Source: Gemmata palustris (GTDB taxonomy: Bacteria > Planctomycetota > Planctomycetia > Gemmatales > Gemmataceae). Taken from it: DNA of 64,000 bases. Shown piece after piece: positions 1 to 64,000 of this stretch; positions within the stretch are counted from its first letter, which is position 1; each line of letters begins with the position of its first letter. The DNA lies in assembly GCF_017939745.1 (NCBI RefSeq), contig NZ_JAGKQQ010000001.1, forward strand, positions 8,013,299 through 8,077,298. The letters run 5' to 3'. The position numbers and the translations under genes are program-made. Under the pieces are notes generated by a model. The model had not been told where the DNA came from and did not search any database. It was given only the letters and a program-made list of their open reading frames with translations.

Positions 1-24
1 GAGCCGCCGTTCGGAGTACACCCA

Positions 25-1014
25 ATGTCGAAGGTCGTTCGTGTGGCCGTGACCGGTGCGGCCGGTCGCGTTTCCAGCAGTCTCATCGTGCGGCTCGCGT
101 CCGGTGAAGTGTTCGGGCCGGAAACGAAAGTCGTCCTCCAGTTGCTCGAACTGCCGGCCGCGCTGAAGAACCTCGAAGGCGCGATGTACGAGCTCCAGGA
201 CTGCGGGTTCTCGACGCTCAAGGACGTCGTTATTACTGACGACGCGAACGTCGCGTTCAAGGACTGCAACTACGCACTGCTCGTGGGTGCTGCGCCGCGC
301 GGACCGGGCGAACAGCGCAAGGATCTGATCCGCAAGAACGGCCCGATCTTCGTCGGGCAGGGGCAGGCCATCGCGAAGAATGCGGCCAGTGACGTGCGCG
401 TCCTCGTGGTCGGCAACCCGTGTAACACGAACTGCCTCATCGCCTACAAGAACGGGCGGGACGTTCCCGCGGACCGCTGGCACGCGATGACCCGGCTCGA
501 TCACAACCGCGCCGTGTCCGCCCTCGCATCGAAGGCCGGCGTGACCAACGACGCGATCACCTGCGTCACGATTTGGGGTAACCACTCGAACACACAGTTC
601 CCGGACTTCACCAACGCGAAGATCGGCGGCAAGCCCGCGACGAGCGTCATCACCGACCGCGCGTGGCTCGAAACCACCTTCGTCCCGAACACGCAGGACC
701 GCGGGAAGTTCATCATCGACACGACGAAGGTGTCGTCGTCGTTCTCGGCCGCGAACGGGGCCATCGATCACATCAAGACCCTCGTTCGCGGTACCGCGGC
801 GGGCGACTGGACCAGCGCCGCGATCGTCTCGAAGGGCGAGTACGGCATCCCCCCGGGGCTGGTGTTCGGCTACCCCTGCACGGCGGCCGGCGACAACAAC
901 TGGAAGGTCGTCGAGGGGCTGCAATTTGATGCGTTCGGCCAGGAGAAATTCAAGAAGACGCTGGACGAACTGCTCCAGGAACAAGAAGTGGTGAAGGATC
1001 TGCTCCCGTCCTAA
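25..1014 (+). CDS. mdh: Malate dehydrogenase
   Basis: Oxidises malate to oxaloacetate with NAD in the TCA cycle; cytoplasmic. The 329 residues match the usual size of the LDH-like malate dehydrogenases. Visible motifs: Rossmann loop GAAGRV at 11-16, substrate-binding R92 and R98 in [10 protein letters not shown] (91-100), NPCNTN at 131-136, catalytic Asp159 with Arg162 in TRLDHNRA, and catalytic His187 in [13 protein letters not shown] lies 9 nt upstream of the ATG. Oddities: the third glycine of the nucleotide-binding GxxGxxG is Ser17, and the usual PRKPG is PRGPG. These may change cofactor fit but do not remove catalytic residues. It ends 8 bp before a strong inverted repeat and appears to be monocistronic. 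The family call is secure. Confidence 0.95.
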
Positions 1015-1021
1015 TGGGAGT

Positions 1022-1104
1022 AAATTCGGAACCCGAAGTACGAAATTCAAAAGTAAAGAAAGCCCTGCTTCTCTTTTGAATTTCGTGCTTCGGGTTCCGA
1101 ATTT
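1022..1104. repeat. Long inverted repeat (family D)
   Basis: Arms of 32 nt at 1022-1053 and 1073-1104 pair with one mismatch around a 19-nt loop. The outer arm reads AAATTCGGAACCCGAAGTAC. It starts 8 nt after the mdh stop and ends 8 nt before the next start codon, so the transcript could fold into a long hairpin covering the whole gap. It may work as a terminator or 3'-end stabiliser, but there is no terminal U tract. A degenerate relative lies at 11531-11632. Confidence 0.85.
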
Positions 1105-1111
1105 ATTGTTT

Positions 1112-1759
1112 ATGCAGATGCTTCTCGTCCACGGTCTCGGCCGCACTCCACTATCGCTCTTCGGACTGGCCGCCGCTCTGCGACGCGCCGGGCACCACAC
1201 GCGGTTCTTCGGCTACCTACCGGCTCTCGAATCACTTCCGCGAATCGTTCGCCGGCTGACCGTGCGGTTACGGGCGATCGCGGCCCGAGGGGAACCGGTC
1301 GGGCTCGTCGGGCACTCGCTCGGCGGCTTGCTTCTGCGTGTGGCACTAACTGCGGTACCGGAACTGAAGGTCCATCATTTCGTGACGCTCGGCACTCCCG
1401 CGTCGGTACCGCGAATGGCAACTCTCGCCTGGCGGTGGTTCCCACTTTTCCGGCTCTACACCCGCGATTGCGGGCGGTTCCTCGGATCGGCGGAGGCGTT
1501 CGCGAAGCTCCCCGAACTGCGCGTGCCGTTCACGCTGATTGCCGGGACCGCCGGCCCGTGCGGGCGGTGGAGCCCGTTCGGGGCCGAGCCGAACGATGGG
1601 GTCGTGGCGGTAGCAGAAACGCGCGTGGCCGGCGCCGAACCGGAACTGGTTCCCGCAGTTCACACGCTCATCATGGACTCGGTTACTGTGCGCACGCGAA
1701 TCTTGGCTATCATGGAGGGTGTGAGCGTTAATGCTCGTCCCCTCGTTCTGGAATCGTAG
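1112..1759 (+). CDS. Alpha/beta hydrolase (lipase/esterase type)
   Basis: Likely cytoplasmic serine esterase or lipase of about 215 residues; substrate unknown. The N-terminus MQMLLVHGLGRTP carries the HG oxyanion motif of lipases. GHSLGG near residue 66 holds the nucleophile serine, and NDGVVAV and VHTLIMD near the C-terminus can supply the acid and histidine. The frame is open upstream to 1076, but that stretch lies in the arm of an inverted repeat, so the ATG at 1112 (or 1118) is preferred. The stop is 2 nt before the next ATG, so the DUF2237 gene is probably translationally coupled to it. The fold call is firm; specificity is not. Confidence 0.8.
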   Translation: MQMLLVHGLGRTPLSLFGLAAALRRAGHHTRFFGYLPALESLPRIVRRLTVRLRAIAARGEPVGLVGHSLGGLLLRVALTAVPELKVHHFVTLGTPASVPRMATLAWRWFPLFRLYTRDCGRFLGSAEAFAKLPELRVPFTLIAGTAGPCGRWSPFGAEPNDGVVAVAETRVAGAEPELVPAVHTLIMDSVTVRTRILAIMEGVSVNARPLVLES

Positions 1760-1761
1760 CC

Positions 1762-2145
1762 ATGCCGTCCAACGCGAAGAACGTCCTCGGTGGCCCCCTT
1801 CAAACGTGTTCCATGAGCCCGCTCACCGGGTTCTACCGCGACGGGTGCTGCAACACCGGCGCGGAAGACGAGGGGCTCCACACCATTTGCTGCCAGGTCA
1901 CGGCCGAGTTCCTCGCGCACCAGCAGCACATCGGCAACGACCTGAGCACGCCGTTTCCGGTGTACGGGTTCCCCGGGTTGCGCCCCGGCGACCGGTGGTG
2001 CGTGTGCATCACGCGGTGGAAGCAGTCGCTCGAAGCGGGGATGGCCTGCCCGGTCGTCCTCGAGGCCACGCACATGCACGCGCTCGAGTACGTCGATCTG
2101 GAAGAACTGCAACGGCACGCTGTTAGCATCGAACGGAAAACCTGA
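1762..2145 (+). CDS. DUF2237 family protein
   Basis: Small 127-residue soluble protein of the DUF2237 family, whose function is unknown to me. The family hallmarks are present: NVLGGPLQTCS near the N-terminus, TGFYRDGCCNTG, a central GNDLSTPFP, then YGFPGLRPGDRWCVC and VVLEATH. It has many conserved cysteines (CS, GCC, CC, CVC), which suggests metal or redox chemistry, but this is inference. It starts 2 nt after the hydrolase stop and looks like the second gene of a two-gene operon. Confidence 0.85.
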   Translation: MPSNAKNVLGGPLQTCSMSPLTGFYRDGCCNTGAEDEGLHTICCQVTAEFLAHQQHIGNDLSTPFPVYGFPGLRPGDRWCVCITRWKQSLEAGMACPVVLEATHMHALEYVDLEELQRHAVSIERKT

Positions 2146-2184
2146 AGCCACGCGCGCTTCTAAAACCCTCGAGAGACCCAGCCA

Positions 2185-2988
2185 ATGCAACTCGACGACG
2201 CCCCGGAAAGTAGCAACGTTACGGACAGTCGCGGGATGGGCGGGAAACTGGCCGTCGGTGGGGTCGGTGGCATCCTCGTCGTCATCCTGGGGCTGATTTT
2301 CGGTGTCGATCTCGGCGGGGGGCGGCAGGCCGTCGGCCCCAGCGCACCGCCGGACAAAGAGACACTCACGTTCACCCAGAAGGTGCTCGGTACCACCGAG
2401 GAAGTGTGGGACGACGAGTTCCACAAGATGGGGAAGCGCTACAAGAAGCCGCAACTGGAGTTGTTCAGCAACAGCGTCGATACGGGGTGCGGTCACGCGC
2501 CGTCCGCGGTCGGCCCGTTCTACTGCCCGGTCGACCAGAAGGTGTACATCGACCCGACGTTCTTTGAAGAACTCGAACGGAAGCTCGGCGGCTCCAAAGC
2601 GGACTTCTCGAAGGCGTATGTGATCGCCCACGAGGTCGGGCACCACGTTCAGCGCCTGTTGGGGTACCACGCCGATCCCAAAGACAACGACGGCTCTGTG
2701 CGCCTGGAACTTCAGGCGGATTACCTCGCCGGGGTGTGGGCGCACCACGGGCAGAAGAAGTTCAACTTCATCGAGCCCGGCGACGTGGACTCCGCGATCA
2801 AAACCGCCAACGCGATCGGCGACGACCGGCTGCAGAAGCGCTCGGGCGGCTTCGTTCACCCGGAGAAGTTCACGCACGGCACGTCCGCACAGCGAGTGAA
2901 GTGGTTCCAGGACGGGTTGAAGACCGGGGACGCGAGCAAAGGGAAGCTCGACCAGTTCTTCAAAGCGCGATCGTCAAAGGATCTGTGA
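2185..2988 (+). CDS. Neutral zinc metallopeptidase (YpfJ-like)
   Basis: Membrane-anchored predicted metallopeptidase of 267 residues, the usual length for the YpfJ/neutral zinc metallopeptidase family. A hydrophobic segment at about 21-41 anchors it; the rest should face the periplasm. The zinc site HEVGHH begins at His149, and ELQADYLAGVWA about 40 residues later has the family's third-ligand region. A conserved CGHAPSAVGPFYCP segment lies at about 102-115. No member has a well-established substrate that I can cite. It stands alone, followed by a long inverted repeat. Confidence 0.88.
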   Translation: MQLDDAPESSNVTDSRGMGGKLAVGGVGGILVVILGLIFGVDLGGGRQAVGPSAPPDKETLTFTQKVLGTTEEVWDDEFHKMGKRYKKPQLELFSNSVDTGCGHAPSAVGPFYCPVDQKVYIDPTFFEELERKLGGSKADFSKAYVIAHEVGHHVQRLLGYHADPKDNDGSVRLELQADYLAGVWAHHGQKKFNFIEPGDVDSAIKTANAIGDDRLQKRSGGFVHPEKFTHGTSAQRVKWFQDGLKTGDASKGKLDQFFKARSSKDL

Positions 2989-3004
2989 CTGTCGACGGTC
3001 AGCA

Positions 3005-3259
3005 AATCCGCCGCAGATAAACGCAGATAAACACGGATCGGACAAGAGATAAGCAAAGGCAGATTGGCCACAAAAAAGCACAAAGGGCACAAAAGCGAGC
3101 CAAGAGAACAGAAATCAGAGGTCAGAAGACAGAACCTCAAAAGTCGCTCTGTTCCGTTACTACTTTCTCGACTTGGTTTTCGGTCTTCTTTTGTGCCCTT
3201 TGTGCTTTTTTGTGGCCAATCTGCCTTTGGTCTTAATCCGCGTTCATCTGCGGCGGATT
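3005..3259. repeat. Long inverted repeat, family A copy 1
   Basis: Core arms of 33 nt at 3062-3094 and 3189-3221 are perfect complements (GATTGGCCACAAAAAAGCAC then CAAAGGGCACAAAA). Outer arms AATCCGCCGCAGAT at 3005-3018 and its complement at 3246-3259 extend the fold. The 95-nt centre is almost identical to copy 2 at 28982-29141, differing only just inside the left arm. It fills the gap between a plus-strand stop and a minus-strand stop. Short frames through it (MATKKHKGHK...) are by-products of the repeat. Confidence 0.9.
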
Positions 3260-3336
3260 GCGTCTTCCCCCCGCTCTAAAAACGAAGACGGCCGGAGCTT
3301 TTGCCCCGGCCATCTTGCGTTACTGTGCAAGTTCAC

Positions 3337-4686
3337 TTAGCTGACGAGTTCCTTGATCCAGTAGGAGCTGGTCTTCTCGTTCGGCTTTTCGCCGGCCACG
3401 TAGTAGGGGCGGCCGAGGTTGTCGCGGACGCTGGCGTTGGTTTCCGGTGTCGGGTCGATGCCGAGGGCGCGGTAGATCGTGCCGTAGACGTCGGTGATCG
3501 CCGTCGGGTTGTCGGTGGCTGCGGTGCCGTCCTTGTCGGTCGCACCGTAGGCGACGCCGCCCTTGATGTTACCGCCGCCGACGACCACGCTCCACGCACG
3601 CGGGTAGTGGTCGCGGCCGCCGTTCTGGTTGATGCGCGGGGTGCGCCCGAAGTCGCCCATCCACACCACCACGGTGTCCTTCAACCGGCCGCGCTGGGCC
3701 AGATCCTTCATCAGCGTACCCATGCCCTTGTCGAGCGTCGGGAGCGTGCGGGTGGCGAGGGCGTTGAAGATGCCGTTGTGCATGTCCCAACCGCCGAGGC
3801 TCACTTCGACGCAGGCGACGCCGGCTTCGACCAGCTTGCGGGCCAGGAGGCACCCGCGGCCGAAGTTGTTGGCGCCGGCCCCGGCCGCACCGTACTCTTC
3901 CTTCAGCTTCGTGTCGATCGCCTTGCCGTCGATTTCCTTTTCGAGGTTGAACACTTCCTTACGGGTCGAGACGACGAGGCTGAGGGCCTTTTCGTACACT
4001 TCTTTGTGGGCCTGGGCCGCGTCCATCACCGGCTTCTTGTCGGCGTGCTGAACGAGCCCGCCCTCGAGCCGCTCGAAGATCGCGGCGCGGCGGACGGTGC
4101 GGTCGTCGGCGACGGCGGAGGAGACGTTTTCCGGCGGTTGGCCCGGGTTCTGGACCGTGAACGGGGCGTACTTCATGCCGAGGAAGCCGGACCCGATTTG
4201 GGTGCCGCCCACGGAAATGAAGGCCGGGATGTCCGCGTTCTTGGCGGCTTCCGGGTCGAGGTTCTGGTGGTACGACAGGACCGAGCCGACGGAGGGGTAG
4301 TCGAGGATCGGGCTGCGCTGCTTGCCCGTGTTCATGATGAACGTGCCGCGGGCGTGGTCGCCTTCGAGCGAGTTCAGCGAGCGGATGATGGACAGGTTCT
4401 TGAACTGCTCGGCCACCTTCGGCATGTGCTCGGTGATCTCGATACCGCTGGCCGCGGTGGGCTTGGGCTTGTGCTCGCCCCCGTTCGGGCTGCCCGGCTT
4501 CATGTCCCAGAGGTCGATCGTCGACGGGCCGCCGCCCATCCACAGGACGATGAGGCTCTTTTGCTTCTTCTTGAGGTCCGCGGCGCGGGCCTTGAGACCG
4601 GCGAGGAACGAAAGGCCGGGAACGGCGACAGCGGCACCGGCCGCCGCGTGTGCCATGAAGTGCCGACGATCGGTGGTCCCGAACAT
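3337..4686 (-). CDS. DUF1501 domain protein, Tat-exported
   Basis: 449-residue member of DUF1501, a sulfatase-like alkaline-phosphatase-superfamily group that is hugely expanded in planctomycetes. The N-terminus TDRRHFMAHAAAGAAVAVPG is a twin-arginine signal, so the protein is exported folded. VLWMGGGPSTIDLWDMKPG near 45-65 is the family start motif, and VVVWMGDFGRTPRINQNGGR near 345 with the following DHYP is the second conserved block. Members usually sit beside a DUF1549/DUF1553 cytochrome-like partner; none is adjacent here. Substrate unknown. Confidence 0.9.
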   Translation of the reverse strand: MFGTTDRRHFMAHAAAGAAVAVPGLSFLAGLKARAADLKKKQKSLIVLWMGGGPSTIDLWDMKPGSPNGGEHKPKPTAASGIEITEHMPKVAEQFKNLSIIRSLNSLEGDHARGTFIMNTGKQRSPILDYPSVGSVLSYHQNLDPEAAKNADIPAFISVGGTQIGSGFLGMKYAPFTVQNPGQPPENVSSAVADDRTVRRAAIFERLEGGLVQHADKKPVMDAAQAHKEVYEKALSLVVSTRKEVFNLEKEIDGKAIDTKLKEEYGAAGAGANNFGRGCLLARKLVEAGVACVEVSLGGWDMHNGIFNALATRTLPTLDKGMGTLMKDLAQRGRLKDTVVVWMGDFGRTPRINQNGGRDHYPRAWSVVVGGGNIKGGVAYGATDKDGTAATDNPTAITDVYGTIYRALGIDPTPETNASVRDNLGRPYYVAGEKPNEKTSSYWIKELVS

Positions 4687-5138
4687 GAATCGCTCCGATT
4701 TGAGCCGGTGGGTTCAACCCGGCAGGTGTGAAGAACGAGTGTATCCTGAAAGTTCGGCCCGTGCAAGCAGTTAGGAGTGATCGACGGGTGCCGCGAGCCG
4801 CTTCTTACATTCTGACGCGGGGCCGCTCCCGGAGTTCCCGAACACCCACGAAAAACTCCGAAATCGCCCGCTCTCCGAATCGGGCACGCGCACACGAGAT
4901 CTTGAGTCGGACGGTCTACTCACACATCAGTGAGAGCTAACCCCATCGTTCCGGGGCGTTTGCGCTTCGTATCCGGGCCGATCCGCGTTCGGAACGGGTG
5001 AACTCTATTCGTGTCGGCGTCGGTAAATTCGCTTGTGAAGTGATTCTCGCGCGATCCTGTTCGGGTCGCAAAACGTCCCTGTAATCCGCCCGCCCGTTTC
5101 GGGTATTCGTAGTGTTGCCTGCCGTTTGGAGGAGCTTG
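4687..5138. other. Divergent intergenic region
   Basis: About 450 bp between two divergently transcribed genes (DUF1501 and MFS), so it must hold both promoters. I see only a short hairpin CTCAC-ACATCA-GTGAG at about 4919-4934 and no convincing -35/-10 pair or small gene. Confidence 0.4.
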
Positions 5139-6464
5139 ATGGCCGTATCGGAAGAACCCGCTTCGCGACCGCGTGCCCCGTCCGCGAAAATCACGCGGGC
5201 CGAGTGGGGGCTGATTCTCGTTCTCGTCGCCATCCAGTTCACGCACATGGTGGACTTCGTCATCATCATGCCGCTCGGCGGCCGGTTGATGAGAGAACTG
5301 TCTCTTACGGAAGGGCAGTTCGCGCACATCGTGTCGGCTTATGCGTGGGCGGCGGGGATCGCGAGTTTGCTCGCGAGTTTCGTGATGGACCGGTTCGACC
5401 GGAAAACCGTTCTGCTCGCGATGTACGCCGGGTTCACCCTCAGCACGCTGTTTTGCGGTCTCGCCGCGGGGTACGAGTGGCTCCTGGTCTCGCGCACGCT
5501 GGCGGGGGCGTTCGGCGGAACGGCCGCGGTCGCGCTGATGTCCGTGATCGGGGACGTGTTCCCGCCCGAGAAGCGCGGTCGCGCGAGCGGGGCCGTGATC
5601 TCGTCGTTTGCGGTCGCGTCGATTGCGGGACTCCCGGCCGGGCTGATGCTCGCGGAGTGGTTCGGCCGGGGCGCGCCGTTCGTCGCGCTCGCGGGACTCA
5701 GCGGGCTCGTGTGGGTACTCGCCTGGGCGAAGTTACCACCCATCCGCGGGCACCTGACGGCTGCGCGCCCGAACCGCTGGGCCGAGTTCGGGGACGTTGT
5801 GAGCAACCGGGGCTACCTCGGTGCGTTCGCGTTCTCGTTCTTCCTGGTGCTGGGCACGTTCACGGTCGCGTCGTTCATCGGGCCGTACCTGACCGCGATC
5901 AACGGCTGGACGGAGGGGCAGCTCTCGCAAATTTATTTCGTAGCCGGTGTTTGCACGCTTCTCGGCATGACCGTTGTCGGCCGACTCGCGGACCGGGTTC
6001 CGCGACTCGGGTTGTTCCGCGTGCTCGGGAGTGCGGCCCTCGTGATGGCGATCGTGGTGACGAATCTGCCGCCCGGTCCGCTCTGGGTGGCCGTGGTCGT
6101 GATGAGCGGGTTCATGGTGGCCGCGGCCGGGCGCATGGTGCCGGTTCAGGCACTGCTCCTGGGAGTAGCTCAACCGAAGAACCGCGGCGCGTTCATGAGC
6201 GTGAACACGTCCGTTCAGCACGCGGCGACGGGGCTCGCTCCGCTGATCGCCGGCGCGCTCGTGACGATCAAGCCCGGAGTCGCGATCGGGTACCCGAATG
6301 TGGGATGGGTCGCAGCGGGTACGGCCGCGGTCTCGTTAGTGCTCGTGGGGCTGTTGAAACCGGCGCGAGCGGACAAGTCGCCGCTCGATGCGGTGACGCC
6401 GAAGGAGTTGGTGAGCGTTCCCGCCCCGGTTGCGACAGAAGAAGTCGTCGAGGTTATGAGTTAA
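5139..6464 (+). CDS. MFS transporter
   Basis: Inner-membrane secondary transporter of the major facilitator superfamily, 441 residues with about 12 hydrophobic segments. The loop MDRFDRKTVLL after helix 2 is the MFS motif A equivalent, and TAAVALMSVIGDVFPPEKRG marks helices 4-5. Substrate cannot be read from sequence; the pattern is closest to drug-efflux or arabinose-efflux-type DHA1 permeases. The start at 5139 is chosen because GGAGG at 5128-5132 sits 6 nt upstream; an upstream in-frame ATG at 5112 lacks a ribosome site. It appears to be a single gene. Confidence 0.85.
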   Translation: MAVSEEPASRPRAPSAKITRAEWGLILVLVAIQFTHMVDFVIIMPLGGRLMRELSLTEGQFAHIVSAYAWAAGIASLLASFVMDRFDRKTVLLAMYAGFTLSTLFCGLAAGYEWLLVSRTLAGAFGGTAAVALMSVIGDVFPPEKRGRASGAVISSFAVASIAGLPAGLMLAEWFGRGAPFVALAGLSGLVWVLAWAKLPPIRGHLTAARPNRWAEFGDVVSNRGYLGAFAFSFFLVLGTFTVASFIGPYLTAINGWTEGQLSQIYFVAGVCTLLGMTVVGRLADRVPRLGLFRVLGSAALVMAIVVTNLPPGPLWVAVVVMSGFMVAAAGRMVPVQALLLGVAQPKNRGAFMSVNTSVQHAATGLAPLIAGALVTIKPGVAIGYPNVGWVAAGTAAVSLVLVGLLKPARADKSPLDAVTPKELVSVPAPVATEEVVEVMS

Positions 6465-6987
6465 GGCACCCGCAAGTCGCACCCGAACCCGGCTCATCGA
6501 CGCGGAGAGTTTCTCCAGTTGTTGATGTGCCGGGTTCGTGCGTTTCGTATGGCCGTTTTCGGCTACGATTAGTCCGATTTCAGGCTCTGTAGCGAGCCGC
6601 GACCGCAAGGGAGCGGGGGCGCTTCCGCTCCCTTGCGGTCGCGGCTCGTCCAACCAGACGATCCTGAGACGAGCGAAGAAGTGGAACCATTTTTTCCGCT
6701 CGCGTCCAAGTCGCTGTTGCCGTCGATCAGGCCAAAGAAATCAGGTTTGCAGGGCCGTTCGTTTTCACACTTTGGACATCAGTTTAGTTAATCATCACCG
6801 CGCTACCGATAATTCACTGGCAGCCGCCCCGGGCACGCAATAACAATTTCGACACCGCTCTTTCGCGACACAAATTGCGATGCCAATGTCATTGCGCCCG
6901 GGGCGCGAGAGTGCGGGCGTATCTCACGACGGCCGCGTGGGGCGTTGCCGTCCTTCGGTTCCATGCTCCCTACTCGAGAGTGCATTT
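6465..6987. other. Intergenic region around a family B repeat
   Basis: About 520 bp holding the family B hairpin at 6594-6647. The rest (6650-6987) has lower GC than the flanking genes and probably contains the DUF1264 gene promoter, but no clear motif was found. Confidence 0.35.
6594..6647. repeat. Inverted repeat, family B copy 1
   Basis: Left arm GAGCCGCGACCGCAAGGGAG with CGGG pairs almost perfectly with the right arm CGCTCCCTTGCGGTCGCGGC plus TC, with a loop under 10 nt. The same arm recurs at 7889, 49630 and 56586, with variants at 42744 and 52372. Confidence 0.92.
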
Positions 6988-7707
6988 ATGGATCGTCGCG
7001 AGTTGTTCGGTGCGCTGACCGCGCTGGGCGCGGGTCCCGTGTGTGGCGCGGTCGCGGAAGCGAGCGCGAAGGCCGACCACGGGGCGAAGGGCGAGGGGCC
7101 GATGTCCGCGCCGCACTTCCATTTCTGCGGCATTCACATGGCCAAGAACAACCCCAAACTCCAGTTCGTCACGCAGCACTATTGCGCTGCGCATACGGGC
7201 GGGTCGGAGGGGGACGTGTTCCAGTGTACGCTGTTCGACGGCACGGGTAAGAACGCGAAACTCGTCGGCGTCGAGTACCTCATTTCCGACGAAGCGTACC
7301 GCAAACTGCCGGACACCGAGAAGAAGTACTGGCACGCGCACACCTACGAAGTCCTCGGCGGCGGGCTCATCGCCCCGGGCATGTCGGCCGAAGACGAGAT
7401 GAAGTTCATGAAGGTCGTCATCAAGACGTGGGGCAAGGCGTGGCACACGTGGCCCGACCCCTCCACCGCGGTGCCGACCGGCGAACCGCTCCTCATCTGG
7501 TCGCTGATGGGCGACGGGCAGGCGGACCCCAAGGTCGTTGCCCAGCGCGACAAGGAATTCAAAGTCGAGACCGATAAGATCCGCGAGGCGCGCATCAAGG
7601 AGTTCGGCCTGGACGTGCCGAGCGTGGCTTTGCCGAAGGACATGAACACCATCGGCCGGCAGTGGACGAACGAGGGCAAGGACGAGCCGAAGCCGAAGAA
7701 AAATTGA
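6988..7707 (+). CDS. DUF1264 (oil-body-associated-protein-like) family protein
   Basis: 239-residue protein of the DUF1264 family, known from plant oil-body-associated proteins and scattered bacteria; molecular function unknown. Family blocks are clear: HFHFCGIHMAKNNPKLQF, QHYCAAH, GVEYLISDEAYRKLP, then KYWHAHTYEV and GKAWHTWPDP. Several conserved His and Cys residues suggest metal binding (inference). The N-terminus MDRRELFGALTALGAGPVCG looks like a weak twin-arginine signal, which would place it outside the cytoplasm. The start at 6988 is preferred to an upstream ATG at 6880 because it gives this signal-like N-terminus and follows GAGAG. Confidence 0.82.
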   Translation: MDRRELFGALTALGAGPVCGAVAEASAKADHGAKGEGPMSAPHFHFCGIHMAKNNPKLQFVTQHYCAAHTGGSEGDVFQCTLFDGTGKNAKLVGVEYLISDEAYRKLPDTEKKYWHAHTYEVLGGGLIAPGMSAEDEMKFMKVVIKTWGKAWHTWPDPSTAVPTGEPLLIWSLMGDGQADPKVVAQRDKEFKVETDKIREARIKEFGLDVPSVALPKDMNTIGRQWTNEGKDEPKPKKN

Positions 7708-7888
7708 CGGCGATCAAAGGCCCGGGCGAGATCATTCGTCCCGGGCGTCCCGTCTGAAGTGGTCGGGCGGGCCTCCGCCAACGAGACGTGGTTCAACTGG
7801 TCAGGTCGGAAGAAGCAGCCAAGAACCGCCGAACGAAGGGCATGGAGTTCACCCGCCCGGCCACGTAAGTGCGGCTTCGTTGGGTTAC

Positions 7889-8030
7889 GAGCCGCGACCG
7901 CAAGGGAGCGGGCCGTGACTCCCGGTTGTGGTGCGACAACCGCTAGGAACTGGTTGTGCCTCCCGCTCCCTTGCGGTCGCGGCTCGTGAAAAACTGTTGT
8001 GCCTCCCGCTCCCTTGCGGTCGCGGCTCGT
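7889..8030. repeat. Inverted repeat cluster, family B copy 2 (three arms)
   Basis: One left arm at 7889-7912 is followed by two right arms at about 7962-7984 and 8005-8028, each preceded by TTGTGCCTCCCGCTCCC. The left arm can pair with either right arm, giving alternative hairpins. It lies just beyond the 3' end of the FtsH-type operon and may act as its terminator. Confidence 0.9.
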
Positions 8031-8063
8031 TTACCACAGTTCGACGATTACGAGATAAGACGA

Positions 8064-11000
8064 TCAACCCAATTCGCTCTCGCGCAGGAGCGCGGCCATG
8101 TCGCGGTGGATGCGCCGGCGGATGAGGAACTCGTCCTCGTCGAGCCACGCGCGGACCGTGGCGCCGAGGGTGAACTCGTCCGTTACGACCGAGCGCACCA
8201 CGGTGTCGATGAGCCGCAGCGGTTGCAGTGTGAAGTAGCAGTTCGTGGACCCGCCCACGGTGACGCGGTCGAGGCGCTGGAACAGTTCTTCGAGGCGCCC
8301 CAGCGCGATACCCGCCGGCGCGAACCCGAGGGCTTCCGCGTATGCCAGTGCCACCGCGGTGCGCTCCTGTCGGTCGTTCGGCGCGGCCAGGAACAGGTGC
8401 TCGCGGGCCGCGTTCAGGACGCGGTTGCCGGCCTCCTCGTCGCCCGCCGCGAACCACCCGATCGCCAACCCGACCCGTTCCGCCGTCACCGGTTGCGTTC
8501 CCCACTCCGCGCCGGCCGGGTCCAAGACGCGCATGAGCGCGTCCGCGTCCGCCACGAGCCCGAACTTGCGCGCGGCGCGGAACGCTCGGGGGGCCGCGGC
8601 AGTCGCGGCAGCGAGCAAGTGACCGGTCGCGGCGCCGCGCGCCAGATGGCGGAGCAGGGTACCGGTGGTTGCGGCCGGCGCGACCGCGAACGCGGTATCG
8701 AGCATCGACTTCTGGTAGCGCGCCACGGTCGCGGCGCGTTCGTCCTCGCGCCAGCGGCCCGTGCGCACCCACGCTTCCATCCAGTCGAGTGCCGTTGGGA
8801 CGAGCGCGAGGAGCGGCTCGAGTACGGGCGGCTCCAGGTGCGCAGCGACTTCCAACAGCGCGAAGACGATGCGCGGAACGGTCGCGGTGGTCGGTTCCGC
8901 GCTCGCCACCGCGAGCAGTGCCCGGGCCTCGTCGTTGAGTTGGGCCGCGCTGGTGCGCGAACCGAATACTGATAGGCGCTCCCCGAGCCGGTCGGTTCCC
9001 CAGAGCGTTTTCAGCGCCAGCGCGGACCCGCGCACCCCGCCGAGGGGTTCCAGAATGCGGCAGTGCTCGCGCAGTCGATCGACGGCGTAGCGCGCGAGTT
9101 CGGGGAGCCGTTCCAGGCGCTCGTGCAGTTCCGGCGGGAGCCCCGACTTGGGTGCGCCGCCCTCGTGGGCGTCCTTGATCCGGTGAAGGAACAGGTCGCC
9201 GAGTAGTGCGTGTGTGGCCGGGTCCGCTTGGGGGCCGCTCGCACGGGTGAGGGCCTTTCGTGCGCGTGCGGACCAGTCCCGCGCGCGGGCGCGTTCGCCC
9301 AGCGCGCCGAGGCCCCAGGCGAGAAGGAACTGCGCGTACACCGCGGTCGCGTCCGTTTCGGCTTCCAGCCCGGTCCACGCGAACCGGCCCCCGCCCGTGT
9401 GTCGCTGCACCCAGGCCAGCACCGGCTCCTTGACGCGCGTGAGCCACTCGCGGGCCGTCTTGAACCGTTCCGCGCTGGCCGGTCCGCGAAAGCGCAAGAA
9501 CGAGGGTTCGTCCAGGTCCAAGCCGGGGCCGCGATCGTGTAACCGGGCCACGAGCCGGTCGCGCCAGCGCGCGAGACCGAGTACGTCGCCGTCGCACGAT
9601 CGCGCCACCGCGATCCGGGCCAACCACGCGCCGCGAACGGGAATGTCGTCGAAGTGCTGGTCCAGCACCGCGAGCACGCGGGGAAGGGCCGCGACGAAGT
9701 CCGGCGGGGGAGTCGGTTGGAACCCGGCGCTCGCCGCCAGCGCCGCGACCACGCGCCCGGTGCCGGGGCGCCCCGGTTCGGCGAGCCACCGGTCCAGTCC
9801 GACCGTGCGGTCGCCGCGCTTCACCGCGTGGCACTCCGATTCCGCCCACTGCTCGAGCCACTCCGCGGGCGGCGCGGCGCACTCCCAGGTCGCGTTCACC
9901 CAGCACACGGCCGCGTCGAGCGCCTGCCCGGTCGCGCCGTACACGCCGGCGAGTTCGGCCCAGCGCGCGGCCCGCTCGTCCGGGCCGAGTTTCGGGAAGT
10001 CCGTGAGTAACCGGCTCTCCAGGTCGTGGCGCCGGGCCGCGCGGTCGTGCCCGTGCAACAGCGCGTCCGCGGAACTGAGCTTCCGCTCGACGCGCTCGCC
10101 CTGCGGTTCGGTGGGGCGCGCCTTCCGATCGTCCCGGCGCGCGGCCCTCGGGTCGGGCGCCGGCGCCCCCGCTTCGGCCGACTCGTGTGCGCTCCGCCCG
10201 CGCAACCACTTCACCATGAGGCCGACCGATTTCGCGACCCAACTCGGCTCCTCTTCGGCGGGCAGGGCGGGGTACTCGTCCGTTGACTCTTCGACTTCCG
10301 GCTCCGGTTCGGCGACCGGTTCGACCCGGAGCGCGAACTTCGAGAACGGGAACGGGTCCGCGGGGATTCGCAGTGCCGCGAGCGCCGTACCCGCGGGCGC
10401 CGCGTACTCGATCTGTTCGCTCACCGGGCGGAAGGCCGCGACCGCGACCGCGTGGACCGCGAACTCGTTGCGCCCGTGCGGTTCGAGCCAGGTAAGGTGC
10501 TCGGCGGCGAGCCGCAACTCGCGCACGAGTTCCGTGGTGCGGACCCGGGGGCGCAGCGCGTAGCCGGTGGGTACGAACAGCGCCGGCACCCGCGGGTCCG
10601 CACCGAACCCGTCAGCGGACACGGGCAGCGCCGTGGCGTCGTCTTCGGGCGTGCGCCGAACGAGCACGCGCGTTTCTGTTCCGAGTTGAGTCGTCGCAAC
10701 ATGGAACCGGCGGAGCAGGCGCTCGTCGGCGTTGCGGCAGAACTCGCGGAAGCCCTCTTGCTCTGGCGGTGCGAGTACCCAGAGCGATTCGCTCACGGGC
10801 GCGTTGCAGCGCGAGAGCCGGAAGCGGACCTCGACCCGCGCGGCGGATTTCGGTGCCGCGGTGGGGCACGTTTTGGTGGTGAGAGCGAATTCGTCATCGA
10901 CGGGGAGCGGTACGGGCGCTGCGACCGCGGTCGCGCCGCGCTCGGGATCGCACAGCAGCACGCACCCGGCCGGAACCGTGAGGTGCCCCGCGAGCGGGTG

Positions 11001-11504
11001 CTCCCACCCCCGCGCGGTCCACACGTCGGGTGACTGTTGTCGGTACGCGCGGACCGGCGCGCCCGGCTCCTCGGCCCAGAGCAGAACGGCGAGCGGCGGC
11101 GCGGGAACTGTGACCCACGCGCGGCCCGTGTGCGGCTCGGGGAGCAAGTGAACACCGGTCGGCCCCGCGCGCAGGCGCCGAAGGCGCCCGACGAACGCCG
11201 CGAGTAGCTTGTCCGGCACATCGAACAGGACCGGCCCGGGACCGGGAGCGGCTTTACGGAGCGGGAGCAGTTCGGCCCAGGAGCGGGTCGTTTGTGTGGG
11301 CGCGCCGGGGGTGCCGAGCGCGATCACTCCGAGGCGCCCGAGCGCGGTGATCGTTTCGCGGGGTAAAAGTTCGTCCAGTTCGATCCAGATGTGGGGCGCG
11401 TCCACCCGGGCCCGCACCGGCGCTGACGTGAGCGCGACCGGCACGAGCCCGCTGGCGAGCGCGAGCCGGAGGGCGTCCAGGTTCGGGAAGAACAGTGCGG
11501 GCAT
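8064..11504 (-). CDS. Giant FtsH-operon protein, 1146 aa (paralogue of the next gene)
   Basis: Large protein of unknown function, last gene of the FtsH-type operon. It is paralogous to the 1166-residue protein upstream: both begin with a near-identical block (FFPNLDALRLALASGLVP here) and end alike (LGATVRAWLDEDEFLIRRRI here). The shared middle block runs from LLTDFPKLGPDERAARWAEL to CWVNATWE. The N-terminal third is rich in beta-type sequence and prolines, and the C-terminal half is helical and Arg/Ala-rich. A low-complexity acidic linker (VEPVAEPEPEVEESTDEYPA) and an Arg/Lys stretch lie near 420-480. No signal peptide, membrane helix or catalytic motif is visible. The start at 11504 aligns with the paralogue; an upstream start at 11558 falls in an inverted repeat. 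Confidence 0.75.
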   Translation of the reverse strand: MPALFFPNLDALRLALASGLVPVALTSAPVRARVDAPHIWIELDELLPRETITALGRLGVIALGTPGAPTQTTRSWAELLPLRKAAPGPGPVLFDVPDKLLAAFVGRLRRLRAGPTGVHLLPEPHTGRAWVTVPAPPLAVLLWAEEPGAPVRAYRQQSPDVWTARGWEHPLAGHLTVPAGCVLLCDPERGATAVAAPVPLPVDDEFALTTKTCPTAAPKSAARVEVRFRLSRCNAPVSESLWVLAPPEQEGFREFCRNADERLLRRFHVATTQLGTETRVLVRRTPEDDATALPVSADGFGADPRVPALFVPTGYALRPRVRTTELVRELRLAAEHLTWLEPHGRNEFAVHAVAVAAFRPVSEQIEYAAPAGTALAALRIPADPFPFSKFALRVEPVAEPEPEVEESTDEYPALPAEEEPSWVAKSVGLMVKWLRGRSAHESAEAGAPAPDPRAARRDDRKARPTEPQGERVERKLSSADALLHGHDRAARRHDLESRLLTDFPKLGPDERAARWAELAGVYGATGQALDAAVCWVNATWECAAPPAEWLEQWAESECHAVKRGDRTVGLDRWLAEPGRPGTGRVVAALAASAGFQPTPPPDFVAALPRVLAVLDQHFDDIPVRGAWLARIAVARSCDGDVLGLARWRDRLVARLHDRGPGLDLDEPSFLRFRGPASAERFKTAREWLTRVKEPVLAWVQRHTGGGRFAWTGLEAETDATAVYAQFLLAWGLGALGERARARDWSARARKALTRASGPQADPATHALLGDLFLHRIKDAHEGGAPKSGLPPELHERLERLPELARYAVDRLREHCRILEPLGGVRGSALALKTLWGTDRLGERLSVFGSRTSAAQLNDEARALLAVASAEPTTATVPRIVFALLEVAAHLEPPVLEPLLALVPTALDWMEAWVRTGRWREDERAATVARYQKSMLDTAFAVAPAATTGTLLRHLARGAATGHLLAAATAAAPRAFRAARKFGLVADADALMRVLDPAGAEWGTQPVTAERVGLAIGWFAAGDEEAGNRVLNAAREHLFLAAPNDRQERTAVALAYAEALGFAPAGIALGRLEELFQRLDRVTVGGSTNCYFTLQPLRLIDTVVRSVVTDEFTLGATVRAWLDEDEFLIRRRIHRDMAALLRESELG

Positions 11505-11530
11505 GTCCGAAGTGTAGTGCCCGCAGACGG

Positions 11531-11632
11531 GAAATCCGAAATTCAAAGTACGAAACACGAAAGAAGGCCGGTCGAATCCGTGCGATTGACGGTAACTTCT
11601 TTCGGATTTCGCGATTGGGATTTCGAGTTTCT
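11531..11632. repeat. Degenerate inverted repeat between the two giant genes
   Basis: Arms of about 36 nt (GAAATCCGAAATTCAAAGTA... and its imperfect complement ending GGATTTCGCGATTGGGATTT) fill the 140-bp gap between the 1166- and 1146-residue genes. Composition is like family D at 1022-1104, but pairing is imperfect. Confidence 0.6.
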
Positions 11633-11644
11633 AGCGGTTCGCCG

Positions 11645-14600
11645 TCACAGGTTGCTCTTCAGCAGGTTCCGCTTCATGTCCGCGTGGATGCGGCGGCGGA
11701 CCAGGTACTCGTCGTCGTCGAGCCACCGGCGCCCGGACGGGCCGAGGGCCGCGTCGTCGTTCACCACGGCCCGGATCACGTCCTCCACGAGGTTCAGGTG
11801 GAACCGCGAGTAGTATTGCGCGGTCGTCCACGTGTTCGTGATCTTCGCCGGCGACATCCGCTTGAACAACTCGACCATCCGCACCAGTGCGCTCTCGGCC
11901 TGCCCCTGGCCCAGCGCGGTGACATAGGCCCGGGCCAGTTCGGTGTAGTCCTTGGGCTGGAGCGAGACCGCGTTCGAGTTGAGCAACTCGTTCCGCGCCG
12001 CTTCCAGGATCGGGTTCGCCCGGTCCTGGCGGCCGAAATGGAGCCACCCGCCGGCCAGGTTGAGGAGCGTCTGGAGCACTGCGGCCCACGTTTCCGGCTT
12101 GGCCTGGTGCTTCTTCCTCAGTTCCTCGGTGGACGCGCCGCCCAGAACCTCGCTGTGGAGCTTCGTCAGGAACCGGTCGATCTCGTTCGACAGCCCGAGC
12201 TTCTTGAGGCTCCGCATACACTGGCCCGCGACCACGTTAATGAGCTTGAACCGCATGTCCTGCGGCTTCGTGTGGACGAGCGCGGTGAAGTCGTCCACGA
12301 GTTTCTTCACAATGTCTTCGCGGGCGAAGTGCCCGGCCTGGAACATCGCGCGTTCGAGCAGCTCACCTTGTTTTTTGGGCATGTCGGGCGATTCGTTCGC
12401 CCCGCCGGTGCCCTGGAGCGCGGCCGGTACCAGCGCGAGCAGTTCGACGGTGAACGCTTCACTGACGCGCGCCGCGAGCGGGAGCGCTTCGTGCAGAACG
12501 TGGAACTGCACTTCCTTGATCGGCTTCCCGGTCACGCCGTCCTTGTACAGTTTGCGAACGCGCTCCGCGAGCTTGTTCGGGTCGCGGATCGTGTGCAATT
12601 CGGCCAGCGCCTTCTTCGTGTCGTCACTGTGCTTGGTCCAGTCGGCATACGGGTCCGGTTTCTCGTGCGGCTCCATGATGCGGGACTGCTCGCGCATCCG
12701 ATCGACCACGTACTTCGCCAGCTTGTACGGGTTGTTCACCGGGCCGGAGCCGAGCTTCTTGGTGATCTCTTCCAGATCGTCGAGCACCTCGGGGGCCATT
12801 TGTCCCGTGTGCGGTTTGCCGGCCAGAACCTGTTCGATGCGGTACCGGAACGCCTTGAACAAGAAGTTGCGGACGATGGCCCCCGTAACGGCTTGTTCGG
12901 ACTGCGGGTTGGTGCTGACCGGGACCGGCCCCTCCATCACCTTGCGCGCGTCGTCGAGGAGCTTCTTTGCCTGCGTCGTCTCGCCGAGCTTCGCCACCGC
13001 GAACGCGAACAGCAGGTCCACGAGCGGGTGGTTCGCCTTGAGGTGCTCGTTCTTCTGCACCGCGGCGGAGTCGTCGATCCACTTGCGGATCGTGGTGTGC
13101 AGCTCCATCGACTTGTCGCGCACCACGCGCATGCGCTCGGAGTCCTTCACCCCGGCCACGCGGAGGAAGTACGGCAGGTCGCGCTCGGCCTGGAGCCCCT
13201 GCTCGAGCAGCCGCTTCAGGAGCCGGTCGCGGACCCGGGCGAGCCCCAGCACGTCCGCACCGGAGAGCTGCGCGAGGCGGAAGCCCGCGAGCCACACGGC
13301 CCGGACCGGGAGCGAACTGTCGTGCGTCTCGAGGTAGTTCTGGACCGCGGGGAGCCGGGCGAGGAGCCACGGCGGGACCGGCTGTTGCGACGCGAGCCAC
13401 AGGAACGCCGACACCACCGCGCGCGACTCGGCCAGCCCCGACCCCGTGTGGTGCAGGAGCTTGTCGAACTCGTCGGCCTTGATGGTCGCCCCGGCGCTCG
13501 GGAGCTCGCTCCGCACCCACCCCGCGAGCCACGCCGGGGGCAGCGGGTCCGCGTCCCACAGGGCGTCGAGCCAACAAATGGCCGCGTCCATCGGCTCTTT
13601 GGCGCCCGAATAGGCGGCCGCGAGTTCGGGCCAAATCGCCTGGCGCTCGGGGCCATCAAGCGGGCCTTCGAGCGCGAGGAACTGAGTTTCCAGTTCCGTG
13701 GCCTTGAGCTTCCACTCGTTCGGCTTCTTCACCTCTTCAACGGGCGGCAGGAACTCCGCGGACGTTGTGGGCTTACCGCCCGCGGGCTTGCCCTTCGCGC
13801 CGGCTTTGGGTGCGGTGCCGACGCCCTTCGGCGCCTTCACGTCGTCGTCCTTCTCCTTCGGGTCTTTGTCGCCCTTGTCCGGCTTGTTCTTCGGGCCGCC
13901 CACGTCCTTGCACACGAAGTGATCGAAGTCGAACCGCGTCGCCTCGATCCACGCGGCGAGCGCCTGCTGTTCCGCCTCGATGACGTAATCGACCCAGTCC
14001 TCGATCGAGCGGAACGCGGCGTCCGGGATGAACTCCGGCGTGAACCCGCTCTTGTCGTCGGGGTAGAGCCACACGACCTGATCGGCGTCGTCGGCGAGGA
14101 GCTTGCGCACCGCGTCGCGCCGGAGCGTGGGGTGGAGCCGCTTGCCGACCGGGAGGAACAGGTTCGGCAGCTTCCAGAACGGCTTGAACGCGAGCGCGTG
14201 GTCGAGCGCGAGGACCGGGGGCGTGAGCTTCGACGGGCGCACGCGGAGCACGACCGTGCGCGTGCCCTGTGCGTCGGTCGCGACCGCGAACATGAGGCGC
14301 TGGAGCAAGCGGTCGTCGGAGTCGCGCACGAGCGTATCGAGCTGCTCGACGGCGTTCTCCCGCAGCACCCACAGCTCCGCCGTGTCGCTCGCGTTCCCGC
14401 CGGTGAGCTTCAGCGGGACGGACATCTTCTTGGGCGCTTTGGTCTCGGTCCACCCCACCGGCGCCGTCGGCAGTTTGAACTGCATGATGTCGTAAACGTC
14501 CTGGAACGGGGCCTCGTCCAGGTAGAGCCACTCGCGCGGTTCGCGGATCAGAAGCAGTTGCTTATCGGACACGCGGAGTTGCTGTGCGAGCGGGAGCGTG

Positions 14601-15145
14601 TGCCCGACTTCGACCCACACCCGCGGCGCGCGCTCCAGGTAGGCGCGGATCGTGCCCGCGGTGCCGGACGAGCTACTGTCGACCGCGCGGAGCAGGGTGT
14701 AGTACGGCGGGCCGATGACGCGGAGCAACACCCGCTTGCTCTCGCCGTCGCCGTCCGTCGCGAACCACCGGAACCCCTGCCGGTCGTTGCCCAGGCGCAG
14801 CATTTCGGAGACGAGCGTGGGCAGGTCTTCCGCCTTCTCCAGCTCGAAGAGCACGGGGGCCTGGTTCGAGACGGTGGGCGCGATCGGGTCGCGCGTGACC
14901 GGGAGCAACTGCGGCCAGCAGGTGATCTCTTGCGGATTATCGGAGGCGTGGCGCTTCGATCCCTTCACGCCGATGCGGTCCAGGTTCTTGGTGACCGTGC
15001 GCGTGAGGTTCGCGGTCGATTCGACGTAGATCTTGCCCTGGTCGTCGAAGCTCACGGCCGCGGGCGCGAGGGTGACGTCCGCGGGCACGATGCCGCTCGT
15101 GAGGGCGAGGCGAACCGTGTCGAGATCGGGGAACAGCAGGATCAT
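11645..15145 (-). CDS. Giant FtsH-operon protein, 1166 aa
   Basis: Large protein of unknown function encoded between the small-peptide genes and its paralogue. It starts MILLFPDLDTVRLALTSGIV and ends LGPSGRRWLDDDEYLVRRRI followed by HADMKRNLLKSNL, matching its neighbour at both ends; the shared central block runs from GPLDGPERQAIWPEL to CWLDALWD. The first ~400 residues look beta-rich and contain two similar modules, one starting TLPLAQQLRVSDKQLL. A Lys/Asp/Pro low-complexity linker (DKGDKDPKEKDDDVKAPKG) follows at about 450-500, then a long helical C-terminal half. No membrane helix, protease or nucleotide-binding motif was found. The ATG at 15145 was chosen by alignment with the paralogue; upstream in-frame codons to 15289 lie across an inverted repeat. 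Probably a scaffold or target-recognition subunit (inference). Confidence 0.75.
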   Translation of the reverse strand: MILLFPDLDTVRLALTSGIVPADVTLAPAAVSFDDQGKIYVESTANLTRTVTKNLDRIGVKGSKRHASDNPQEITCWPQLLPVTRDPIAPTVSNQAPVLFELEKAEDLPTLVSEMLRLGNDRQGFRWFATDGDGESKRVLLRVIGPPYYTLLRAVDSSSSGTAGTIRAYLERAPRVWVEVGHTLPLAQQLRVSDKQLLLIREPREWLYLDEAPFQDVYDIMQFKLPTAPVGWTETKAPKKMSVPLKLTGGNASDTAELWVLRENAVEQLDTLVRDSDDRLLQRLMFAVATDAQGTRTVVLRVRPSKLTPPVLALDHALAFKPFWKLPNLFLPVGKRLHPTLRRDAVRKLLADDADQVVWLYPDDKSGFTPEFIPDAAFRSIEDWVDYVIEAEQQALAAWIEATRFDFDHFVCKDVGGPKNKPDKGDKDPKEKDDDVKAPKGVGTAPKAGAKGKPAGGKPTTSAEFLPPVEEVKKPNEWKLKATELETQFLALEGPLDGPERQAIWPELAAAYSGAKEPMDAAICWLDALWDADPLPPAWLAGWVRSELPSAGATIKADEFDKLLHHTGSGLAESRAVVSAFLWLASQQPVPPWLLARLPAVQNYLETHDSSLPVRAVWLAGFRLAQLSGADVLGLARVRDRLLKRLLEQGLQAERDLPYFLRVAGVKDSERMRVVRDKSMELHTTIRKWIDDSAAVQKNEHLKANHPLVDLLFAFAVAKLGETTQAKKLLDDARKVMEGPVPVSTNPQSEQAVTGAIVRNFLFKAFRYRIEQVLAGKPHTGQMAPEVLDDLEEITKKLGSGPVNNPYKLAKYVVDRMREQSRIMEPHEKPDPYADWTKHSDDTKKALAELHTIRDPNKLAERVRKLYKDGVTGKPIKEVQFHVLHEALPLAARVSEAFTVELLALVPAALQGTGGANESPDMPKKQGELLERAMFQAGHFAREDIVKKLVDDFTALVHTKPQDMRFKLINVVAGQCMRSLKKLGLSNEIDRFLTKLHSEVLGGASTEELRKKHQAKPETWAAVLQTLLNLAGGWLHFGRQDRANPILEAARNELLNSNAVSLQPKDYTELARAYVTALGQGQAESALVRMVELFKRMSPAKITNTWTTAQYYSRFHLNLVEDVIRAVVNDDAALGPSGRRWLDDDEYLVRRRIHADMKRNLLKSNL

Positions 15146-15251
15146 GGGTTCAACTGCGAAAAGGGCTGTGCTTGAGTTTGAGTGCGAGTACGTTTGGCGA
15201 TAGCCGGTCGGGTGTTCGAGCTCCACCAGCGAGCAATTGCAGCAGGTATTT

Positions 15252-15362
15252 GCGAACGGCGCGGCGTAAGCCCGCCGGTTAAGCATCAACCCACATTTGC
15301 TTTTCCACCAAGTCGTTCACCGGATTTGGTAGCTCTACCGGCGGGCTTACGCCGCCGTTCGC
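15252..15362. repeat. Inverted repeat (family E) in the operon gap
   Basis: Left arm at 15252-15279 contains GGCGTAAGCCCGCCGGT; right arm at 15337-15362 contains its exact complement. The flanks GCGAACGGC and GCCGTTCGC also pair. It lies between the 88-residue peptide gene and the 1166-residue gene, so it would be in the operon transcript. Confidence 0.88.
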
Positions 15363-15402
15363 CCGGCTTGCTCTTCACCACGGGACTCCCCGGCGGAGCG
15401 AA

Positions 15403-15669
15403 CTACGAGCCCTTGTTACCGGCCTTTTGTTTTTCCGGCTCGTTGGGCTGGCTCACCGGGCCGGCCGGTTGCGCTTCGCTCTCGCGCTCGACGATGATCT
15501 CGCCCATGTCTTCGGGCTTGATGCCCTTGCCGATGAGCTTCTCAACCAGCGCGCGGTGCATCTGCTCGTGCTCGATTGGCAGCGCGTCCGGGTCGGAGTC
15601 GAGCTTGATGATGATGTTCTGCTTGCCGGTGTTCGGGTCGCGGCGGAGCATGATAATCATTTCGGCCAT
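15403..15669 (-). CDS. FtsH-operon small peptide, 88 aa
   Basis: Small acidic protein of unknown function, paralogous to the 60-residue peptide just upstream. The core runs MIIMLRRDPNTGKQNIIIKL, then IEHEQMHRALVEKLIGKGI, then KPEDMGEIIVERES; an extra hydrophilic tail rich in Pro, Gln and Lys follows residue 68. The pattern is a short beta hairpin, a helix and a final strand. HEQMH within the helix is formally a HExxH motif, and it is kept in the sister peptide. It is too small to be a conventional zinc protease, so metal binding is only a possibility. Placement next to the FtsH-like gene suggests a substrate, adaptor or tag. Confidence 0.75.
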   Translation of the reverse strand: MAEMIIMLRRDPNTGKQNIIIKLDSDPDALPIEHEQMHRALVEKLIGKGIKPEDMGEIIVERESEAQPAGPVSQPNEPEKQKAGNKGS

Positions 15670-15702
15670 CGAAACGCCTTTGTGTTGAGTGCTCGGTTTC
15701 GG

Positions 15703-15885
15703 TCAGGCGCTCTCGCGCTCGATGATGATCTCGCCCATGTCCTCGGGCTTAACTCCCTTGTCGATGAGTTTCTCGACAAGGGTGCGGTGCATCTGCTCGT
15801 GCTCAATCGGCGTCGCAGGGAACTCGACTACGATGATTAAATCGATCTTCCCCGTAGTCGGATTTCGCCGCTCGCGGATCTCCAT
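15703..15885 (-). CDS. FtsH-operon small peptide, 60 aa
   Basis: Sixty-residue protein starting MEIRERRNPTTGKIDLIIVV, closely related to the 88-residue downstream peptide (IEHEQMHRTLVEKLIDKG and KPEDMGEIIIERES are nearly identical). Two strands, one helix and a last strand are likely. The start is at 15885, behind an eight-G run (GGTGGGGGGGG) that serves as an unusually long Shine-Dalgarno-like tract and could slip in replication. The gene begins 48 bp after the FtsH-like stop, and the next peptide starts 34 bp after this one ends. Function unknown. Confidence 0.75.
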   Translation of the reverse strand: MEIRERRNPTTGKIDLIIVVEFPATPIEHEQMHRTLVEKLIDKGVKPEDMGEIIIERESA

Positions 15886-15932
15886 TTTGCCCCCCCCACC
15901 AGCCGGCTCACACCGGCCGTTCGCCACGAGCG

Positions 15933-18152
15933 TTAGTCGTCTTTCTTCTTCGCGGGCTTCTTCTCGCCGCTCGCTTCGGTCGTGGTCCCGGCGCCGGTGC
16001 CGAGCTTCACTTCCGGGCCGGGCGCGCCCACGTCCTTCGGGTACTTCGCCCGCAACTCTTCGATGATTTCCTTCGTCCGGTCGCCCTCGATCGTCTTCTT
16101 CTCCGTCAGCTCGTCGCGGATCTTCAGGAGGTCCGCCTTGTGCTTGGTGAGGATCGCCGCGGCGCGGGCTTGGGCTTCGACGATGAGCGTGTTCACCTGT
16201 CGGTCGATCGCTTCGGCCATTGAGCCGGAGAGCACCTGCCGGTCGCCCTTGTGGTCGCGGAACGACCGCAGCGGGGCCGCGAGGTTCGACATCCCGCACA
16301 CCTCGACGATGTACTCCGCGAACATCGACGCCCGCGACAGGTCCGAGTTCGCTGCACCCATCCCGCTGGCGCCCGTGGACACGTCGCCGACGAGCAACCG
16401 CTCCGCCTCGATCCCGCCGTACAGCACCGTGATCTGGTCGAGCATCTCGTTGCGGCTCATACCGATCCGGTTCTTCTCGTGCTTGAACTGCGTGAAGAAC
16501 GGCGCCCACGGCATGTCGCTCTGGATCGTCACCTTCTCGGGCTGCTGGTGGTGCTCGCAGAAGATGGACACGAGGAAGTGCCCGGCCTCGTGTGTGGCCA
16601 CGACGGGTAGATCCTTCTCGTGAACCTCCACCTTCTCATCGAACTCGGTGATCGCTTTTTCGATCAGTTTGGGCGTCGTTTCGCCGGTAATGTTTTCGCG
16701 CATCCGCAGGCGCGCCACCGATCGGCACAGGGCGTTCAGGTGGTCGCCGCTGAACGCGGTGCCGGTCGGCGTCATGTACCGGTTGCCGGTGCGGTTGATC
16801 GCGTACTCCATCGCCTCTTCGGTGAACTGGAGCTTCATCTTCTTGTTGTAGATCTCGAAGATCGCGCGGCGGTCGTCGTCGTCCGGGTACGGGATGTGGA
16901 TGTGGAACTCGAACCGGCCGGGGCGGAGCAGGGCGGGGTCGAGCGACTCCACGAAGTTGGTCGTGCCCACGATGAACACGAGTTCGTCCTTGTGGAACCC
17001 GTCCATTTCGGTGAGCAGTTGGTTCACCATCGAGTGCTCGACGCCGCTGCCGGTGTACGTCCCGCGTGCGGTGGCGAACGAATCGATTTCGTCGAACACG
17101 ATGATCGACGGCGCCGATTGCCGGGCCTTGTGGAAGATCTGGCGCAGGTTCTCTTCCGATTCGCCGACCCACTTCGACTTCAGTTCCGGGCCGGACACGA
17201 TGGTGATCGCGGCGCCGATGCTCGCGGCGATGGCCTTCGCGAAGTAGGTCTTACCGGTACCCGGTGGCCCCCAGAAGATCATGCCGCGCGGAATGAGCTC
17301 TTCGAGGCGCGAGACCTCTTCGGGGTCCGTGGCGCGGTCGCGCTTCGAGAGCGTGTCGAGGATTTCGCTCTTGAGCTTCGCCTTCACCTTCACGTAGCCG
17401 CCGATGTCCTTGTCCAGATCGACGGACGGGATCTCCATGTTCCCGCTGAGCGTCGATTGCCGCACCTGCGCGTAGGCGCGCTTCGGGTCGGCGGGGTAGT
17501 CCTCGCCCTCGAGCGTGGAGAGCAGCCGGCGCAGGCGCACCGCGTTCACGCCGGAGACGTACTTGTAGAGCTGCCACGGCGAGAAGTCCTTGCCGAACTT
17601 GCGGCTCTCCTTCTGCGTGATGAGGTGGCGCAACCGGTTCCGCGAGGTGCCGAGGATGCTCAGCCAGTGCGGGAACAGGTTCTCGATCACCTTCGGCAGC
17701 GAGAACGACGGGTCTTTGAACCCGAGCCACACGAGTTCGGGGTTCTCGTACAGGAGCGGAATCACCTCGCGCGCTTCGCTCGTGAGCCCGCCCTGGCTGG
17801 TGGTGAGCAGGTCCAGGTGCGGAAGCACAACGACTCGGCGCTCGGTGGCGCCGCGGACGGCGTCGCGCAGTTGCCCGATCATGGTCCCGATGAGGCCCAT
17901 TGGCATCGCGCCCTGTTGCGGGTCGCGCTGCCGGCCGTCGAGGTAGATGCACTGGAGCTTGGCCTGGCGCAGCCGGTCACGCACATTCATGAACAGGTAC
18001 GGCGCGAGTTCCTTGTCGCACTCGATGAGCGTGGGCAGCCCGCGGATGAGCTTGCTGGCCACCTCCGCGAGTTCCTGGCTGTACGCTGCCTCGACTGCTT
18101 CGCCCGGCGTGAGCGAGGTGGGCAGGTCTTTTTCGGTGATCGTGATGCTCAT
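15933..18152 (-). CDS. Soluble FtsH-like AAA+ zinc metalloprotease
   Basis: ATP-dependent protease-type protein of 739 residues. The AAA+ module has Walker A GPPGTGKT at 295-302, Walker B IIVFDEID at 350-357, and a second region of homology (GTTNFVESLDPALLRPGRF) at 396-414 with the arginine-finger segment. An M41-type peptidase follows: HEAGH at 521-525 (zinc His521, His525, catalytic Glu522) and the third-ligand region TGASGMGAANSDL with Asp604. Unlike housekeeping FtsH it has no N-terminal membrane helices. Instead the first ~240 residues look like a degenerate ATPase-like domain, with VVVLPHLDLL at 107-116 resembling a Walker B strand but no Walker A. The C-terminus ends in a Lys/Asp tail. 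Likely cytoplasmic and the core enzyme of this operon. Confidence 0.88.
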   Translation of the reverse strand: MSITITEKDLPTSLTPGEAVEAAYSQELAEVASKLIRGLPTLIECDKELAPYLFMNVRDRLRQAKLQCIYLDGRQRDPQQGAMPMGLIGTMIGQLRDAVRGATERRVVVLPHLDLLTTSQGGLTSEAREVIPLLYENPELVWLGFKDPSFSLPKVIENLFPHWLSILGTSRNRLRHLITQKESRKFGKDFSPWQLYKYVSGVNAVRLRRLLSTLEGEDYPADPKRAYAQVRQSTLSGNMEIPSVDLDKDIGGYVKVKAKLKSEILDTLSKRDRATDPEEVSRLEELIPRGMIFWGPPGTGKTYFAKAIAASIGAAITIVSGPELKSKWVGESEENLRQIFHKARQSAPSIIVFDEIDSFATARGTYTGSGVEHSMVNQLLTEMDGFHKDELVFIVGTTNFVESLDPALLRPGRFEFHIHIPYPDDDDRRAIFEIYNKKMKLQFTEEAMEYAINRTGNRYMTPTGTAFSGDHLNALCRSVARLRMRENITGETTPKLIEKAITEFDEKVEVHEKDLPVVATHEAGHFLVSIFCEHHQQPEKVTIQSDMPWAPFFTQFKHEKNRIGMSRNEMLDQITVLYGGIEAERLLVGDVSTGASGMGAANSDLSRASMFAEYIVEVCGMSNLAAPLRSFRDHKGDRQVLSGSMAEAIDRQVNTLIVEAQARAAAILTKHKADLLKIRDELTEKKTIEGDRTKEIIEELRAKYPKDVGAPGPEVKLGTGAGTTTEASGEKKPAKKKDD

Positions 18153-18187
18153 GTGTCGCGGGGGTCAGGATTCGGAGTCTTAAAGGT

Positions 18188-18299
18188 CACAGGGCTTCCG
18201 CCCTGTGCTACAACAGCCGGCCCTCCGGGCGGAAGACAGCGCGGCTTTCTCTTCGCCCCGGAGGGGCCGGCTTCCGTAGCACAGGGCGGAAGCCCTGTG
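18188..18299. repeat. Inverted repeat, family C copy 1
   Basis: Arms CACAGGGCTTCCGCCCTGTG (with CTAC) and the complementary GTAGCACAGGGCGG plus AAGCCCTGTG flank an inner GCCGGCCCTCCGGG/CCCCGGAGGGGCCGGC pairing. Each arm is itself partly palindromic. It lies in the gap between the 190-residue gene and the FtsH-like gene. A related copy occurs at 61342-61461. Confidence 0.9.
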
Positions 18300-18315
18300 G
18301 CACCGACCGTAAGGT

Positions 18316-18888
18316 TCACACTTCGACCTTGATCGTGAGCGAACCGCTCTCGGGGTCTTCGCTGATTTCCTTCACGGTGCCCATCTGTTGGGCCTTCTGC
18401 TTGAGCGCGTCGCGGGTCACCTGGTTGACCACTTCGGAGATTTCGGGCTGGAGCTCCTGGAGGTGCTTTTCCAGCGCCTCGGTCGCCTTGCCCTGGAGCC
18501 GCGACTGCTCCTGGTCGAACTTCTTGTCGAGGTCTTGCTTGAGCTGGTCCTTGACCTTCTCGCGGAGGTTCTTTTCGTTCGGCCCGACGTCGTTGAAGCC
18601 GGTGGCCTCGCGCTTCACTTCCTGGTTGATCGTTTCTTCGGTCTCGGCCTTGACCGAAACCTCACCGGTGCAGGGGTCGATCTTCACCGTCAGCTCGCCG
18701 TCCTTGCGGGTCATCGTGCCGTCGTCTTGTTCTTCAAACCCGCGCTTCTTGAGCTCCTCTTTGAGGAGCGTGGCCATGTCTTCGGGCGGCAGGATTTCGA
18801 GGATCTCGAGTTCCGTGCAGATCTCGTCCCCGGCCTTGAGATTGCGGGTCTCGGATTCTTTCACGGTAATGCGGTACGCGCGGCTCAT
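18316..18888 (-). CDS. FtsH-operon charged coiled protein, 190 aa
   Basis: Unrecognised 190-residue soluble protein, strongly charged. Residues about 1-85 appear to form a compact alpha/beta unit (SRAYRITVKESETRNLKAG, then EILEILPPEDMATLLKEEL, GFEEQDDG, LTVKIDPCTGEVSV). Residues about 85-175 are Glu/Lys/Gln-rich and probably a long coiled coil (KVKDQLKQDLDKKFDQEQS). A last strand SGSLTIKVEV ends the protein. It starts at 18888 behind AGGAG; a longer frame to 18921 enters an inverted repeat. It lies directly upstream of the FtsH-like gene, so it may be an adaptor or regulator (inference). Confidence 0.72.
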   Translation of the reverse strand: MSRAYRITVKESETRNLKAGDEICTELEILEILPPEDMATLLKEELKKRGFEEQDDGTMTRKDGELTVKIDPCTGEVSVKAETEETINQEVKREATGFNDVGPNEKNLREKVKDQLKQDLDKKFDQEQSRLQGKATEALEKHLQELQPEISEVVNQVTRDALKQKAQQMGTVKEISEDPESGSLTIKVEV

Positions 18889-18898
18889 GGTTACTCCT

Positions 18899-18958
18899 GT
18901 AGGGTGGGTCGTGCCCACCATTCGGGTCGGTGCCGGTGGTGGACGCTGCCCACCCTAC
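18899..18958. repeat. Inverted repeat directly upstream of a ribosome site
   Basis: Arms GTAGGGTGGGTCGTGCCCAC at 18899-18918 (continuing CA) and TGGTGGACGCTGCCCACCCT (continuing AC) at 18937-18958 pair in the transcript just 5' of the AGGAG of the 190-residue gene. The hairpin could affect initiation or processing there. Confidence 0.8.
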
Positions 18959-18992
18959 GAAAGCGTCGTTCGGAACGGATATCGGCTCTCGA

Positions 18993-20171
18993 TTAGCCGG
19001 GGCTACCTTCGGGGTTTTCGCCGCCCGAGGCTGTGCCGCCCGCTCCGGGCTGTCCGGCCACGGGACCGCGGAGCGGTTCGAGCATTTCGACCGCGGCGCG
19101 AGCGCGGGCGGCGACGCGATCGCCGTTGGCCGCCTCCCAGTCCGCCTTCCACATCTGACTGGCCTGGTAGTCGTCGTCAAAATACCCGACGAACCGGGCA
19201 CGCTCCTGCCAGGTTTCCAGAACTTCCATCTGGCGCGGGAGTGCGAGCGCGGCACGCTGCGTCTCCAGGCGGTCGGCGAGGCGCTGCGGGCCGCTCCCCT
19301 GTAACCCGCCCGTCCAGAACACCGGCGTTAAATCAGACTGAAGCACCTGTGCATTGGTTCGCAAGACGAACCGCGCGAGGTCCGTTCGGCGCGCGACTTC
19401 CGCTGCTTGGACGAACCCCCGCAGGGCCGCAAATTCGGCTTGTCCCTGGTGCCGCATCTTCTTCCAGTCGCCGATCTGTCCTTTGTCGCGTTCCGATTTC
19501 ACCCAGCGGTGCGTGAGGTGCGTTTGCATGCACTCCAGAAGCACCGCGCTCAGTCCCGTAAACATCGGGGCGAAATCGGGCGGTTGCGGCTTGGTGCTCT
19601 CCGGGTCGGCCGCGTCTTGCGGGGCAATGAGCCAGCAAAACGGGTTCCGCGCGAACGTGTCCTTGCGCCGCAGGACCGTGAGCACGTCCGGGTCCGACCG
19701 CATCGCGTCGAACGCCAGCGCGAAGAACAACTCGTCGGTTGGTGTGAGCGCTTTCGGTGCCGCGTCCCACATCAGTTTCGTTTCATGGACCTTTTCGGCC
19801 GTCAGCCAGAACAGGAAATCGAACACCGGGCGCGAGAACTGGAGCGTCCGCTCGTCGAGCGGGATGCGGTCCCAGACGCGCCCGGCGACGGGGGCGTGGG
19901 TCCGCAAGTATTTGTCGTTCCGCCAACCGCCGGCGCGCGTCAGGAACAGCACCAGAGCTTTGCCCAGCGTGTCCTTCACCAGATCGACCGCGCCGCCGCT
20001 GATGCAGTCCGGTTTGGTGGTCGCGGTGCGAACGAGTTGCAGACCCTGATCGGCCGGGAAATGCCCGACGAGGAACCGCAGGATGCGGAGCAGGTTGAAC
20101 TCGAACTTCGACACCTGCCGCGGCCCGTCCGGTTCCGGCGGTCGAGACGGTGGGGGCGCAGCGCGCGTCAT
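18993..20171 (-). CDS. FtsH-operon protein of unknown function, 392 aa
   Basis: Unrecognised, mostly helical soluble protein of 392 residues. Visible blocks are KFEFNLLRILRFLVGHFPAD, CISGGAVDLVKDTLGKALVL, and a conserved-looking RPVFDFLFWLTAEKVHETKL. Arg-rich helices occupy the C-terminal half, with a disordered Pro/Gly tail (GGTASGGENPEGSPG) at the end. No transmembrane segment or enzyme motif is seen. Its ATG overlaps the stop of the radical-SAM gene (ATGA), indicating tight coupling with that gene. It may be the radical-SAM enzyme's partner or substrate (inference). Confidence 0.75.
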   Translation of the reverse strand: MTRAAPPPSRPPEPDGPRQVSKFEFNLLRILRFLVGHFPADQGLQLVRTATTKPDCISGGAVDLVKDTLGKALVLFLTRAGGWRNDKYLRTHAPVAGRVWDRIPLDERTLQFSRPVFDFLFWLTAEKVHETKLMWDAAPKALTPTDELFFALAFDAMRSDPDVLTVLRRKDTFARNPFCWLIAPQDAADPESTKPQPPDFAPMFTGLSAVLLECMQTHLTHRWVKSERDKGQIGDWKKMRHQGQAEFAALRGFVQAAEVARRTDLARFVLRTNAQVLQSDLTPVFWTGGLQGSGPQRLADRLETQRAALALPRQMEVLETWQERARFVGYFDDDYQASQMWKADWEAANGDRVAARARAAVEMLEPLRGPVAGQPGAGGTASGGENPEGSPG

Positions 20172-20884
20172 TTGGCGTCGGTCTCGTGCGTGGTGCTTTT
20201 CGTCTCAGGGGCGATCGGGAGCGGGACCGGTTTTTTGCGTCTCCAACCCTTCCACAAGCCTACAGCATTCGCGGCCGGAAAGCCATTCACGCTGATCTCG
20301 CGCCCGACGACGCGGATCTCCAGTGTGTTCTTCGTCCGCCACTGTTCGTCGTAGGAGTACCGCGGCGTCAAGAAGTGGATGCGCTGGTTGCGGGAACCGA
20401 TCCACCGGCGCTCCGTATCGGGCTCTTCGCGGAGATACGGGCCGTCCACGAGAATGTCCGTCAGGCCGATCAACTCCACGATGTCCGGATCGGCCTTTTC
20501 CCGCAATTCTTCGATGGTGAATCCGCTAAAAATCATGACGGACAATCCGAGCTCGCGAGAGGCTTGTGCGAGTGCGAGAGCCGCGGGCGCGTGAGCGGTG
20601 GGTTCGCCGCCGAGCAGCGTGATTCCCTCAATGCCGCTTTCGTCGCGTGCTTTTTGAATCGACGCGGTCATTTCACGGAGCGTTTTCGTTGCGCCACCCT
20701 TAAACGACAGGAACTCCGGGTTGCAGCACCCGGGGCAACGCAGCGGGCACCCCTGGAACCACAGCGCGAACCGCTTGCCCGGTCCTTCGGCTTCGGTGCA
20801 GGGTACCACTTGGGCGATCTGCATCGTCAGGTCTTCCGCGGTGCCGGTCATCGCGTGTTGGTCGCTCCAAAAGGGTTGCGGCAT
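20168..20884 (-). CDS. Radical SAM activating-enzyme-like protein
   Basis: Radical S-adenosylmethionine enzyme of the NrdG/PflA activase type. CPLRCPGC supplies the CxxxCxxC [4Fe-4S] ligands (C46, C50, C53 counted from the first ATG), and LLGGEPTAHA is the GGE SAM-binding motif. The core is about 215 residues, small like other activases. An internal ATG at 20824 (MQIAQVVPCTEAEGPG) is the more typical activase N-terminus; the outer ATG at 20884 overlaps the rtcA stop as TAATG. No glycyl-radical enzyme or anaerobic ribonucleotide reductase is adjacent, so the target is probably encoded in this operon. Cytoplasmic and oxygen-sensitive. Confidence 0.85.
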   Translation of the reverse strand: MPQPFWSDQHAMTGTAEDLTMQIAQVVPCTEAEGPGKRFALWFQGCPLRCPGCCNPEFLSFKGGATKTLREMTASIQKARDESGIEGITLLGGEPTAHAPAALALAQASRELGLSVMIFSGFTIEELREKADPDIVELIGLTDILVDGPYLREEPDTERRWIGSRNQRIHFLTPRYSYDEQWRTKNTLEIRVVGREISVNGFPAANAVGLWKGWRRKKPVPLPIAPETKSTTHETDAK

Positions 20885-21930
20885 TATACCCGCTGGGCGA
20901 TGCGCACAACCCCTGATTTGCGTTCGCCATCCTCAATCTGAATGGTACGATCCACGAACTTCCGCACGGTTTCCACGTTGGTTGTCAGGTGCCGCGTGAT
21001 TTCCGAGGTGCGGTACTCACTGGCGTCGTCACTGAACGCGAGCGGGAGCAAGAGTTGGTCGGCGGAGTGCGGATCGACGGGGCACTTTGCGTCGCGGAAC
21101 GGGACGGCTTCGTGCATCGCGTCGTCGGCGACACTTTCCGACGGCTTGCCGCGCTCGCCGAGCCCGAAGAACAGCGCCGGCACTGGCGCCTGCCGGAAGA
21201 TCACCGCCGCGACGCTACCCGGGTTCGCGGCCTCCCACTCTTCGACCGGGATGTGCGACTCGACGCCCTCCGCTTTCAACTGCACACTCAACCGACGCGC
21301 CTGGCGCTTACCCACGGATTCCGGTAACCCCGCGAACGCGCTGAACCCGCCCGCGGTGGTCAGTTCCGGGCACGTCAGGAGCGAGAGCCCCTTCACACGG
21401 GAACACGGATGGATCACCGCGCGAATCTCGCCGCCGCCACGCGGATAGAAGCCGGGGCGGACCATCTCCAATTCGACCTGAACGCCCATTCGCACGAGGT
21501 ACGCGGCCCACGTGGTTTCAAGGAAGTGGTAGCACGGAGCGTGCTGGTTGTGCGTGCCGCCGGTGACGGTCACGGTGCTCGGCTTGTCGCCGCGCAGCGC
21601 GAGCGGGAGGTACACCGTGTGGAGCACGAGCGCCGTAGCGCCCGCGGTGCCGATCGAGAACGTGTAGTCACCGCTTTTGACCGGCCCCGGCTCGAAGTAC
21701 AGCACGGACGACCCGTTCGAGGCGCCCTTGTACACCGCGCCGCTGATCGTGCCCGCCGCGCGCACGCACATCAGGTGCTGCGGTTGCAACCCCGGCTTCG
21801 AGCGGTTGGCCCGGATGTTCACCAGCTTGAACGGCCGCCCGGTGAGGATCGAAAGCGCGAGCGCCGACCGCAGGATCTGCCCCCCGCCTTCGCCTTCCGA
21901 GCCGTCAAGTTCGATCATGCCATCACTCAT
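20884..21930 (-). CDS. rtcA: RNA 3'-terminal phosphate cyclase
   Basis: Converts RNA 3'-phosphate ends to 2',3'-cyclic phosphates using ATP, in RNA repair or processing. From the ATG at 21930 it is 348 residues, close to the 338 of E. coli RtcA. MIELDGSEGEGGGQILRSAL is the family N-terminal signature, with RANRSKPGLQPQHL, GGTHNQHAP and GFYPRGGGEI following. HLTTNVETVRKFV near the C-terminus ends the conserved region. RtcB is not adjacent. The stop overlaps the radical-SAM start by one base (TAATG), so rtcA may be the first gene of the long operon. A longer frame to 22107 crosses the divergent promoter region and is not preferred. Confidence 0.92.
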   Translation of the reverse strand: MSDGMIELDGSEGEGGGQILRSALALSILTGRPFKLVNIRANRSKPGLQPQHLMCVRAAGTISGAVYKGASNGSSVLYFEPGPVKSGDYTFSIGTAGATALVLHTVYLPLALRGDKPSTVTVTGGTHNQHAPCYHFLETTWAAYLVRMGVQVELEMVRPGFYPRGGGEIRAVIHPCSRVKGLSLLTCPELTTAGGFSAFAGLPESVGKRQARRLSVQLKAEGVESHIPVEEWEAANPGSVAAVIFRQAPVPALFFGLGERGKPSESVADDAMHEAVPFRDAKCPVDPHSADQLLLPLAFSDDASEYRTSEITRHLTTNVETVRKFVDRTIQIEDGERKSGVVRIAQRV

Positions 21931-22037
21931 GGCAACACGGACACCGGGAGTGCGGGAGCGGTTCAGAGCGAACGCCGAGCGAATTGTACCACCGAGAACG
22001 ATGGGGTAGAGTGAATTGGAGCCGCGGAGATCGCCCG

Positions 22038-22490
22038 ATGAGTCGAAGAGTGAGCGTGCACCACTTCGTCGCGAACTTGACAACGCGACAGTACGGGAGC
22101 GGGGCACGCACGTCCGATCTACTGGACGTGAATTACTGGCGCGAGGTGCCAGGTGACACCGAGTTCCCTCGCGTCTTCGGGCGGCTGGACTTGTTCACGC
22201 GGTTCTACCTTAACCGTGCGAATCCGGTCGAGTATTATTTACGGGTGTGGTGGGACGATTGTCCGCGTCTGAACCGACGAGACCTCATCGAGCAGTACGG
22301 CCCGTTCTTGGTGCCGTTTCGCCCAGATGAGTTGGTCCGCGACCGTGTATTTCGCCTACAAAACGTCCAACTTCGTGGCGCCGGGAGGCACACCGTTCGG
22401 TTGATCCGGCTCCTCCCCGCTTCGGTATGGCGGAGAGGGCGGTGGGCGGTCGTTGCTGACACACATTTCTTCGTGGAGCGTGGACCATGA
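22038..22490 (+). CDS. Hypothetical protein, 150 aa
   Basis: Unrecognised 150-residue basic protein. It is Arg-rich with aromatic blocks (YWREVPGDTEFPRVFGRLDL, FYLNRANPVEYYLRVWW), and the pattern of short strands suggests a small beta-type domain. The N-terminus MSRRVSVHHFVANLTTRQ has no signal peptide. GGAG lies 8 nt before the ATG at 22038; an ATG at 21984 gives a longer frame but no ribosome site. The last four bases overlap the next gene (ATGA), so the two form a unit divergent from rtcA. Confidence 0.6.
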   Translation: MSRRVSVHHFVANLTTRQYGSGARTSDLLDVNYWREVPGDTEFPRVFGRLDLFTRFYLNRANPVEYYLRVWWDDCPRLNRRDLIEQYGPFLVPFRPDELVRDRVFRLQNVQLRGAGRHTVRLIRLLPASVWRRGRWAVVADTHFFVERGP

Positions 22491-22981
22491 ACCGTCGCAA
22501 TCGCTGGGCCGCTCCGCTTCCGGGAGCCAAACCGCCGACTGAATCGGCTGAGATCATCGAACTCGTCAGTGACGGCGATAAGGCCGGACTTCCGCTTCCG
22601 CTTCCTGTTGAAATGCGGGCGGGCGGCCCACCACTGGAGATCGTAGAGCTTTATCCCAACACGTTTCTGCCAGAACAACCTCCGTTTGATCGCACCGCGG
22701 CGCTCGCGGAACTGCAGACCGCGTTCGCGCAACTCACGGACGACGAGATACAGGTTGCGCGCATGCGGATACTCGGCGCTCCTTATACGGGTATCTCGGA
22801 AGAACTTGGAATGCCGGACGAGGAAGTCGAGAAGCAGTGGAAACGGGCGCGGCGAAAGCTCGGCGCGGCGCTGTTCGGGGGAGGGGTCAGTACGACTCCT
22901 GACACCACGCCGCCCACTAGTCCCGGTCCTGAAGCGTGTAAGGAAACGCCCCAAGAAACCGGAGGTACTTCCCCCGCGTGA
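22487..22981 (+). CDS. Stand-alone sigma region-4-like HTH protein
   Basis: 164 residues. The central part (about 65-130) reads like sigma-70 region 4 or a LuxR-type HTH: FAQLTDDEIQVARMRILGAP, then GISEELGMPDEEVEKQW and KRARRKLGAAL. No region 2 is present, so it is not a complete sigma factor. The N-terminal 60 residues are Pro-rich and the C-terminal tail is Thr/Pro-rich (TTPDTTPPTSPGPE), both likely disordered. It may be a DNA-binding regulator or sigma mimic. It is translationally coupled to the upstream 150-residue gene. Confidence 0.6.
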   Translation: MNRRNRWAAPLPGAKPPTESAEIIELVSDGDKAGLPLPLPVEMRAGGPPLEIVELYPNTFLPEQPPFDRTAALAELQTAFAQLTDDEIQVARMRILGAPYTGISEELGMPDEEVEKQWKRARRKLGAALFGGGVSTTPDTTPPTSPGPEACKETPQETGGTSPA

Positions 22982-23054
22982 CGGCCAGGAACGCATCGGG
23001 ATCGAAGTCAGTTCCGTCAACACGGAGAACGCACCCTGGCATAATGCCTCTCGG

Positions 23055-24077
23055 TTACTTCAGCCACTTCGCGACATCGCGCGCGTGGTAGGTGAGGATC
23101 ATGTCGGACCCGGCCCTGCGAATGCTCGTGAGGATCTCCAGCGTCACCCGGCGCTCGTCGATCCAGCCCTTGGCGGCGGCCGCCTTCACCATCGCGAACT
23201 CGCCGCTCACGTTGTACGCCGCCACCGGCACGCGGAACTTCTCCTTCACGCGCCGGATGATGTCCAGGTACGACAGCGCCGGCTTCACCATAATCATGTC
23301 CGCGCCTTCGGCCAGGTCGATCGCGACCTCCTTCATCGCTTCGTCCGCGTTGCCCGGGTCCATCTGATAGGTGTTGCGATCGCCGAACGACGGCGGGCTT
23401 TCGGCCGCTTCGCGGAACGGGCCGTAGAACCCGCTCGCGTACTTCGCCGCGTAGCTCAGAATCGGGATGTCTTTGTACCCCGCATCGTCCAGTCCCGTGC
23501 GGATCGCGCGCACCATGCCGTCCATCATGCCGCTGGGCGCGATCACGTCCGCGCCCGCCCTCGCGTGACTCACGCACTGCTCCGCCAGGATGGGGAGCGT
23601 CGCGTCGTTGTCCACGTCGAGGATGCCGCCGCGGTCGCACAGGATGCCGCAGTGCCCGTGGTCGGTGTACTCGCAGAAGCACTCGTCCGTCATGAGGAGC
23701 ACGTCCGAGCCGTGTGCCTTGCGGAGCGCACGCAGGGCTTGCTGCACGATCCCTTCGTCCTTGAGCGCGCTGGACCCGGTCGCGTCCTTGTATTCGGGGA
23801 TGCCGAACAGGATGAACCCCTTGATGCCCAGATCGCGGGCCGCGCCGACCTCGTCCACGAGCGTGTCGGTGCTCAACTGGAAGTTGCCCGGCATCGAGCT
23901 GATTTCCTGGCGCACGCCTTTGCCGGGGCGCACGAAGAGTGGAAGGATCAGGTCGCGCGGGGAGAGTTCCGTTTCGCGCACCAGTTCGCGCACGAGCGGG
24001 TTGTAGCGCAACCGCCGCGGGCGCGCAACGGGAAAAGTGGGGGCCGGAGACGCGTCGCCACAAATTGGGTGGTTCAT
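23055..24077 (-). CDS. hemB: Delta-aminolevulinic acid dehydratase
   Basis: Condenses two 5-aminolevulinate molecules to porphobilinogen, the second common step of tetrapyrrole synthesis; cytoplasmic. At 340 residues it matches the family. Schiff-base lysines are K265 in [10 protein letters not shown] and K212 in [13 protein letters not shown]. The metal site [14 protein letters not shown] contains Cys133, Cys135 and Cys143, indicating the zinc-dependent form rather than the Mg-only form. The conserved SGMMDGMV follows. No other haem genes adjoin. Confidence 0.95.
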
Positions 24078-24207
24078 CGGTGCCGTGAGCGTGGAGGGAA
24101 GCGGGGGTGCGTCTCGCCCATCTTACCGCCCGGTGGGTTCATCTGGACACGTTCTTCGCCTTTCGGCATACCCCGCGGAGACGAGATTCCTTGCAGGGAG
24201 TTCGCGC

Positions 24208-25608
24208 ATGCGCACGGTGCTCGCCGTGATCGCCTTCGCATTTCTACCGGTCGCGGTCCTCGCGCAACCGGTGCCGGCCTCTCCACCGCCGCCCGCGCCG
24301 CTGCCCCCGGGGCAGGTGATACCGGCCGGGGTCGAACCGCCGTTCTTGCAACCCGGTCAAGAAGTGTCGCAGCCGCTCACACCGGTCGGCCCCATGCCCG
24401 GCGACCGGGAGCCGCCCGCCGCCAAGTCCGAACCCAAACTGGAACCCCCGCCGCCCCCGGATGCGAAGCCGAAGCCGGTGCCGGAGGTGAAGCCCGGTGT
24501 GGAAGTGAAAATCGGCACGCCGAACGGCTCGCGCGGGCCGCTCGGCCCGAACTGGAGCAGCGCCGAACTGCTGTACTGGTGGCCGTCGCGCCAGCCGGTT
24601 CCGCCGCTCGTGTCCGGCGCGCGGACCGGGCTCCCGCCCGTATTCGGTGATCCCGGCACCTCGTTACTGGTTGGAGGTCGGGCGATCGACTCGGACCCGA
24701 GCGCCGGCGGGCGCTTCACGATGGGCTCGACGCTGAACAGTTCCGAGACGGTTGGTTACGAGATCACGTACATGTTCCTCGGTACGCGCACGTTCCGCGA
24801 GCGCGTCACCGATCTGAACGGCGCCGTGCGCAGCTTCGGGCTGCCCTACACGAACGCCACCACCGGCGCGAACGAGTACCTGACACTCGCGCAACCGGGG
24901 GTGAACAGTTCGCTGTTTACTGTGTCCACTTCGACCCGGGTGCAGGGGTGGGAAATAAACACGGTCGCGAACCTGGTCGACGACAAGTCCCTGAAAATCA
25001 ACGCGCTCGCGGGCTGGCGCTACTTCCAGGTTCACGAGGGCTTGCGCATGGAGCAAACGCAGCTCCGGTTCGCGGACATGCCCGGAATCGCCCGGACCGC
25101 GGACCAGTTCGACGCACACAACCGGTTCCACGGCGGGCAACTCGGGCTGCACGCGGACGCACGCAGCGGGAGCGTGTTCTGCGAAATGACCGCGAAGGTC
25201 GCGTTCGGCCAGAACTACGAGGTGGTGAAGAACGAGGGGATGACGGTCCTGCAAACGCCGGTTCTCGGCGGACTGGCGACGCGCGGGTTCGGTGGGAGCG
25301 GCATTTACGTGCAGCCATCGAGTGCGGGCCGCACGGCCAACGGTGTGTTCGCGGTAGTGCCTGAGGGGACGATCAAATTCGGCTTCCGGCTCGGTGACGC
25401 GGGCCGCGTGTACCTCGGCTACACGTTCGTCTACTTGAGTGACGCGGTCCGGCCCGGCGACCAGATCGACCGCACGCTGAACCCGGGGCAAATCCCGATC
25501 GTGAACGGCGCCGGACCCGGGTTCGCGTCCGACCGCCCCGCACGAATCGTGAACCGCTCCGACTTCTGGGCACAGGGGCTGATTATTGGCTTGGAAACGC
25601 GGTACTGA
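24208..25608 (+). CDS. BBP7 family outer-membrane beta-barrel protein
   Basis: Predicted porin-like barrel of the BBP7 family, which is largely confined to planctomycetes. Signal peptide MRTVLAVIAFAFLPVAVLAQ is followed by a Pro-rich linker of about 100 residues. The mature barrel starts NWSSAELLYWWPSRQPVPPL, the family's entry motif, and continues as Gly/aromatic alternating strands to FWAQGLIIGLETRY, whose C-terminal aromatic Tyr is typical of outer-membrane barrels. 466 residues. The ATG at 24208 follows GGGAG. Cargo unknown. Confidence 0.88.
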   Translation: MRTVLAVIAFAFLPVAVLAQPVPASPPPPAPLPPGQVIPAGVEPPFLQPGQEVSQPLTPVGPMPGDREPPAAKSEPKLEPPPPPDAKPKPVPEVKPGVEVKIGTPNGSRGPLGPNWSSAELLYWWPSRQPVPPLVSGARTGLPPVFGDPGTSLLVGGRAIDSDPSAGGRFTMGSTLNSSETVGYEITYMFLGTRTFRERVTDLNGAVRSFGLPYTNATTGANEYLTLAQPGVNSSLFTVSTSTRVQGWEINTVANLVDDKSLKINALAGWRYFQVHEGLRMEQTQLRFADMPGIARTADQFDAHNRFHGGQLGLHADARSGSVFCEMTAKVAFGQNYEVVKNEGMTVLQTPVLGGLATRGFGGSGIYVQPSSAGRTANGVFAVVPEGTIKFGFRLGDAGRVYLGYTFVYLSDAVRPGDQIDRTLNPGQIPIVNGAGPGFASDRPARIVNRSDFWAQGLIIGLETRY

Positions 25609-25681
25609 GTTGGTTTGATACCACACCCCAAGTGCGCGAAACGCGGCACGTGCACCTGGGAATGAGCGAACGAGCCGCGAC

Positions 25682-27397
25682 CTACTTCTTCAGCGGCTTC
25701 GCGGTCTTCACCCGGAGCATGACCTTCAGCCCGTTCGCGTCGCCGCGGGTGAGCAGTTCCACTTTGTCGATCGGCTCCAGAACCGCGGCTAGCACCCCGA
25801 GTTGCGCTGTCAGTGCCATTTCGTCGCCCGCGCCGGCTTCGGCCAGGAGCTTCGCGAGTTGCGGAGCGTGTGCGGTCAGGTAGTCGCGTGCCGAGACCGC
25901 GTTGAATCGCGCGAGAGGGACATCGCCCCCGGATTTGGCGTCGTTCGCGGGCGCGCGGAACGACTTGATTGCGTCTGGTGACGAGGAAACGAGCAGATAC
26001 CCACTTTTCAGCGCGAAGCACGGGCGCACCCCCGCGGGGAACCCGTCGCTGGCGAGCGACTTGATGACCGCGTCGCCGTCCTTCTCTTCTTTCAGCTCGA
26101 TCTGGTCTTTGTGGCTCGCGTTGTACGCGATGCGAACCACCTGGAAGCCGTACTCCAGCGCCTGCACCAGCGCCTTCGACGCCTCCGCCCCCTTTGGCCC
26201 ATCGGTTTGCACTTTCAATGCAGCGACCACTACGGGCACGGTCGCGCCCTTCGCGGGCGGAGCGGCCCACACCACCGCGTCGGGGCCGAGCGCCTCCAAG
26301 ACCAGAGAGAGTTTGTCCTTCCCGACGACGGGGCCGAGCGTTTGCTCCAGTGTCTCGCGAACGCCGGGCTTGCCGTTCATGGGTGCGAGCGCCGCCAGCA
26401 CGTCGATGATGTCGTTCACCTTCGCGCGGCCCGCGAGCGCGAGTAGGGCGTTATCGGGAACGCTGCTCCACAGGGCGGACGGCGTGCGCTCGCCCACGAT
26501 CCACGGTTTCAGACCGACGGGGAGCTTCTCGGGGGTGAAATGCAGTGACACTCCGAGTTCGACGTCTTTCTCAACGGACAGGTACAGCGCAGCGGCATCA
26601 GTCGCGGTCCACACCTCGGCGAACTTCGTGAGGAACCCTTTTTCGTCGGGGTTTGCGTTCTTGATCTTGGCCGTGAGTTCCAGGTCTAAAGCACGTGGAT
26701 TCACGAGCACGACGGCCGCGGCATCGGCCACACCGAGCTTCGTCAGGCGCTCGACGAGTACCGGCGGCTTGTCTTTTGCGCCCCTGTCGCGTTCGATGAC
26801 CGCCTTGATGTCGGGTTCCGATTGCGAGAACGCGAACACGCCGTCGCGGAAGCAGTAGAAGTCCGACGGGCCGTCGGGTTTCTGACGCTCGAAGTACACT
26901 TCGCCAGAGGATTTGCGCTCGATCAGCGACTTCAGCTCTTTCGACTTCATCTGGATGTCGTTGAGCGCATCGAGCACTTTTGCGAGCGCATCGGGCTTTC
27001 GCGGGCGGATAAGAATCACCGACCGCTCGCCCTTCGGGTTGCCGGCCGGCGCGGGCGCGTATGCGAACACCACCGCGTCGCCGATGATGTCGTGAAACAG
27101 GTCCGTGGGGGTGAGCCCGAGCGCGCCGAGAACGGGCGTCGCGCCGTCGGTGAACTTCTTGAAGTCGTCCGAGTTCAGGAGGTGCTTGCCGTGTGCGGAC
27201 GTGGGGAACCACGCGGCGAACGGCGACTCGCTGAGGGCCGTCATGTGGTCGCGGAGGTTCTGCACCACGAGCACGATCGCGCAGTCGGTGGGCGCGAGCC
27301 GCAGGGCCTCGTCGCGCGCGGTCGGAACGGGAGCCGCGAGAACCGGAACGCTGAGACCGAGGAGGAGCGTGAGAACGAGAGCGGCGCGGACGAGCAT
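25682..27397 (-). CDS. Secreted hypothetical protein, 571 aa
   Basis: Exported protein with a clean signal peptide (LVRAALVLTLLLGLSVPVLA, cleavage after AAPVP). The mature part begins ARDEALRLAPTDCAIVLVVQ and holds repeated alpha/beta blocks reminiscent of DUF3352-type planctomycete proteins, such as FYCFRDGVFAFSQSEPDIKA and CFALKSGYLLVSSSPDAIKS, which look like an internal duplication. No catalytic motif. It lies 95 bp downstream of the anti-sigma gene and is probably co-transcribed with the ECF sigma / anti-sigma pair. Confidence 0.65.
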   Translation of the reverse strand: MLVRAALVLTLLLGLSVPVLAAPVPTARDEALRLAPTDCAIVLVVQNLRDHMTALSESPFAAWFPTSAHGKHLLNSDDFKKFTDGATPVLGALGLTPTDLFHDIIGDAVVFAYAPAPAGNPKGERSVILIRPRKPDALAKVLDALNDIQMKSKELKSLIERKSSGEVYFERQKPDGPSDFYCFRDGVFAFSQSEPDIKAVIERDRGAKDKPPVLVERLTKLGVADAAAVVLVNPRALDLELTAKIKNANPDEKGFLTKFAEVWTATDAAALYLSVEKDVELGVSLHFTPEKLPVGLKPWIVGERTPSALWSSVPDNALLALAGRAKVNDIIDVLAALAPMNGKPGVRETLEQTLGPVVGKDKLSLVLEALGPDAVVWAAPPAKGATVPVVVAALKVQTDGPKGAEASKALVQALEYGFQVVRIAYNASHKDQIELKEEKDGDAVIKSLASDGFPAGVRPCFALKSGYLLVSSSPDAIKSFRAPANDAKSGGDVPLARFNAVSARDYLTAHAPQLAKLLAEAGAGDEMALTAQLGVLAAVLEPIDKVELLTRGDANGLKVMLRVKTAKPLKK

Positions 27398-27492
27398 GGG
27401 AAGGCGCTCGGTTTGAAAGTAGTGGGCACCCGAAGCGTGCCCGTCACTCGGAGACGATTAAGACGAGCCGGCACGCAGAACGCACCAAGCAC

Positions 27493-28263
27493 TCAAGAGT
27501 TCGGTTTGGGGTTCACGGAAGCCACGTCGCGCAGCAAACGGCTGAACGCCTTCTGTGCGGTCCCGGTGACCGGTTCGAGAACGAGGCGGGCGGCCTCGGG
27601 CAGTTCCGAGATCGACTTGCGGGCCGGCTGCAGCACCTCTTCCATTCCCATCGGCGCGCCCGGGCCGGCCGGCATCGTGAACGGGTTGGCCAGTACATCG
27701 ATCAGCTTCGGCGCGAGCGCGACGGAATCCGTGATCGGCTTCGGGGCGTCGCGGAACACCTGACCGGCTTTCGCGACCTCATCGCCGATGTGGATCGGGT
27801 CCGGGGTCGGGCGCGTGCCCTTCACACGCGGTTCCGGGGCGACCTCCGTTTGTTTTGCCGTTTCTTTCGGGAGCCACATATCCGGGTCCTGTTCGGGCTT
27901 TTGGGCCGGATTCGTAATGGCGAACACCGCCAAGAGAACCGCCGCGGTGAGCACGGCCCACGTTGCGGCCTTGTAGACACTTCGGCGCGTCTGCGTGTGC
28001 CGATCTGCGTGTACCGCGTGGAGCACGCGATCCGTGAAGTCTACGGGCGCTGGGGCCGGTTCGCTCGGTGTCGCGAGAACGGAGAGGAGCACCCGCGCGG
28101 CACGCAGGCGCTCGCGGCAGGTCGCGCACGCGCCGAAGTGCGGATCCGCGTCGAGCGCTTCGGGCGGAACGTCGCCGTCGAGCACGCGCTGGATGCCGTC
28201 AACGGTCGCACGGCACGCCGGCGGAGTGGGTTCGGTGTCGAAGAGATCGTAAGGCTCTCGCAT
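27493..28263 (-). CDS. Membrane-anchored zinc-finger anti-sigma factor
   Basis: Probable anti-sigma factor for the sigma gene 7 nt upstream. The cytoplasmic N-terminus has a ZAS-type zinc motif HFGACATC (His42, Cys46, Cys49). One transmembrane helix lies at about 97-118 (AATWAVLTAAVLLAVFAITN). A ~140-residue Pro-rich periplasmic tail follows. 256 residues. The gene order sigma / anti-sigma / secreted protein is typical of envelope-stress ECF modules. Confidence 0.82.
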   Translation of the reverse strand: MREPYDLFDTEPTPPACRATVDGIQRVLDGDVPPEALDADPHFGACATCRERLRAARVLLSVLATPSEPAPAPVDFTDRVLHAVHADRHTQTRRSVYKAATWAVLTAAVLLAVFAITNPAQKPEQDPDMWLPKETAKQTEVAPEPRVKGTRPTPDPIHIGDEVAKAGQVFRDAPKPITDSVALAPKLIDVLANPFTMPAGPGAPMGMEEVLQPARKSISELPEAARLVLEPVTGTAQKAFSRLLRDVASVNPKPNS

Positions 28264-28270
28264 GGCTCGC

Positions 28271-28837
28271 TCACCCCGGGCTAGGGGCTTTGGGTACTTC
28301 TTCTTCGGGTACGAGTCCGCGACTCCGCAGGCGATCCAGAATTTCGAGCCGCGCGCGGTGCAGCCACGTTTTCACCGTCCCAACCGGGCGCCCCACCGCT
28401 TCCGCGATCTCCTCATACGGCTGGCCGTGCTCGTGGAACAGCACGAACACTTCGCGGTACTCGTGTCGCAGCCCGTCCACCGCGGCGCGGAGTTCGCCGG
28501 CCAGCTCCACCGAGTCGTCCGCGGGCTTGCGGTCGGGGGTGTCGTCGAGGTAGTCCGCCAGGCTCGGCGCACGGGCACGTTTGCCGATCCAGGTGCGGCA
28601 CCGGTTCACCGCGATGCCCAGAACCCACGGGCGCAGCGGGCGCTCGGTGTCCCACCGGTTCATGCTCCGGAACACGCGGATAAACACTTCCTGTGCAACG
28701 TCTTCGGCGTCGTGCTCGCTCGCGAGTAGGCGCCGACAAACGGCGAGAACGTCGGACTGGAACCGCTCGACCAGTTCGCGCGCCGATGCCGGGCAACCGG
28801 TCAGGCACCGTTTCACGAGCGCGGCGTCGGCGGACAC
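28271..28837 (-). CDS. ECF RNA polymerase sigma factor
   Basis: Extracytoplasmic-function sigma-70 factor, 188 residues. Region 2 spans about 20-85 (LVERFQSDVLAVCRRLLASE, DAEDVAQEVFIRVFRSM) and region 4 about 120-172 (LRHEYREVFVLFHEHGQPYE, EIAEAVGRPVGTVKTWLHRA). There is a Pro/Glu-rich C-terminal tail. The next gene encodes a ZAS-type anti-sigma factor, so activity is likely released by an envelope signal. Confidence 0.93.
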   Translation of the reverse strand: MSADAALVKRCLTGCPASARELVERFQSDVLAVCRRLLASEHDAEDVAQEVFIRVFRSMNRWDTERPLRPWVLGIAVNRCRTWIGKRARAPSLADYLDDTPDRKPADDSVELAGELRAAVDGLRHEYREVFVLFHEHGQPYEEIAEAVGRPVGTVKTWLHRARLEILDRLRSRGLVPEEEVPKAPSPG

Positions 28838-28981
28838 GACCTACCCTCTGACTCTGATGTACCCGCGAACGCAAGGAGGGGTTTCAGAAATGGTGTTCGC
28901 GGCTCACAGAGCGGAATTTGGACCGAAAGCACGAAGAGAAAGATGAGCCGCAGATGAAAGGCACGATTAAAGCAAAAGACA

Positions 28982-29141
28982 GATTGGCCACAAAAAAGCA
29001 CAAAGGGCACAAAAGGGAACCAAGAGAACAGAAATCAGAGGTCAGAAGACAGAACCTCAAAAGTCGCTCTGTTCCGTTACTACTTTCTCGACTTGGTTTT
29101 CGGTCTTCTTTTGTGCCCTTTGTGCTTTTTTGTGGCCAATC
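28982..29141. repeat. Long inverted repeat, family A copy 2
   Basis: 33-nt arms at 28982-29014 and 29109-29141 match copy 1 exactly, and the central segment is nearly identical to copy 1 some 26 kb away. Outer flanks (GCCGCAGAT..., ATCTGCG...) resemble copy 1 but are more decayed. It lies in the ~360-bp gap between the sigma-factor start and the 90-residue gene stop. Confidence 0.9.
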
Positions 29142-29199
29142 TGCCTTGTTCTGAATCCGCGTCTATCTGCGTTCATCGGCGGCCACTCTTCCTCATTGG

Positions 29200-29472
29200 T
29201 CAGCCCGTTTTTTCGATCGCGGCGCGGAGCAGGTCGATGACCTCGTGGACGGACGCTTCCTGAAGCGTTTTGCCCCGCTTTTCGAGGTTCTCGCCGAACC
29301 GGATCGCCGTTTCCTGCATCCGCTCGTGGGTGCCCGCGGAGCCGCCGACCACGACCATCTCCTCGGTGCGGGTCACGCGGGTGTGCCCGTCCTCACCGTC
29401 CAGTCCCACGCCGACCACTCCGGTGACCTTGGGTGCGGTTTTCTTCCGCCGCTGAGGTTTCTTCCCGGACAT
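29200..29472 (-). CDS. Hypothetical protein, 90 aa
   Basis: Short soluble protein with a basic N-terminus (MSGKKPQRRKKTAPK), a Gly/Val/Asp middle (GVVGVGLDGEDGHTRVTRTE), and a helical C-terminus (FGENLEKRGKTLQEASVHEV, IDLLRAAIEKTG). The ATG at 29472 has AGGGGA about 6 nt upstream; a frame running back to 30639 is antisense to the phosphatase gene and rejected. Family unknown. It lies divergent from the FHA-GAF-PP2C gene with a ~190-bp shared promoter region. Confidence 0.65.
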   Translation of the reverse strand: MSGKKPQRRKKTAPKVTGVVGVGLDGEDGHTRVTRTEEMVVVGGSAGTHERMQETAIRFGENLEKRGKTLQEASVHEVIDLLRAAIEKTG

Positions 29473-29665
29473 GACTATTCCCCTGATAATTACGTCTGTG
29501 TTGTCCGACACGGACCCCGTTAAGCGTATTCTATCTTGAACTGAAACTGCGCGCGTGCGCCTGGTTTGGTTGCTTGCGGAAATTGGGCCGGAGCGGTACC
29601 ATTCGAGGTGATTTGTCCGCGTTGTTCCGATCGTCGTTCCGTTTTCTACATTGCGGGCGCTGTCC

Positions 29666-31429
29666 ATGCCGTCACTCATTCTGTTGAAGTCACCCGAAGG
29701 GTCCGCGCCGAACAAGAACATTCCCCTGAACGGGGAGACCCTCGTGATCGGGCGCGACGAGAAGGAGTGCCAGATCGTCATCCCGCACCACGCGGTGAGC
29801 CGCAGGCACGCGCAGGTGCTGCGGGTCGGGGGGCAGTTCTTCATTGAGGATCTCAAGAGCCGCAACCGCACATACGTGAACAGCAAAGAGGTCACGGGCC
29901 GGCTGGCGCTCAAGCCGGACGACCGGATCAAGATCTGCGACTTCCTGTTCCGGTTCCACGACGAGCGCGCGGTCCGCCCGCAGCCGCTCCCGGACTGGCT
30001 GTCCAAGGGCCGCACCGCCGACGACGAGGAAGAGAACGGGCAGACCACGATCGAGGGCTCGGCCACGAAGGGGGCCGCCCAGAGCTTCCTGGAAGTGGCC
30101 CCGTCGGACCGGCTCCGCGCGCTCCTGGAAATCAGCACGAACCTGTCCCGCACGCACGAATTCGACCCGCTGCTCGCGCAGATCGCCGACACGCTGTTCG
30201 GGGTCTTCAAGCAGGCCGACCGGTGCTTCGTTCTGATGCTCGAGGAGAACGGCCGCGCCCTGCCCAAAGTGGTCAAGAGCCGCCGGGCCGGGATGGAGGA
30301 CACGCGGTTCAGCAAGACCATCGTGAAGAAGACCCTCGACTCGATGCAGTCGTACCTGAGTGAGGACGCGGGCAACGACGCCTCGCTCGGCCCGGCCGCG
30401 AGCATCGCCGAGTTCAAGATCCGCTCGGTGATGTGCGTGCCGCTCGCGACCGCCGACGGGCGCCCCATCGGGGCGCTCCAACTGGACACCCAGGACCGCA
30501 CCAAGAAGTTCAGCCTCGACGACCTGAACCTGCTCACGATCGTCGCCAATCTCGCGAGCATCTCGATCGAGAAGGCCCGGATGCTCGCCCAGATGCTCGA
30601 GCGCGAGAAGGAGGCGAAGGAGATCGAGTTGGCCCGCAAGGTGCAGCTCGGGTTCCTGCCCCAAACGCTGCCCGACGTGCTGGGGTACGAGTTCTACTCG
30701 CACTACTCGCCGGCCCAGACGGTCGGCGGCGACTACTACGACTTCGTGCCGCTCCGCGACGGGCGCATGGCCATCGTGCTCGGCGACGTGGCCGGGAAGG
30801 GCGTCTCGGCGGCGCTGCTCGTCGCCAAACTCAGTTCCGAAGTACGGTTCTGCCTGCTCACCGTGCCCGACCTCGCGCAAGCCGTGGCCCTGCTCAACGA
30901 CCAGATGAGCAACTCGATGGGCGACCGGTTCGTGACCCTCGCGGTCCTGGTCCTCGACCCGATCGACCACGCGCTCACCATCGTGAACGCCGGGCACATG
31001 AGCCCCAAGCTGTACCGCGCGGCCACCGACCAACTGATCGACGCGATCTCCCTCGACGACACCGGCACGCCCATCGGCGCCCAGCCCGGGTACCCGTTCG
31101 TGCAGGTCACGGTCCGGCTGGACGTGGGCGACTCGCTGGCCATGTTCACCGACGGCGTGACGGACGCGATGAACCCGGCCGGCGCGATGTTCGGCCCCGA
31201 GGCCGTGGACCGGTGCCTCGTCCCCGACGACTCGGCCCTGAACGCCGACGCCCAGCGCCCCAAGCACCTGGGCGAGCGCCTCGTTAACGCGGTGCGCAAG
31301 CACGCCAACGGCCGCGCGCAGAACGACGACATCGCCGTGGTCACCTTCGGGCGCCTCGAGCCCGGCGCCGGGCCGACCACCAACACGAGCCGCATCGCCG
31401 CCGCCGGCATTCAGAAGATGCGGGTGTGA
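29666..31429 (+). CDS. FHA-GAF-PP2C (SpoIIE/RsbU-type) phosphatase
   Basis: Cytoplasmic signalling phosphatase of 587 residues. The N-terminal FHA domain (about 5-100; VIGRDEKECQIVIPHHAVSR, RRHAQVL, FIEDLKSRNRTYVN) binds phosphothreonine. A central GAF domain (about 150-320; VMCVPLATADGRPIGALQLD) senses a small ligand. The C-terminal SpoIIE/PP2C domain (about 350-575) has VGGDYYDFV, VLGDVAGKGVSAALLVAKL and AMFTDGVTDAMNPAGAMFG, with metal-binding Asp residues in GD and DG. Such proteins usually dephosphorylate anti-sigma antagonists; no partner switch gene adjoins. FHA suggests input from Ser/Thr kinases such as the one at 52458. Confidence 0.92.
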   Translation: MPSLILLKSPEGSAPNKNIPLNGETLVIGRDEKECQIVIPHHAVSRRHAQVLRVGGQFFIEDLKSRNRTYVNSKEVTGRLALKPDDRIKICDFLFRFHDERAVRPQPLPDWLSKGRTADDEEENGQTTIEGSATKGAAQSFLEVAPSDRLRALLEISTNLSRTHEFDPLLAQIADTLFGVFKQADRCFVLMLEENGRALPKVVKSRRAGMEDTRFSKTIVKKTLDSMQSYLSEDAGNDASLGPAASIAEFKIRSVMCVPLATADGRPIGALQLDTQDRTKKFSLDDLNLLTIVANLASISIEKARMLAQMLEREKEAKEIELARKVQLGFLPQTLPDVLGYEFYSHYSPAQTVGGDYYDFVPLRDGRMAIVLGDVAGKGVSAALLVAKLSSEVRFCLLTVPDLAQAVALLNDQMSNSMGDRFVTLAVLVLDPIDHALTIVNAGHMSPKLYRAATDQLIDAISLDDTGTPIGAQPGYPFVQVTVRLDVGDSLAMFTDGVTDAMNPAGAMFGPEAVDRCLVPDDSALNADAQRPKHLGERLVNAVRKHANGRAQNDDIAVVTFGRLEPGAGPTTNTSRIAAAGIQKMRV

Positions 31430-31458
31430 TCCGTCGGGAGTGCCCGAGACCCACGTCC

Positions 31459-31564
31459 CACGTTCCAACAGTCGCGGAGCTCCGGCGGCTCCGCGCCCCA
31501 AGTCGAAATGCGTTCGCTTTTCATCTCCACTTGGAACTGTGAAACGTGGAACTGTTGGAACGTG
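31459..31564. repeat. Inverted repeat (family F)
   Basis: CACGTTCCAACAGT at 31459-31472 pairs with ACTGTTGGAACGTG at 31551-31564. A second hairpin CGCGGAGC...GCTCCGCG lies just inside the left arm, and further GGAACT units repeat to about 31590. It occupies the gap between the phosphatase and clpS. Confidence 0.75.
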
Positions 31565-31664
31565 TAACCGCTGGAACTCTGGAACTTAGAACCCCTGACG
31601 GGTTGACCCCGCGCCGGGATCGGTGACAATAAGAGGGGACTCACTGGGCTACGGAGAACGCGAC

Positions 31665-31991
31665 ATGCCCGGACCGGCCACTCTCCCCGACACTGAAGTC
31701 GAGACGGACCAGCGCACGAAGCGGCAGCCCCCCTATCACGTCGTGCTGCTCAACGACGACGACCACAGCTACGAGTACGTGATCGAGATGCTGAAGGCCC
31801 TGTTCGGCCACCCGATCGAGAAGGGGTACCAGCTCGCGAAGATCGTGGACACGAAGGGCCGCGCCATCGTCTGCACCACCAGCCTGGAGCGCGCCGAACT
31901 GAAGCGCGACCAGATCCACTCTTACGGCGCCGACCCCCGCATCCCGCGCTGCAAAGGGGCCATGACCGCGGAACTGGAAGCCGCCGAATGA
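31665..31991 (+). CDS. clpS: ATP-dependent Clp protease adaptor ClpS
   Basis: Adaptor that binds the N-domain of ClpA/ClpC and delivers N-degron substrates. 108 residues. The core starts YHVVLLNDDDHSYEYVIEML and carries the family LLNDD motif; it continues through KALFGHPIEKGYQLAKIVDT, GRAIVCTTSLERAELKRDQI and HSYGADPR. The ATG at 31665 is preferred to an upstream codon at 31623 because it gives the usual short, flexible N-terminus. No clpA or clpC adjoins. Confidence 0.93.
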   Translation: MPGPATLPDTEVETDQRTKRQPPYHVVLLNDDDHSYEYVIEMLKALFGHPIEKGYQLAKIVDTKGRAIVCTTSLERAELKRDQIHSYGADPRIPRCKGAMTAELEAAE

Positions 31992-32463
31992 CAAGGCAAA
32001 AGGTGTACGAGTTACGTAGTAGCGGGGTTGGGAAGTCGATGGAGGGGCTTGGCCAAGCGGCCCCGCGGACGATCCTCACTTGGGCGCGAACCAACTGGCG
32101 CCGGTGGTGAGCCGACGGTACTCCAGCCGCACGAGCGCCCGCGCTGCGCAACCACATCGGGTTGGCCCGGCGCGTTCGTACCGTTCGAGGCCCCCGGCTT
32201 TGCGGCGGACATCAGTTGGGTCGAAGCCGAGACCGCGATCCGTTCGCGCCGTCCCGTTCACTGGGAAGCTCTTCTAATCTCCGCGCTTCGTCTGAATCGG
32301 ACTCGGGCCGAGCGGAGGATCGCGAGTGCTCCGCTGTTAAGGCGATGTTCGCCGTGCGGCCCGAGCCGCTAAGAGAACTTCGCGCCGGTACGACACTTGG
32401 TCCGCTGGGCGCGGGGGCGGAGAGTATATTGCCGGTGATGCCCGACACCGACACGGGTGCGAT
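31992..32463. other. Intergenic region before the histidine kinase
   Basis: About 470 bp between clpS and the kinase. Short frames on both strands are Arg/Ser-rich GC artefacts with no ribosome site or recognisable fold. It presumably contains the kinase-regulator promoter; no clear motif was found. Confidence 0.35.
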
Positions 32464-33855
32464 GTGCCGTTACACAATTACCCCGGGCGCCTGTTACTCG
32501 CTACCAGCGTGTCCAGCGCGCTCCTGCTGGCCACGTCCGTCGCGGTGGCGGTATACCTGAACGCGCAACAGCTCCGAACGGCCGAAGTTCTGAACGAGAA
32601 CATCGGGAGCCGGCGCGCGGCCGCCAACCTGCACGAGACGCTCGTTGATCTCGCCGCGCTCCACCAGCGCGGGGTAACCAACCTGGAGCCGCTCCACGAG
32701 CGGGTCAAGTCGCACCTCGCGGAGATCGTGCGCCTGGCCGACAAGGGGGCGGAGAAGGACCTCGCGGAGCGGGTGGCCGAGAGTTTCACCAAATACCTGT
32801 ATCTGTGTTCGCTGACCTTCGGTGAGATGGCGGCCGAGTACCTGACTTCGCACACCATTCCCGAGTGCGACCGGTTGCGCGACTTCAACGCCCTGGAGAT
32901 CGAGAAATCGGAACTCGACCACCGGACGACCCTGCGCCGACTGACGTGGGGGTTCGTCGCGGTCGGGGTGCTCGGGTCGGCCGCCGGTCTGTTACTCGGG
33001 TACGGGTTGGCACGCGGGCTCCGCCGGGCGGTGGATTCGCTGCTGATTCGGCTCCAGGATGCGTCCGGGATGCAGGACCTCGCCACCGTCGAATGGCAAC
33101 GGGACGGGCACGCCGGCCCCGACGGGTCGGACGAACTCGCGAACCGGGTCGAACAGGTGGTGCGTCAATTACAGCAGCGGGAACAGGACGTGCGCCGGGC
33201 GGAGCGACTGGCGGCCGTGGGGCAACTCGCCGCCGGGGTCGCGCACGAGATCCGCAACCCGCTCACCTCGGTGCTACTGCTCGTTCAGATGGCCCGACTG
33301 GACCCCAAGGCCGGGGCGCTCACGGACGACGATCTGACCCTCATTGACAACGAACTGGGCCGGATCGAGCAGTCCCTGCGCACGTTGCTCGACTACGCAC
33401 GCCCGCCGAAACTGGAGCGCGTGGCGTGCGACCTGACCGCGGTCGCGGACAGCGCCGTACAACTGGTTCGCGGGCGCGCGGCGCAGCAGGGGGTCACGGT
33501 CCGGTTCGCCCCACCGGGGCCGACGGCTCTCAACGCGGACCCGGGCCAGCTCCGCCAAGTGGTCGTCAACTTGATGCTCAACGCGCTGGACGCGATGCCG
33601 ACGGGCGGTGCCCTCGAATTGACCGTCGGGCGCGACGGTACCGACGCCACCCTCACTGTGAGTGACACCGGGGCGGGGATCGCGCCGGACATGCTCCCGC
33701 GCCTGTTCGAGCCGTTCGCGACGGGCAAGGAGACCGGGGTCGGCCTTGGGCTGGTGGTGTCCCGGCGAATCGTGGAAGATCACGGCGGGGGACTGCACGG
33801 GTTCAATCGGCCGGCCGGCGGGGCCACGTTTTTGGTTCGCCTCCCCACCCGATAA
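32464..33855 (+). CDS. Membrane sensor histidine kinase (NtrB-like)
   Basis: Two-component sensor, 463 residues. TM1 is at about 9-32 and TM2 at about 161-183 (TWGFVAVGVLGSAAGLLLGY), giving a ~130-residue periplasmic helical sensor. The HisKA motif AGVAHEIRNPLTSV carries phospho-acceptor His261. The ATPase domain has N box VNLMLNALDAMPTGG, G1 DTGAGIAPDM and F/G2 FEPFATGKETGVGLGL. It starts with GTG at 32464. The regulator gene follows 24 bp later, so the two are a cognate pair. Confidence 0.92.
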   Translation: MPLHNYPGRLLLATSVSSALLLATSVAVAVYLNAQQLRTAEVLNENIGSRRAAANLHETLVDLAALHQRGVTNLEPLHERVKSHLAEIVRLADKGAEKDLAERVAESFTKYLYLCSLTFGEMAAEYLTSHTIPECDRLRDFNALEIEKSELDHRTTLRRLTWGFVAVGVLGSAAGLLLGYGLARGLRRAVDSLLIRLQDASGMQDLATVEWQRDGHAGPDGSDELANRVEQVVRQLQQREQDVRRAERLAAVGQLAAGVAHEIRNPLTSVLLLVQMARLDPKAGALTDDDLTLIDNELGRIEQSLRTLLDYARPPKLERVACDLTAVADSAVQLVRGRAAQQGVTVRFAPPGPTALNADPGQLRQVVVNLMLNALDAMPTGGALELTVGRDGTDATLTVSDTGAGIAPDMLPRLFEPFATGKETGVGLGLVVSRRIVEDHGGGLHGFNRPAGGATFLVRLPTR

Positions 33856-33879
33856 TGCGCCCCGGGCGCGAGACACGCG

Positions 33880-35367
33880 ATGCCGCTGTTACTGCTGATC
33901 GACGACGAGCCGGCGATCCAGCACGCCTTCCGCAAGGCGTTCTACCCGCCCACTTACGAAACGCTCACGGTCCGAACCGCGGACGAGGGACTGGCCCTGT
34001 TCGCGGAGCGGAAGCCGGACGTCGTGGTTCTCGACGTGAACCTCCCCGATTCGACCGGGTTGCAGACGTTCGACCGCATCAAGCTGATCGACGCCCGCAC
34101 GCCGGTCATTCTGATTACCGGGCACGGGACGACCGAGCTCGCGATCCAGGCGATGAAGCGCGGGGCGTTCGACTACCTGCCCAAGCCGCTCCCGTTCGAG
34201 CAGTTGCGGGATCTGATCGGCCGCGCGGCCGAGGTGAGCCGGCTCATGAGCGTGCCGGCGGTGGTGGCCGAGACCGCGCCGGCTCCCGCCGATGCCGACG
34301 CGCTCGTCGGCCGGTGCCCGGCGATGCACGAGGTGTACAAGGCCATCGGGCGCGTCGCCGGGACCGATGCCACGGTGCTCATTCTGGGCGACACCGGCAC
34401 CGGCAAGGAACTCGTGGCCCGGGCCATCTACCAGCACGGGAACCGAGCCGACAAGCCGTTCCTGGCCGTGAACTGCGGGGCCATCCCCGAGCCGCTCTTG
34501 GAGAGCGAGTTGTTCGGGCACGAGAAGGGCGCGTTTACGGGCGCGGATCGCAAGCGCATCGGCAAGTTCGAGCAGTGTACGGGCGGAACGCTCTTCCTCG
34601 ACGAACTGGGCGAGCTCCCGCTCTTGTCCCAGGTCAAACTGCTCCGCGCTATTCAGGAGCAGCGGTTCGAGCGCGTGGGGGGGACCGAGACCCTCCAGAC
34701 CGACGTGCGCGTGATCGCCGCGACCAATGCCGATCTGGAGAAACAGGTGGCCCAGGGGCGCTTCCGCTCCGACCTGTACTTCCGGCTCAACGTGTTCACT
34801 ATCGCCCTCCCGTCGCTACGACAACGGGGCGATGACATCGACCTGCTCACCGATTATTACCTGAACCGGTTCGCGTCGGAATTCGGCCGACCGGTGCCGG
34901 TCGTGGCCCCGGAATTTCGCGACGCGCTGCGGCGGTACCGGTGGCCGGGCAACATCCGGGAGCTCCAGAGCGTCCTGAAACAGGGCATGCTCAAAATGAG
35001 CGGGGGCATTCTCCTGCCCGACGTTCTCACGGCGCTGCAGAAAGACGTTACGGCTCCGCCCGCCGAGACCAGCAACGGCAATGGTGGCGCCCCGCCGCCC
35101 GCGCCCGCGGCTCCCAACCGCCCCGCACTCGACTGGGACCAGTTCATTGCCGAACGCCTGGAAGCCGGCTCGCGCGAGTTGTACGCCGAGAGCCTCACGT
35201 TGCTCGAACGGCAACTCCTCACGCGGGTTCTGGAGCGCACGGGCGGGAACCAACTCCGGGCCGCGGAGCTACTCGGCATCACGCGCGGGAGCCTGCGTCA
35301 CAAGCTCCGGGCTCTCGGCTTGACAATCGAGCGGAGCCTGAGCGCGGAGGACGACCACGCCGACTAG
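33880..35367 (+). CDS. Sigma-54-dependent response regulator (NtrC family)
   Basis: Transcription activator of 495 residues. Receiver domain 1-120 with phospho-acceptor Asp52 (VVVLDVNLPDS) and acidic Asp8/Asp9. AAA+ domain about 142-375 with Walker A GDTGTGKE at 170-177 and the sigma-54 contact loop GAFTGA at 217-222, followed by TLFLDELGELPLLSQVKLLR. A Pro/Ala linker and a Fis-type HTH (RVLERTGGNQLRAAELLGIT, RGSLRHKLRALGL) end the protein. Intact GAFTGA means it should activate sigma-54 polymerase. The likely target is the efflux operon immediately downstream. Confidence 0.95.
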   Translation: MPLLLLIDDEPAIQHAFRKAFYPPTYETLTVRTADEGLALFAERKPDVVVLDVNLPDSTGLQTFDRIKLIDARTPVILITGHGTTELAIQAMKRGAFDYLPKPLPFEQLRDLIGRAAEVSRLMSVPAVVAETAPAPADADALVGRCPAMHEVYKAIGRVAGTDATVLILGDTGTGKELVARAIYQHGNRADKPFLAVNCGAIPEPLLESELFGHEKGAFTGADRKRIGKFEQCTGGTLFLDELGELPLLSQVKLLRAIQEQRFERVGGTETLQTDVRVIAATNADLEKQVAQGRFRSDLYFRLNVFTIALPSLRQRGDDIDLLTDYYLNRFASEFGRPVPVVAPEFRDALRRYRWPGNIRELQSVLKQGMLKMSGGILLPDVLTALQKDVTAPPAETSNGNGGAPPPAPAAPNRPALDWDQFIAERLEAGSRELYAESLTLLERQLLTRVLERTGGNQLRAAELLGITRGSLRHKLRALGLTIERSLSAEDDHAD

Positions 35368-35385
35368 CCGACGCGCTTTTTGCGG

Positions 35386-35395
35386 GTCGGCCGAC
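35386..35395. promoter_or_regulatory. Possible activator palindrome upstream of the efflux operon
   Basis: GTCGGCCGAC is a perfect 10-bp palindrome about 105 bp upstream of the candidate sigma-54 promoter, a usual distance for an NtrC-type enhancer site. A short palindrome in 65%-GC DNA is weak evidence on its own. Confidence 0.25.
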
Positions 35396-35498
35396 GACCA
35401 CCTGTACCACTTTGTCACTTCTCAGATCGAAAACGTATCGGGGCCTTATCTCTCTATTTCGCAAACATTTCTGTCGATTTTTTGCTGCCGGTTTTGTT

Positions 35499-35514
35499 CG
35501 GCACGAAAATTGAT
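35499..35514 (+). promoter_or_regulatory. Candidate sigma-54 promoter for the RND efflux genes
   Basis: CGGCACGAAAATTGAT resembles the -24/-12 consensus TGGCACG-N4-TTGC(A/T). The GG of the -24 element and the spacing are right, but the -12 GC is GA. It lies 55 bp before the adaptor ATG and directly downstream of an NtrC-type regulator gene, which is what makes it credible. Confidence 0.45.
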
Positions 35515-35569
35515 AATGGCTCTTCTACACAACCGTGCGCGACACCGTGGCGGCTCACCAGGGGACATC

Positions 35570-36949
35570 ATGCTCACACTGTCCGCCCTTACCGAACGGC
35601 TCGGTCCCGTCGGTCGTGCGCTGGCGGTCGGGGGCGTTGTTCTCATCGCCGGTGGCACGGCCACCTGGCTGGCCGCGGGCACCGTGCGCTCGGCGAGCAG
35701 TGGGGGCGGGGAGGCCGTTGAGAGAAAAGATTCGGGTGCCCCGCCCAAGATCCATCGCTGTGGGGTCAACGAGATCGTCGTCCCCTCGGACGTGCGAGCT
35801 TCGCTCGGGCTGAAGACCGCGCCCGCGGCGCAGGCGCCCTCCACGCGCAACCTCCCGTCGTTCCAGGGAATCCTCAACTTCGATAACGGCCGATTGGTCC
35901 GCGTGCAGTCGCCGTTTGCCGGCCAGGTCACGGAGGCCGATGGCGCGCGCGCGTCGGGGGCTGTCCCGAGCGCGTCCGCTTCGCTTTCGACCGCTGCGCC
36001 CGCTCTGCGCGTTGGTGACAGGGTCAATCGAGGGGACGTGTTGGCGGTGGTGTGGAGCGCGGACCTCGGCGCCAAGAAGAGCGAGTTCGTGGACGCGGTT
36101 TCCAAACTGAAAACGGACGAGAAGACCTATTACCGGTTGGAAGAACTCTACCAGATCAACGGGACCGCGGAGCGGTCGGTGCGCGAAGCGGAGCGGACAG
36201 TTCAGTCCGATCGTGTGGCCGTTGAGCGCGCCGAAGCGACGCTCCGCGCCTGGCGCGTGCCGGCGGACGAGATTGCCGCGCTGCGGGAGAGTGCCGACCA
36301 GTTGTCCGCGCCGGACGCGAAGCGGACCGACCCGGCGAAGTGGGCACGGGTCGAGGTGAAGGCCCCGATCAGCGGCGTCGTTCTCGAAAAGAACGTCGCC
36401 GCGGGTCAAGTGGTCGACACGACGACCGACTTGTTCCGCATCGGAGACGTTTCGACCCTGGCTGTGTGGGTTCACGTTTACGAGGAAGACCTTCCCTTAT
36501 TGTCCAAGCTCGTGCTCCCGCGCGAGTGGAGCATCAGTGCGACCGCTTCACCGGGCGTCGCACACGCCGGGCGCCTCGAACGGATCGGGATGGCGATCGA
36601 TCCCGCGCAACACACCGCACTCGTGACGGGCACCGTCGAGAACGAGAAGGGCGAGCTGCGCGCGGGCATGGCCGTGACCGTGACCGTGAAGATCCCGACC
36701 GCGAGTGACGAGATCGAAGTCCCCGCCGAGGCCGTGGTCGAAGACGGCCGCGAGAGCGCCGTTTTCGTCCGCGCCGACACGTCCGGGGACCGGTACGTTC
36801 GGTGCCCGGTGACGGTCGTGCGCCGGTCCCGGGACGCGATCGCCCTCGCCGCGCTGCCCGGCGCCCCGAAGGTCGGTGACGCGGTCGTCACCGCCGGCTC
36901 GCTCCTGCTCGGGAGCGCGTTCGCCGACCTCCCCCAACCGAAGCCGTAA
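35570..36949 (+). CDS. RND efflux periplasmic adaptor (HlyD/CusB-like)
   Basis: Membrane-fusion protein of a tripartite RND pump, 459 residues. An N-terminal hydrophobic anchor lies at about 18-36 (LAVGGVVLIAGGTATWLAAG). The first lipoyl half (NGRLVRVQSPFAGQVTEADG) is followed by a helical hairpin (about 150-240; LKTDEKTYYRLEELYQINGT), the second half (VEVKAPISGVVLEKNVAAGQ) and beta-barrel sections. There is no His-rich metal-binding tail. The ATG at 35570 is followed 26 bp after the stop by the pump gene. Confidence 0.9.
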   Translation: MLTLSALTERLGPVGRALAVGGVVLIAGGTATWLAAGTVRSASSGGGEAVERKDSGAPPKIHRCGVNEIVVPSDVRASLGLKTAPAAQAPSTRNLPSFQGILNFDNGRLVRVQSPFAGQVTEADGARASGAVPSASASLSTAAPALRVGDRVNRGDVLAVVWSADLGAKKSEFVDAVSKLKTDEKTYYRLEELYQINGTAERSVREAERTVQSDRVAVERAEATLRAWRVPADEIAALRESADQLSAPDAKRTDPAKWARVEVKAPISGVVLEKNVAAGQVVDTTTDLFRIGDVSTLAVWVHVYEEDLPLLSKLVLPREWSISATASPGVAHAGRLERIGMAIDPAQHTALVTGTVENEKGELRAGMAVTVTVKIPTASDEIEVPAEAVVEDGRESAVFVRADTSGDRYVRCPVTVVRRSRDAIALAALPGAPKVGDAVVTAGSLLLGSAFADLPQPKP

Positions 36950-36975
36950 CCGCGCCCGGAAACAGGGTTCGCCCG

Positions 36976-39900
36976 ATGATCCAGAAGTTAATCGGTTGGG
37001 CGGTCGCGAATCCGCTCGTCGTCATGATTCTCGTGACCGCCCTCGCCGTGACCGGGGGCTACGCTTTCGCTCACGTCAACATCGAAGCGTACCCCGACCC
37101 GGCACCGGCAATCATCGAGGTCGTTGCCCTGTACCCCGGCGCCAGCGCCGAAGAGGTCGAGCGCCAGGTCACGGTCCCTCTCGAAGTGGCTCTCGCGGGT
37201 ATGCCGGGACTCGAAACGACCCGGAGCAAATCGCTGTTCGGGTTGGCCCACGTCCGCAACCAGTTCGATTACTCGCGCGACTACGATCAGGCCAAACAAG
37301 ACGTGCTCAATCGGCTCGCGTCGGTGAACTTGCCGCCCGGTGTCACGCCCCAAATTTCCCCCGCCTCCCCGGTCGGCGAGATCCTCCGGTTCACCATTTA
37401 CAACCCGAAGGACGCGGCCGGGCGCCCGCTCTACGCCCTGAGTGACCTGAAAGCCATTGAGGATTACGTCGTCCAGCGCGAGCTGCTGCGCGTCCCTCGG
37501 ATCGCCGGGGTGACCGGGATCGGTGGGACCGTGAAGCGGTACGAGGTCCAACCCGACCCGGACCGGCTCCGGCAGTACGGCGTGACTCTCGCTCAACTGC
37601 AAGCGGCTCTCGGTGCGGCGAACGCGAACGGGAGCGGCGACAACCTCACGCAAGGGAACCAGCGCACCGTCGTGGTCCGGTCGCTGGGGCTGATCGGACA
37701 GGGGCAAGACCCCTACCTCCCGACGCTGGCGGCGCGCGACCCCGCACGGGCCGCGGCCCACCTCCGGGTCGAAGAAGCCCGCCGGTGCCGCGAGATCCGG
37801 CAAGTCGCGGTCGCGGCAGTGAACACCGTTCCGGTTCGCGTGGACAATCTCGTTGACGGCGGACCGGTTCTCAACGCGGACGGCTCGGTGAACCCGGCCA
37901 AGCTGTTCCAGAAGCCGGACGGCACCGGCGAATGGGACCCCGCGGCGCGGTGGGACGATGGCCCGGTGCTGAACACGGACGGCACCCCGCGCGATGACGA
38001 CGCGACGACCGCGATGAAACTCGCGTGGAGCAAGGCACTGACCGGGCGCGGAGTGGTCGTGGGGAACCAGACGCGGCAGGGGCGCGTGGGGATCAGCCGC
38101 CCGCTGCGTGCCCGCGAGTGGGCGGCTCTATCCGATCGCGAACAGCGGCACGTCCGCCAGCAGCGCAACTGGCCCGAACCCACGTCCCCGAGTTTCGGCG
38201 AGGAGTTGCGGAGCCTGTTCGTCGGTCCCGCACCGGAACCGGGCGACCCGGCGCAATCGGTGTGGTGGCGGGACGAACACATGCGCTGGCAGGAGCGCCC
38301 GGCCGGTGCGCGATCGTGGGCGGCGCTGTCGGACGCGGAGCGCGCTGCGGTGCGCGCCGAATTGGGCGACCGGCTGCCCCCCAGCGAACCGACCGGCTGG
38401 CGCTTCTACGCGACCGCCGGGCGGTGGGACGGGTGGGACGATGGCCGGTGGAGCGACGAGGACGATGTCGTTCAGGGGATCGTGCTGCTCCGCAAGGGGC
38501 AGGAGTCGCTCCCCGCGCTGACGGACGTGCTCGCCCGGATCGACGAACTGAACCAGCCCGGCAAGCTCCCCGCGGGGATGCGGATTTCCCCGTTTTACAA
38601 CCGCACCGAACTCATCAACCGCACCACCGAAACGGTCAACGAGAACCTGTTGATCGGCATGGCACTGGTGACGGCGATCCTGCTCATGTTCCTCGGGAAC
38701 GTCCGCGCCTCGGTGATCGTTGCGATCAACATTCCGCTGGCGCTGCTCTTCGCATTCGGGGTGCTCTACGCGCGGGGGAAGTCGGCCAACCTGCTGTCCA
38801 TCGGCGCCGTGGACTTCGGCATCATCGTGGACTCATCCGTTATCATCGTGGAGAGCATTTACCGCCACCTGAACTCGGACGAACACGCGGACGTGCCGTT
38901 GGCCGAGCGCATCTCGGCGGCTTGCGGCGCGGTCACGAAGAGCTTGTTCTTCGCGACCGTGGTCATGGTATGCGCGCTGCTCCCGCTGTTCACCATGAAG
39001 GGGCCGGAGGGCCAGATTTTCGGGCCGATGGCCGACACGTATGCGTTCGCGCTGGCCGGCGCGCTAGTGCTCGCTCTCACCGTGTCGCCGGTGTTGTGCC
39101 TGCTGCTCTTGGGGAACCTAGACAAACCGCCCGGCACCGGTTTTTGGGCGCGCGCCACGCGGACTCTATCATGGGCGCTTCTGCTCCCGGTGATTCTCGC
39201 ACCGCTCAAGTTCGCCTTCGTTCCGCGCCACGGTGACCCCGAGAACCGCCTCGTTCGTGCCCTGAACTGGGTGTTCCTCACGCAACTTAGGGTTATTCTC
39301 CGGCTGCGCTGGTTCGCGCTCGCGGTGTTCGCCGGGGGACTGTGTTACACCGGGGTCGTCTCGGCCAACATGGGGCGCGAGTTCATGCCGGAACTGGAAG
39401 AGGGGAACCTGATGGTTCGGGGCACGTTTCCTGTAAACGTGTCGCTCGAAGAATCCGGGGCGCGGGCGCGGCAATTGCGCGAACTGCTGCACGAGTTCCC
39501 CGAGTTCGCTGTGGTCGTCCCGGCGATCGGTCGACCGGACGACGGGACCGACCCTACGGGCTACTACAACGTCGAGACGTTTTGCCCGCTCCGCCCGGAA
39601 CCGCAGTGGCCGGCGCACCCGAAATACGGCCGCCCGCGGAAGAAAGCGGAACTGGTAGGCGACCTGAACGCGGCCCTCGCTCAGCGGTTCCCCGGTGTGG
39701 ACTGGGACATTTCGCAAATCATCCGCGACAACGTGATGGAAGCGCTGTCGGGCGTGAAGGGGGAGAACTCGATCAAGGTGATCGGGCCGGAACTCGACGC
39801 CCTGGAGCGGATCGCCGGGCAGATCAAGGACCGGTTGGATTCCGTTCCGGGCGTCGAGAACCCGGGCGTGTTCCGCATTCAGGGGCAAACGAGCCTGGAG

Positions 39901-41019
39901 TTCCCGATCGACCGGAGCAAGTGCGCGTCCTGGAACGTGTCGGCCGCGGACGTGCAGGCCGTGATCGGGTCGGCCGTTGGCGGCAGGGCCGCGACGCAAA
40001 TCCAGGAGGGGGAGAAACAGGCCGACCTCACGGTCCGGTGGCCGCTGCGGTTGCGGGCGGACGAAACCGCCATTCGCTCGATCCCCGTGCCGGTCGGCAA
40101 CACGGTCACCGCGGGGGGAGCGCCCGGGGCACCGAGTTCGCCGTTCAGCGGCGCGGCCACCGGCACGTCCCCCACGGGTTCGGCCGTCGCGCCCCCCGTA
40201 TCGACCGGCAACCCGTACAACGCGGCCCCCGTGTGGACAACGACCCCGACCCGGCGCCTCGACGACCTCGTAACGCCGATCAACGCCAACGGCCAGCCCG
40301 ACCCGGGCGGGTCGTTCCTGCGCCCCGGTGCGTCCACGATCTACCGCGAACAGGGCCAGCGCCTCATCGCGATCAAGTTCGAGGTCCGCGGGCGCGACTT
40401 GGCGAGTACGGTCAGCGAGGCGCGGGCCGCGGTGGAGCCGCTCCTGAAAGCGCCGTACCGGGCCGAGTGGAGCGGCGAGTTCAAGCAGATGGAGGCGGCC
40501 GAGAAGCGGATGGCGCGGATGTTCGCGTTGTCCCTGGCGCTCATTGCGCTCCTGTTGTACCTCGCGTTCCGGTCCTTCCTCGACGCGGCCGTGGTATTTG
40601 CCAATGTGTTGGCGATGGGCGTGGGCGGGGTATGGGCGCTCAAACTCGCGGGGCTGAATTTCAACATCTCCGCGGCGGTCGGGTTCATCTCAATCCTCGG
40701 CGTCGCGGTGATGAACGGGCTGCTGTTCGTCTCCGCCTTCAATGGGTTGCGCGCCCGCGGGGTCGATCTGAACGAGGCCCTCGCCCGCGGTACGCGGCAA
40801 CTCGTTCGGCCCGTGGTGATGACCGCACTGGCCGCCATCCTCGGGCTGTTGCCCGCCGCGTTCTCGACCAAGATGGGGTCCGAGTCGCAGCGCCCGCTCG
40901 CGGTCGTGGTGGTGGGCGGGATGCTCTTCACCATCCTCACTCTCGTGCTGGTCCCGATGCTCTACAGCTTCTACGGCGACCGTACCCCGCCCAAAGGTGC
41001 GGGCGACTTCTCCCACTAA
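36976..41019 (+). CDS. HME-type RND efflux pump (CzcA/CusA-like) with insertions
   Basis: Inner-membrane proton-driven efflux pump of 1347 residues; typical heavy-metal RND pumps have 1030-1070. The N-terminus MIQKLIGWAVANPLVVMILV and the helix-4 motif AVDFGIIVDSSVIIVESIYR (two Asp, the heavy-metal DFGxxxD pattern) place it in the HME group. Two insertions occur in the porter domain. About 200 residues sit between VPVRVDNLV (about nt 37830) and GIVLLRKGQ (about nt 38480). About 55 residues sit between IPVPVGNTV and TIYREQGQR (about nt 40090-40340). The first insertion has internal near-repeats (WAALSD twice; PVLNADG/PVLNTDG). No outer-membrane TolC-type gene adjoins. Metal specificity is not certain. 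Confidence 0.9.
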   Translation: MIQKLIGWAVANPLVVMILVTALAVTGGYAFAHVNIEAYPDPAPAIIEVVALYPGASAEEVERQVTVPLEVALAGMPGLETTRSKSLFGLAHVRNQFDYSRDYDQAKQDVLNRLASVNLPPGVTPQISPASPVGEILRFTIYNPKDAAGRPLYALSDLKAIEDYVVQRELLRVPRIAGVTGIGGTVKRYEVQPDPDRLRQYGVTLAQLQAALGAANANGSGDNLTQGNQRTVVVRSLGLIGQGQDPYLPTLAARDPARAAAHLRVEEARRCREIRQVAVAAVNTVPVRVDNLVDGGPVLNADGSVNPAKLFQKPDGTGEWDPAARWDDGPVLNTDGTPRDDDATTAMKLAWSKALTGRGVVVGNQTRQGRVGISRPLRAREWAALSDREQRHVRQQRNWPEPTSPSFGEELRSLFVGPAPEPGDPAQSVWWRDEHMRWQERPAGARSWAALSDAERAAVRAELGDRLPPSEPTGWRFYATAGRWDGWDDGRWSDEDDVVQGIVLLRKGQESLPALTDVLARIDELNQPGKLPAGMRISPFYNRTELINRTTETVNENLLIGMALVTAILLMFLGNVRASVIVAINIPLALLFAFGVLYARGKSANLLSIGAVDFGIIVDSSVIIVESIYRHLNSDEHADVPLAERISAACGAVTKSLFFATVVMVCALLPLFTMKGPEGQIFGPMADTYAFALAGALVLALTVSPVLCLLLLGNLDKPPGTGFWARATRTLSWALLLPVILAPLKFAFVPRHGDPENRLVRALNWVFLTQLRVILRLRWFALAVFAGGLCYTGVVSANMGREFMPELEEGNLMVRGTFPVNVSLEESGARARQLRELLHEFPEFAVVVPAIGRPDDGTDPTGYYNVETFCPLRPEPQWPAHPKYGRPRKKAELVGDLNAALAQRFPGVDWDISQIIRDNVMEALSGVKGENSIKVIGPELDALERIAGQIKDRLDSVPGVENPGVFRIQGQTSLEFPIDRSKCASWNVSAADVQAVIGSAVGGRAATQIQEGEKQADLTVRWPLRLRADETAIRSIPVPVGNTVTAGGAPGAPSSPFSGAATGTSPTGSAVAPPVSTGNPYNAAPVWTTTPTRRLDDLVTPINANGQPDPGGSFLRPGASTIYREQGQRLIAIKFEVRGRDLASTVSEARAAVEPLLKAPYRAEWSGEFKQMEAAEKRMARMFALSLALIALLLYLAFRSFLDAAVVFANVLAMGVGGVWALKLAGLNFNISAAVGFISILGVAVMNGLLFVSAFNGLRARGVDLNEALARGTRQLVRPVVMTALAAILGLLPAAFSTKMGSESQRPLAVVVVGGMLFTILTLVLVPMLYSFYGDRTPPKGAGDFSH

Positions 41020-41206
41020 TCTTCCGCGCCAGATTCTGGGTGTCGTATTTGTTTATAATTGCAACAAAGCGACAGTTGTCAATTTGAGCGCTGCTCGCGC
41101 ACCGACCGCGTTTTTTGCGCGCCCGAATTAATTCCGAAAAGTAGGGACGCGCAGGGCTTCTCACGGCAATACCTCTCCGAACGGACCCGTCGCACGGAGG
41201 CGCACG

Positions 41207-42604
41207 ATGCCGACCAGTCTCCTTCACGCCGTATCCCGGTTAACCGCCGGAGCCGACGACCCGCGCACCGACGCCCACCTCATCGCGGCGTTCCTCAAAA
41301 GTACCGACCAAGATGCGTTCGCCGAACTGGTCCGGCGCCACGGACCTGCGGTCCTGGGCGTGTGCCGCCGGTTCCTGGGTGCCACCCCGGACGCCGAGGA
41401 TGCGTTCCAGGCCACGTTCCTCGTACTCGTGGCCCGGGCGCGCGGCACCGACTGGCGCGACGCCCTCGGCCCCTGGCTCTACGGCGTCGCAATCCGGGTC
41501 GCGCGCCGGGCGCGAGCGACCCGCGCCAAACGTCTGGCGAACGAAAGGCAGGTACCCGCGATGAGCGACCCACCGATTCCGGCGAGCGAACCGGACGACG
41601 CCAGCGCGGTCCTCGACGAAGAACTCGCCGCCCTGCCCGCGATCTACCGCCTGCCGCTCATCCTGTGCGAGATCCAGGGAACGGGCCGGCGCGTCGCGGC
41701 CCGCGAACTGGGGCTGACCGAGGGCACGCTGTCTAGCCGACTCGCACGCGGGCGCAAAATGCTCCGCAACCGACTCGCCCAGCGCGGCCTCGCCTCGGTC
41801 ACCACGGGGCTGACACTCACCGTACCCGCGCCACTCGCGAACGCGACCGTGCGCAACGCGGTCCACGTACTCACGCGAACGGCCGGTGCGGTCCCGGCCG
41901 GGGTTTTGTTCCTCACGCAAGGGACTGTGAAATCCATGCTCGTGAAATGGAAACTCGCCGGCGCCATGATCGCCGCGTGCCTCGGGCTCACCGGACTCGG
42001 CGCGTGGCACACCTCCGCGCAGCCGCCCACACCGGCCGCTCTGAATCAACCCGCGCACGCGCTCATGGCCCCACAGGAAAAGGCGCCGGTGCCGCGCGTC
42101 AAAATCGTTGCCATTGTTGGCGCGAATAACGTCATCACCGACCAAGAGGTGATCGAGGCCGTGTACCAGATGTCCCAAGAGAAGAAACCGTCCGCGGAGT
42201 TGGTCGCGCTCGGCTGGGTCGCCCGAGTTGCGATGAAAAAAGAAATATACAAGCAGGTGCTGCGGAAAACGATCGAGCGCGAGCTCATCATCGATGAGAT
42301 GTGCGCGAAGCTGAAGAAAGTCAACAAGACGAACGTCATCGACGAGGTCCAGGAATTCGCGGCGCAATCGGCCGCGCGCCAAATGCGCGCGTTCCGCACG
42401 GGCTCCGGGGCGCAGTCGGACGAGGCGTTCGCCGCGGCGCTACGGGCACAGGGGAGGAGCGTTCCGGTGATCCGCCGCCAGATGGAGCGCCAGGTGATGG
42501 CCGAGCAATACGTGAGCAGCGCCCTGAAGGAATCGGGCACCGAGTATAAGAAACTGGTCGAGGATCTGTGGCGGAAGGGTGTGGTTCGCGTGTTCGAGGA
42601 GTGA
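41207..42604 (+). CDS. ECF sigma factor with membrane-anchored SurA-like extension
   Basis: 465 residues. Sigma region 2 at about 35-105 (DAFAELVRRHGPAVLGVCRR, DAEDAFQATFLVLVARA) and region 4 at about 138-195 (LPAIYRLPLILCEIQGTGRR, GTLSSRLARGRKMLRNRL). A transmembrane segment at about 246-268 (WKLAGAMIAACLGLTGLGAW) follows, then a Pro linker and a ~170-residue helical domain beginning KIVAIVGANNVITDQEVIEA that resembles the SurA/parvulin chaperone N-domain. Sigma factors with such tails are a known planctomycete type; the tail may replace a separate anti-sigma factor. No anti-sigma gene adjoins. Confidence 0.85.
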   Translation: MPTSLLHAVSRLTAGADDPRTDAHLIAAFLKSTDQDAFAELVRRHGPAVLGVCRRFLGATPDAEDAFQATFLVLVARARGTDWRDALGPWLYGVAIRVARRARATRAKRLANERQVPAMSDPPIPASEPDDASAVLDEELAALPAIYRLPLILCEIQGTGRRVAARELGLTEGTLSSRLARGRKMLRNRLAQRGLASVTTGLTLTVPAPLANATVRNAVHVLTRTAGAVPAGVLFLTQGTVKSMLVKWKLAGAMIAACLGLTGLGAWHTSAQPPTPAALNQPAHALMAPQEKAPVPRVKIVAIVGANNVITDQEVIEAVYQMSQEKKPSAELVALGWVARVAMKKEIYKQVLRKTIERELIIDEMCAKLKKVNKTNVIDEVQEFAAQSAARQMRAFRTGSGAQSDEAFAAALRAQGRSVPVIRRQMERQVMAEQYVSSALKESGTEYKKLVEDLWRKGVVRVFEE

Positions 42605-42743
42605 GGCCCCATGACGAAACGCGGTCACTCGAAATCCCATCTCAATCCCCGATCCGGTGGTTCTCCCGATCCCGTTCCCGCACCCAAGACGTGAACCGAC
42701 TACGAGCGGGGCTTCCTTTCCAGGTCGTGGTAGCGAGTCGAAC

Positions 42744-42950
42744 GAGCCGCGACCGCCAGGGAGCGGGAGGCGCCTCCCGGTGTGTTTAACGACAACCACC
42801 AAGAGCGGCTGTGCCTCCCGCTCCCTGGCGGTCGCGGCTCGTTATGCGAGAGTGTTGAACGACGCCACCGGGAACCGCGGCCCGCTCCCTGGCGGTCGCG
42901 GCTCGTTATCGCGTGGATGTGCGGCCTGCCCCCTGGCGGTCGCGGCTCGC
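42744..42950. repeat. Inverted repeat cluster, family B variant (four arms)
   Basis: One left arm GAGCCGCGACCGCCAGGGAG and three right arms (CTCCCTGGCGGTCGCGGCTC at two sites, CCCCTGGCGG... at the third) spread over ~200 bp. Every arm carries CAGG/CCTG where other family B copies have AAGG/CCTT, so pairing is kept. It is located between the stops of two convergent genes. Confidence 0.9.
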
Positions 42951-42962
42951 TACCGTGTGCGA

Positions 42963-43886
42963 TTACTTCCCCTTCACGGCCGCGTGGTCGCGCCACAACC
43001 AGCGGAGCGCGTCCGGCAGGAGCGCCCCGCCGTGGTCGTCGGCGTGCCCGCCGGCGCCGAGCACGTACTTGTAGTCGTAATCCTTTTCGCGCAGCGCCTC
43101 GACCATCAGTTGATTTTGCAAGAACCAGTCGCGCTTCGTATTCATCGGGCTGCGGTTGTCGTGAACGCCGTCCTGCACGTACACGCGGATCGGCTTCGCG
43201 TCCGCCTTGCGAACCAGGTCCGGGTACACGTGCCCGCCGCGCAAGTTGGTGAAGCTCCCGATCGCACTGTACACGCGCCGGAACGCCTCCGGGCGCTCCC
43301 ACGCCACCGTAAAAGCCGCGATCCCGCCACTGGAGAAGCCCGCAATCGCCCGCTCGTTCGGGTCTTTTGTCAGCGTGTACTTTTGCGCCACCTCCGGCAG
43401 CATTTCATCGACGATCAACTTGGCGAAAGCGTCGCCGAGCGAATCGTACTCGACGCTGCGGTTGTTCGGGTTCCCGGTGCCGAGCGACGCCGGGTACTCG
43501 GTCCCCTTGTGCCCCGGCGTCACGAAGATGCCGATCGTTACGGGGATCTCTTTCCGGTGAATGAGGTTGTCGAGCACCACCGGCGCGCGGATCACGCCCT
43601 TCGGGTTGATCGCGCGCTGCCCGTCCTGAAACACCAGCACGCACGCGGCATTTTCGGGCTTGTACTGCGCGGGGACGTACACCCAGTATTGCCGGACGGT
43701 GCCGTCGAACACCTTACTCTTGAAGAGTACGGGGCCGATCAGTTCCCCCGCGGGCACGCCGTCTTGCTTTTGCGAATCGGGACCGAGTTTGTAAGTGGCC
43801 TTCGTCGGGAGTTGCTCGGGCGCCGGCTGACCGGCACCGAACGAGCACGCCAGCCCCCCGACGAGTAACGCGAACGCAGCCCGCAT
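42963..43886 (-). CDS. Secreted esterase (alpha/beta hydrolase, Fes-like)
   Basis: Exported hydrolase, 307 residues, with signal MRAAFALLVGGLACSFGAGQ. GFSSGGIAAFTVAWERPEAF holds the nucleophile serine in GxSxG, typical of the enterochelin-esterase/IroE and D-esterase group. RQYWVYVPAQYKPENAACVL is the family's YVP entry strand, and the C-terminal GAGGHADDHGG supplies the catalytic His. Acts outside the cytoplasm on an unknown ester. It lies tail-to-tail with the sigma fusion across a repeat cluster. Confidence 0.82.
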   Translation of the reverse strand: MRAAFALLVGGLACSFGAGQPAPEQLPTKATYKLGPDSQKQDGVPAGELIGPVLFKSKVFDGTVRQYWVYVPAQYKPENAACVLVFQDGQRAINPKGVIRAPVVLDNLIHRKEIPVTIGIFVTPGHKGTEYPASLGTGNPNNRSVEYDSLGDAFAKLIVDEMLPEVAQKYTLTKDPNERAIAGFSSGGIAAFTVAWERPEAFRRVYSAIGSFTNLRGGHVYPDLVRKADAKPIRVYVQDGVHDNRSPMNTKRDWFLQNQLMVEALREKDYDYKYVLGAGGHADDHGGALLPDALRWLWRDHAAVKGK

Positions 43887-44084
43887 GACGGTCTCCGCGA
43901 AATGGGAAGAGGTCGAACAGCGCCGATTGTCCGGGAGCGCCCGCGCCGGTCAAGGGCCAGAAAGAAGAACCGGGCGCGAACGGCCCTCCGACTTGCTCAT
44001 ACCCGCCGTTTCTCGTTGCCGCGCGGCGGTCCGGGCTTTACATTCAGCGACATTCCTCGCTGATGCTTCACACTCGGAGACGAT

Positions 44085-45371
44085 ATGTCCGCTGCTCAGC
44101 CCGCCACCGCTCCGCCGCTCGCACTGCCGCTGCGCCTCAACCTGTCCGTGATGATGTTCCTCCAGTTCGGTGTTTGGGGGGCGTGGTTCGTCGTGTTCTT
44201 CCCGTACTTGCGCGGGCTGAACTTCACCGGCGAACAGGCCGGCGCGCTGATCGGCAATATGGCCCTCGGCGCCATCTTCTCGACGATCTTCGCCGGGTAC
44301 ATCGCCGACCGGCTGCTCGCCAGTGAGAAGCTGATGGCGGCCTGCCACCTCGCCGGTTCCGGGCTGCTGTACCTGATCGCGCAGACGCAAGACCCGGGCC
44401 AGTATTGGACGCTGTTCGCGCTCACGTTCGTCTACGCGCTGCTGTACAACCCGACGCTGGTGCTGGCGAACTCGATCACCTTCGAGCACGTCCCGGACGG
44501 GCAGCGCGACTTCCCCGGGATTCGCGTTTTGGGCACGCTGGGCTGGATCGCTGCCGGGTTCAGCATCGACGCACTGTTCGCGGGCGGCGGTAAGACGGCG
44601 GCGGGGTCCAACGGACCGCTGATGCTGGCCGCGGGCCTGTCCGCCGTTCTCGGCGTGTACAGCTTCTTCCTGCCGCACACCCCGCCGAAGGGCGAGGTGA
44701 AGGGCATCCCGTTCGTGCGGGCGCTGGGGCTGTTCAAGGATTTCTCGTTTGCGGCGTTCTTCATCGTGTCGCTGGCGATCACCGTGGTGCTGGCGTTCTA
44801 CTACACGGTCACGTCCGACTTCCTGGAGAAGCAGTGCGGGGTGAAGAACATCGGCTCGACGATGCTGATCGGGCAGGTGTGTGAAACCGTGTTCCTGCCG
44901 CTGCTGCCGCTGTTCCTGGTGCGGTTCGGGATGAAATGGGTGCTGGCGCTGGGCATGTTCTGCTGGGGGCTGCGGTACTTCCTGTTCGCCAACGCGGGGC
45001 CGGAGGGCATGGGCTTCGCGCTGGCGATCGCGGGCGTCGCGCTGCACGGGTTCTGCTTCGACTTCTTCTTCGCCGCCGGGTTCATCCACTGCGACAACAA
45101 GGCACCGAAGGACATCCGGGCCAGCGCACAAGCCCTGTTCAGCTTCCTCACCTACGGCGTCGGGATGTGGTTGGGCAGCCTGATTTGCGGCATGATGGTG
45201 GACAAGTACACCGATCCGACGACGAAGACCGTGAACTGGGCCGATTTCTGGATGGTGCCCAGCATCGGTGTGATCGTGTGCCTCGGCGTGTTCTTGCTGG
45301 TGTTCCGCGACCGCCCGGGTCGAATCGTGGAGCCTGTGTCAGAACCAGCCGCTGTTCCGCCCGGGGCATAA
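44085..45371 (+). CDS. Nucleoside:H+ symporter-type MFS permease (NupG-like)
   Basis: Inner-membrane MFS permease, 428 residues and about 12 helices, of the nucleoside:H+ symporter group. The family N-terminus is LRLNLSVMMFLQFGVWGAWF, then GLNFTGEQAGALIGNMALGA and ADRLLASEKLMAACHLAG. Middle and C-terminal hallmarks are GIRVLGTLGWIAAG and CFDFFFAAGFIHCDNKAPKD. Likely imports nucleosides, though some family members carry other solutes. Divergent from the esterase with a ~200-bp gap. Confidence 0.85.
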   Translation: MSAAQPATAPPLALPLRLNLSVMMFLQFGVWGAWFVVFFPYLRGLNFTGEQAGALIGNMALGAIFSTIFAGYIADRLLASEKLMAACHLAGSGLLYLIAQTQDPGQYWTLFALTFVYALLYNPTLVLANSITFEHVPDGQRDFPGIRVLGTLGWIAAGFSIDALFAGGGKTAAGSNGPLMLAAGLSAVLGVYSFFLPHTPPKGEVKGIPFVRALGLFKDFSFAAFFIVSLAITVVLAFYYTVTSDFLEKQCGVKNIGSTMLIGQVCETVFLPLLPLFLVRFGMKWVLALGMFCWGLRYFLFANAGPEGMGFALAIAGVALHGFCFDFFFAAGFIHCDNKAPKDIRASAQALFSFLTYGVGMWLGSLICGMMVDKYTDPTTKTVNWADFWMVPSIGVIVCLGVFLLVFRDRPGRIVEPVSEPAAVPPGA

Positions 45372-45435
45372 CCCGCTCAGCACGAAGGGGCGGTGCATTC
45401 GATGCACCGCCCCTCACAAACAGCGAAAGCGCGCA

Positions 45436-46623
45436 TCAATACCGGACCATCCCCGGATCGACCTTGTCGGCCCAGCCGAGGATGCCGCCGGTCAGGTTCA
45501 CGAGCTTCGTGTACCCCTGTGCCTTCAAGAAGTCGATCGCCTTCTGGCTCCGCATCCCGCTCTTGCAGTGAACGATCACCTCGCGGTCCTTCGGCACTTC
45601 GGTCACGCGGGTGGGAAGTTCCGGCAACGGGAGAAGCACCGTTCCGGGGATGCGGCAAATCTGGAACTCGTTCGGGTTCCGCACGTCCAGCACGAACAGG
45701 TTCTCGCCCGCATCAATGCGCTTCTTGAGTTGCTCGGGCGTGATGTCGCTCCCGCTGAACGCCGGTTGCGCGGCCGAAGCCCCGCCGCGCACGCCGCAGA
45801 ACTCTTCGTAGTCGATCAGTCCCTTAATGGTCGGGTGCGGGGCGCCGACCGCCCACTTCGGGTCGCGCCGGATTTTGAACGTCTTGAACGTCATGTTCAG
45901 CGCGTCGTAGTGCAGCAGCCGGCCGATGAGCGGTTCGCCGATACCCAGAATGAGTTTGATTGTTTCCGTGGCCTGGATGCACCCGATCACGCCCGGCAGA
46001 ATGCCGAGCACGCCGCCCTCCGCGCAACTCGGCACCTCGCCCGCGGGCGGCGGTTCGGGGTAGAGGCACCGGTAACACGGCCCCACGCGCGGGTCGAACA
46101 CCGTGGCCTGGCCGTCGAAGCGGAAGATGCTGCCGTACACGTTCGGTTTGTTGAGCAGCACGCACGCATCGTTGACGAGGTACCGCGTCGGGAAGTTGTC
46201 GGTACCGTCCACCACGATGTCGTAGTGCTTCACGATGTCGAGCGCGTTCTTCGACGTGAAGTGCGTCTCCCACAAATCGAGTTGCACTTCCGGGTTCACG
46301 TCGCGGAGCCGGTCCGCGGCGGACTGGCACTTCGAGCGCCCCACGTCCGCGGTGCCGTGGATGATCTGCCGCTGGAGGTTCGATGTGTCCACCACATCGA
46401 AATCGACGAGCCCGAGCGTGCCGACCCCCGCCGCCGCGAGGTAGAGTGCGAGCGGCGACCCGAGCCCGCCGGTGCCGATCACGAGCACCTTCGCGGCCTT
46501 GAGCTTCCGCTGCCCGTCGAGCCCGACCTCGGGCATGATGACGTGGCGCGAGTAGCGCGCGAACTCGGGCTGCGTGAGCGACACGTCGGCCCAACGGCCG
46601 TTCAGAAGGTCGGGGAGCGGCAT
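45436..46623 (-). CDS. MoeB/ThiF-type adenylyltransferase with rhodanese domain
   Basis: E1-like enzyme that adenylates the C-terminal Gly of a sulfur-carrier protein (MoaD or ThiS type). 395 residues. ATP site GTGGLGSPLALYLAAAGVG near 55-75, then LVDFDVVDTSNLQRQIIHG. CYRCLYPEPP is the zinc CxxC; CAEGGVLGILPGVIGCIQAT is the catalytic-Cys region. The C-terminal rhodanese-like domain ends VIVHCKSGMRSQKAID with the active-site Cys, so it can also transfer sulfur, as in MOCS3/Uba4. The start is at 46623; codons upstream to 46716 are encoded by an inverted repeat. No carrier gene adjoins. Confidence 0.92.
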   Translation of the reverse strand: MPLPDLLNGRWADVSLTQPEFARYSRHVIMPEVGLDGQRKLKAAKVLVIGTGGLGSPLALYLAAAGVGTLGLVDFDVVDTSNLQRQIIHGTADVGRSKCQSAADRLRDVNPEVQLDLWETHFTSKNALDIVKHYDIVVDGTDNFPTRYLVNDACVLLNKPNVYGSIFRFDGQATVFDPRVGPCYRCLYPEPPPAGEVPSCAEGGVLGILPGVIGCIQATETIKLILGIGEPLIGRLLHYDALNMTFKTFKIRRDPKWAVGAPHPTIKGLIDYEEFCGVRGGASAAQPAFSGSDITPEQLKKRIDAGENLFVLDVRNPNEFQICRIPGTVLLPLPELPTRVTEVPKDREVIVHCKSGMRSQKAIDFLKAQGYTKLVNLTGGILGWADKVDPGMVRY

Positions 46624-46655
46624 ATGAACGTCTCCGAGAGCTGTAAATAAAAGCA

Positions 46656-46773
46656 GATTGGCCACAAAAAAGCACAAAGGGCACAAAAGAAAACCAAGAC
46701 ACAAGAGTGAATACAAATCACTTCTTCTGCTTTGGTTTTCTTTTGTGCCCTTTGTGCTTTTTTGTGGCCAATC
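46656..46773. repeat. Long inverted repeat, family A copy 3
   Basis: The same 33-nt arms as copies 1 and 2, at 46656-46688 and 46741-46773, but the ~50-nt centre is unrelated to theirs. It lies between the moeB start and the fabF stop, in the path of fabD-acpP-fabF transcription. Confidence 0.9.
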
Positions 46774-46792
46774 GGTCTTCGCATCTCGCCCG

Positions 46793-48085
46793 CTAGATCG
46801 CGCCGAGCGCGATCGAGCAGTTGTGCCCGCCGAAGCCGAAGCTGTTGGACAGCACCTTGCGCACGCGGACCTCGCGGGCCGTGTTCGGGATGTAGTCCAG
46901 ATCGCACCCGCCCTCGACGTCCTGGTTGTCCAGGTTGATCGTGGGGTGCAGTACGCCGTGCTTGATGCTCAGCGCGCACGCGACCGCTTCCACGCCGCCG
47001 CTCGCGCCGAGCAGGTGCCCGATCATGCTCTTGGTGCTGGACACCATGACCTTTTTCGCGTGCTCGCCGAACACGAGTTTCACGGCCTTGGTCTCGGCCA
47101 CGTCGCCCAGGCCGGTGCTGGTCCCGTGCGCGTTAATGTAGTTAACGTCGCCCAGGTTCCAGCCCGCGTCCTTCACGGCTTCGCGCATCGCTTCCGCGGC
47201 GCCGATGCCGTCCTCGTGCGGGGCCGTGATGTGGAACGCATCGGCCGTGTTGCCCGACCCGCACACTTCCGCGTAGATCGGGGCGTTCCGGGCCTTGGCG
47301 CGCTCGTACTCCTCGAGAACCAGAATCCCAGCGCCCTCGCTCAGCACGAAGCCGTCGCGGTCCTTGTCCCAGGGCCGGCTCGCGGCTTTCGGGTCATCAT
47401 TCCGCGTGGACAGCGCGCGACACGCAATAAACCCGCCCAATCCGAGCGGCGTCACCGCGGCCTCGCTCCCCCCACTGACCATCACGTCGGCGAGCCCGCT
47501 ACGAATTGCGGCCACCGAGTCTGCGATCGCGTGCGCCGCGGACGAGCACGCGGTGGAAACGGTCGTGTTCGGCCCGCGGAGCCCGAACCGGATGGAGATG
47601 TTGCCGCTCGCGGAGTTGGCAATCATCTTCGCGATGAGGAACGGCCCGAGCCGGTCGGGGCCGCGCTCCATGAGCGTGCGGTGCCCGTCCTCCCACTCGG
47701 CCATACCGCCGATCCCGCTGCCGAGGATGCACCCGCAGCGGAACGGGTTCTCCTTCGCGAAATCGAGGCCGCTCTCGTTCACCGCTTCGGCGGCCGCGAC
47801 GAGCGCGAACTGCGTGAAGCGGTCGAGTCGGCGGGCCGAGCGCGTGTCGATGGTGGGTTCGGGGCTGAAGCCCTTTACCTCGCCGGCGAACGTGACTTTG
47901 AACGGCACCTCGGCGCCGCTCACCAGTTTGTGCGCGGCCGTGCTGAAAAGGGTGATCGGCGCGATGCCGCTCTGCCCGGCGAGGAGGCCCCGCCAGTAGT
48001 CCGGCACGTTCAGCGCGAGCGGATTCACCGTGCCCAGGCCGGTGATTACCACCCTGCGGCGGGTCGCGGAAGAGGAAGAAGTCAC
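46793..48085 (-). CDS. fabF: Beta-ketoacyl-ACP synthase II
   Basis: Condensing enzyme for chain elongation in fatty-acid synthesis, 430 residues. Cys-His-His triad: STACSSAAHA (active-site Cys), NAHGTSTGLGD (His) and IGHLLGASGG (His). The N-terminus RRVVITGLGTVNPLALNVPD is typical. It starts with GTG overlapping the acpP stop (GTGA). The gene order fabD-acpP-fabF is conserved widely, but fabG is absent from the usual slot. Confidence 0.95.
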   Translation of the reverse strand: MTSSSSATRRRVVITGLGTVNPLALNVPDYWRGLLAGQSGIAPITLFSTAAHKLVSGAEVPFKVTFAGEVKGFSPEPTIDTRSARRLDRFTQFALVAAAEAVNESGLDFAKENPFRCGCILGSGIGGMAEWEDGHRTLMERGPDRLGPFLIAKMIANSASGNISIRFGLRGPNTTVSTACSSAAHAIADSVAAIRSGLADVMVSGGSEAAVTPLGLGGFIACRALSTRNDDPKAASRPWDKDRDGFVLSEGAGILVLEEYERAKARNAPIYAEVCGSGNTADAFHITAPHEDGIGAAEAMREAVKDAGWNLGDVNYINAHGTSTGLGDVAETKAVKLVFGEHAKKVMVSSTKSMIGHLLGASGGVEAVACALSIKHGVLHPTINLDNQDVEGGCDLDYIPNTAREVRVRKVLSNSFGFGGHNCSIALGAI

Positions 48086-48327
48086 TGTGGCTTGTTCTTG
48101 ATAGCGGTGTCGATGTAGTCGGTGGCTTCGCCGACGGTCTTAATTTTTTCGGCCTGGTCGTCGGGGATCTGGATGTCGAACTCTTCTTCCAGCTCCATCA
48201 CGAACTCGACGATGTCGAGCGAGTCCGCGCCGATCTCTTCGATGAACGTGGTGTTGCGGGTAATCTTTTCTTTGTCGTAGGCGAAGTGCTCGCTCACGAT
48301 GTCGATGACACGTTGCTCAACGGACAC
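48082..48327 (-). CDS. acpP: Acyl carrier protein
   Basis: 81-residue carrier for acyl chains. Phosphopantetheine serine is Ser36 in GADSLDIVEF; the acidic helix MELEEEFDIQIPDDQAEKI is normal. It starts with GTG at 48327 behind a strong GGAGGG; a longer frame to 48657 spans non-coding DNA. Coupled to fabF by a 4-nt overlap. Confidence 0.95.
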   Translation of the reverse strand: MSVEQRVIDIVSEHFAYDKEKITRNTTFIEEIGADSLDIVEFVMELEEEFDIQIPDDQAEKIKTVGEATDYIDTAIKNKPQ

Positions 48328-48537
48328 GGTTCGACCCTCCGGGCGGTGGTGGCGCCACCGCAACCCCGCGGTCCGACCGGCTCCAACCGGTCCCCGCACA
48401 CTGCGTCTGGTATTTTGTATGGCGCTCGCCCGGCTCGCGAAGGGTGAGTGGCCTTCCCCGGCGCCTGTGCAGCGACTTACGAACAAAACTCTACTGACGC
48501 GACCAGTAAAAGAAAAGCCCGCCCCGGTTGATGCGGA

Positions 48538-48636
48538 AGGTAAAAGGCAAAAGTTAAAAGGTAAAACAACACAAGAGGCGCCACAGGCACGGGCCCGTCT
48601 TCGTTTGCCTTTTGCCTTTTTCCTTTTAACTTTCCG
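48538..48636. repeat. Inverted repeat (family G) between fabD and acpP
   Basis: Left arm GGTAAAAGGCAAAAGTTAAA, right arm containing TTTGCCTTTTGCCTTTTTCC then TTTTAACTTT, about 50 nt apart, with imperfect pairing. AT-rich unlike its surroundings. It occupies most of the ~330-bp gap where fabG is commonly found. Confidence 0.7.
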
Positions 48637-48657
48637 CGACGTCCGCGGCGCCCGCAC

Positions 48658-49566
48658 TCACGCGGTGACGTTTCGGATATCGGCCTTTCGCTGGACCCGC
48701 TTGAGCAGACCCGCGAGGACGCGCCCCGGCCCGATCTCGTAGAAGCGCTCCACGTTCTCGGCGAACAGGCCCCGGAGCGTGTCCTCCCACCGCACCGGCG
48801 AGAGCACCTGCCGCACCAGGAGCCCGCGAATTTCGGCCGGGTCCGCGTGCGGGCGGGCGTCCACGTTCGACCACACCGGCACCACCGGCGCGCCGAGCGC
48901 GACGCCCGCGAGCGCGGCGGCGAGTTTCTCGTCGGCGGGCTTCATCAAGTTCGTGTGGAACGCCCCCGCCACCGTGAGCCGCACGGTACGAATGCCGCCC
49001 TTCTGCACGCACAGTTGCTCGAACCGGTCGAGGGCCGCGAGCGCGCCGGACACCACCGTGTTTCCCGGGCAGAGCAAATTCGCGACCTCGAGCGTATCGG
49101 AACCCCGCGCTTCGATTACGAGGGCCTCGACCTCCGGCACTTCCATCCCGAGCACGCTCACCATCCCGGAGGGCGTCGCGACCGCGGCGTCCTGCATGGC
49201 CCGCCCGCGCGCCTGGACCAGTTTCACCCCGTCCTCGAACGACAGCGCGCCCGCGAACGCCAGCGCCGTGTACTCGCCGAGGCTCAGCCCGGCCGTGGCG
49301 ACGACACCGGTGACCGCGTCCGGTTCGGTGGCCTTCAGTTGTTCGAGCGCCGCGAGGCTCGCGACGAAGATGGCCGGCTGGCTCACGTCCGTCGCGCTCA
49401 ACCGCTCCGGCGGGCCGCTCACGCACACGTCGAGCAGGTCGTACCCCAGAATCGCGGACGCGCGCTGGAACAGATCGTTTGCGGCCGGGAGCGCTTGGCA
49501 CAGCGCGCCCGCCATGCCGACCGTTTGCGCGCCCTGACCGGGGAACAGAAAGGCTGTCCGTGGCAT
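48658..49566 (-). CDS. fabD: Malonyl CoA-ACP transacylase
   Basis: Transfers malonate from CoA to ACP, 302 residues. Catalytic Ser95 in AGLSLGEYTALAFAG; GQGAQTVGMAG near 11-21 is the oxyanion segment. GAFHTNLMKPA holds the catalytic His, and IEARGSDTLEVANLLCPGNT supports the family. It is the first gene of the fabD-acpP-fabF group and starts 64 bp past a family B hairpin. Confidence 0.95.
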   Translation of the reverse strand: MPRTAFLFPGQGAQTVGMAGALCQALPAANDLFQRASAILGYDLLDVCVSGPPERLSATDVSQPAIFVASLAALEQLKATEPDAVTGVVATAGLSLGEYTALAFAGALSFEDGVKLVQARGRAMQDAAVATPSGMVSVLGMEVPEVEALVIEARGSDTLEVANLLCPGNTVVSGALAALDRFEQLCVQKGGIRTVRLTVAGAFHTNLMKPADEKLAAALAGVALGAPVVPVWSNVDARPHADPAEIRGLLVRQVLSPVRWEDTLRGLFAENVERFYEIGPGRVLAGLLKRVQRKADIRNVTA

Positions 49567-49629
49567 GAAGAACCCTACAACGTTTCGCCGAACGGCTGTG
49601 AGCTAATCCCGTTTCGGTGTCCTTGCGAC

Positions 49630-49684
49630 GAGCCGCGACCGCAAGGGAGCGGGAGGCGCTACCGCTCCCTTGCGGTCGCGGCTC
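49630..49684. repeat. Inverted repeat, family B copy 3
   Basis: GAGCCGCGACCGCAAGGGAG at 49630-49649 pairs with CTCCCTTGCGGTCGCGGCTC across a short loop. It lies 64 bp upstream of the fabD start, between fabD and the vWA gene end. Confidence 0.92.
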
Positions 49685-49823
49685 GTTCAACCCGCTACGA
49701 CGATCCCGAAACGGAACTAGTGGTCGTGTCCGCCCCCGAGGGGGTGGTGACAACCTAGCCGCCCGCGCGCCTCTTGTCCCCTCCCCAAGAGGACAGCCGG
49801 ACCGGGCCGCCTCGCCGGAGCCA

Positions 49824-52325
49824 TCAAATCAGGCCCCAGAGCCGCCGGAGCCCCCACTCCGTTCCGAGGAGCGCGGTGAACACCACGAGCCACAGCGGGA
49901 GGAACCCGTGCGACCGGTTCCGGTGCCAATCGGGGTAGTACCGCGGCTTCTTGCCCAGGTCGGGCGGGAGCTCGGTCTTTAGCTCTTTCAGAAAGCCGGG
50001 AAGGTCTTCGAGGCGCAGCGCCTTTCCGCCGGTCGGCACCGAGAGCCGTTCCATGAAAACCTGATCCGCGCTCACCTTGAGCATTTCGTCCGAAATGTCC
50101 GGGACCGCGATGAACTTGGCCGTACCGCGGTGGAGTTTCGGCGACCCGTCGGCGTTCAGTTCCGGCGACCCGTCGGGTTTCTTGACCGGGCTGGTGACCG
50201 ACACGAAGTACTCGCCCGGCGCCGTCGGGCGGAACTGCACCTTTCGGCCGTCCTTGTCCGTCAGCACGGTTTGCGGGGCCGCCTTCCGCACGTCCTCGGG
50301 CTTCGGCTCCTGCTGCCCCGGCGCGAGCGGTAGAACGTGAACCGTGAGCGGTGCGGCCGGGTCATCCGTGCCGTCCGCCTTCTTCACGCCGACGCGAATC
50401 ATCTGCTCCGTCGTCACCTTGAGTTGGCGGAACTGGGGGCGGGCGTAGGCCTGGCTCTCCTCTTCGTCCTGGTACGCGAGCCACAGCACGCACTGGCGCC
50501 AGAAGCGCTCGTGCATGTCGATCCCGGTCGTCTCTTTGGGCTGGCCGAGGCTGCGCCAGAGGTACGTGTCGAACGCGCCGAACGCGAGCCACCGCCCCTT
50601 GTTCGCGTCCCCGCGCTGCGAGCCGACGAGGAGCGGCTCGTGGACCGCCGGGTCGAACTCGGTGCCGGCCGCCCAGTCTTTCGGGTCGCTCGGGGAGAGC
50701 ACCTTGTTGTTCGGATCGAGGCGCGGAACCCACGCGAACACCGTGTCCAGGCGCCCCGGGCGGAGCGCGAGCCGGTTGTGCCCGTTGAGCAAGATCCCGG
50801 TGCGGAAGTTGTTCATCCGGTCCCACGCCTCTTTCGACGGGTTGCCCTTCGGCGCGGGCGCACCGGGTTTGGGCACGACCTTGAACATCTTGTTCAGCCC
50901 GTTCGGGTTCGGGATCACGGGGAAGAACACGACCGGATCGCCCCTGTCGTTGAGCGCGTCCGCGATCGGGCCGCCCGTCACGGGGAGCAGCTCCTTCGGG
51001 ATGCCCGGGTCGCCGGTGTAGGCGTACTCGCCGCCGAGGAACATGACCCCCACGCCCTTCGTCGCGGTGAGCTTGGTGAGGTCGGCGAGGAAGTTCGGCG
51101 CGGCGCGGTTCAGCACGGCCGCGCCCACGTTCCCGATGATGACCACGTCGTAGGCCTGGGCCTCGAGGTTCAGCAGGTCGCGCGCGCTTTGCGGAACGGT
51201 CTGGTCGGACTGGAGGATGACCTCGTACACGTCGAATCGCTTCTCACTGCGGAACGCATCCCGGAGGAACGTCTGTTCCCAGCGGAGCTGGTCCACGATC
51301 AGCACGCGGACGCCCTCTTTGAGCACCGTGAGGTACGTTTCGGACCAGTTGTTGAGCGGCGACAGTTCGCCCGGGAGCGGCTCGAGCTTCCCGTTCTTGT
51401 CGATCCCCACCTCGACCTTGATCTTGTACTCGCCCTTCGTTTCGGGCATCTTCACGGTCATCTTCAGCTCGTTACCCTTCTCGCGCTCGAGGGTAAACTC
51501 TTCGCTCTGCACCGCTTTATCGTCGATGAACACCCGGGCGGTGACGCGCGAACCGGGGAAGTTGTAGGCGTTCACCTTCGCGGTCACCGTCACGTCGTTC
51601 TTGATGAACGCGGGCGACGGGTTGCACTCCACGCTCGTCACCACGACGTCCTTCGTCTTCGTGTCTGAGCTTTCCTTGCCGACGAGGAAAGTGTGGACCG
51701 GAACCCCTCTGCGCCCCCAGCGCCCGGCTTCGGAGGCCGCGTTGAACGCCTCGCCGTTGTCCGCACCGTCCCCGATGATGATGTGCCCGCGCACGCGCTC
51801 GCCCTGCCACCGCTCGAACGTCTTGTTCAAATAAGTTCCGTAGTCGGAGCGCTTGGCGTCGGAAACGACCGTCGGCTCGTAGCGACTGGTGGCCTCGTTG
51901 AAGTCCGGCGGGCCGAACTTGTAGAGCGTGACGCTGATCCCCTGCTCCGTGAGCAAGTCGTCGATCAGCGGCTGGCACTTCTCGATCGCCTTGCGCACCG
52001 CATCGGCGCGCGACTGCCCGCCGATCTCGTCCTTCACCGTCAGGCTCTCGGACACGTCCACACCGATGAGCAACGCGGACGGTTGCTTCGGGTTCTCGTT
52101 GACGCCGATGCTCGGGCGCGTCGCGGTGATGAGCGTGACCAGTAGCGCGAGCAGGCGCAGCGTGAGAACGGTGAAGATGCGCTTGCGCGTCGCCTGCGGG
52201 TGCCCCAAATACGTCCAGACCGTGAAGAGGACGAGGAGCGCGGCGACGGCCGCGAGCGCCGGGAGCCCGAACGGGTAAACCGACCACGGGTACGCGGGCC
52301 GCATCGAGAAGAAGATGTCGTCCAT
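49824..52325 (-). CDS. Membrane-anchored vWA domain protein, 833 aa
   Basis: Two N-terminal hydrophobic segments (YPFGLPALAAVAALLVLFTV; LRLLALLVTLITATRP) and one at the C-terminus (LPLWLVVFTALLGTEWGLRR). Between them is a vWA domain at about 75-215 with MIDAS DVSESLT (DxSxS) and HIIIGDGADNGEAF. An Ig-like region follows (SPAFIKNDVTVTAKVNAYNF), then a class-I glutamine-amidotransferase-like fold (DVVIIGNVGAAVLNRAAP, GVMFLGGEYAYTGD). This layout is common in planctomycete and Bacteroidota BatA-type proteins. A metal-dependent envelope scaffold is likely; function unproven. It lies downstream of the Ser/Thr kinase on the same strand. Confidence 0.78.
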   Translation of the reverse strand: MDDIFFSMRPAYPWSVYPFGLPALAAVAALLVLFTVWTYLGHPQATRKRIFTVLTLRLLALLVTLITATRPSIGVNENPKQPSALLIGVDVSESLTVKDEIGGQSRADAVRKAIEKCQPLIDDLLTEQGISVTLYKFGPPDFNEATSRYEPTVVSDAKRSDYGTYLNKTFERWQGERVRGHIIIGDGADNGEAFNAASEAGRWGRRGVPVHTFLVGKESSDTKTKDVVVTSVECNPSPAFIKNDVTVTAKVNAYNFPGSRVTARVFIDDKAVQSEEFTLEREKGNELKMTVKMPETKGEYKIKVEVGIDKNGKLEPLPGELSPLNNWSETYLTVLKEGVRVLIVDQLRWEQTFLRDAFRSEKRFDVYEVILQSDQTVPQSARDLLNLEAQAYDVVIIGNVGAAVLNRAAPNFLADLTKLTATKGVGVMFLGGEYAYTGDPGIPKELLPVTGGPIADALNDRGDPVVFFPVIPNPNGLNKMFKVVPKPGAPAPKGNPSKEAWDRMNNFRTGILLNGHNRLALRPGRLDTVFAWVPRLDPNNKVLSPSDPKDWAAGTEFDPAVHEPLLVGSQRGDANKGRWLAFGAFDTYLWRSLGQPKETTGIDMHERFWRQCVLWLAYQDEEESQAYARPQFRQLKVTTEQMIRVGVKKADGTDDPAAPLTVHVLPLAPGQQEPKPEDVRKAAPQTVLTDKDGRKVQFRPTAPGEYFVSVTSPVKKPDGSPELNADGSPKLHRGTAKFIAVPDISDEMLKVSADQVFMERLSVPTGGKALRLEDLPGFLKELKTELPPDLGKKPRYYPDWHRNRSHGFLPLWLVVFTALLGTEWGLRRLWGLI

Positions 52326-52371
52326 AGCGCTATCTTACCGATGTGCCGGGAGCGCCGGAAGAAGTCTGTTT

Positions 52372-52449
52372 CTGGCGAACCGCGACGGTAACGGAGCGGG
52401 TGGGCGATTCGTCGCGCCCACCCGCTCCGTTACCGTCGCGGTTCGCCAG
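52372..52449. repeat. Near-perfect hairpin, family B diverged copy
   Basis: CTGGCGAACCGCGACGGTAA then CGGAGCGGGTGGGCG pairs without mismatch over 35 bp with a 6-8-nt loop. It is the family B pattern with several changes (GAACCGCGACGGTAACGGAG), each matched by the complementary change in the other arm. It lies directly after the kinase stop. Confidence 0.93.
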
Positions 52450-52457
52450 CCCCTGCC

Positions 52458-54107
52458 CTAATCCTTTTTCCCGACGCGCTGCGGGGAGCGGAGCTGCTCC
52501 AGCGCGGCGGGTTCGAGCTTGGTTTTGCCGAGGTTCGCGGCGTTGCGGTTGAGTGCGTCCGAAACGGCGTGGCTCAGGTCCGGGTAGCGGAGCAGCGTTC
52601 CGCTCACGCTGAACGCGGACCGCTCGAACTTCGGCCCGCCGGGGCCGCCGAATTTCGGTTGATCCTGCACCACGTCCAGGAACAGCTTGTTGGACGGCTC
52701 CGGCTTGTTCTCGTGGGCCAGCACCACCGCCAGCCCCAGGCGCCCCGCGACGCTGGCGGTCCGCGCCGCGAGCGGGTCGCGCCACTCCTTCTCGCGCCCC
52801 CGTAAGCGCTCGAACCGCTCGTTGGCTTCCGGCAAGCGCCGCTCCCTCACGTAGAGGAGCCCGAGTTCAACCGACGCCTTGATCGCGTCGTCCGGTTTCG
52901 TCCCCTCGGTGTTGAGGACCACGAGCAACTCGCGCTCGCGCGTCGTGTTGAGCCGGTCGGGGGAGCGCACGTCGGGCAGCCCCGGCCCGCTGTGGTTCGC
53001 ACCGGCGGGCGCGTGCGCCGGGTCCGCGGACGGGTTCAGCCCCCCGTACAGGAGCACCCCACCGATCGCGGCGAGCGCACACGCGCACGCGATGAGGAGC
53101 CACAGCCCCCACCGTGCCCCCGGGTGCCCCGAAGACGGCACCGCGGCCCGAGTGAGTGAAGACGTGGATTCGCCCGCGGTGGCCAGTGAGCGGCCCTTCC
53201 CGTTGCCCTGAGAGAGTGCGAATTGAGCGGTACCCGTTGTTAACCCGTCCCGCACTTTCACCAGGTCGCGCAGGACGTCGCGCGCGGACTGGTAGCGGTC
53301 GTCCGGGTTCTTCGCCATCATCTTGTGGACCATGCCGCACACGTCCGCTGGCAGGTCGGGCCGCAGGTCCGCCAGTGGCCGGGGCTTCTCCTGCACGTGC
53401 TTCAGCGCCACATCGAACGCGGACGTGCCGCGGAACGGCGGCTCCCCCGCGAGCAGGTGGTAGCAGGTGACACCGAAGGAGTAGATGTCGCTGCGGTTAT
53501 CAACCGTGTGGCCCTGGACCTGCTCCGGGGACATGTACAGCGGCGTGCCGAGCGTGACGCCGCTCTGCGTGATGTTCGTGGCCGGCACCTCCCCGGCGAA
53601 GAACCGGCTCAGGCCGAAGTCGGTCACCTTCACTTCGACCTTCCGCGTCACCAGAATGTTTTCCGGCTTGATGTCGCGGTGAACGATGCCCTGCTCGTGG
53701 GCCTTCTGGAGCGCGAGCGCGACCTGCCGCACCACGCTCAGGGTGATCGGCAAATCGGGCGGCCCCTTGCGGGCCATGTAGTCGCGCAGGTTGCGCCCCT
53801 CGACGAACTCCAGCACCATGTACCGGAGCCCGTCGGCCTCGCCGATCTGGTGGATGTGAACGATGTTGGGGTGGTTGAGCTTCGCGACCGCTTGAGCTTC
53901 GGCCTGGAACCGGGCCAGCGCGGTGAGGTTCGTGTTCAGCTCGTCGCGGAGCAGTTTGAGCGCGACGTCGCGCTTGAGGGACGTTTGCCGGGCGAGGTAC
54001 ACCTGCCCCATGCCGCCCGCCCCGATCCGGCGGAGGATGTGAAAGTCCCCCAGCGTGCGGCCGGTGAGGTCGGGCCGCGGTGCGGTTTGCGGCTGGGTAT
54101 CCGGCAT
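52458..54107 (-). CDS. Ser/Thr protein kinase, membrane-anchored
   Basis: Eukaryotic-like Hanks-type kinase, 549 residues. Gly-rich loop GAGGMGQVYLAR near 27-38; VALKLL lysine; catalytic HRDIKPENILV; DFGLSR; APE-equivalent region GTPLYMSPEQVQG. The kinase domain spans about 18-280, followed by a TM at about 332-356 (WGLWLLIACACALAAIGGVL) and an extracytoplasmic helical tail of ~190 residues. It likely feeds phosphothreonine signals to FHA proteins such as the one at 29666 (inference). Confidence 0.93.
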   Translation of the reverse strand: MPDTQPQTAPRPDLTGRTLGDFHILRRIGAGGMGQVYLARQTSLKRDVALKLLRDELNTNLTALARFQAEAQAVAKLNHPNIVHIHQIGEADGLRYMVLEFVEGRNLRDYMARKGPPDLPITLSVVRQVALALQKAHEQGIVHRDIKPENILVTRKVEVKVTDFGLSRFFAGEVPATNITQSGVTLGTPLYMSPEQVQGHTVDNRSDIYSFGVTCYHLLAGEPPFRGTSAFDVALKHVQEKPRPLADLRPDLPADVCGMVHKMMAKNPDDRYQSARDVLRDLVKVRDGLTTGTAQFALSQGNGKGRSLATAGESTSSLTRAAVPSSGHPGARWGLWLLIACACALAAIGGVLLYGGLNPSADPAHAPAGANHSGPGLPDVRSPDRLNTTRERELLVVLNTEGTKPDDAIKASVELGLLYVRERRLPEANERFERLRGREKEWRDPLAARTASVAGRLGLAVVLAHENKPEPSNKLFLDVVQDQPKFGGPGGPKFERSAFSVSGTLLRYPDLSHAVSDALNRNAANLGKTKLEPAALEQLRSPQRVGKKD

Positions 54108-54494
54108 CTGTCCGGCTCCGCAGAGTGTTCAGCAAAACCGCCGCATTGATGAACGATTTAAACGTAGCGGACCGCTCTGCAACGACCGCCGGGGGCGCCG
54201 GAGTTGGAGAACGTGAGGCGGATTTCGACAGCGCCATCTTATCTCATCTCGCCCAAAAGAGAAATGAGACGGCTCCCGATACCCCACATTTCTGCTACGC
54301 CACGAAACACCACCCGCTCCCGCGAACCCGTGCGGCGTTTGACTCACTCTCGTCGCCCCGCTCGGGGAACAAGAACAAGTAACAGTCCTCCCGAACTGTG
54401 CGGTGACGAAACGAAACTCTGTGATAAACTGCCCGGGACTCCCGCCGTGGTTTCACCCACCCAGCCCACCACAAGCCCCAGACGGAGATCAACC
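54108..54494. other. Divergent intergenic region, kinase / LRR gene
   Basis: Holds both promoters. TTGACT and TGTGATAAAC are visible but not at a good spacing. No small gene is supported. Confidence 0.35.
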
Positions 54495-55184
54495 GTGCGT
54501 GCCCTCCTAACGTCATCCCTCGTGCTCGGCCTCACATCTTTGGCCCTGGCGCAACCGTCAAAACCCACCGCGATTTCCGACGAGCAGAAAGCGATCGACG
54601 CCATCGCGAAGGCCGGCGGGAAGGGTGAGATCGACCCCAAACTGCCCGAAGCGGGCCGCGTGGCCGCCAAATTCGAGGCCGCAACGGACGCCGCGCTGGT
54701 GGGACTCAAGAAGTACCCGCACATCGGCTCGGTCGACGTGTTCAACGCCGCGAAATGTACCGAGAAAGGGTACACCGCCCTCAAAGACCTGCCGAACCTG
54801 CGCCGACTGGTCCTGAGCAAGTCCGACCTGACAGTGGCCCGCGTCAACGCGATCGCACAGTGCGCCCAGTTGCGCGAACTGCGTATCCCCAACGCCGGCT
54901 TGACCGATACGGAACTCGTGGGCCTGAAAAAGCTCGCGCTCCTCGAATCGCTCGACATCTCCGAGAACCCGCAGGTCACCGACAAGGGGATGGCGACGAT
55001 CAAAACCCTGGAGCGGCTCCGGGCCTTGTACCTCTCCAAAACCGCCGTCAGTGACAAGGGGTTGTTTGAACTGAAGACGCTGGACGGGTTGCGCACGCTC
55101 TACGCGGGTTCGACAAAGATCACCGCGGACGGGGCCGAGAAATTCGCCGATGAAATGCCCAATCTGCGGGTCGTGCGTCAGTGA
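54495..55184 (+). CDS. Secreted leucine-rich-repeat protein
   Basis: 229 residues. It starts with GTG at 54495 behind GGAG; the frame is open upstream to 54204 but lacks start signals. Signal peptide RALLTSSLVLGLTSLALAQ. The body has four or five LRR units of about 24 residues (LKDLPNLRRLVLSKSDLT, CAQLRELRIPNAGLTDTEL, LALLESLDISENPQVTDKG, LERLRALYLSKTAVSDKG, LDGLRTLYAGSTKITADG). A binding surface is likely; ligand unknown. Similar short LRR secreted proteins are numerous in Gemmata-like genomes. Confidence 0.8.
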   Translation: MRALLTSSLVLGLTSLALAQPSKPTAISDEQKAIDAIAKAGGKGEIDPKLPEAGRVAAKFEAATDAALVGLKKYPHIGSVDVFNAAKCTEKGYTALKDLPNLRRLVLSKSDLTVARVNAIAQCAQLRELRIPNAGLTDTELVGLKKLALLESLDISENPQVTDKGMATIKTLERLRALYLSKTAVSDKGLFELKTLDGLRTLYAGSTKITADGAEKFADEMPNLRVVRQ

Positions 55185-55208
55185 TGGAAGGGATTGTTTT
55201 GATTTCCT

Positions 55209-55456
55209 TCTGTAACCGGCCTCGCACAACGAATTGCAAACGTGGGCACCGATTCCACTTTGGGTTGTGCCCTCTCCCCTTGCGGGAGAGGGTCGCCGCG
55301 CTTCGCGGCGGGGTGAGGGGTTGCTTCCACACTCGGGACGTTACCCCTCACCCGGTTCGCAAAGCCTCACCACCCTCTCCCGCAAGGGGAGAGGGCATAA
55401 CACCAAGCCAACCTACAACCCACGTTTGCAATTCGTTGTGCAAGGTCGGCTACAGA
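55209..55456. repeat. Long composite inverted repeat (family H)
   Basis: Outer arms contain CACAACGAATTGCAAACGTG (about 55225) and its exact complement near 55421-55441. Inner arms TGCCCTCTCCCCTTGCGGGA and its complement at about 55379-55398 pair as well. It follows the LRR stop by ~25 bp. Total span ~250 bp. Confidence 0.88.
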
Positions 55457-55773
55457 AGATCGGCAATCGGCGCAACTTGGTGTGGTGAGGGGCCGAATAC
55501 TCCGCGGGCCGGGGCGGGCGCTGAGTGGTGGGGACCGGCCCCGCTCGCGTTGTGCCCCGACTCGTTCCGTTCGTATCGAACAAATCCCAGCGAAAGATTC
55601 GCGCCCGGGCGGGCGTAAGTGTGGGGAATATTGGGTCGAACCACTGTTTCCCTGGGACCGCGGGCACCTGGCCCGCCCTTCTGCCATTGGTAACGAATGC
55701 GGGCCAGATCCCAGAGAAACGCGCGCACACTCACCGACTCGACGCACGCGGAACAGCCCCGGAAAGGCGCCAC
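55457..55773. other. Intergenic region before the DUF6931 gene
   Basis: About 315 bp with an open frame running into the next gene, but no convincing start or family match before 55774. Treated as non-coding leader. Confidence 0.35.
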
Positions 55774-56343
55774 ATGACCACGCCCGCGCAACCCCGACCC
55801 GCCCGACTCGCCGCCGACGTTGCGAAATCTCTCGTGCTGTCCGAACCGGCCAAAGCCCTACTCAGCCCGGCGCACACCCCGCGGCAATTCTTTGACGCGC
55901 TCGCCGCGCACTCGGACCTGGCCGAAGACGCGATCCGCTTCCTGGCCGCAGCGCTCCCCAAGCGCGAGGGCGTGTGGTGGGCGCTCGGGTGCGTGCGGTC
56001 CGCGTTTCCCAAACCCGCGCCCGAAGCGGCCCGCGCGATTACCGCCGCGGACGCCTGGGTGAAGGAGCCGACCGAGGTGAACCGGCGCGCGTGCGGCGAC
56101 GCGGCTTCGGCGGCCGACCACGGCACCGCGGCCGGGTGCCTCGCGGCGGCGGCGTTCTGGTCCGGAGGGAGTCTCGCGCCGCCACACCTCGCCGCGGTCC
56201 CGCCGCGCGACGACCTCACGGCCACCGCGATCAGCGCGGCCGTGCTGCTATCAGCCGTCGTTGACGTGAATCACATCGCCGCGAGCTACGCGAAGTTCCT
56301 CGCACTGGGCGCGGACATCGCGTCGGGCAAAGCGCGACTCTGA
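55774..56343 (+). CDS. DUF6931 family protein
   Basis: 189-residue soluble helical protein. The pattern LPKREGVWWALGCVRSAF, then AADAWVKEPTEVNRRACGDA, then LAAAAFWSGGSLAPPHLAAV and LTATAISAAVLLSAVVD matches what I know of DUF6931, often found near type VI secretion and related gene sets. No such genes are adjacent here. Function unknown. The start at 55774 follows GGAAAGG about 6 nt upstream. Confidence 0.72.
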   Translation: MTTPAQPRPARLAADVAKSLVLSEPAKALLSPAHTPRQFFDALAAHSDLAEDAIRFLAAALPKREGVWWALGCVRSAFPKPAPEAARAITAADAWVKEPTEVNRRACGDAASAADHGTAAGCLAAAAFWSGGSLAPPHLAAVPPRDDLTATAISAAVLLSAVVDVNHIAASYAKFLALGADIASGKARL

Positions 56344-56585
56344 TTCGCGTTCGTGATCCCACCGTGCGGTGCCGGGCAAATTCGGTGATGTTTTTTGCTG
56401 TGTGGACACTAAATCAATATTATCCGCCCGTCCACTAGTCTATAATTGGGGCGCGCCTCGTTCTCCGCGCGTGGAGCCGCCGAAATGCGGATTGGCAGGA
56501 CCGAACGGAAGCGCGTAGGTGGACGGCTCTCGGCCCGGCGCGGCCACTAGCGAATCTTGTTTCGAGATCCCCGTAGCGCCCGAAC

Positions 56586-56674
56586 GAGCCGCGACCGCAA
56601 GGGAGCGGGGCTTCCCGTGTGTTGAACCGGGACGACAAACAGGAGCGCCTCCCGCCCCCTTGCGGTCGCGGCTC
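56586..56674. repeat. Inverted repeat, family B copy 4
   Basis: Left arm GAGCCGCGACCGCAAGGGAG at 56586-56605; the right arm at about 56651-56674 reads CCGCCCCCTTGCGGTCGCGG then CTC. One uncompensated mismatch (A against C) and a longer loop make it the most decayed copy. Confidence 0.85.
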
Positions 56675-56850
56675 ACTACACGGAAACGGAACTAACGTCG
56701 GGCACAGCCCGACCTACAAACACCGGTTTTGCCCCCGACTCTTCGGCTTTTGCGGTACAAGTACGGCCCAATAATCTCGGCAAGATTGTTAGCTGTTTAC
56801 AGCGATTATCAGTCACCGAGTTAACTACAATCACCGGAATTTTGACGTCT

Positions 56851-56983
56851 GTTAGCGATTGTTACCCTGTGGAGCAGCGCACCGGGTCGGGGTGCCGAAT
56901 CTAAAGACTTGAAGTGTCAGCAGTTAGTGCGATCTTCGCCCGGTGCCGCCGGCCCAATGGCCCAAAATGTTAGCAATTGTTAG
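56851..56983. repeat. Short direct repeats TGTTAGC(G/A)ATTGTTA
   Basis: TGTTAGCGATTGTTA at 56851-56865 and TGTTAGCAATTGTTA at 56969-56983, 118 bp apart start-to-start, with a related ATTGTTAGC...CAGCGATTA at about 56785-56810. They lie upstream of a secreted hydrolase gene, so they could be operators, or remnants of a mobile element. Confidence 0.5.
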
Positions 56984-57127
56984 CCTCGAGGCGGGGACAC
57001 AGATGAAGCAACAACCGTTCCGACAACGCACGAGTAAGAATGAGAATCCCGACCACGTCCTTGAGACGCGGGCGCCGACCGCGTACTATCGGGTGGAGCA
57101 TTTTCCCGCCGCCACGGAACCCAACGC

Positions 57128-58099
57128 ATGTCACGCCTAGCCGTCCCCGTCGTGGTCGCGTTGTGTTTTGTGCCCGCCGCGTCCGCGGCTAACAGCGCGG
57201 GCACGTTCCAGGTGCCCGCCGATGACACGAAGGCACTGATCGCCGAAGGCTACCGGTTCAAAGAGGCCTACAAGGGCGAGTACAAACTCGCGGACCGTTA
57301 CGAGTTACGGCACAGCGATGTCACCGTTCGCGACCTCACGTTCCCGTCGCCGATGACGACCGACATCACGGAGAACAACACCGTTCACGCGGAGTATTTC
57401 ACCCCGAACCGGCCGGGCAAGTTCCCGGCGGTCGTCGTGCTCGACATTATGCAGGGGAACCAGCGGATCGCGCGCGGCGAAGCGATGTGGTTGGCCCAGA
57501 ACGGCGTCGCGTCGCTCGTGGTGGTGCTACCGCACTACAACCAACGGCGCGCCCCGGACAGCAAAGTGAAACTCGTTTCCACCAACATCCCGCGCACGCT
57601 CGACGGCATCCGGCAGGGCGTGCTCGATTGCCGCTGCGCGATCGCGTGGTTGGCCTCCCGACCGGAAATCGACGCCGACAACCTCGGCATGGTCGGCACC
57701 AGCCTGGGAAGCTTCCTCACCGCGCTCACCTCCGCGAACGAACCGCGGATCAAGAACGTGTGCATGATTCTCGGCGGCGGCGGGCTGGTCGATGCGTACT
57801 ACGAGCACCCGAAGGCGAAAGACATCACGAAGGCGCTCGACGCGATCGGCGGGAAAACGATCGTGAAGCGCATCATCGCGCCGGTCGATCCGATCACCTA
57901 CTCGGCGCAACTGAAGGGGAAGAACCTGCTCATGATCGCGGCGCGCGATGATGAGGTCGTTCCGCCGAAGGCCGCGACCGCGTTGTGGGAGGCGACCGGC
58001 AAGCAGCGCATCGTCTGGCTCGACGCGGGCCACATTACTGCCGGGCTGTACACAATGTCCGTCCTGCGAGAAATCCGCGACCACGTTCGCGCGAAGTAG
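57128..58099 (+). CDS. Secreted alpha/beta hydrolase
   Basis: 323 residues with signal SRLAVPVVVALCFVPAASAA. LGMVGTSLGSFLTALTSANE contains the GxSxG nucleophile. The acid is in ARDDEVVPPKAATALWEATG and the His in IVWLDAGHITAG. HAEYFTPNRPGKFPAVVVLD is the entry strand; it resembles acetyl-xylan-esterase or dienelactone-hydrolase relatives. Exported; substrate unknown. Confidence 0.8.
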   Translation: MSRLAVPVVVALCFVPAASAANSAGTFQVPADDTKALIAEGYRFKEAYKGEYKLADRYELRHSDVTVRDLTFPSPMTTDITENNTVHAEYFTPNRPGKFPAVVVLDIMQGNQRIARGEAMWLAQNGVASLVVVLPHYNQRRAPDSKVKLVSTNIPRTLDGIRQGVLDCRCAIAWLASRPEIDADNLGMVGTSLGSFLTALTSANEPRIKNVCMILGGGGLVDAYYEHPKAKDITKALDAIGGKTIVKRIIAPVDPITYSAQLKGKNLLMIAARDDEVVPPKAATALWEATGKQRIVWLDAGHITAGLYTMSVLREIRDHVRAK

Positions 58100-58263
58100 C
58101 TTCTGGTCCGCCGCACGCCATTCAACACCGCGGCCCGGCTTTTTCCGCGCGGGCCGCGAGATCGTTCGCCGATTTGCGAAAATGACGGGTGAAACCCCGC
58201 GAATGTCACCGTACAGTGGTGCCCGGTTCGGGCTTTCGTTCACCACTCGAAACGGGTGCGGTC

Positions 58264-58503
58264 ATGCTGCTGTTCGCGGAACACTGGAACTCCGAAGCGT
58301 TCGCAATGTCGCTCCTGGCAGCGGCCGTATTCGGGCTGCTCGGGATCGCACTGTTGGCCCTGGGCTTCAAGGTGTTCGAGTGGATCACGCCCAAACTCGA
58401 CGTCGAACAAGAACTTGCGAAGGGCAACATCGCGGTCGGCATTTTGGTCGGCGCGGTGGTTCTCGGGACCAGCCTGATTGTTGTTCGGGCCATCGGCGGT
58501 TAA
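58264..58503 (+). CDS. DUF350 membrane protein
   Basis: 79 residues with two membrane helices (SLLAAAVFGLLGIALLALGF; IAVGILVGAVVLGTSLIVV) and the family motif VFEWITPKLDVEQELAKGNI between them. It is a half-size DUF350 (usual members carry one or two copies). First of three closely spaced genes, with a 4-nt gap to the lipoprotein. Function unknown. The ATG at 58264 fits the family start. Confidence 0.82.
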   Translation: MLLFAEHWNSEAFAMSLLAAAVFGLLGIALLALGFKVFEWITPKLDVEQELAKGNIAVGILVGAVVLGTSLIVVRAIGG

Positions 58504-58507
58504 ACCC

Positions 58508-59053
58508 ATGAGAAAATCGCGCGCAATTACTCTCACGGTACTGGGCGGGCTGACGCTCTCCGGGTGCTGTCTCGCCTCACTCGGGTGCGGCAAGAGCGAA
58601 CAGCACGACGCCTCGGCCGAGCCGTCCGAGCCCGTAGACAACAACTGGTACGACGAGCACGGTAACGCGGTCCCCGAGAAGTGGAAGACCGACGGGAACG
58701 GCAACCGCGTGCTCGACGCGGAGGGCCGACCGATCCCGGAACCGAGCGTTCCATATGATCGGCACCACCGCCCGTGGGTGTGGTCGAACGGCTCCTGGAT
58801 TCCGCTGATACTGATGAGCCGCGCCGGTCCGGGAGTGCCGTACAACACACCGATGCGCAGCCACAGTTCTAGTTCAAGTTCGTGGTTCAGCGGCGGTTCC
58901 GGCTACCGCTCCACCAGTACCACGACTACGTACCGTTCTGGAACTGGTACCGGGTCGCACTCGGTCGCGCCATCGGCCCCGGCCGGTTCGTCCATCAGTC
59001 GCGGCGGGTTCGGCAGCACGGGTTCATCGCCTTCGAGTAGCAGTAGTTCGTGA
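58508..59053 (+). CDS. Putative lipoprotein, Ser-rich
   Basis: 181 residues. LTVLGGLTLSGCCLASLGCG has a lipobox-like LSGC, so it may be lipidated. The middle (WYDEHGNAVPEKWKTDGNGN) is polar, and the C-terminus is a Ser/Thr/Gly low-complexity tail (SSSSWFSGGSGYRSTSTTTT) ending in a run of serines. Probably extracytoplasmic. It lies between DUF350 and the PII-like gene, suggesting a common role. Confidence 0.65.
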   Translation: MRKSRAITLTVLGGLTLSGCCLASLGCGKSEQHDASAEPSEPVDNNWYDEHGNAVPEKWKTDGNGNRVLDAEGRPIPEPSVPYDRHHRPWVWSNGSWIPLILMSRAGPGVPYNTPMRSHSSSSSSWFSGGSGYRSTSTTTTYRSGTGTGSHSVAPSAPAGSSISRGGFGSTGSSPSSSSSS

Positions 59054-59067
59054 CACGCGGTTGCTTC

Positions 59068-59382
59068 ATGAAACAGCTCACGATCGTAGTGAAACCGTTC
59101 CGGGCCGAATCGGTATTGCGGGCCATCGCCGATCTCGGCGTGACTGCGTGCGCGGTGCGCGAAGCCAAGGGCTACGGCCGGCAGAAGGGCTACCTCGACC
59201 GCTACCGCGGGTCCGAGTACAGCACCGCGTACCTGCCAAAAGTGGAAATCACCGTTTGGGCAACCGACGAGCAAGCGACCGCATTGAACGAAGCCGTGCC
59301 GAAGGTCGCTCGCACCGGGCGCATCGGCGACGGCAAGGTGTTCGTGGTGCCGCTCGCGTGGCCCGAACCGCTTGTGTTTTAA
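59068..59382 (+). CDS. PII-type signal transduction protein, short form
   Basis: 104-residue PII family protein (GlnB/GlnK usually 112). IVVKPFRAESVLRAIADLG, KGYGRQKGY, the T-loop YRGSEYSTAYLPKVEI with Tyr51 (uridylylation site in enterobacteria) and TGRIGDGKVFV with Lys90 are all present. The C-terminus stops after VVPLAWPEPLVF and lacks the usual RIRTGERGE segment whose arginines bind ATP phosphates. A GTG at 59050 overlaps the lipoprotein stop, but 59068 fits the family start. No amtB or glutamine synthetase nearby. Confidence 0.85.
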   Translation: MKQLTIVVKPFRAESVLRAIADLGVTACAVREAKGYGRQKGYLDRYRGSEYSTAYLPKVEITVWATDEQATALNEAVPKVARTGRIGDGKVFVVPLAWPEPLVF

Positions 59383-59520
59383 GAGGGAAGAAACCTACCC
59401 CCAACCCCCTCCCTGAAGGGAAGGGGCTTAAATCAGAACCATTGATGGTGCGGTCTTCGGTATTTGGTTTTTCTCCCCCTTCATTTTTAGGGAAGGGAGT
59501 CGGGGGGAGGTTCTTCCCTC
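59383..59520. repeat. Imperfect inverted repeat (family I)
   Basis: Left arm GAGGGAAGAAACCTACCCCC then AACCCCCTCCCTGAAGGGAA; right arm complementary with several mismatches, ending GGAGGTTCTTCCCTC at 59520. It begins right after the PII stop. Confidence 0.65.
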
Positions 59521-59587
59521 AACTCTCGCCCCTCGCAAAGCCGATACAACCCGAACAGCCGTAATCCGTCTCGTTCGGGGGAAGCAA

Positions 59588-61012
59588 ATGCGCAAGCGAA
59601 TCGCGGCGGCGGGGTTGGGGGTGCTTCTCGGGGCGACCAGCGCCAGCGCGCAACCGACTCGCCCGGGCGCGTACCCTCCGGGCGTTTCCCCTCCCGGTTT
59701 GGCCATTCCCGCGTCTCCCAGTATGCCGGTGTTTCCCGGCTCGCCGGCGATCCCGAACGCGCCCGCTCCCCCGGGATTGTTGCCGCCGCTGGTGCCGAAA
59801 CCTCCGGCCACGTTTACGCCCGGTATGTCCGCGCCCGGCTCCTCAATGACGCCACCGGGGTTCCCGGCGCAGCCGAAGCAGCCGACCGCCACGGAACCCG
59901 CGCTCCCGCAACAGGAACAGAAGCTCGCGATGAGCGCGATGGACGTGTCCGTCAAGCGCGTCATGGGCGGGTGGGAGGTCTGGGCCGGGCAAAAGGTACT
60001 GCGAAACACGGGCGACAACGAAAATAACGCCCGCGACGTGGCCCGCGTACTGCGCGAGCTCCGACCGACCGAGTGGGTCACCATCGGCGGGGCGAAGCCG
60101 GTCATCGAGTACGGGCTCACCAACGGGCGCCCGGCGGTCGCGGGCGCAGCGCAGCCCGATCCGAAAGACAACAACGCCGGTCCGGTGGCCCACGCGGGCG
60201 GCCCCAACGCCCCGCAAACGGCCGGGACCGCGGCGAAATTCGTCCAGCCCATCGACCTCCGCACGACGCGCGTCGAAGCGATTCGGGGCGTGTGGTGCGT
60301 GCGCGACGACAACAACATCCTCCTCAACTTCGGCACGGATAAGGGCGGAGCGGAGCAAGCGACCGCGGTCATTCAGAAGTACGGGTTCAACCGCGTGGGC
60401 GTGGTCGGAACCCCGACGCAGCCGGTCATGAGCTACCTGTTCGCCTCGCTCGACCAGCTCAAACCCGCGCCCGGCGGTCAACTGATGCTGAGCGCCCAGA
60501 TCGAGGGCCTGACGCGGACCGGCATCCCGATCCCGGGCGTCGGGTTCACCGGCGAGATGGTGAAGATCGACCCGAACAAGATCGAAGTGCGCAAGGACGG
60601 GGTCGATTGGGTGGTCGCGTCCGGCCCCGAGGTGCTGGGCCGGTTCGGGCCGGTGGAGTGGACCGCGCGCGAGGCCGCGCGAACGGTCCGGGACGCGAAA
60701 TTCACCGAGTTTTGCAGGCTCGGGGGATCGGCCGGGTTAACGTTCTTCCTCACGGACGGGAAGCCACCGACTCGGGCGCCGTTCAACGCCCAGGGGCGCA
60801 ACTTCGACCCCGCCGCACTGAAGGTTCAGCAGGTCAACGATAAGTGGATGGTCACCGACGCCGGCAAGCAACTACTGCAAGTGGGCAGCGCACAGGAGGG
60901 CGAAACCATCGTCCGCGTGCTGAAGGCCTACGGCTTCGACCAGACCGCGCACCTCTCCGCCGCCGGCGCGAAAGGTGGGATCACGTTCCTGGTGAAGAAC
61001 AGCCACCGCTGA
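59588..61012 (+). CDS. Secreted protein with four ~60-residue repeats
   Basis: 474 residues. Signal RIAAAGLGVLLGATSASAQ, then a Pro-rich stretch to about 110. The rest appears to hold four copies of one module: GGWEVWAGQKVLRNTGDNEN... IGGAKPVIEYGLTNG; GVWCVRDDNNILLNFGTDKG... VGTPTQPVMSYLFAS; VDWVVASGPEVLGRFGPVEW... LGGSAGLTFFLTDG; DKWMVTDAGKQLLQVGSAQE... SAAGAKGGITFLVKN. Each has a W-x-V strand, a short (L/V)-x-x-(F/V)-G strand, a helix, and a terminal strand. No known family recognised. Confidence 0.72.
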   Translation: MRKRIAAAGLGVLLGATSASAQPTRPGAYPPGVSPPGLAIPASPSMPVFPGSPAIPNAPAPPGLLPPLVPKPPATFTPGMSAPGSSMTPPGFPAQPKQPTATEPALPQQEQKLAMSAMDVSVKRVMGGWEVWAGQKVLRNTGDNENNARDVARVLRELRPTEWVTIGGAKPVIEYGLTNGRPAVAGAAQPDPKDNNAGPVAHAGGPNAPQTAGTAAKFVQPIDLRTTRVEAIRGVWCVRDDNNILLNFGTDKGGAEQATAVIQKYGFNRVGVVGTPTQPVMSYLFASLDQLKPAPGGQLMLSAQIEGLTRTGIPIPGVGFTGEMVKIDPNKIEVRKDGVDWVVASGPEVLGRFGPVEWTAREAARTVRDAKFTEFCRLGGSAGLTFFLTDGKPPTRAPFNAQGRNFDPAALKVQQVNDKWMVTDAGKQLLQVGSAQEGETIVRVLKAYGFDQTAHLSAAGAKGGITFLVKNSHR

Positions 61013-61052
61013 GCGACAAGCGGTGAAGGCGACCGGCCGGTCGTGTTGCACA

Positions 61053-61307
61053 CTACCAGCCGAGCTTCGTGCGGAGCTGGTCGAGCCCGCCCGCGAGTGC
61101 GGCATCGGCCGTGGGGTAGGTCGCGGCGAGGTCGTCGAGGCGCTTGCCGTTCACGGTGTTGCTCACCGAACAAGCGAATTTCCCCGCCGCGGGGCGCACT
61201 TCGAGTTTGTAGAGCGGTTGCGCTTCGAGCATCACGAACGTCGTCTCCGGGCGCACGCCGGGCTTCAGCGCCCCACTTCGCGCGGCCAACCAATCAGGTG
61301 CGTTCAT
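61053..61307 (-). CDS. Small conserved-looking protein, 84 aa
   Basis: Unrecognised 84-residue cytoplasmic-type protein: MNAPDWLAARSGALKPGVRP, then TTFVMLEAQPLYKLEVRPAA, GKFACSVSNTVNGKRLDD and a C-terminal helix (ATYPTADAALAGGLDQLRTK). The compact beta then helix pattern and coding-like sequence support it as real. It lies tail-to-tail with the four-repeat gene. Confidence 0.6.
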   Translation of the reverse strand: MNAPDWLAARSGALKPGVRPETTFVMLEAQPLYKLEVRPAAGKFACSVSNTVNGKRLDDLAATYPTADAALAGGLDQLRTKLGW

Positions 61308-61341
61308 TTCGTTCCTTATTCAAATGTCGGTAGCCACTGAT

Positions 61342-61461
61342 GCACAGGGCTTCCGCCCGGTGCTACAAACGCCGGCCGCTCCGCGGCGTGAAAGGCGTTG
61401 CAGGTACTTGTTTTCGCCCCGGAGGAGCCGTCTAACGGAGCACCGGGCGGAAGCTCTGTGC
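61342..61461. repeat. Inverted repeat, family C copy 2
   Basis: GCACAGGGCTTCCGCCCGGT then GCTAC on the left; GGAGCACCGGGCGGAAGCTC then TGTGC on the right, with an inner GCCGGCC/GAGCCG pairing. The sequence resembles 18188-18299, but the arms have drifted to CCCGG/CCGGG together. It ends 2 bp before the MFS stop. Confidence 0.85.
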
Positions 61462-61462
61462 C

Positions 61463-62869
61463 CTACTCCGGCAACGGCTTGCCCTTCGTCTCCGGGAGGA
61501 ACGGCAACACGAACAGCCCCACGAGGAAGATACTACACATCGTGACGCCCGCGTAGCGGAACGCATCGGCCCCGTGGCTCGCGAACACCACCGTCGTGAG
61601 CTGGCCGAGCGCCGCCGGCCCGAGCGCGGCGACCAGCCGACCCGCGTTGTAGCAGAACGATGTGCCGGTACTGCGGTACTTGGTGGGGAACAGTTCGGGT
61701 AAGTAGATCGCGTACCCGCCGAACAGCGCGAGTTGGCAGAACCCCATAATCGGGATCATCCAGAACACGTCGTCGCGGGTTTTCAGGAACCAGAACGTCC
61801 CCGCCGTCGAGAGCATCGCCAGAACAAAGAACAGAGCGAACGTGGGTCGCCGACCGACTATCCCGGTCACCCAACTGAACGCGAAGATCCCGAAGAACGC
61901 CCCCCCGTTCTGTACCAGTGACGCCACCCCGCGCCACCAACCGATCTCGCCCTTCAACTGGTCCCCGCTCAGTCCTTCACTGGCCAGTGTGGATTCGAGG
62001 GCGAGTTGCACCAAACGCGGCGAGAAGAACGCGATCCCCCACAACCCGATGACCCCGGCCCCGGTCAACAACAGGCCGCACAGAACGCGCTTGTTCCACG
62101 GGCTCGTGGAGAAAATGCCGACTAACGTGCCGAAAAACGCCTGCCACGGAGATGGCCGGGTCCCGAGGGCCTCCGCTTCCCGCATGGCCTTCCATTTCTC
62201 CGGCTCGCGGAGCGAAAACTGCACGACGACCAGCAAAATACCGGGCAGAATTCCGATCAGGAACATTACCCGCCACGGGAGCAACCACCCGTCCGCCGGA
62301 AACGCCCCGCCCTTCTGAAGCGAGCCGAGGTACATGTTAAGGAGCGCGGCGGAGCAGTTCCCGAGTACGCTCGATGCCTGAAACAGACCCAAGATGTACG
62401 GCCTGGCGTTATTGGGAACCGTTTCGGCCAGAAGCACGACCGCCGACGCGAACGCCCCGCCGACCCCCAACCCCGTGAGTAATCGATACGCCATGAAGTC
62501 CCAGGGACCGGTCGAGAGGGCGCTCAAACCCGTAAACAGTGCGTACAAACCGATGGTCATCGTCAGAGTTTTCACCCGGCCGAGTCGGTCGCCCAAAACC
62601 CCGAAGCCGATCCCGCCGATCGCCCACCCGATCAGGAACACGGACGTCGCGTAGGTGGCGTAGCTGCCGACCTGCGGGTCACTGGCCGGTTTCTGCATCA
62701 CGGTCGCGAGGGCCGGGTCGCGGGCCAGCACGAAGAGCTGCTGATCCATGCAGTCCAGATCCCACGCCAAGCAGCAGACGACGAACACGAACCACTGGTA
62801 ACGGGTCAGGTCTTTGAGACTCGCCCACCCGGTTCGCGGCGGGGACGGGACGGGGGGATCAACGGACAT
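61463..62869 (-). CDS. MFS transporter (sialate/lactate:H+ symporter-like)
   Basis: 468 residues with about 12 helices. The N-terminus DLTRYQWFVFVVCCLAWDLD is followed by CMDQQLFVLARDPAL, then GFGVLGDRLGRVKTLTMTIG (MFS motif A, DRxGR) and GVGGAFASAVVLLAETVPNN (motif-5-like). PELFPTKYRSTGTSFCYNAG is the sugar-porter-type PESPR relative. Most similar in pattern to the sialate/organic-acid symporter group, but substrate is not certain. It stands alone, with a family C repeat at its 3' end. Confidence 0.85.
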   Translation of the reverse strand: MSVDPPVPSPPRTGWASLKDLTRYQWFVFVVCCLAWDLDCMDQQLFVLARDPALATVMQKPASDPQVGSYATYATSVFLIGWAIGGIGFGVLGDRLGRVKTLTMTIGLYALFTGLSALSTGPWDFMAYRLLTGLGVGGAFASAVVLLAETVPNNARPYILGLFQASSVLGNCSAALLNMYLGSLQKGGAFPADGWLLPWRVMFLIGILPGILLVVVQFSLREPEKWKAMREAEALGTRPSPWQAFFGTLVGIFSTSPWNKRVLCGLLLTGAGVIGLWGIAFFSPRLVQLALESTLASEGLSGDQLKGEIGWWRGVASLVQNGGAFFGIFAFSWVTGIVGRRPTFALFFVLAMLSTAGTFWFLKTRDDVFWMIPIMGFCQLALFGGYAIYLPELFPTKYRSTGTSFCYNAGRLVAALGPAALGQLTTVVFASHGADAFRYAGVTMCSIFLVGLFVLPFLPETKGKPLPE

Positions 62870-63034
62870 TGGCAGCGCTCTTCTTTGGCGAGTGGACGGC
62901 GGGAACCCGAGAATCGGTCCAGGCGGTTCCGAAAACAGTACCCGGGCGCACGATCCGACGCCAGCATTTCCGCGGGCGCCACAAAGTCGCTATGATAGAT
63001 TTTTCGCTTTCGCGAGAGCAGAGGTTCTAATCGG

Positions 63035-63865
63035 ATGCCCGCAGAGCGCACGTTCCCGCTAGCGGTCGGCTTCCTCGGTGCCGGACAGATGGCCACCGCG
63101 CTCGCGTCCGCGTGGGCGAAGGCCGGCCTGCTCGACGTCTCGCGCAGCCGCGCCGCCGATCCGTATCCCGATGCGCGCGCCAAGTTCCAGTCCGCCACCG
63201 GTATCGCGACCACCGAAACCAACCGCGACGTCCTCGCCGCCTGCGACGTCCTCGTGCTCGCGGTGAAGCCGCAAGTCATGTCAGCGGTTCTCGATGAGAT
63301 CAAACCGGCCATCAGCGCGGCCCACTTGATCGTTTCCATCGCCGCTGGTGTCACGCTGAAAACGCTCGGCGACGGCCTGGGAGCAGACACGAAGCTCGTT
63401 CGCGTGATGCCGAACACGCCGTGCCTCGTCAGCGCGAGCGCGACCGGTTTCAGCCCCGGGGCAACCGCAACTCCCGACGATGCGGCTCTCGTCGAGCGTT
63501 TATTCACTGCCGTGGGAATGGCGTACCGGGTGCCCGAACACCTGCTGGACGCGGTCACCGGTTTGAGCGGCAGCGGCCCGGCGTTCGTGTACCTCTTCAT
63601 TGAAGCGCTCGCCGATGGCGGCGTGCGGTGCGGCCTCCCGCGTGCGGTGGCTCAGTCCCTCGCGGCACAGACGGTACTCGGCGCGGCACGCATGGTGCTC
63701 GAAACGGGCCAGCACCCCGGCGCCCTCAAGGACGCGGTCGCCAGTCCCGGCGGCACGACCATCGCGGGGATTCATGCACTGGAACGCGCTGCGTTCCGCG
63801 CCGCTGCAATGGATGCGGTAGAAGCCGCCACCAAGCGGGCACAGGAATTGGGAAAGAAGGAATGA
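63035..63865 (+). CDS. proC: Pyrroline-5-carboxylate reductase
   Basis: Last step of proline synthesis: NAD(P)H reduction of 1-pyrroline-5-carboxylate. 276 residues, usual length. VGFLGAGQMATALASAW is the Rossmann loop, VLAVKPQVM follows, and RVMPNTPCLV is a family motif. The C-terminal signature begins LSGSGPAFVYLFIEALADGG and continues through GVRCGLPRAVAQSLAAQTVL; SPGGTTIAGIHALE completes it. Monocistronic as far as the window shows. Confidence 0.95.
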   Translation: MPAERTFPLAVGFLGAGQMATALASAWAKAGLLDVSRSRAADPYPDARAKFQSATGIATTETNRDVLAACDVLVLAVKPQVMSAVLDEIKPAISAAHLIVSIAAGVTLKTLGDGLGADTKLVRVMPNTPCLVSASATGFSPGATATPDDAALVERLFTAVGMAYRVPEHLLDAVTGLSGSGPAFVYLFIEALADGGVRCGLPRAVAQSLAAQTVLGAARMVLETGQHPGALKDAVASPGGTTIAGIHALERAAFRAAAMDAVEAATKRAQELGKKE

Positions 63866-64000
63866 GGATTCGCCACGGATCAATGCGGATGGCACGGATC
63901 AAAACAATGCAGAGAAGAGGACTTCAGTAGGACCGACGGAATGAGATTTCTTGATCCTGTTCATCCCGTGAATCCTGTTGAAAATTCTTCTGTCTTAATC
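63866..64000. other. 3' end region, probable truncated repeat
   Basis: About 135 bp after proC. It contains GATTCGCCACGGATCAATGC and TTCATCCCGTGAATCCTGTT, words of the kind seen in the long inverted repeats, and may be one arm cut by the window edge. No gene supported. Confidence 0.35.

Follow-up and report, generated by a model that had tools for sequence, protein, structure and literature searches.

Does the run of same-strand genes around an FtsH-type protease gene in Gemmata palustris encode a self-contained machine, and does that machine serve defence or housekeeping? Gene calls and translations of the window (the whole 64,000-nucleotide stretch analysed) revealed an operon of nine genes on the minus strand at positions 8064 to 21930. 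The first gene encodes RtcA, an RNA 3'-terminal phosphate cyclase (348 aa, 20884..21930; PF01137, 244 bits), and overlaps by 1 nt the gene of an NrdG-like radical-SAM activase (238 aa, 20168..20884; PF13353, 113 bits; PF04055, 39 bits), which overlaps fvmX6 (392 aa, 18993..20171; PF20004, 609 bits) by 4 nt. Separated by successive gaps of 104, 163, 47, 33, 257, and 140 nt, there follow fvmX5 (190 aa, 18316..18888; PF20003, 297 bits), the FtsH-type protease (739 aa, 15933..18152), two fvmX3-analog genes (60 aa, 15703..15885, PF20002, 66 bits; 88 aa, 15403..15669, PF20002, 140 bits), and the fvmX7 paralogues a (1166 aa, 11645..15145; PF20005, 461 bits) and b (1146 aa, 8064..11504; PF20005, 326 bits). 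A sequence-only reading had described eight to nine same-strand genes with overlaps or short gaps, including RtcA, a radical-SAM activase, paired tiny peptides, and paired giant proteins; nine genes were found, and every one of these was present on one strand at the size given.

A chance run of same-strand genes is hardly credible. The gaps do reach 257 nt, but the gene order was found again in many of the 35 loci fetched from the family and across many genera, with the same order in Gemmata, Zavarzinella, and Fimbriiglobus records, and this synteny refutes chance. The 163-nt gap between fvmX5 and FtsH contains a 112-nt nested inverted repeat. Rfam gave no match within the window, and the promoter and terminator scans gave scores near chance. 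The operon is flanked by metabolic and membrane genes, such as hemB and an MFS transporter gene, and not by a defence island.

The protease comprises a degenerate first AAA domain (PF00004) without a GKT P-loop, an active-type second AAA domain with GPPGTGKT, and an M41 domain (PF01434) with HEAGH. Because no operon protein peaks above 1.58 in a 19-residue hydropathy profile, and the maximum of FtsH is 1.45 with no N-terminal membrane anchor predicted, FtsH is probably soluble, in agreement with the sequence-only reading. Housekeeping FtsH has the AAA and M41 protease domains in common with it, whereas the window protein scores 266.9 bits on TIGR01241, below the cut-off of 600, carries the extra degenerate AAA domain, and has no predicted membrane segment. 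Its best matches in a search of PDB sequences were p97-like and covered two stretches; it shares the tandem AAA arrangement of p97/Cdc48 but differs in the degenerate first domain and in the M41 protease fused at its end.

At least six proteins of the operon had been considered devoid of recognisable function. The proteins are there, but six match Pfam FtsH-ternary (fvm) families (66-609 bits). Profile comparison of X5 and X6 with PDB sequences gave nothing below E 0.3, and comparison of the X3 and X5 profiles gave no convincing relation. HExxH, the motif of zincin metallopeptidases, occurs in 39 of 40 distinct fvmX3 sequences; it occupies residues 34-38 of the 88-aa protein and is kept in the alignment of the 60-aa protein. 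It is missing in a 62-aa second X3 copy and also in an X3-like 99-aa protein (locus L173) outside the 40-sequence count. The model of the 88-aa protein, whose mean pLDDT is only 68, has a beta-beta-alpha-beta arrangement with HExxH in a predicted helix; compared as a candidate zincin fold with a third zinc ligand, it gave at that pLDDT no match at E <= 0.001, and no match listed reaches Z 6. The AlphaFold2 model of fvmX7a (mean pLDDT 79) predicts an N-terminal alpha/beta part, a linker, and a C-terminal alpha-solenoid, and alignment of a with b gave 28% identity. The fvmX7 profile best matched designed helical-repeat proteins and similar entries in the PDB (best E 0.0008), and the structure matches were generic solenoids. 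The best of these, with Z 12.6 and rmsd 7.8 over 251 aligned residues, does not reach what the tool treats as meaningful for helical repeats. A vWA domain hidden in the fvmX7 C-terminus was considered and rejected, the model having an alpha-solenoid there and a vWA gene having been found elsewhere in the genome. No fvmX2 match was found in the genome itself, and the controls gave none either.

The radical-SAM protein shares sequence family, CxxxCxxC motif, and size with NrdG and the pyruvate formate-lyase activases. It differs from them in scoring 97.7 bits on the NrdG model, under the cut-off of 126.1, and in belonging to a genome that gave no NrdD match; six control genomes gave one.

The sequence-only reading had pointed to an unproven likeness to FtsH ternary conflict systems. 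In the accessible text of Kaur et al. 2020 (PMC7159879), this class is described with three core genes (FtsH, MoxR, and vWA) in one neighbourhood, with a tandem-AAA FtsH whose first AAA domain is inactive, a divergent vWA protein with a helical N-terminal domain, and a MoxR often bearing GXXXTAKS; a simpler radical-SAM/peptide type is also described. The system of the window shares the tandem-AAA FtsH with an inactive first domain, the radical-SAM gene, a small peptide gene, the divergent vWA with its helical N-terminus, and a MoxR with a TAKS P-loop, and Pfam places its further proteins in FtsH-ternary families. The six Pfam matches together with the published description bear out this likeness, and we assign the system to the FtsH ternary family, radical-SAM/peptide type, with a probability of about 0.93. 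We infer that X3 is the small peptide meant by Kaur et al., as far as their accessible text describes it; the words RtcA and fvmX are absent from the main text. In contrast to the published systems as described there, MoxR and vWA are here unlinked from the operon, fvmX7 and the fvmX3-analog gene are each present twice, and RtcA adjoins the radical-SAM gene.

The impression of a self-contained machine finds no support, since two of the three defining components are encoded elsewhere in the genome. We used PF20030 as the MoxR probe, AAA_3 (PF07726) being poor for the relevant MoxR. The MoxR of this genome (L139:6054-7064; PF20030, 210 bits; P-loop GPPGTAKS) lies outside the window on another contig, and the vWA protein (L140:6105-7598; PF19996, 118 bits; PF19997, 146 bits; without DxSxS), likewise outside the window, is encoded more than 1 Mb from the operon. 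Because the core genes thereby occupy three places on two contigs, we file the system as a dispersed variant rather than a standard FtsH ternary member. The MoxR also matches the bpMoxR model of MoxR-vWA-beta-propeller ternary systems, from which the present system differs in a vWA protein without a detected propeller and in the presence of FtsH. The core genes do share one neighbourhood at four loci (L100, L113, L172, and L173). L172 reads X6-X5-FtsH-X3-X7-MoxR-vWA, its X6 being weak (21.4 bits vs the Pfam cut-off of 27), and L100 and L113 have FtsH-X3-X7-MoxR-vWA, with a WD40 gene between X7 and MoxR in L113.

Despite this dispersal, the parts are inherited together. Among 61 family genomes, fvmX6 and vWA were both present in 35, X6 alone in 2, vWA alone in 2, and neither in 22; with one genome per genus (n=39), the counts were 25, 1, 2, and 11, respectively. 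A MoxR in the 197-220-bit band also occurred, among the matches listed, in 7 of the 24 genomes without X6; this band was set after the listed matches had been viewed and leaves out G022, G047, and G059 (180-187 bits). Component distances were then compared given RpoB distances; these distances are crude, the partial correlations cover subsets of genomes, and the p values of the 17 permutation tests are uncorrected. X6 correlated with MoxR at 0.78 (15 genomes, p 0.0005), with vWA at 0.86 (8 genomes, p 0.006), and with the radical-SAM protein at 0.54 (22 genomes, p 0.0005), X5 with MoxR at 0.66 (15 genomes, p 0.001), and MoxR with vWA at 0.58 (p 0.08). The value for X3 and the radical-SAM protein was 0.15, and those for FtsH were 0.06 with X6 and -0.27 with MoxR, the 17 tests covering pairs other than FtsH-X6, FtsH-MoxR, FtsH-vWA, FtsH-X3, RtcA-X3, and RtcA-X7. 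FtsH is not beside X5 in some relatives (L048, L051, L053, and L054). These findings suggest that MoxR and vWA co-evolve with X6/X5 beyond the RpoB background within the genome subsets compared. Scattering without linkage had been named as evidence against a joint system; parts are indeed scattered in some relatives, but they co-occur and several co-evolve.

The odds slightly favour an operon that encodes one half of an FtsH ternary system, comprising protease and adaptors, with the other half, a switch formed by MoxR and a vWA of inactive type, encoded in trans. The sequences of FtsH, the radical-SAM protein, RtcA, and MoxR retain intact active-site motifs. Upon infection or cellular stress, the MoxR-vWA couple would remodel a scaffold of X5, X6, and X7, which in turn would feed the soluble tandem-AAA FtsH protease or control access to it. 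The orphan NrdG-like enzyme would mark the small X3 in a radical-dependent manner, the marked X3 would serve as signal, substrate, or effector, and FtsH would degrade X3 or X3-tagged targets. Any contribution of RtcA would be limited to linking the machine with broken RNA ends. This mechanism as a whole is tentative. Improbable is a bolder version, in which the orphan activase of a dispersed proteolysis machine turns the 88-residue HExxH protein into a tiny radical-modified, metal-binding signal and RtcA ties its firing to broken RNA ends.

A defence role, which had been proposed as possible, has the family assignment in its favour. For FtsH ternary systems in general, the accessible text of Kaur et al. 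puts forward infection-triggered suicide or containment, with arguments from multicellular hosts (PMC7159879). Extending this proposal to the present system is reasonable but falls short of even odds: no feature of the window indicates infection, and the PADLOC matches were confined to the AAA domains of FtsH (IetA at 105 bits and TRIP13 at 51 bits) and to weak hits, with the radical-SAM protein matching viperin, X5 matching LeoB, and MoxR matching a CARF-AAA model. Moreover, inheritance appears largely vertical, every component compared showing distances that rise with RpoB distance (r 0.51-0.81), so that housekeeping regulation is about as likely as defence. A vertically inherited Gemmataceae proteostasis or stress machine that removes or remodels a specific cellular complex, its MoxR-vWA pair acting as in known assembly chaperones, has close to an even chance. 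The tracking of RpoB by the components compared, the presence of fvmX6 in 27 of 39 genera with a single copy in nearly all carriers, and the metabolic and membrane flanks are consistent with it. On the other hand, X6 has no match in 24 of the 61 family genomes, some of them incomplete, and in the phylum sample only 9 of the 391 other genomes gave X5, so the system is dispensable; related systems also carry effectors and peptide-processing parts, according to the available text of PMC7159879.

In the literature searched, knowledge of FtsH ternary systems comes entirely from gene neighbourhoods, and no experimental study of such systems was found among open-access papers; besides Kaur et al., the searches gave a few papers mentioning other ternary systems, and unrelated ones. 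In one bacterial family the core genes are spread over the genome although they are co-inherited and partly co-evolve, so surveys based on neighbourhood can count too few of these systems. The component lists can now be tested in culturable Gemmata, and the orphan activase and conserved HExxH microprotein in one operon pose a concrete biochemical question.

Whether RtcA belongs to the system or merely adjoins it had been left open, and the evidence divides. RtcA passes the curated equivalog NF003246 (358.7 vs a cut-off of 352 bits). The histidine of HxxTN, which we take to be the nucleophile, is kept in the alignment with the E. coli-type RtcA 1qmh, and the motif occurs in 43 of 44 full-length RtcA sequences, including that of the window. 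Of 30 checkable genomes with both RtcA and fvmX6, 23 have RtcA adjacent to the radical-SAM gene; this adjacency is seen in the window and 18 fetched operon loci, and even away from X6 in G011, G023, G028, and G044, whereas none of 5 checkable RtcA genes shows it in X6-less genomes (a sixth, L134, is at a contig end); in G031 (L151), MoxR is its neighbour. RtcA and X6 occur together in 31 of the 61 genomes, X6 alone in 6, RtcA alone in 7, and neither in 17, but when each genus is represented once, the co-occurrence is weaker (p 0.03), and RtcA has no match in 6 of the 37 X6 genomes. RtcA also follows RpoB most closely of the components compared (0.81) and shows little co-evolution, with partial correlations of 0.05 with X6, -0.18 with X5, -0.31 with MoxR, -0.10 with vWA, 0.23 with the radical-SAM protein (p 0.075), and 0.32 with FtsH (p 0.04); the sole RtcB found is approximately 4.1 Mb from RtcA by contig coordinates. 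That RtcA is a functional part, its pairing with the radical-SAM protein connecting the protease with broken RNA 3' ends, is therefore conceivable but rather doubtful; its frequent place beside the radical-SAM gene stands. As a minor observation, RtcA, radical SAM, and FtsH are named together in the accessible open-access literature in a single place, a Leptospirillum transcriptome paper.

Nine minus-strand genes, running from 21930 to 8064 of the window, make up the operon, and their Pfam content comprises RtcA, a small radical-SAM enzyme, fvmX6, fvmX5, FtsH (AAA plus peptidase M41), two fvmX3-analogs, and two fvmX7. The sequence-only reading had pointed to a resemblance to FtsH ternary systems, and this match proved right because the fvm families of the operon are the "FtsH ternary system domains" of Pfam. 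In Kaur et al. 2020 (PMC7159879), three components define the class: MoxR, a vWA protein of divergent sequence, and an FtsH with two AAA domains, the first of them inactive. The simpler type described there has a helical N-terminus on vWA and a radical-SAM gene whose presumed substrate is a small peptide; the terms RtcA and fvmX are absent from the main text. In the FtsH of the operon, the first AAA is degenerate, the second is intact, and HEAGH is present. HExGH was present in 42 of 43 full-length FtsH sequences, the exception (locus L080) extending to a contig end and scoring about half as high as its nearest relatives. The scanned flanking genes were ordinary: one flank carries malate/lactate dehydrogenase, DUF2237, a zinc peptidase, DUF1501, an MFS transporter, and DUF1264; the opposite flank carries a sigma-70 region-4-like protein, hemB, a beta-barrel porin, and two proteins that fall in no family.

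Neither MoxR nor vWA was found within the operon or the scanned flanking genes. The appropriate Pfam models for both came from distant relatives, in which the cluster runs on from fvmX7 to MoxR and then to vWA: L100 and L113, and likewise L172 (weak fvmX6 match) and L173 (weak fvmX7 match). In the window genome, MoxR (PF20030, GPPGTAKS) lies on contig C2 at about 314053-315063, and vWA (PF19996 and PF19997) lies on C1 (8313494 nt) at about 828104-829597, the operon occupying about 8021362-8035228 of C1. The operon is placed, with strong confidence, in the FtsH ternary family as a dispersed variant.

We then compared 61 genomes of the family, incomplete ones included. Both fvmX6 (27 of 39 genera) and the vWA N-terminal domain occurred in 37 of the 61; 35 genomes carried both, two fvmX6 alone (G039 and G045), two vWA alone (G017 and G025, the latter match below the curated cut-off), and 22 neither. 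The corresponding counts were 25, 1, 2, and 11 at one genome per genus, and 32, 1, 2, and 10 among the 45 genomes at least 90% complete. MoxR (197-220-bit band) occurred in 34 of 37 fvmX6 genomes versus 7 of 24 others. Fisher tests, which ignore shared descent, yielded p values of 3e-12 for fvmX6-vWA, 5e-7 for the same pair per genus, and 4e-7 for fvmX6-MoxR. In all 35 genomes with both, fvmX6 and vWA either sat on separate contigs or were separated by 30 kb or more, which is weak evidence where assemblies are fragmented; five relatives with both on one contig showed distances of approximately 30 kb (G043), 0.22 Mb (G008), 0.50 Mb (G001), 1.1 Mb (G032), and 4.0 Mb (G051). The break points vary, with separate fvmX7-MoxR (G033, L156), fvmX3-MoxR (G012, L137), and vWA-MoxR (G013, L152) pairings.

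DxSxS was absent from 11 of 12 full-length vWA sequences in total, that of the window genome among those lacking it, in agreement with a remark on lost metal ligands in PMC7159879, and GTAKS was kept in 23 of 24 MoxR sequences. Approximately 1.4 kb downstream of the window-genome MoxR (L139:8416-10014), a 532-aa protein carries a DKSGSM stretch resembling a vWA metal site; it had no Pfam match and no relative in the other fetched MoxR loci. Among 17 operon loci, fvmX7a was followed by a second fvmX7 in seven, MoxR in three, neither in six, and both, with a short second fvmX7, in L037. The operon may have lost MoxR in connection with the duplication of fvmX7.

To assess co-evolution, pairwise distances were calculated among fetched sequences (genomes: RpoB 30, RtcA 36, radical-SAM 32, fvmX6 36, fvmX5 34, FtsH 27, fvmX3 21, fvmX7 19, MoxR 19, vWA 10). 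The distances of every component rose with those of RpoB (r 0.51-0.81), and inheritance is therefore largely vertical. Beyond RpoB, partial correlations (17 tests, p values uncorrected) linked fvmX6 to MoxR (0.78, n = 15, p = 0.0005) and vWA (0.86, n = 8, p = 0.006), and fvmX5 to MoxR (0.66, n = 15, p = 0.001) and vWA (0.72, n = 8, p = 0.02); those of fvmX6 with fvmX5, fvmX7, and radical-SAM were 0.60, 0.59, and 0.54. Against a co-evolving machine stand MoxR-vWA (0.58, p = 0.08), radical-SAM-MoxR (0.29, p = 0.07), and FtsH, with partials of 0.06 with fvmX6 and -0.27 with MoxR; the FtsH values show that a low partial is compatible with membership.

RtcA, which the earlier reading had left as either member or neighbor, was examined in the 35 fetched operon loci (37 fvmX6 genomes minus the window genome and the fragmented G057). 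The radical-SAM gene was beside fvmX6 in 27, with RtcA directly upstream of it in 18 of these (19 counting the window). Of 11 further fvmX6 genomes with RtcA elsewhere, a radical-SAM gene still adjoined RtcA in four (G011, G023, G028, and G044), and RtcA adjoined MoxR divergently in G031 (L151:5452-7706), the fvmX6 operon being on another contig. The pair was present in 23 of 30 checkable genomes with fvmX6 and RtcA and in none of five checkable RtcA genomes without fvmX6 (L134, cut at a contig end, and G004 left out). RtcA and fvmX6 occurred as both, fvmX6 only, RtcA only, and neither in 31, 6, 7, and 17 genomes (p = 3e-5), or 20, 6, 5, and 8 per genus (p = 0.03). RtcA distances fit RpoB most closely (0.81), with little signal beyond it. 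The RtcA-radical-SAM neighborhood is real, and the role of RtcA in the machine is putative.

The radical-SAM enzyme is NrdG-like; NrdD was not found in the window genome, while it was matched in six control genomes. Of 52 full-length sequences, 49 contain CxxxCxxC and the three that lack it are short gene calls; HExxH was kept in 39 of 40 distinct fvmX3-analogs. The modest-confidence model of the 88-aa analog is beta-beta-alpha-beta with HExxH in the helix, and had no significant match among solved folds. In the fvmX7a model (pLDDT 79), residues 1-402 form an alpha/beta part and, beyond a linker, residues 475-1163 form an alpha-solenoid, an architecture typical of scaffolds. We infer that MoxR-vWA remodeling would gate the probably soluble FtsH protease, with radical-modified fvmX3 acting as a signal; defence and housekeeping are about equally likely roles. 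The literature searched contained no experimental study of any FtsH ternary system.

An fvmX5 scan of the genome collection, relying on one short pattern, yielded 45 loci. Planctomycete titles accompany 44 of them; the remaining record is titled Archangium MAG (L117, fvmX5-FtsH-fvmX3) and could be a transfer or a binning error. In the phylum sample, fvmX5 occurred in the window genome and 9 of 391 others, all from outside its family; in six of these nine (L169, L170, and L174-L177, planctomycete family f24) a radical-SAM frame overlapped or adjoined it, and FtsH was not found in the stretch fetched. In the Planctomycetales loci L113 (4675-10004) and L112, DUF6915 and two small genes are inserted between fvmX6 and fvmX5; L113 also has a WD40 protein preceding MoxR and, upstream, two further possible radical-SAM genes (one at 23 bits, below cut-off, the other assigned by eye). 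In the distant planctomycete locus L173 (6439-6738), a 99-aa gene lacking HExxH directly follows the radical-SAM gene; it had no Pfam hit, and its fvmX3 likeness was judged from position and look. A 194-aa orphan ORF (L065:9564-10148; window genome, G000:C1 about 6364563-6365147) without a Pfam hit matches the operon FtsH solely across its degenerate N-terminal AAA half (43% identity over residues 16-162). Between fvmX5 and ftsH lies a 112-nt nested inverted repeat (window 18188-18299), whose 20-nt palindromic end appears again, as another pair, at 61343-61460 with 1-2 mismatches (mean of 0.01 matches in shuffles).
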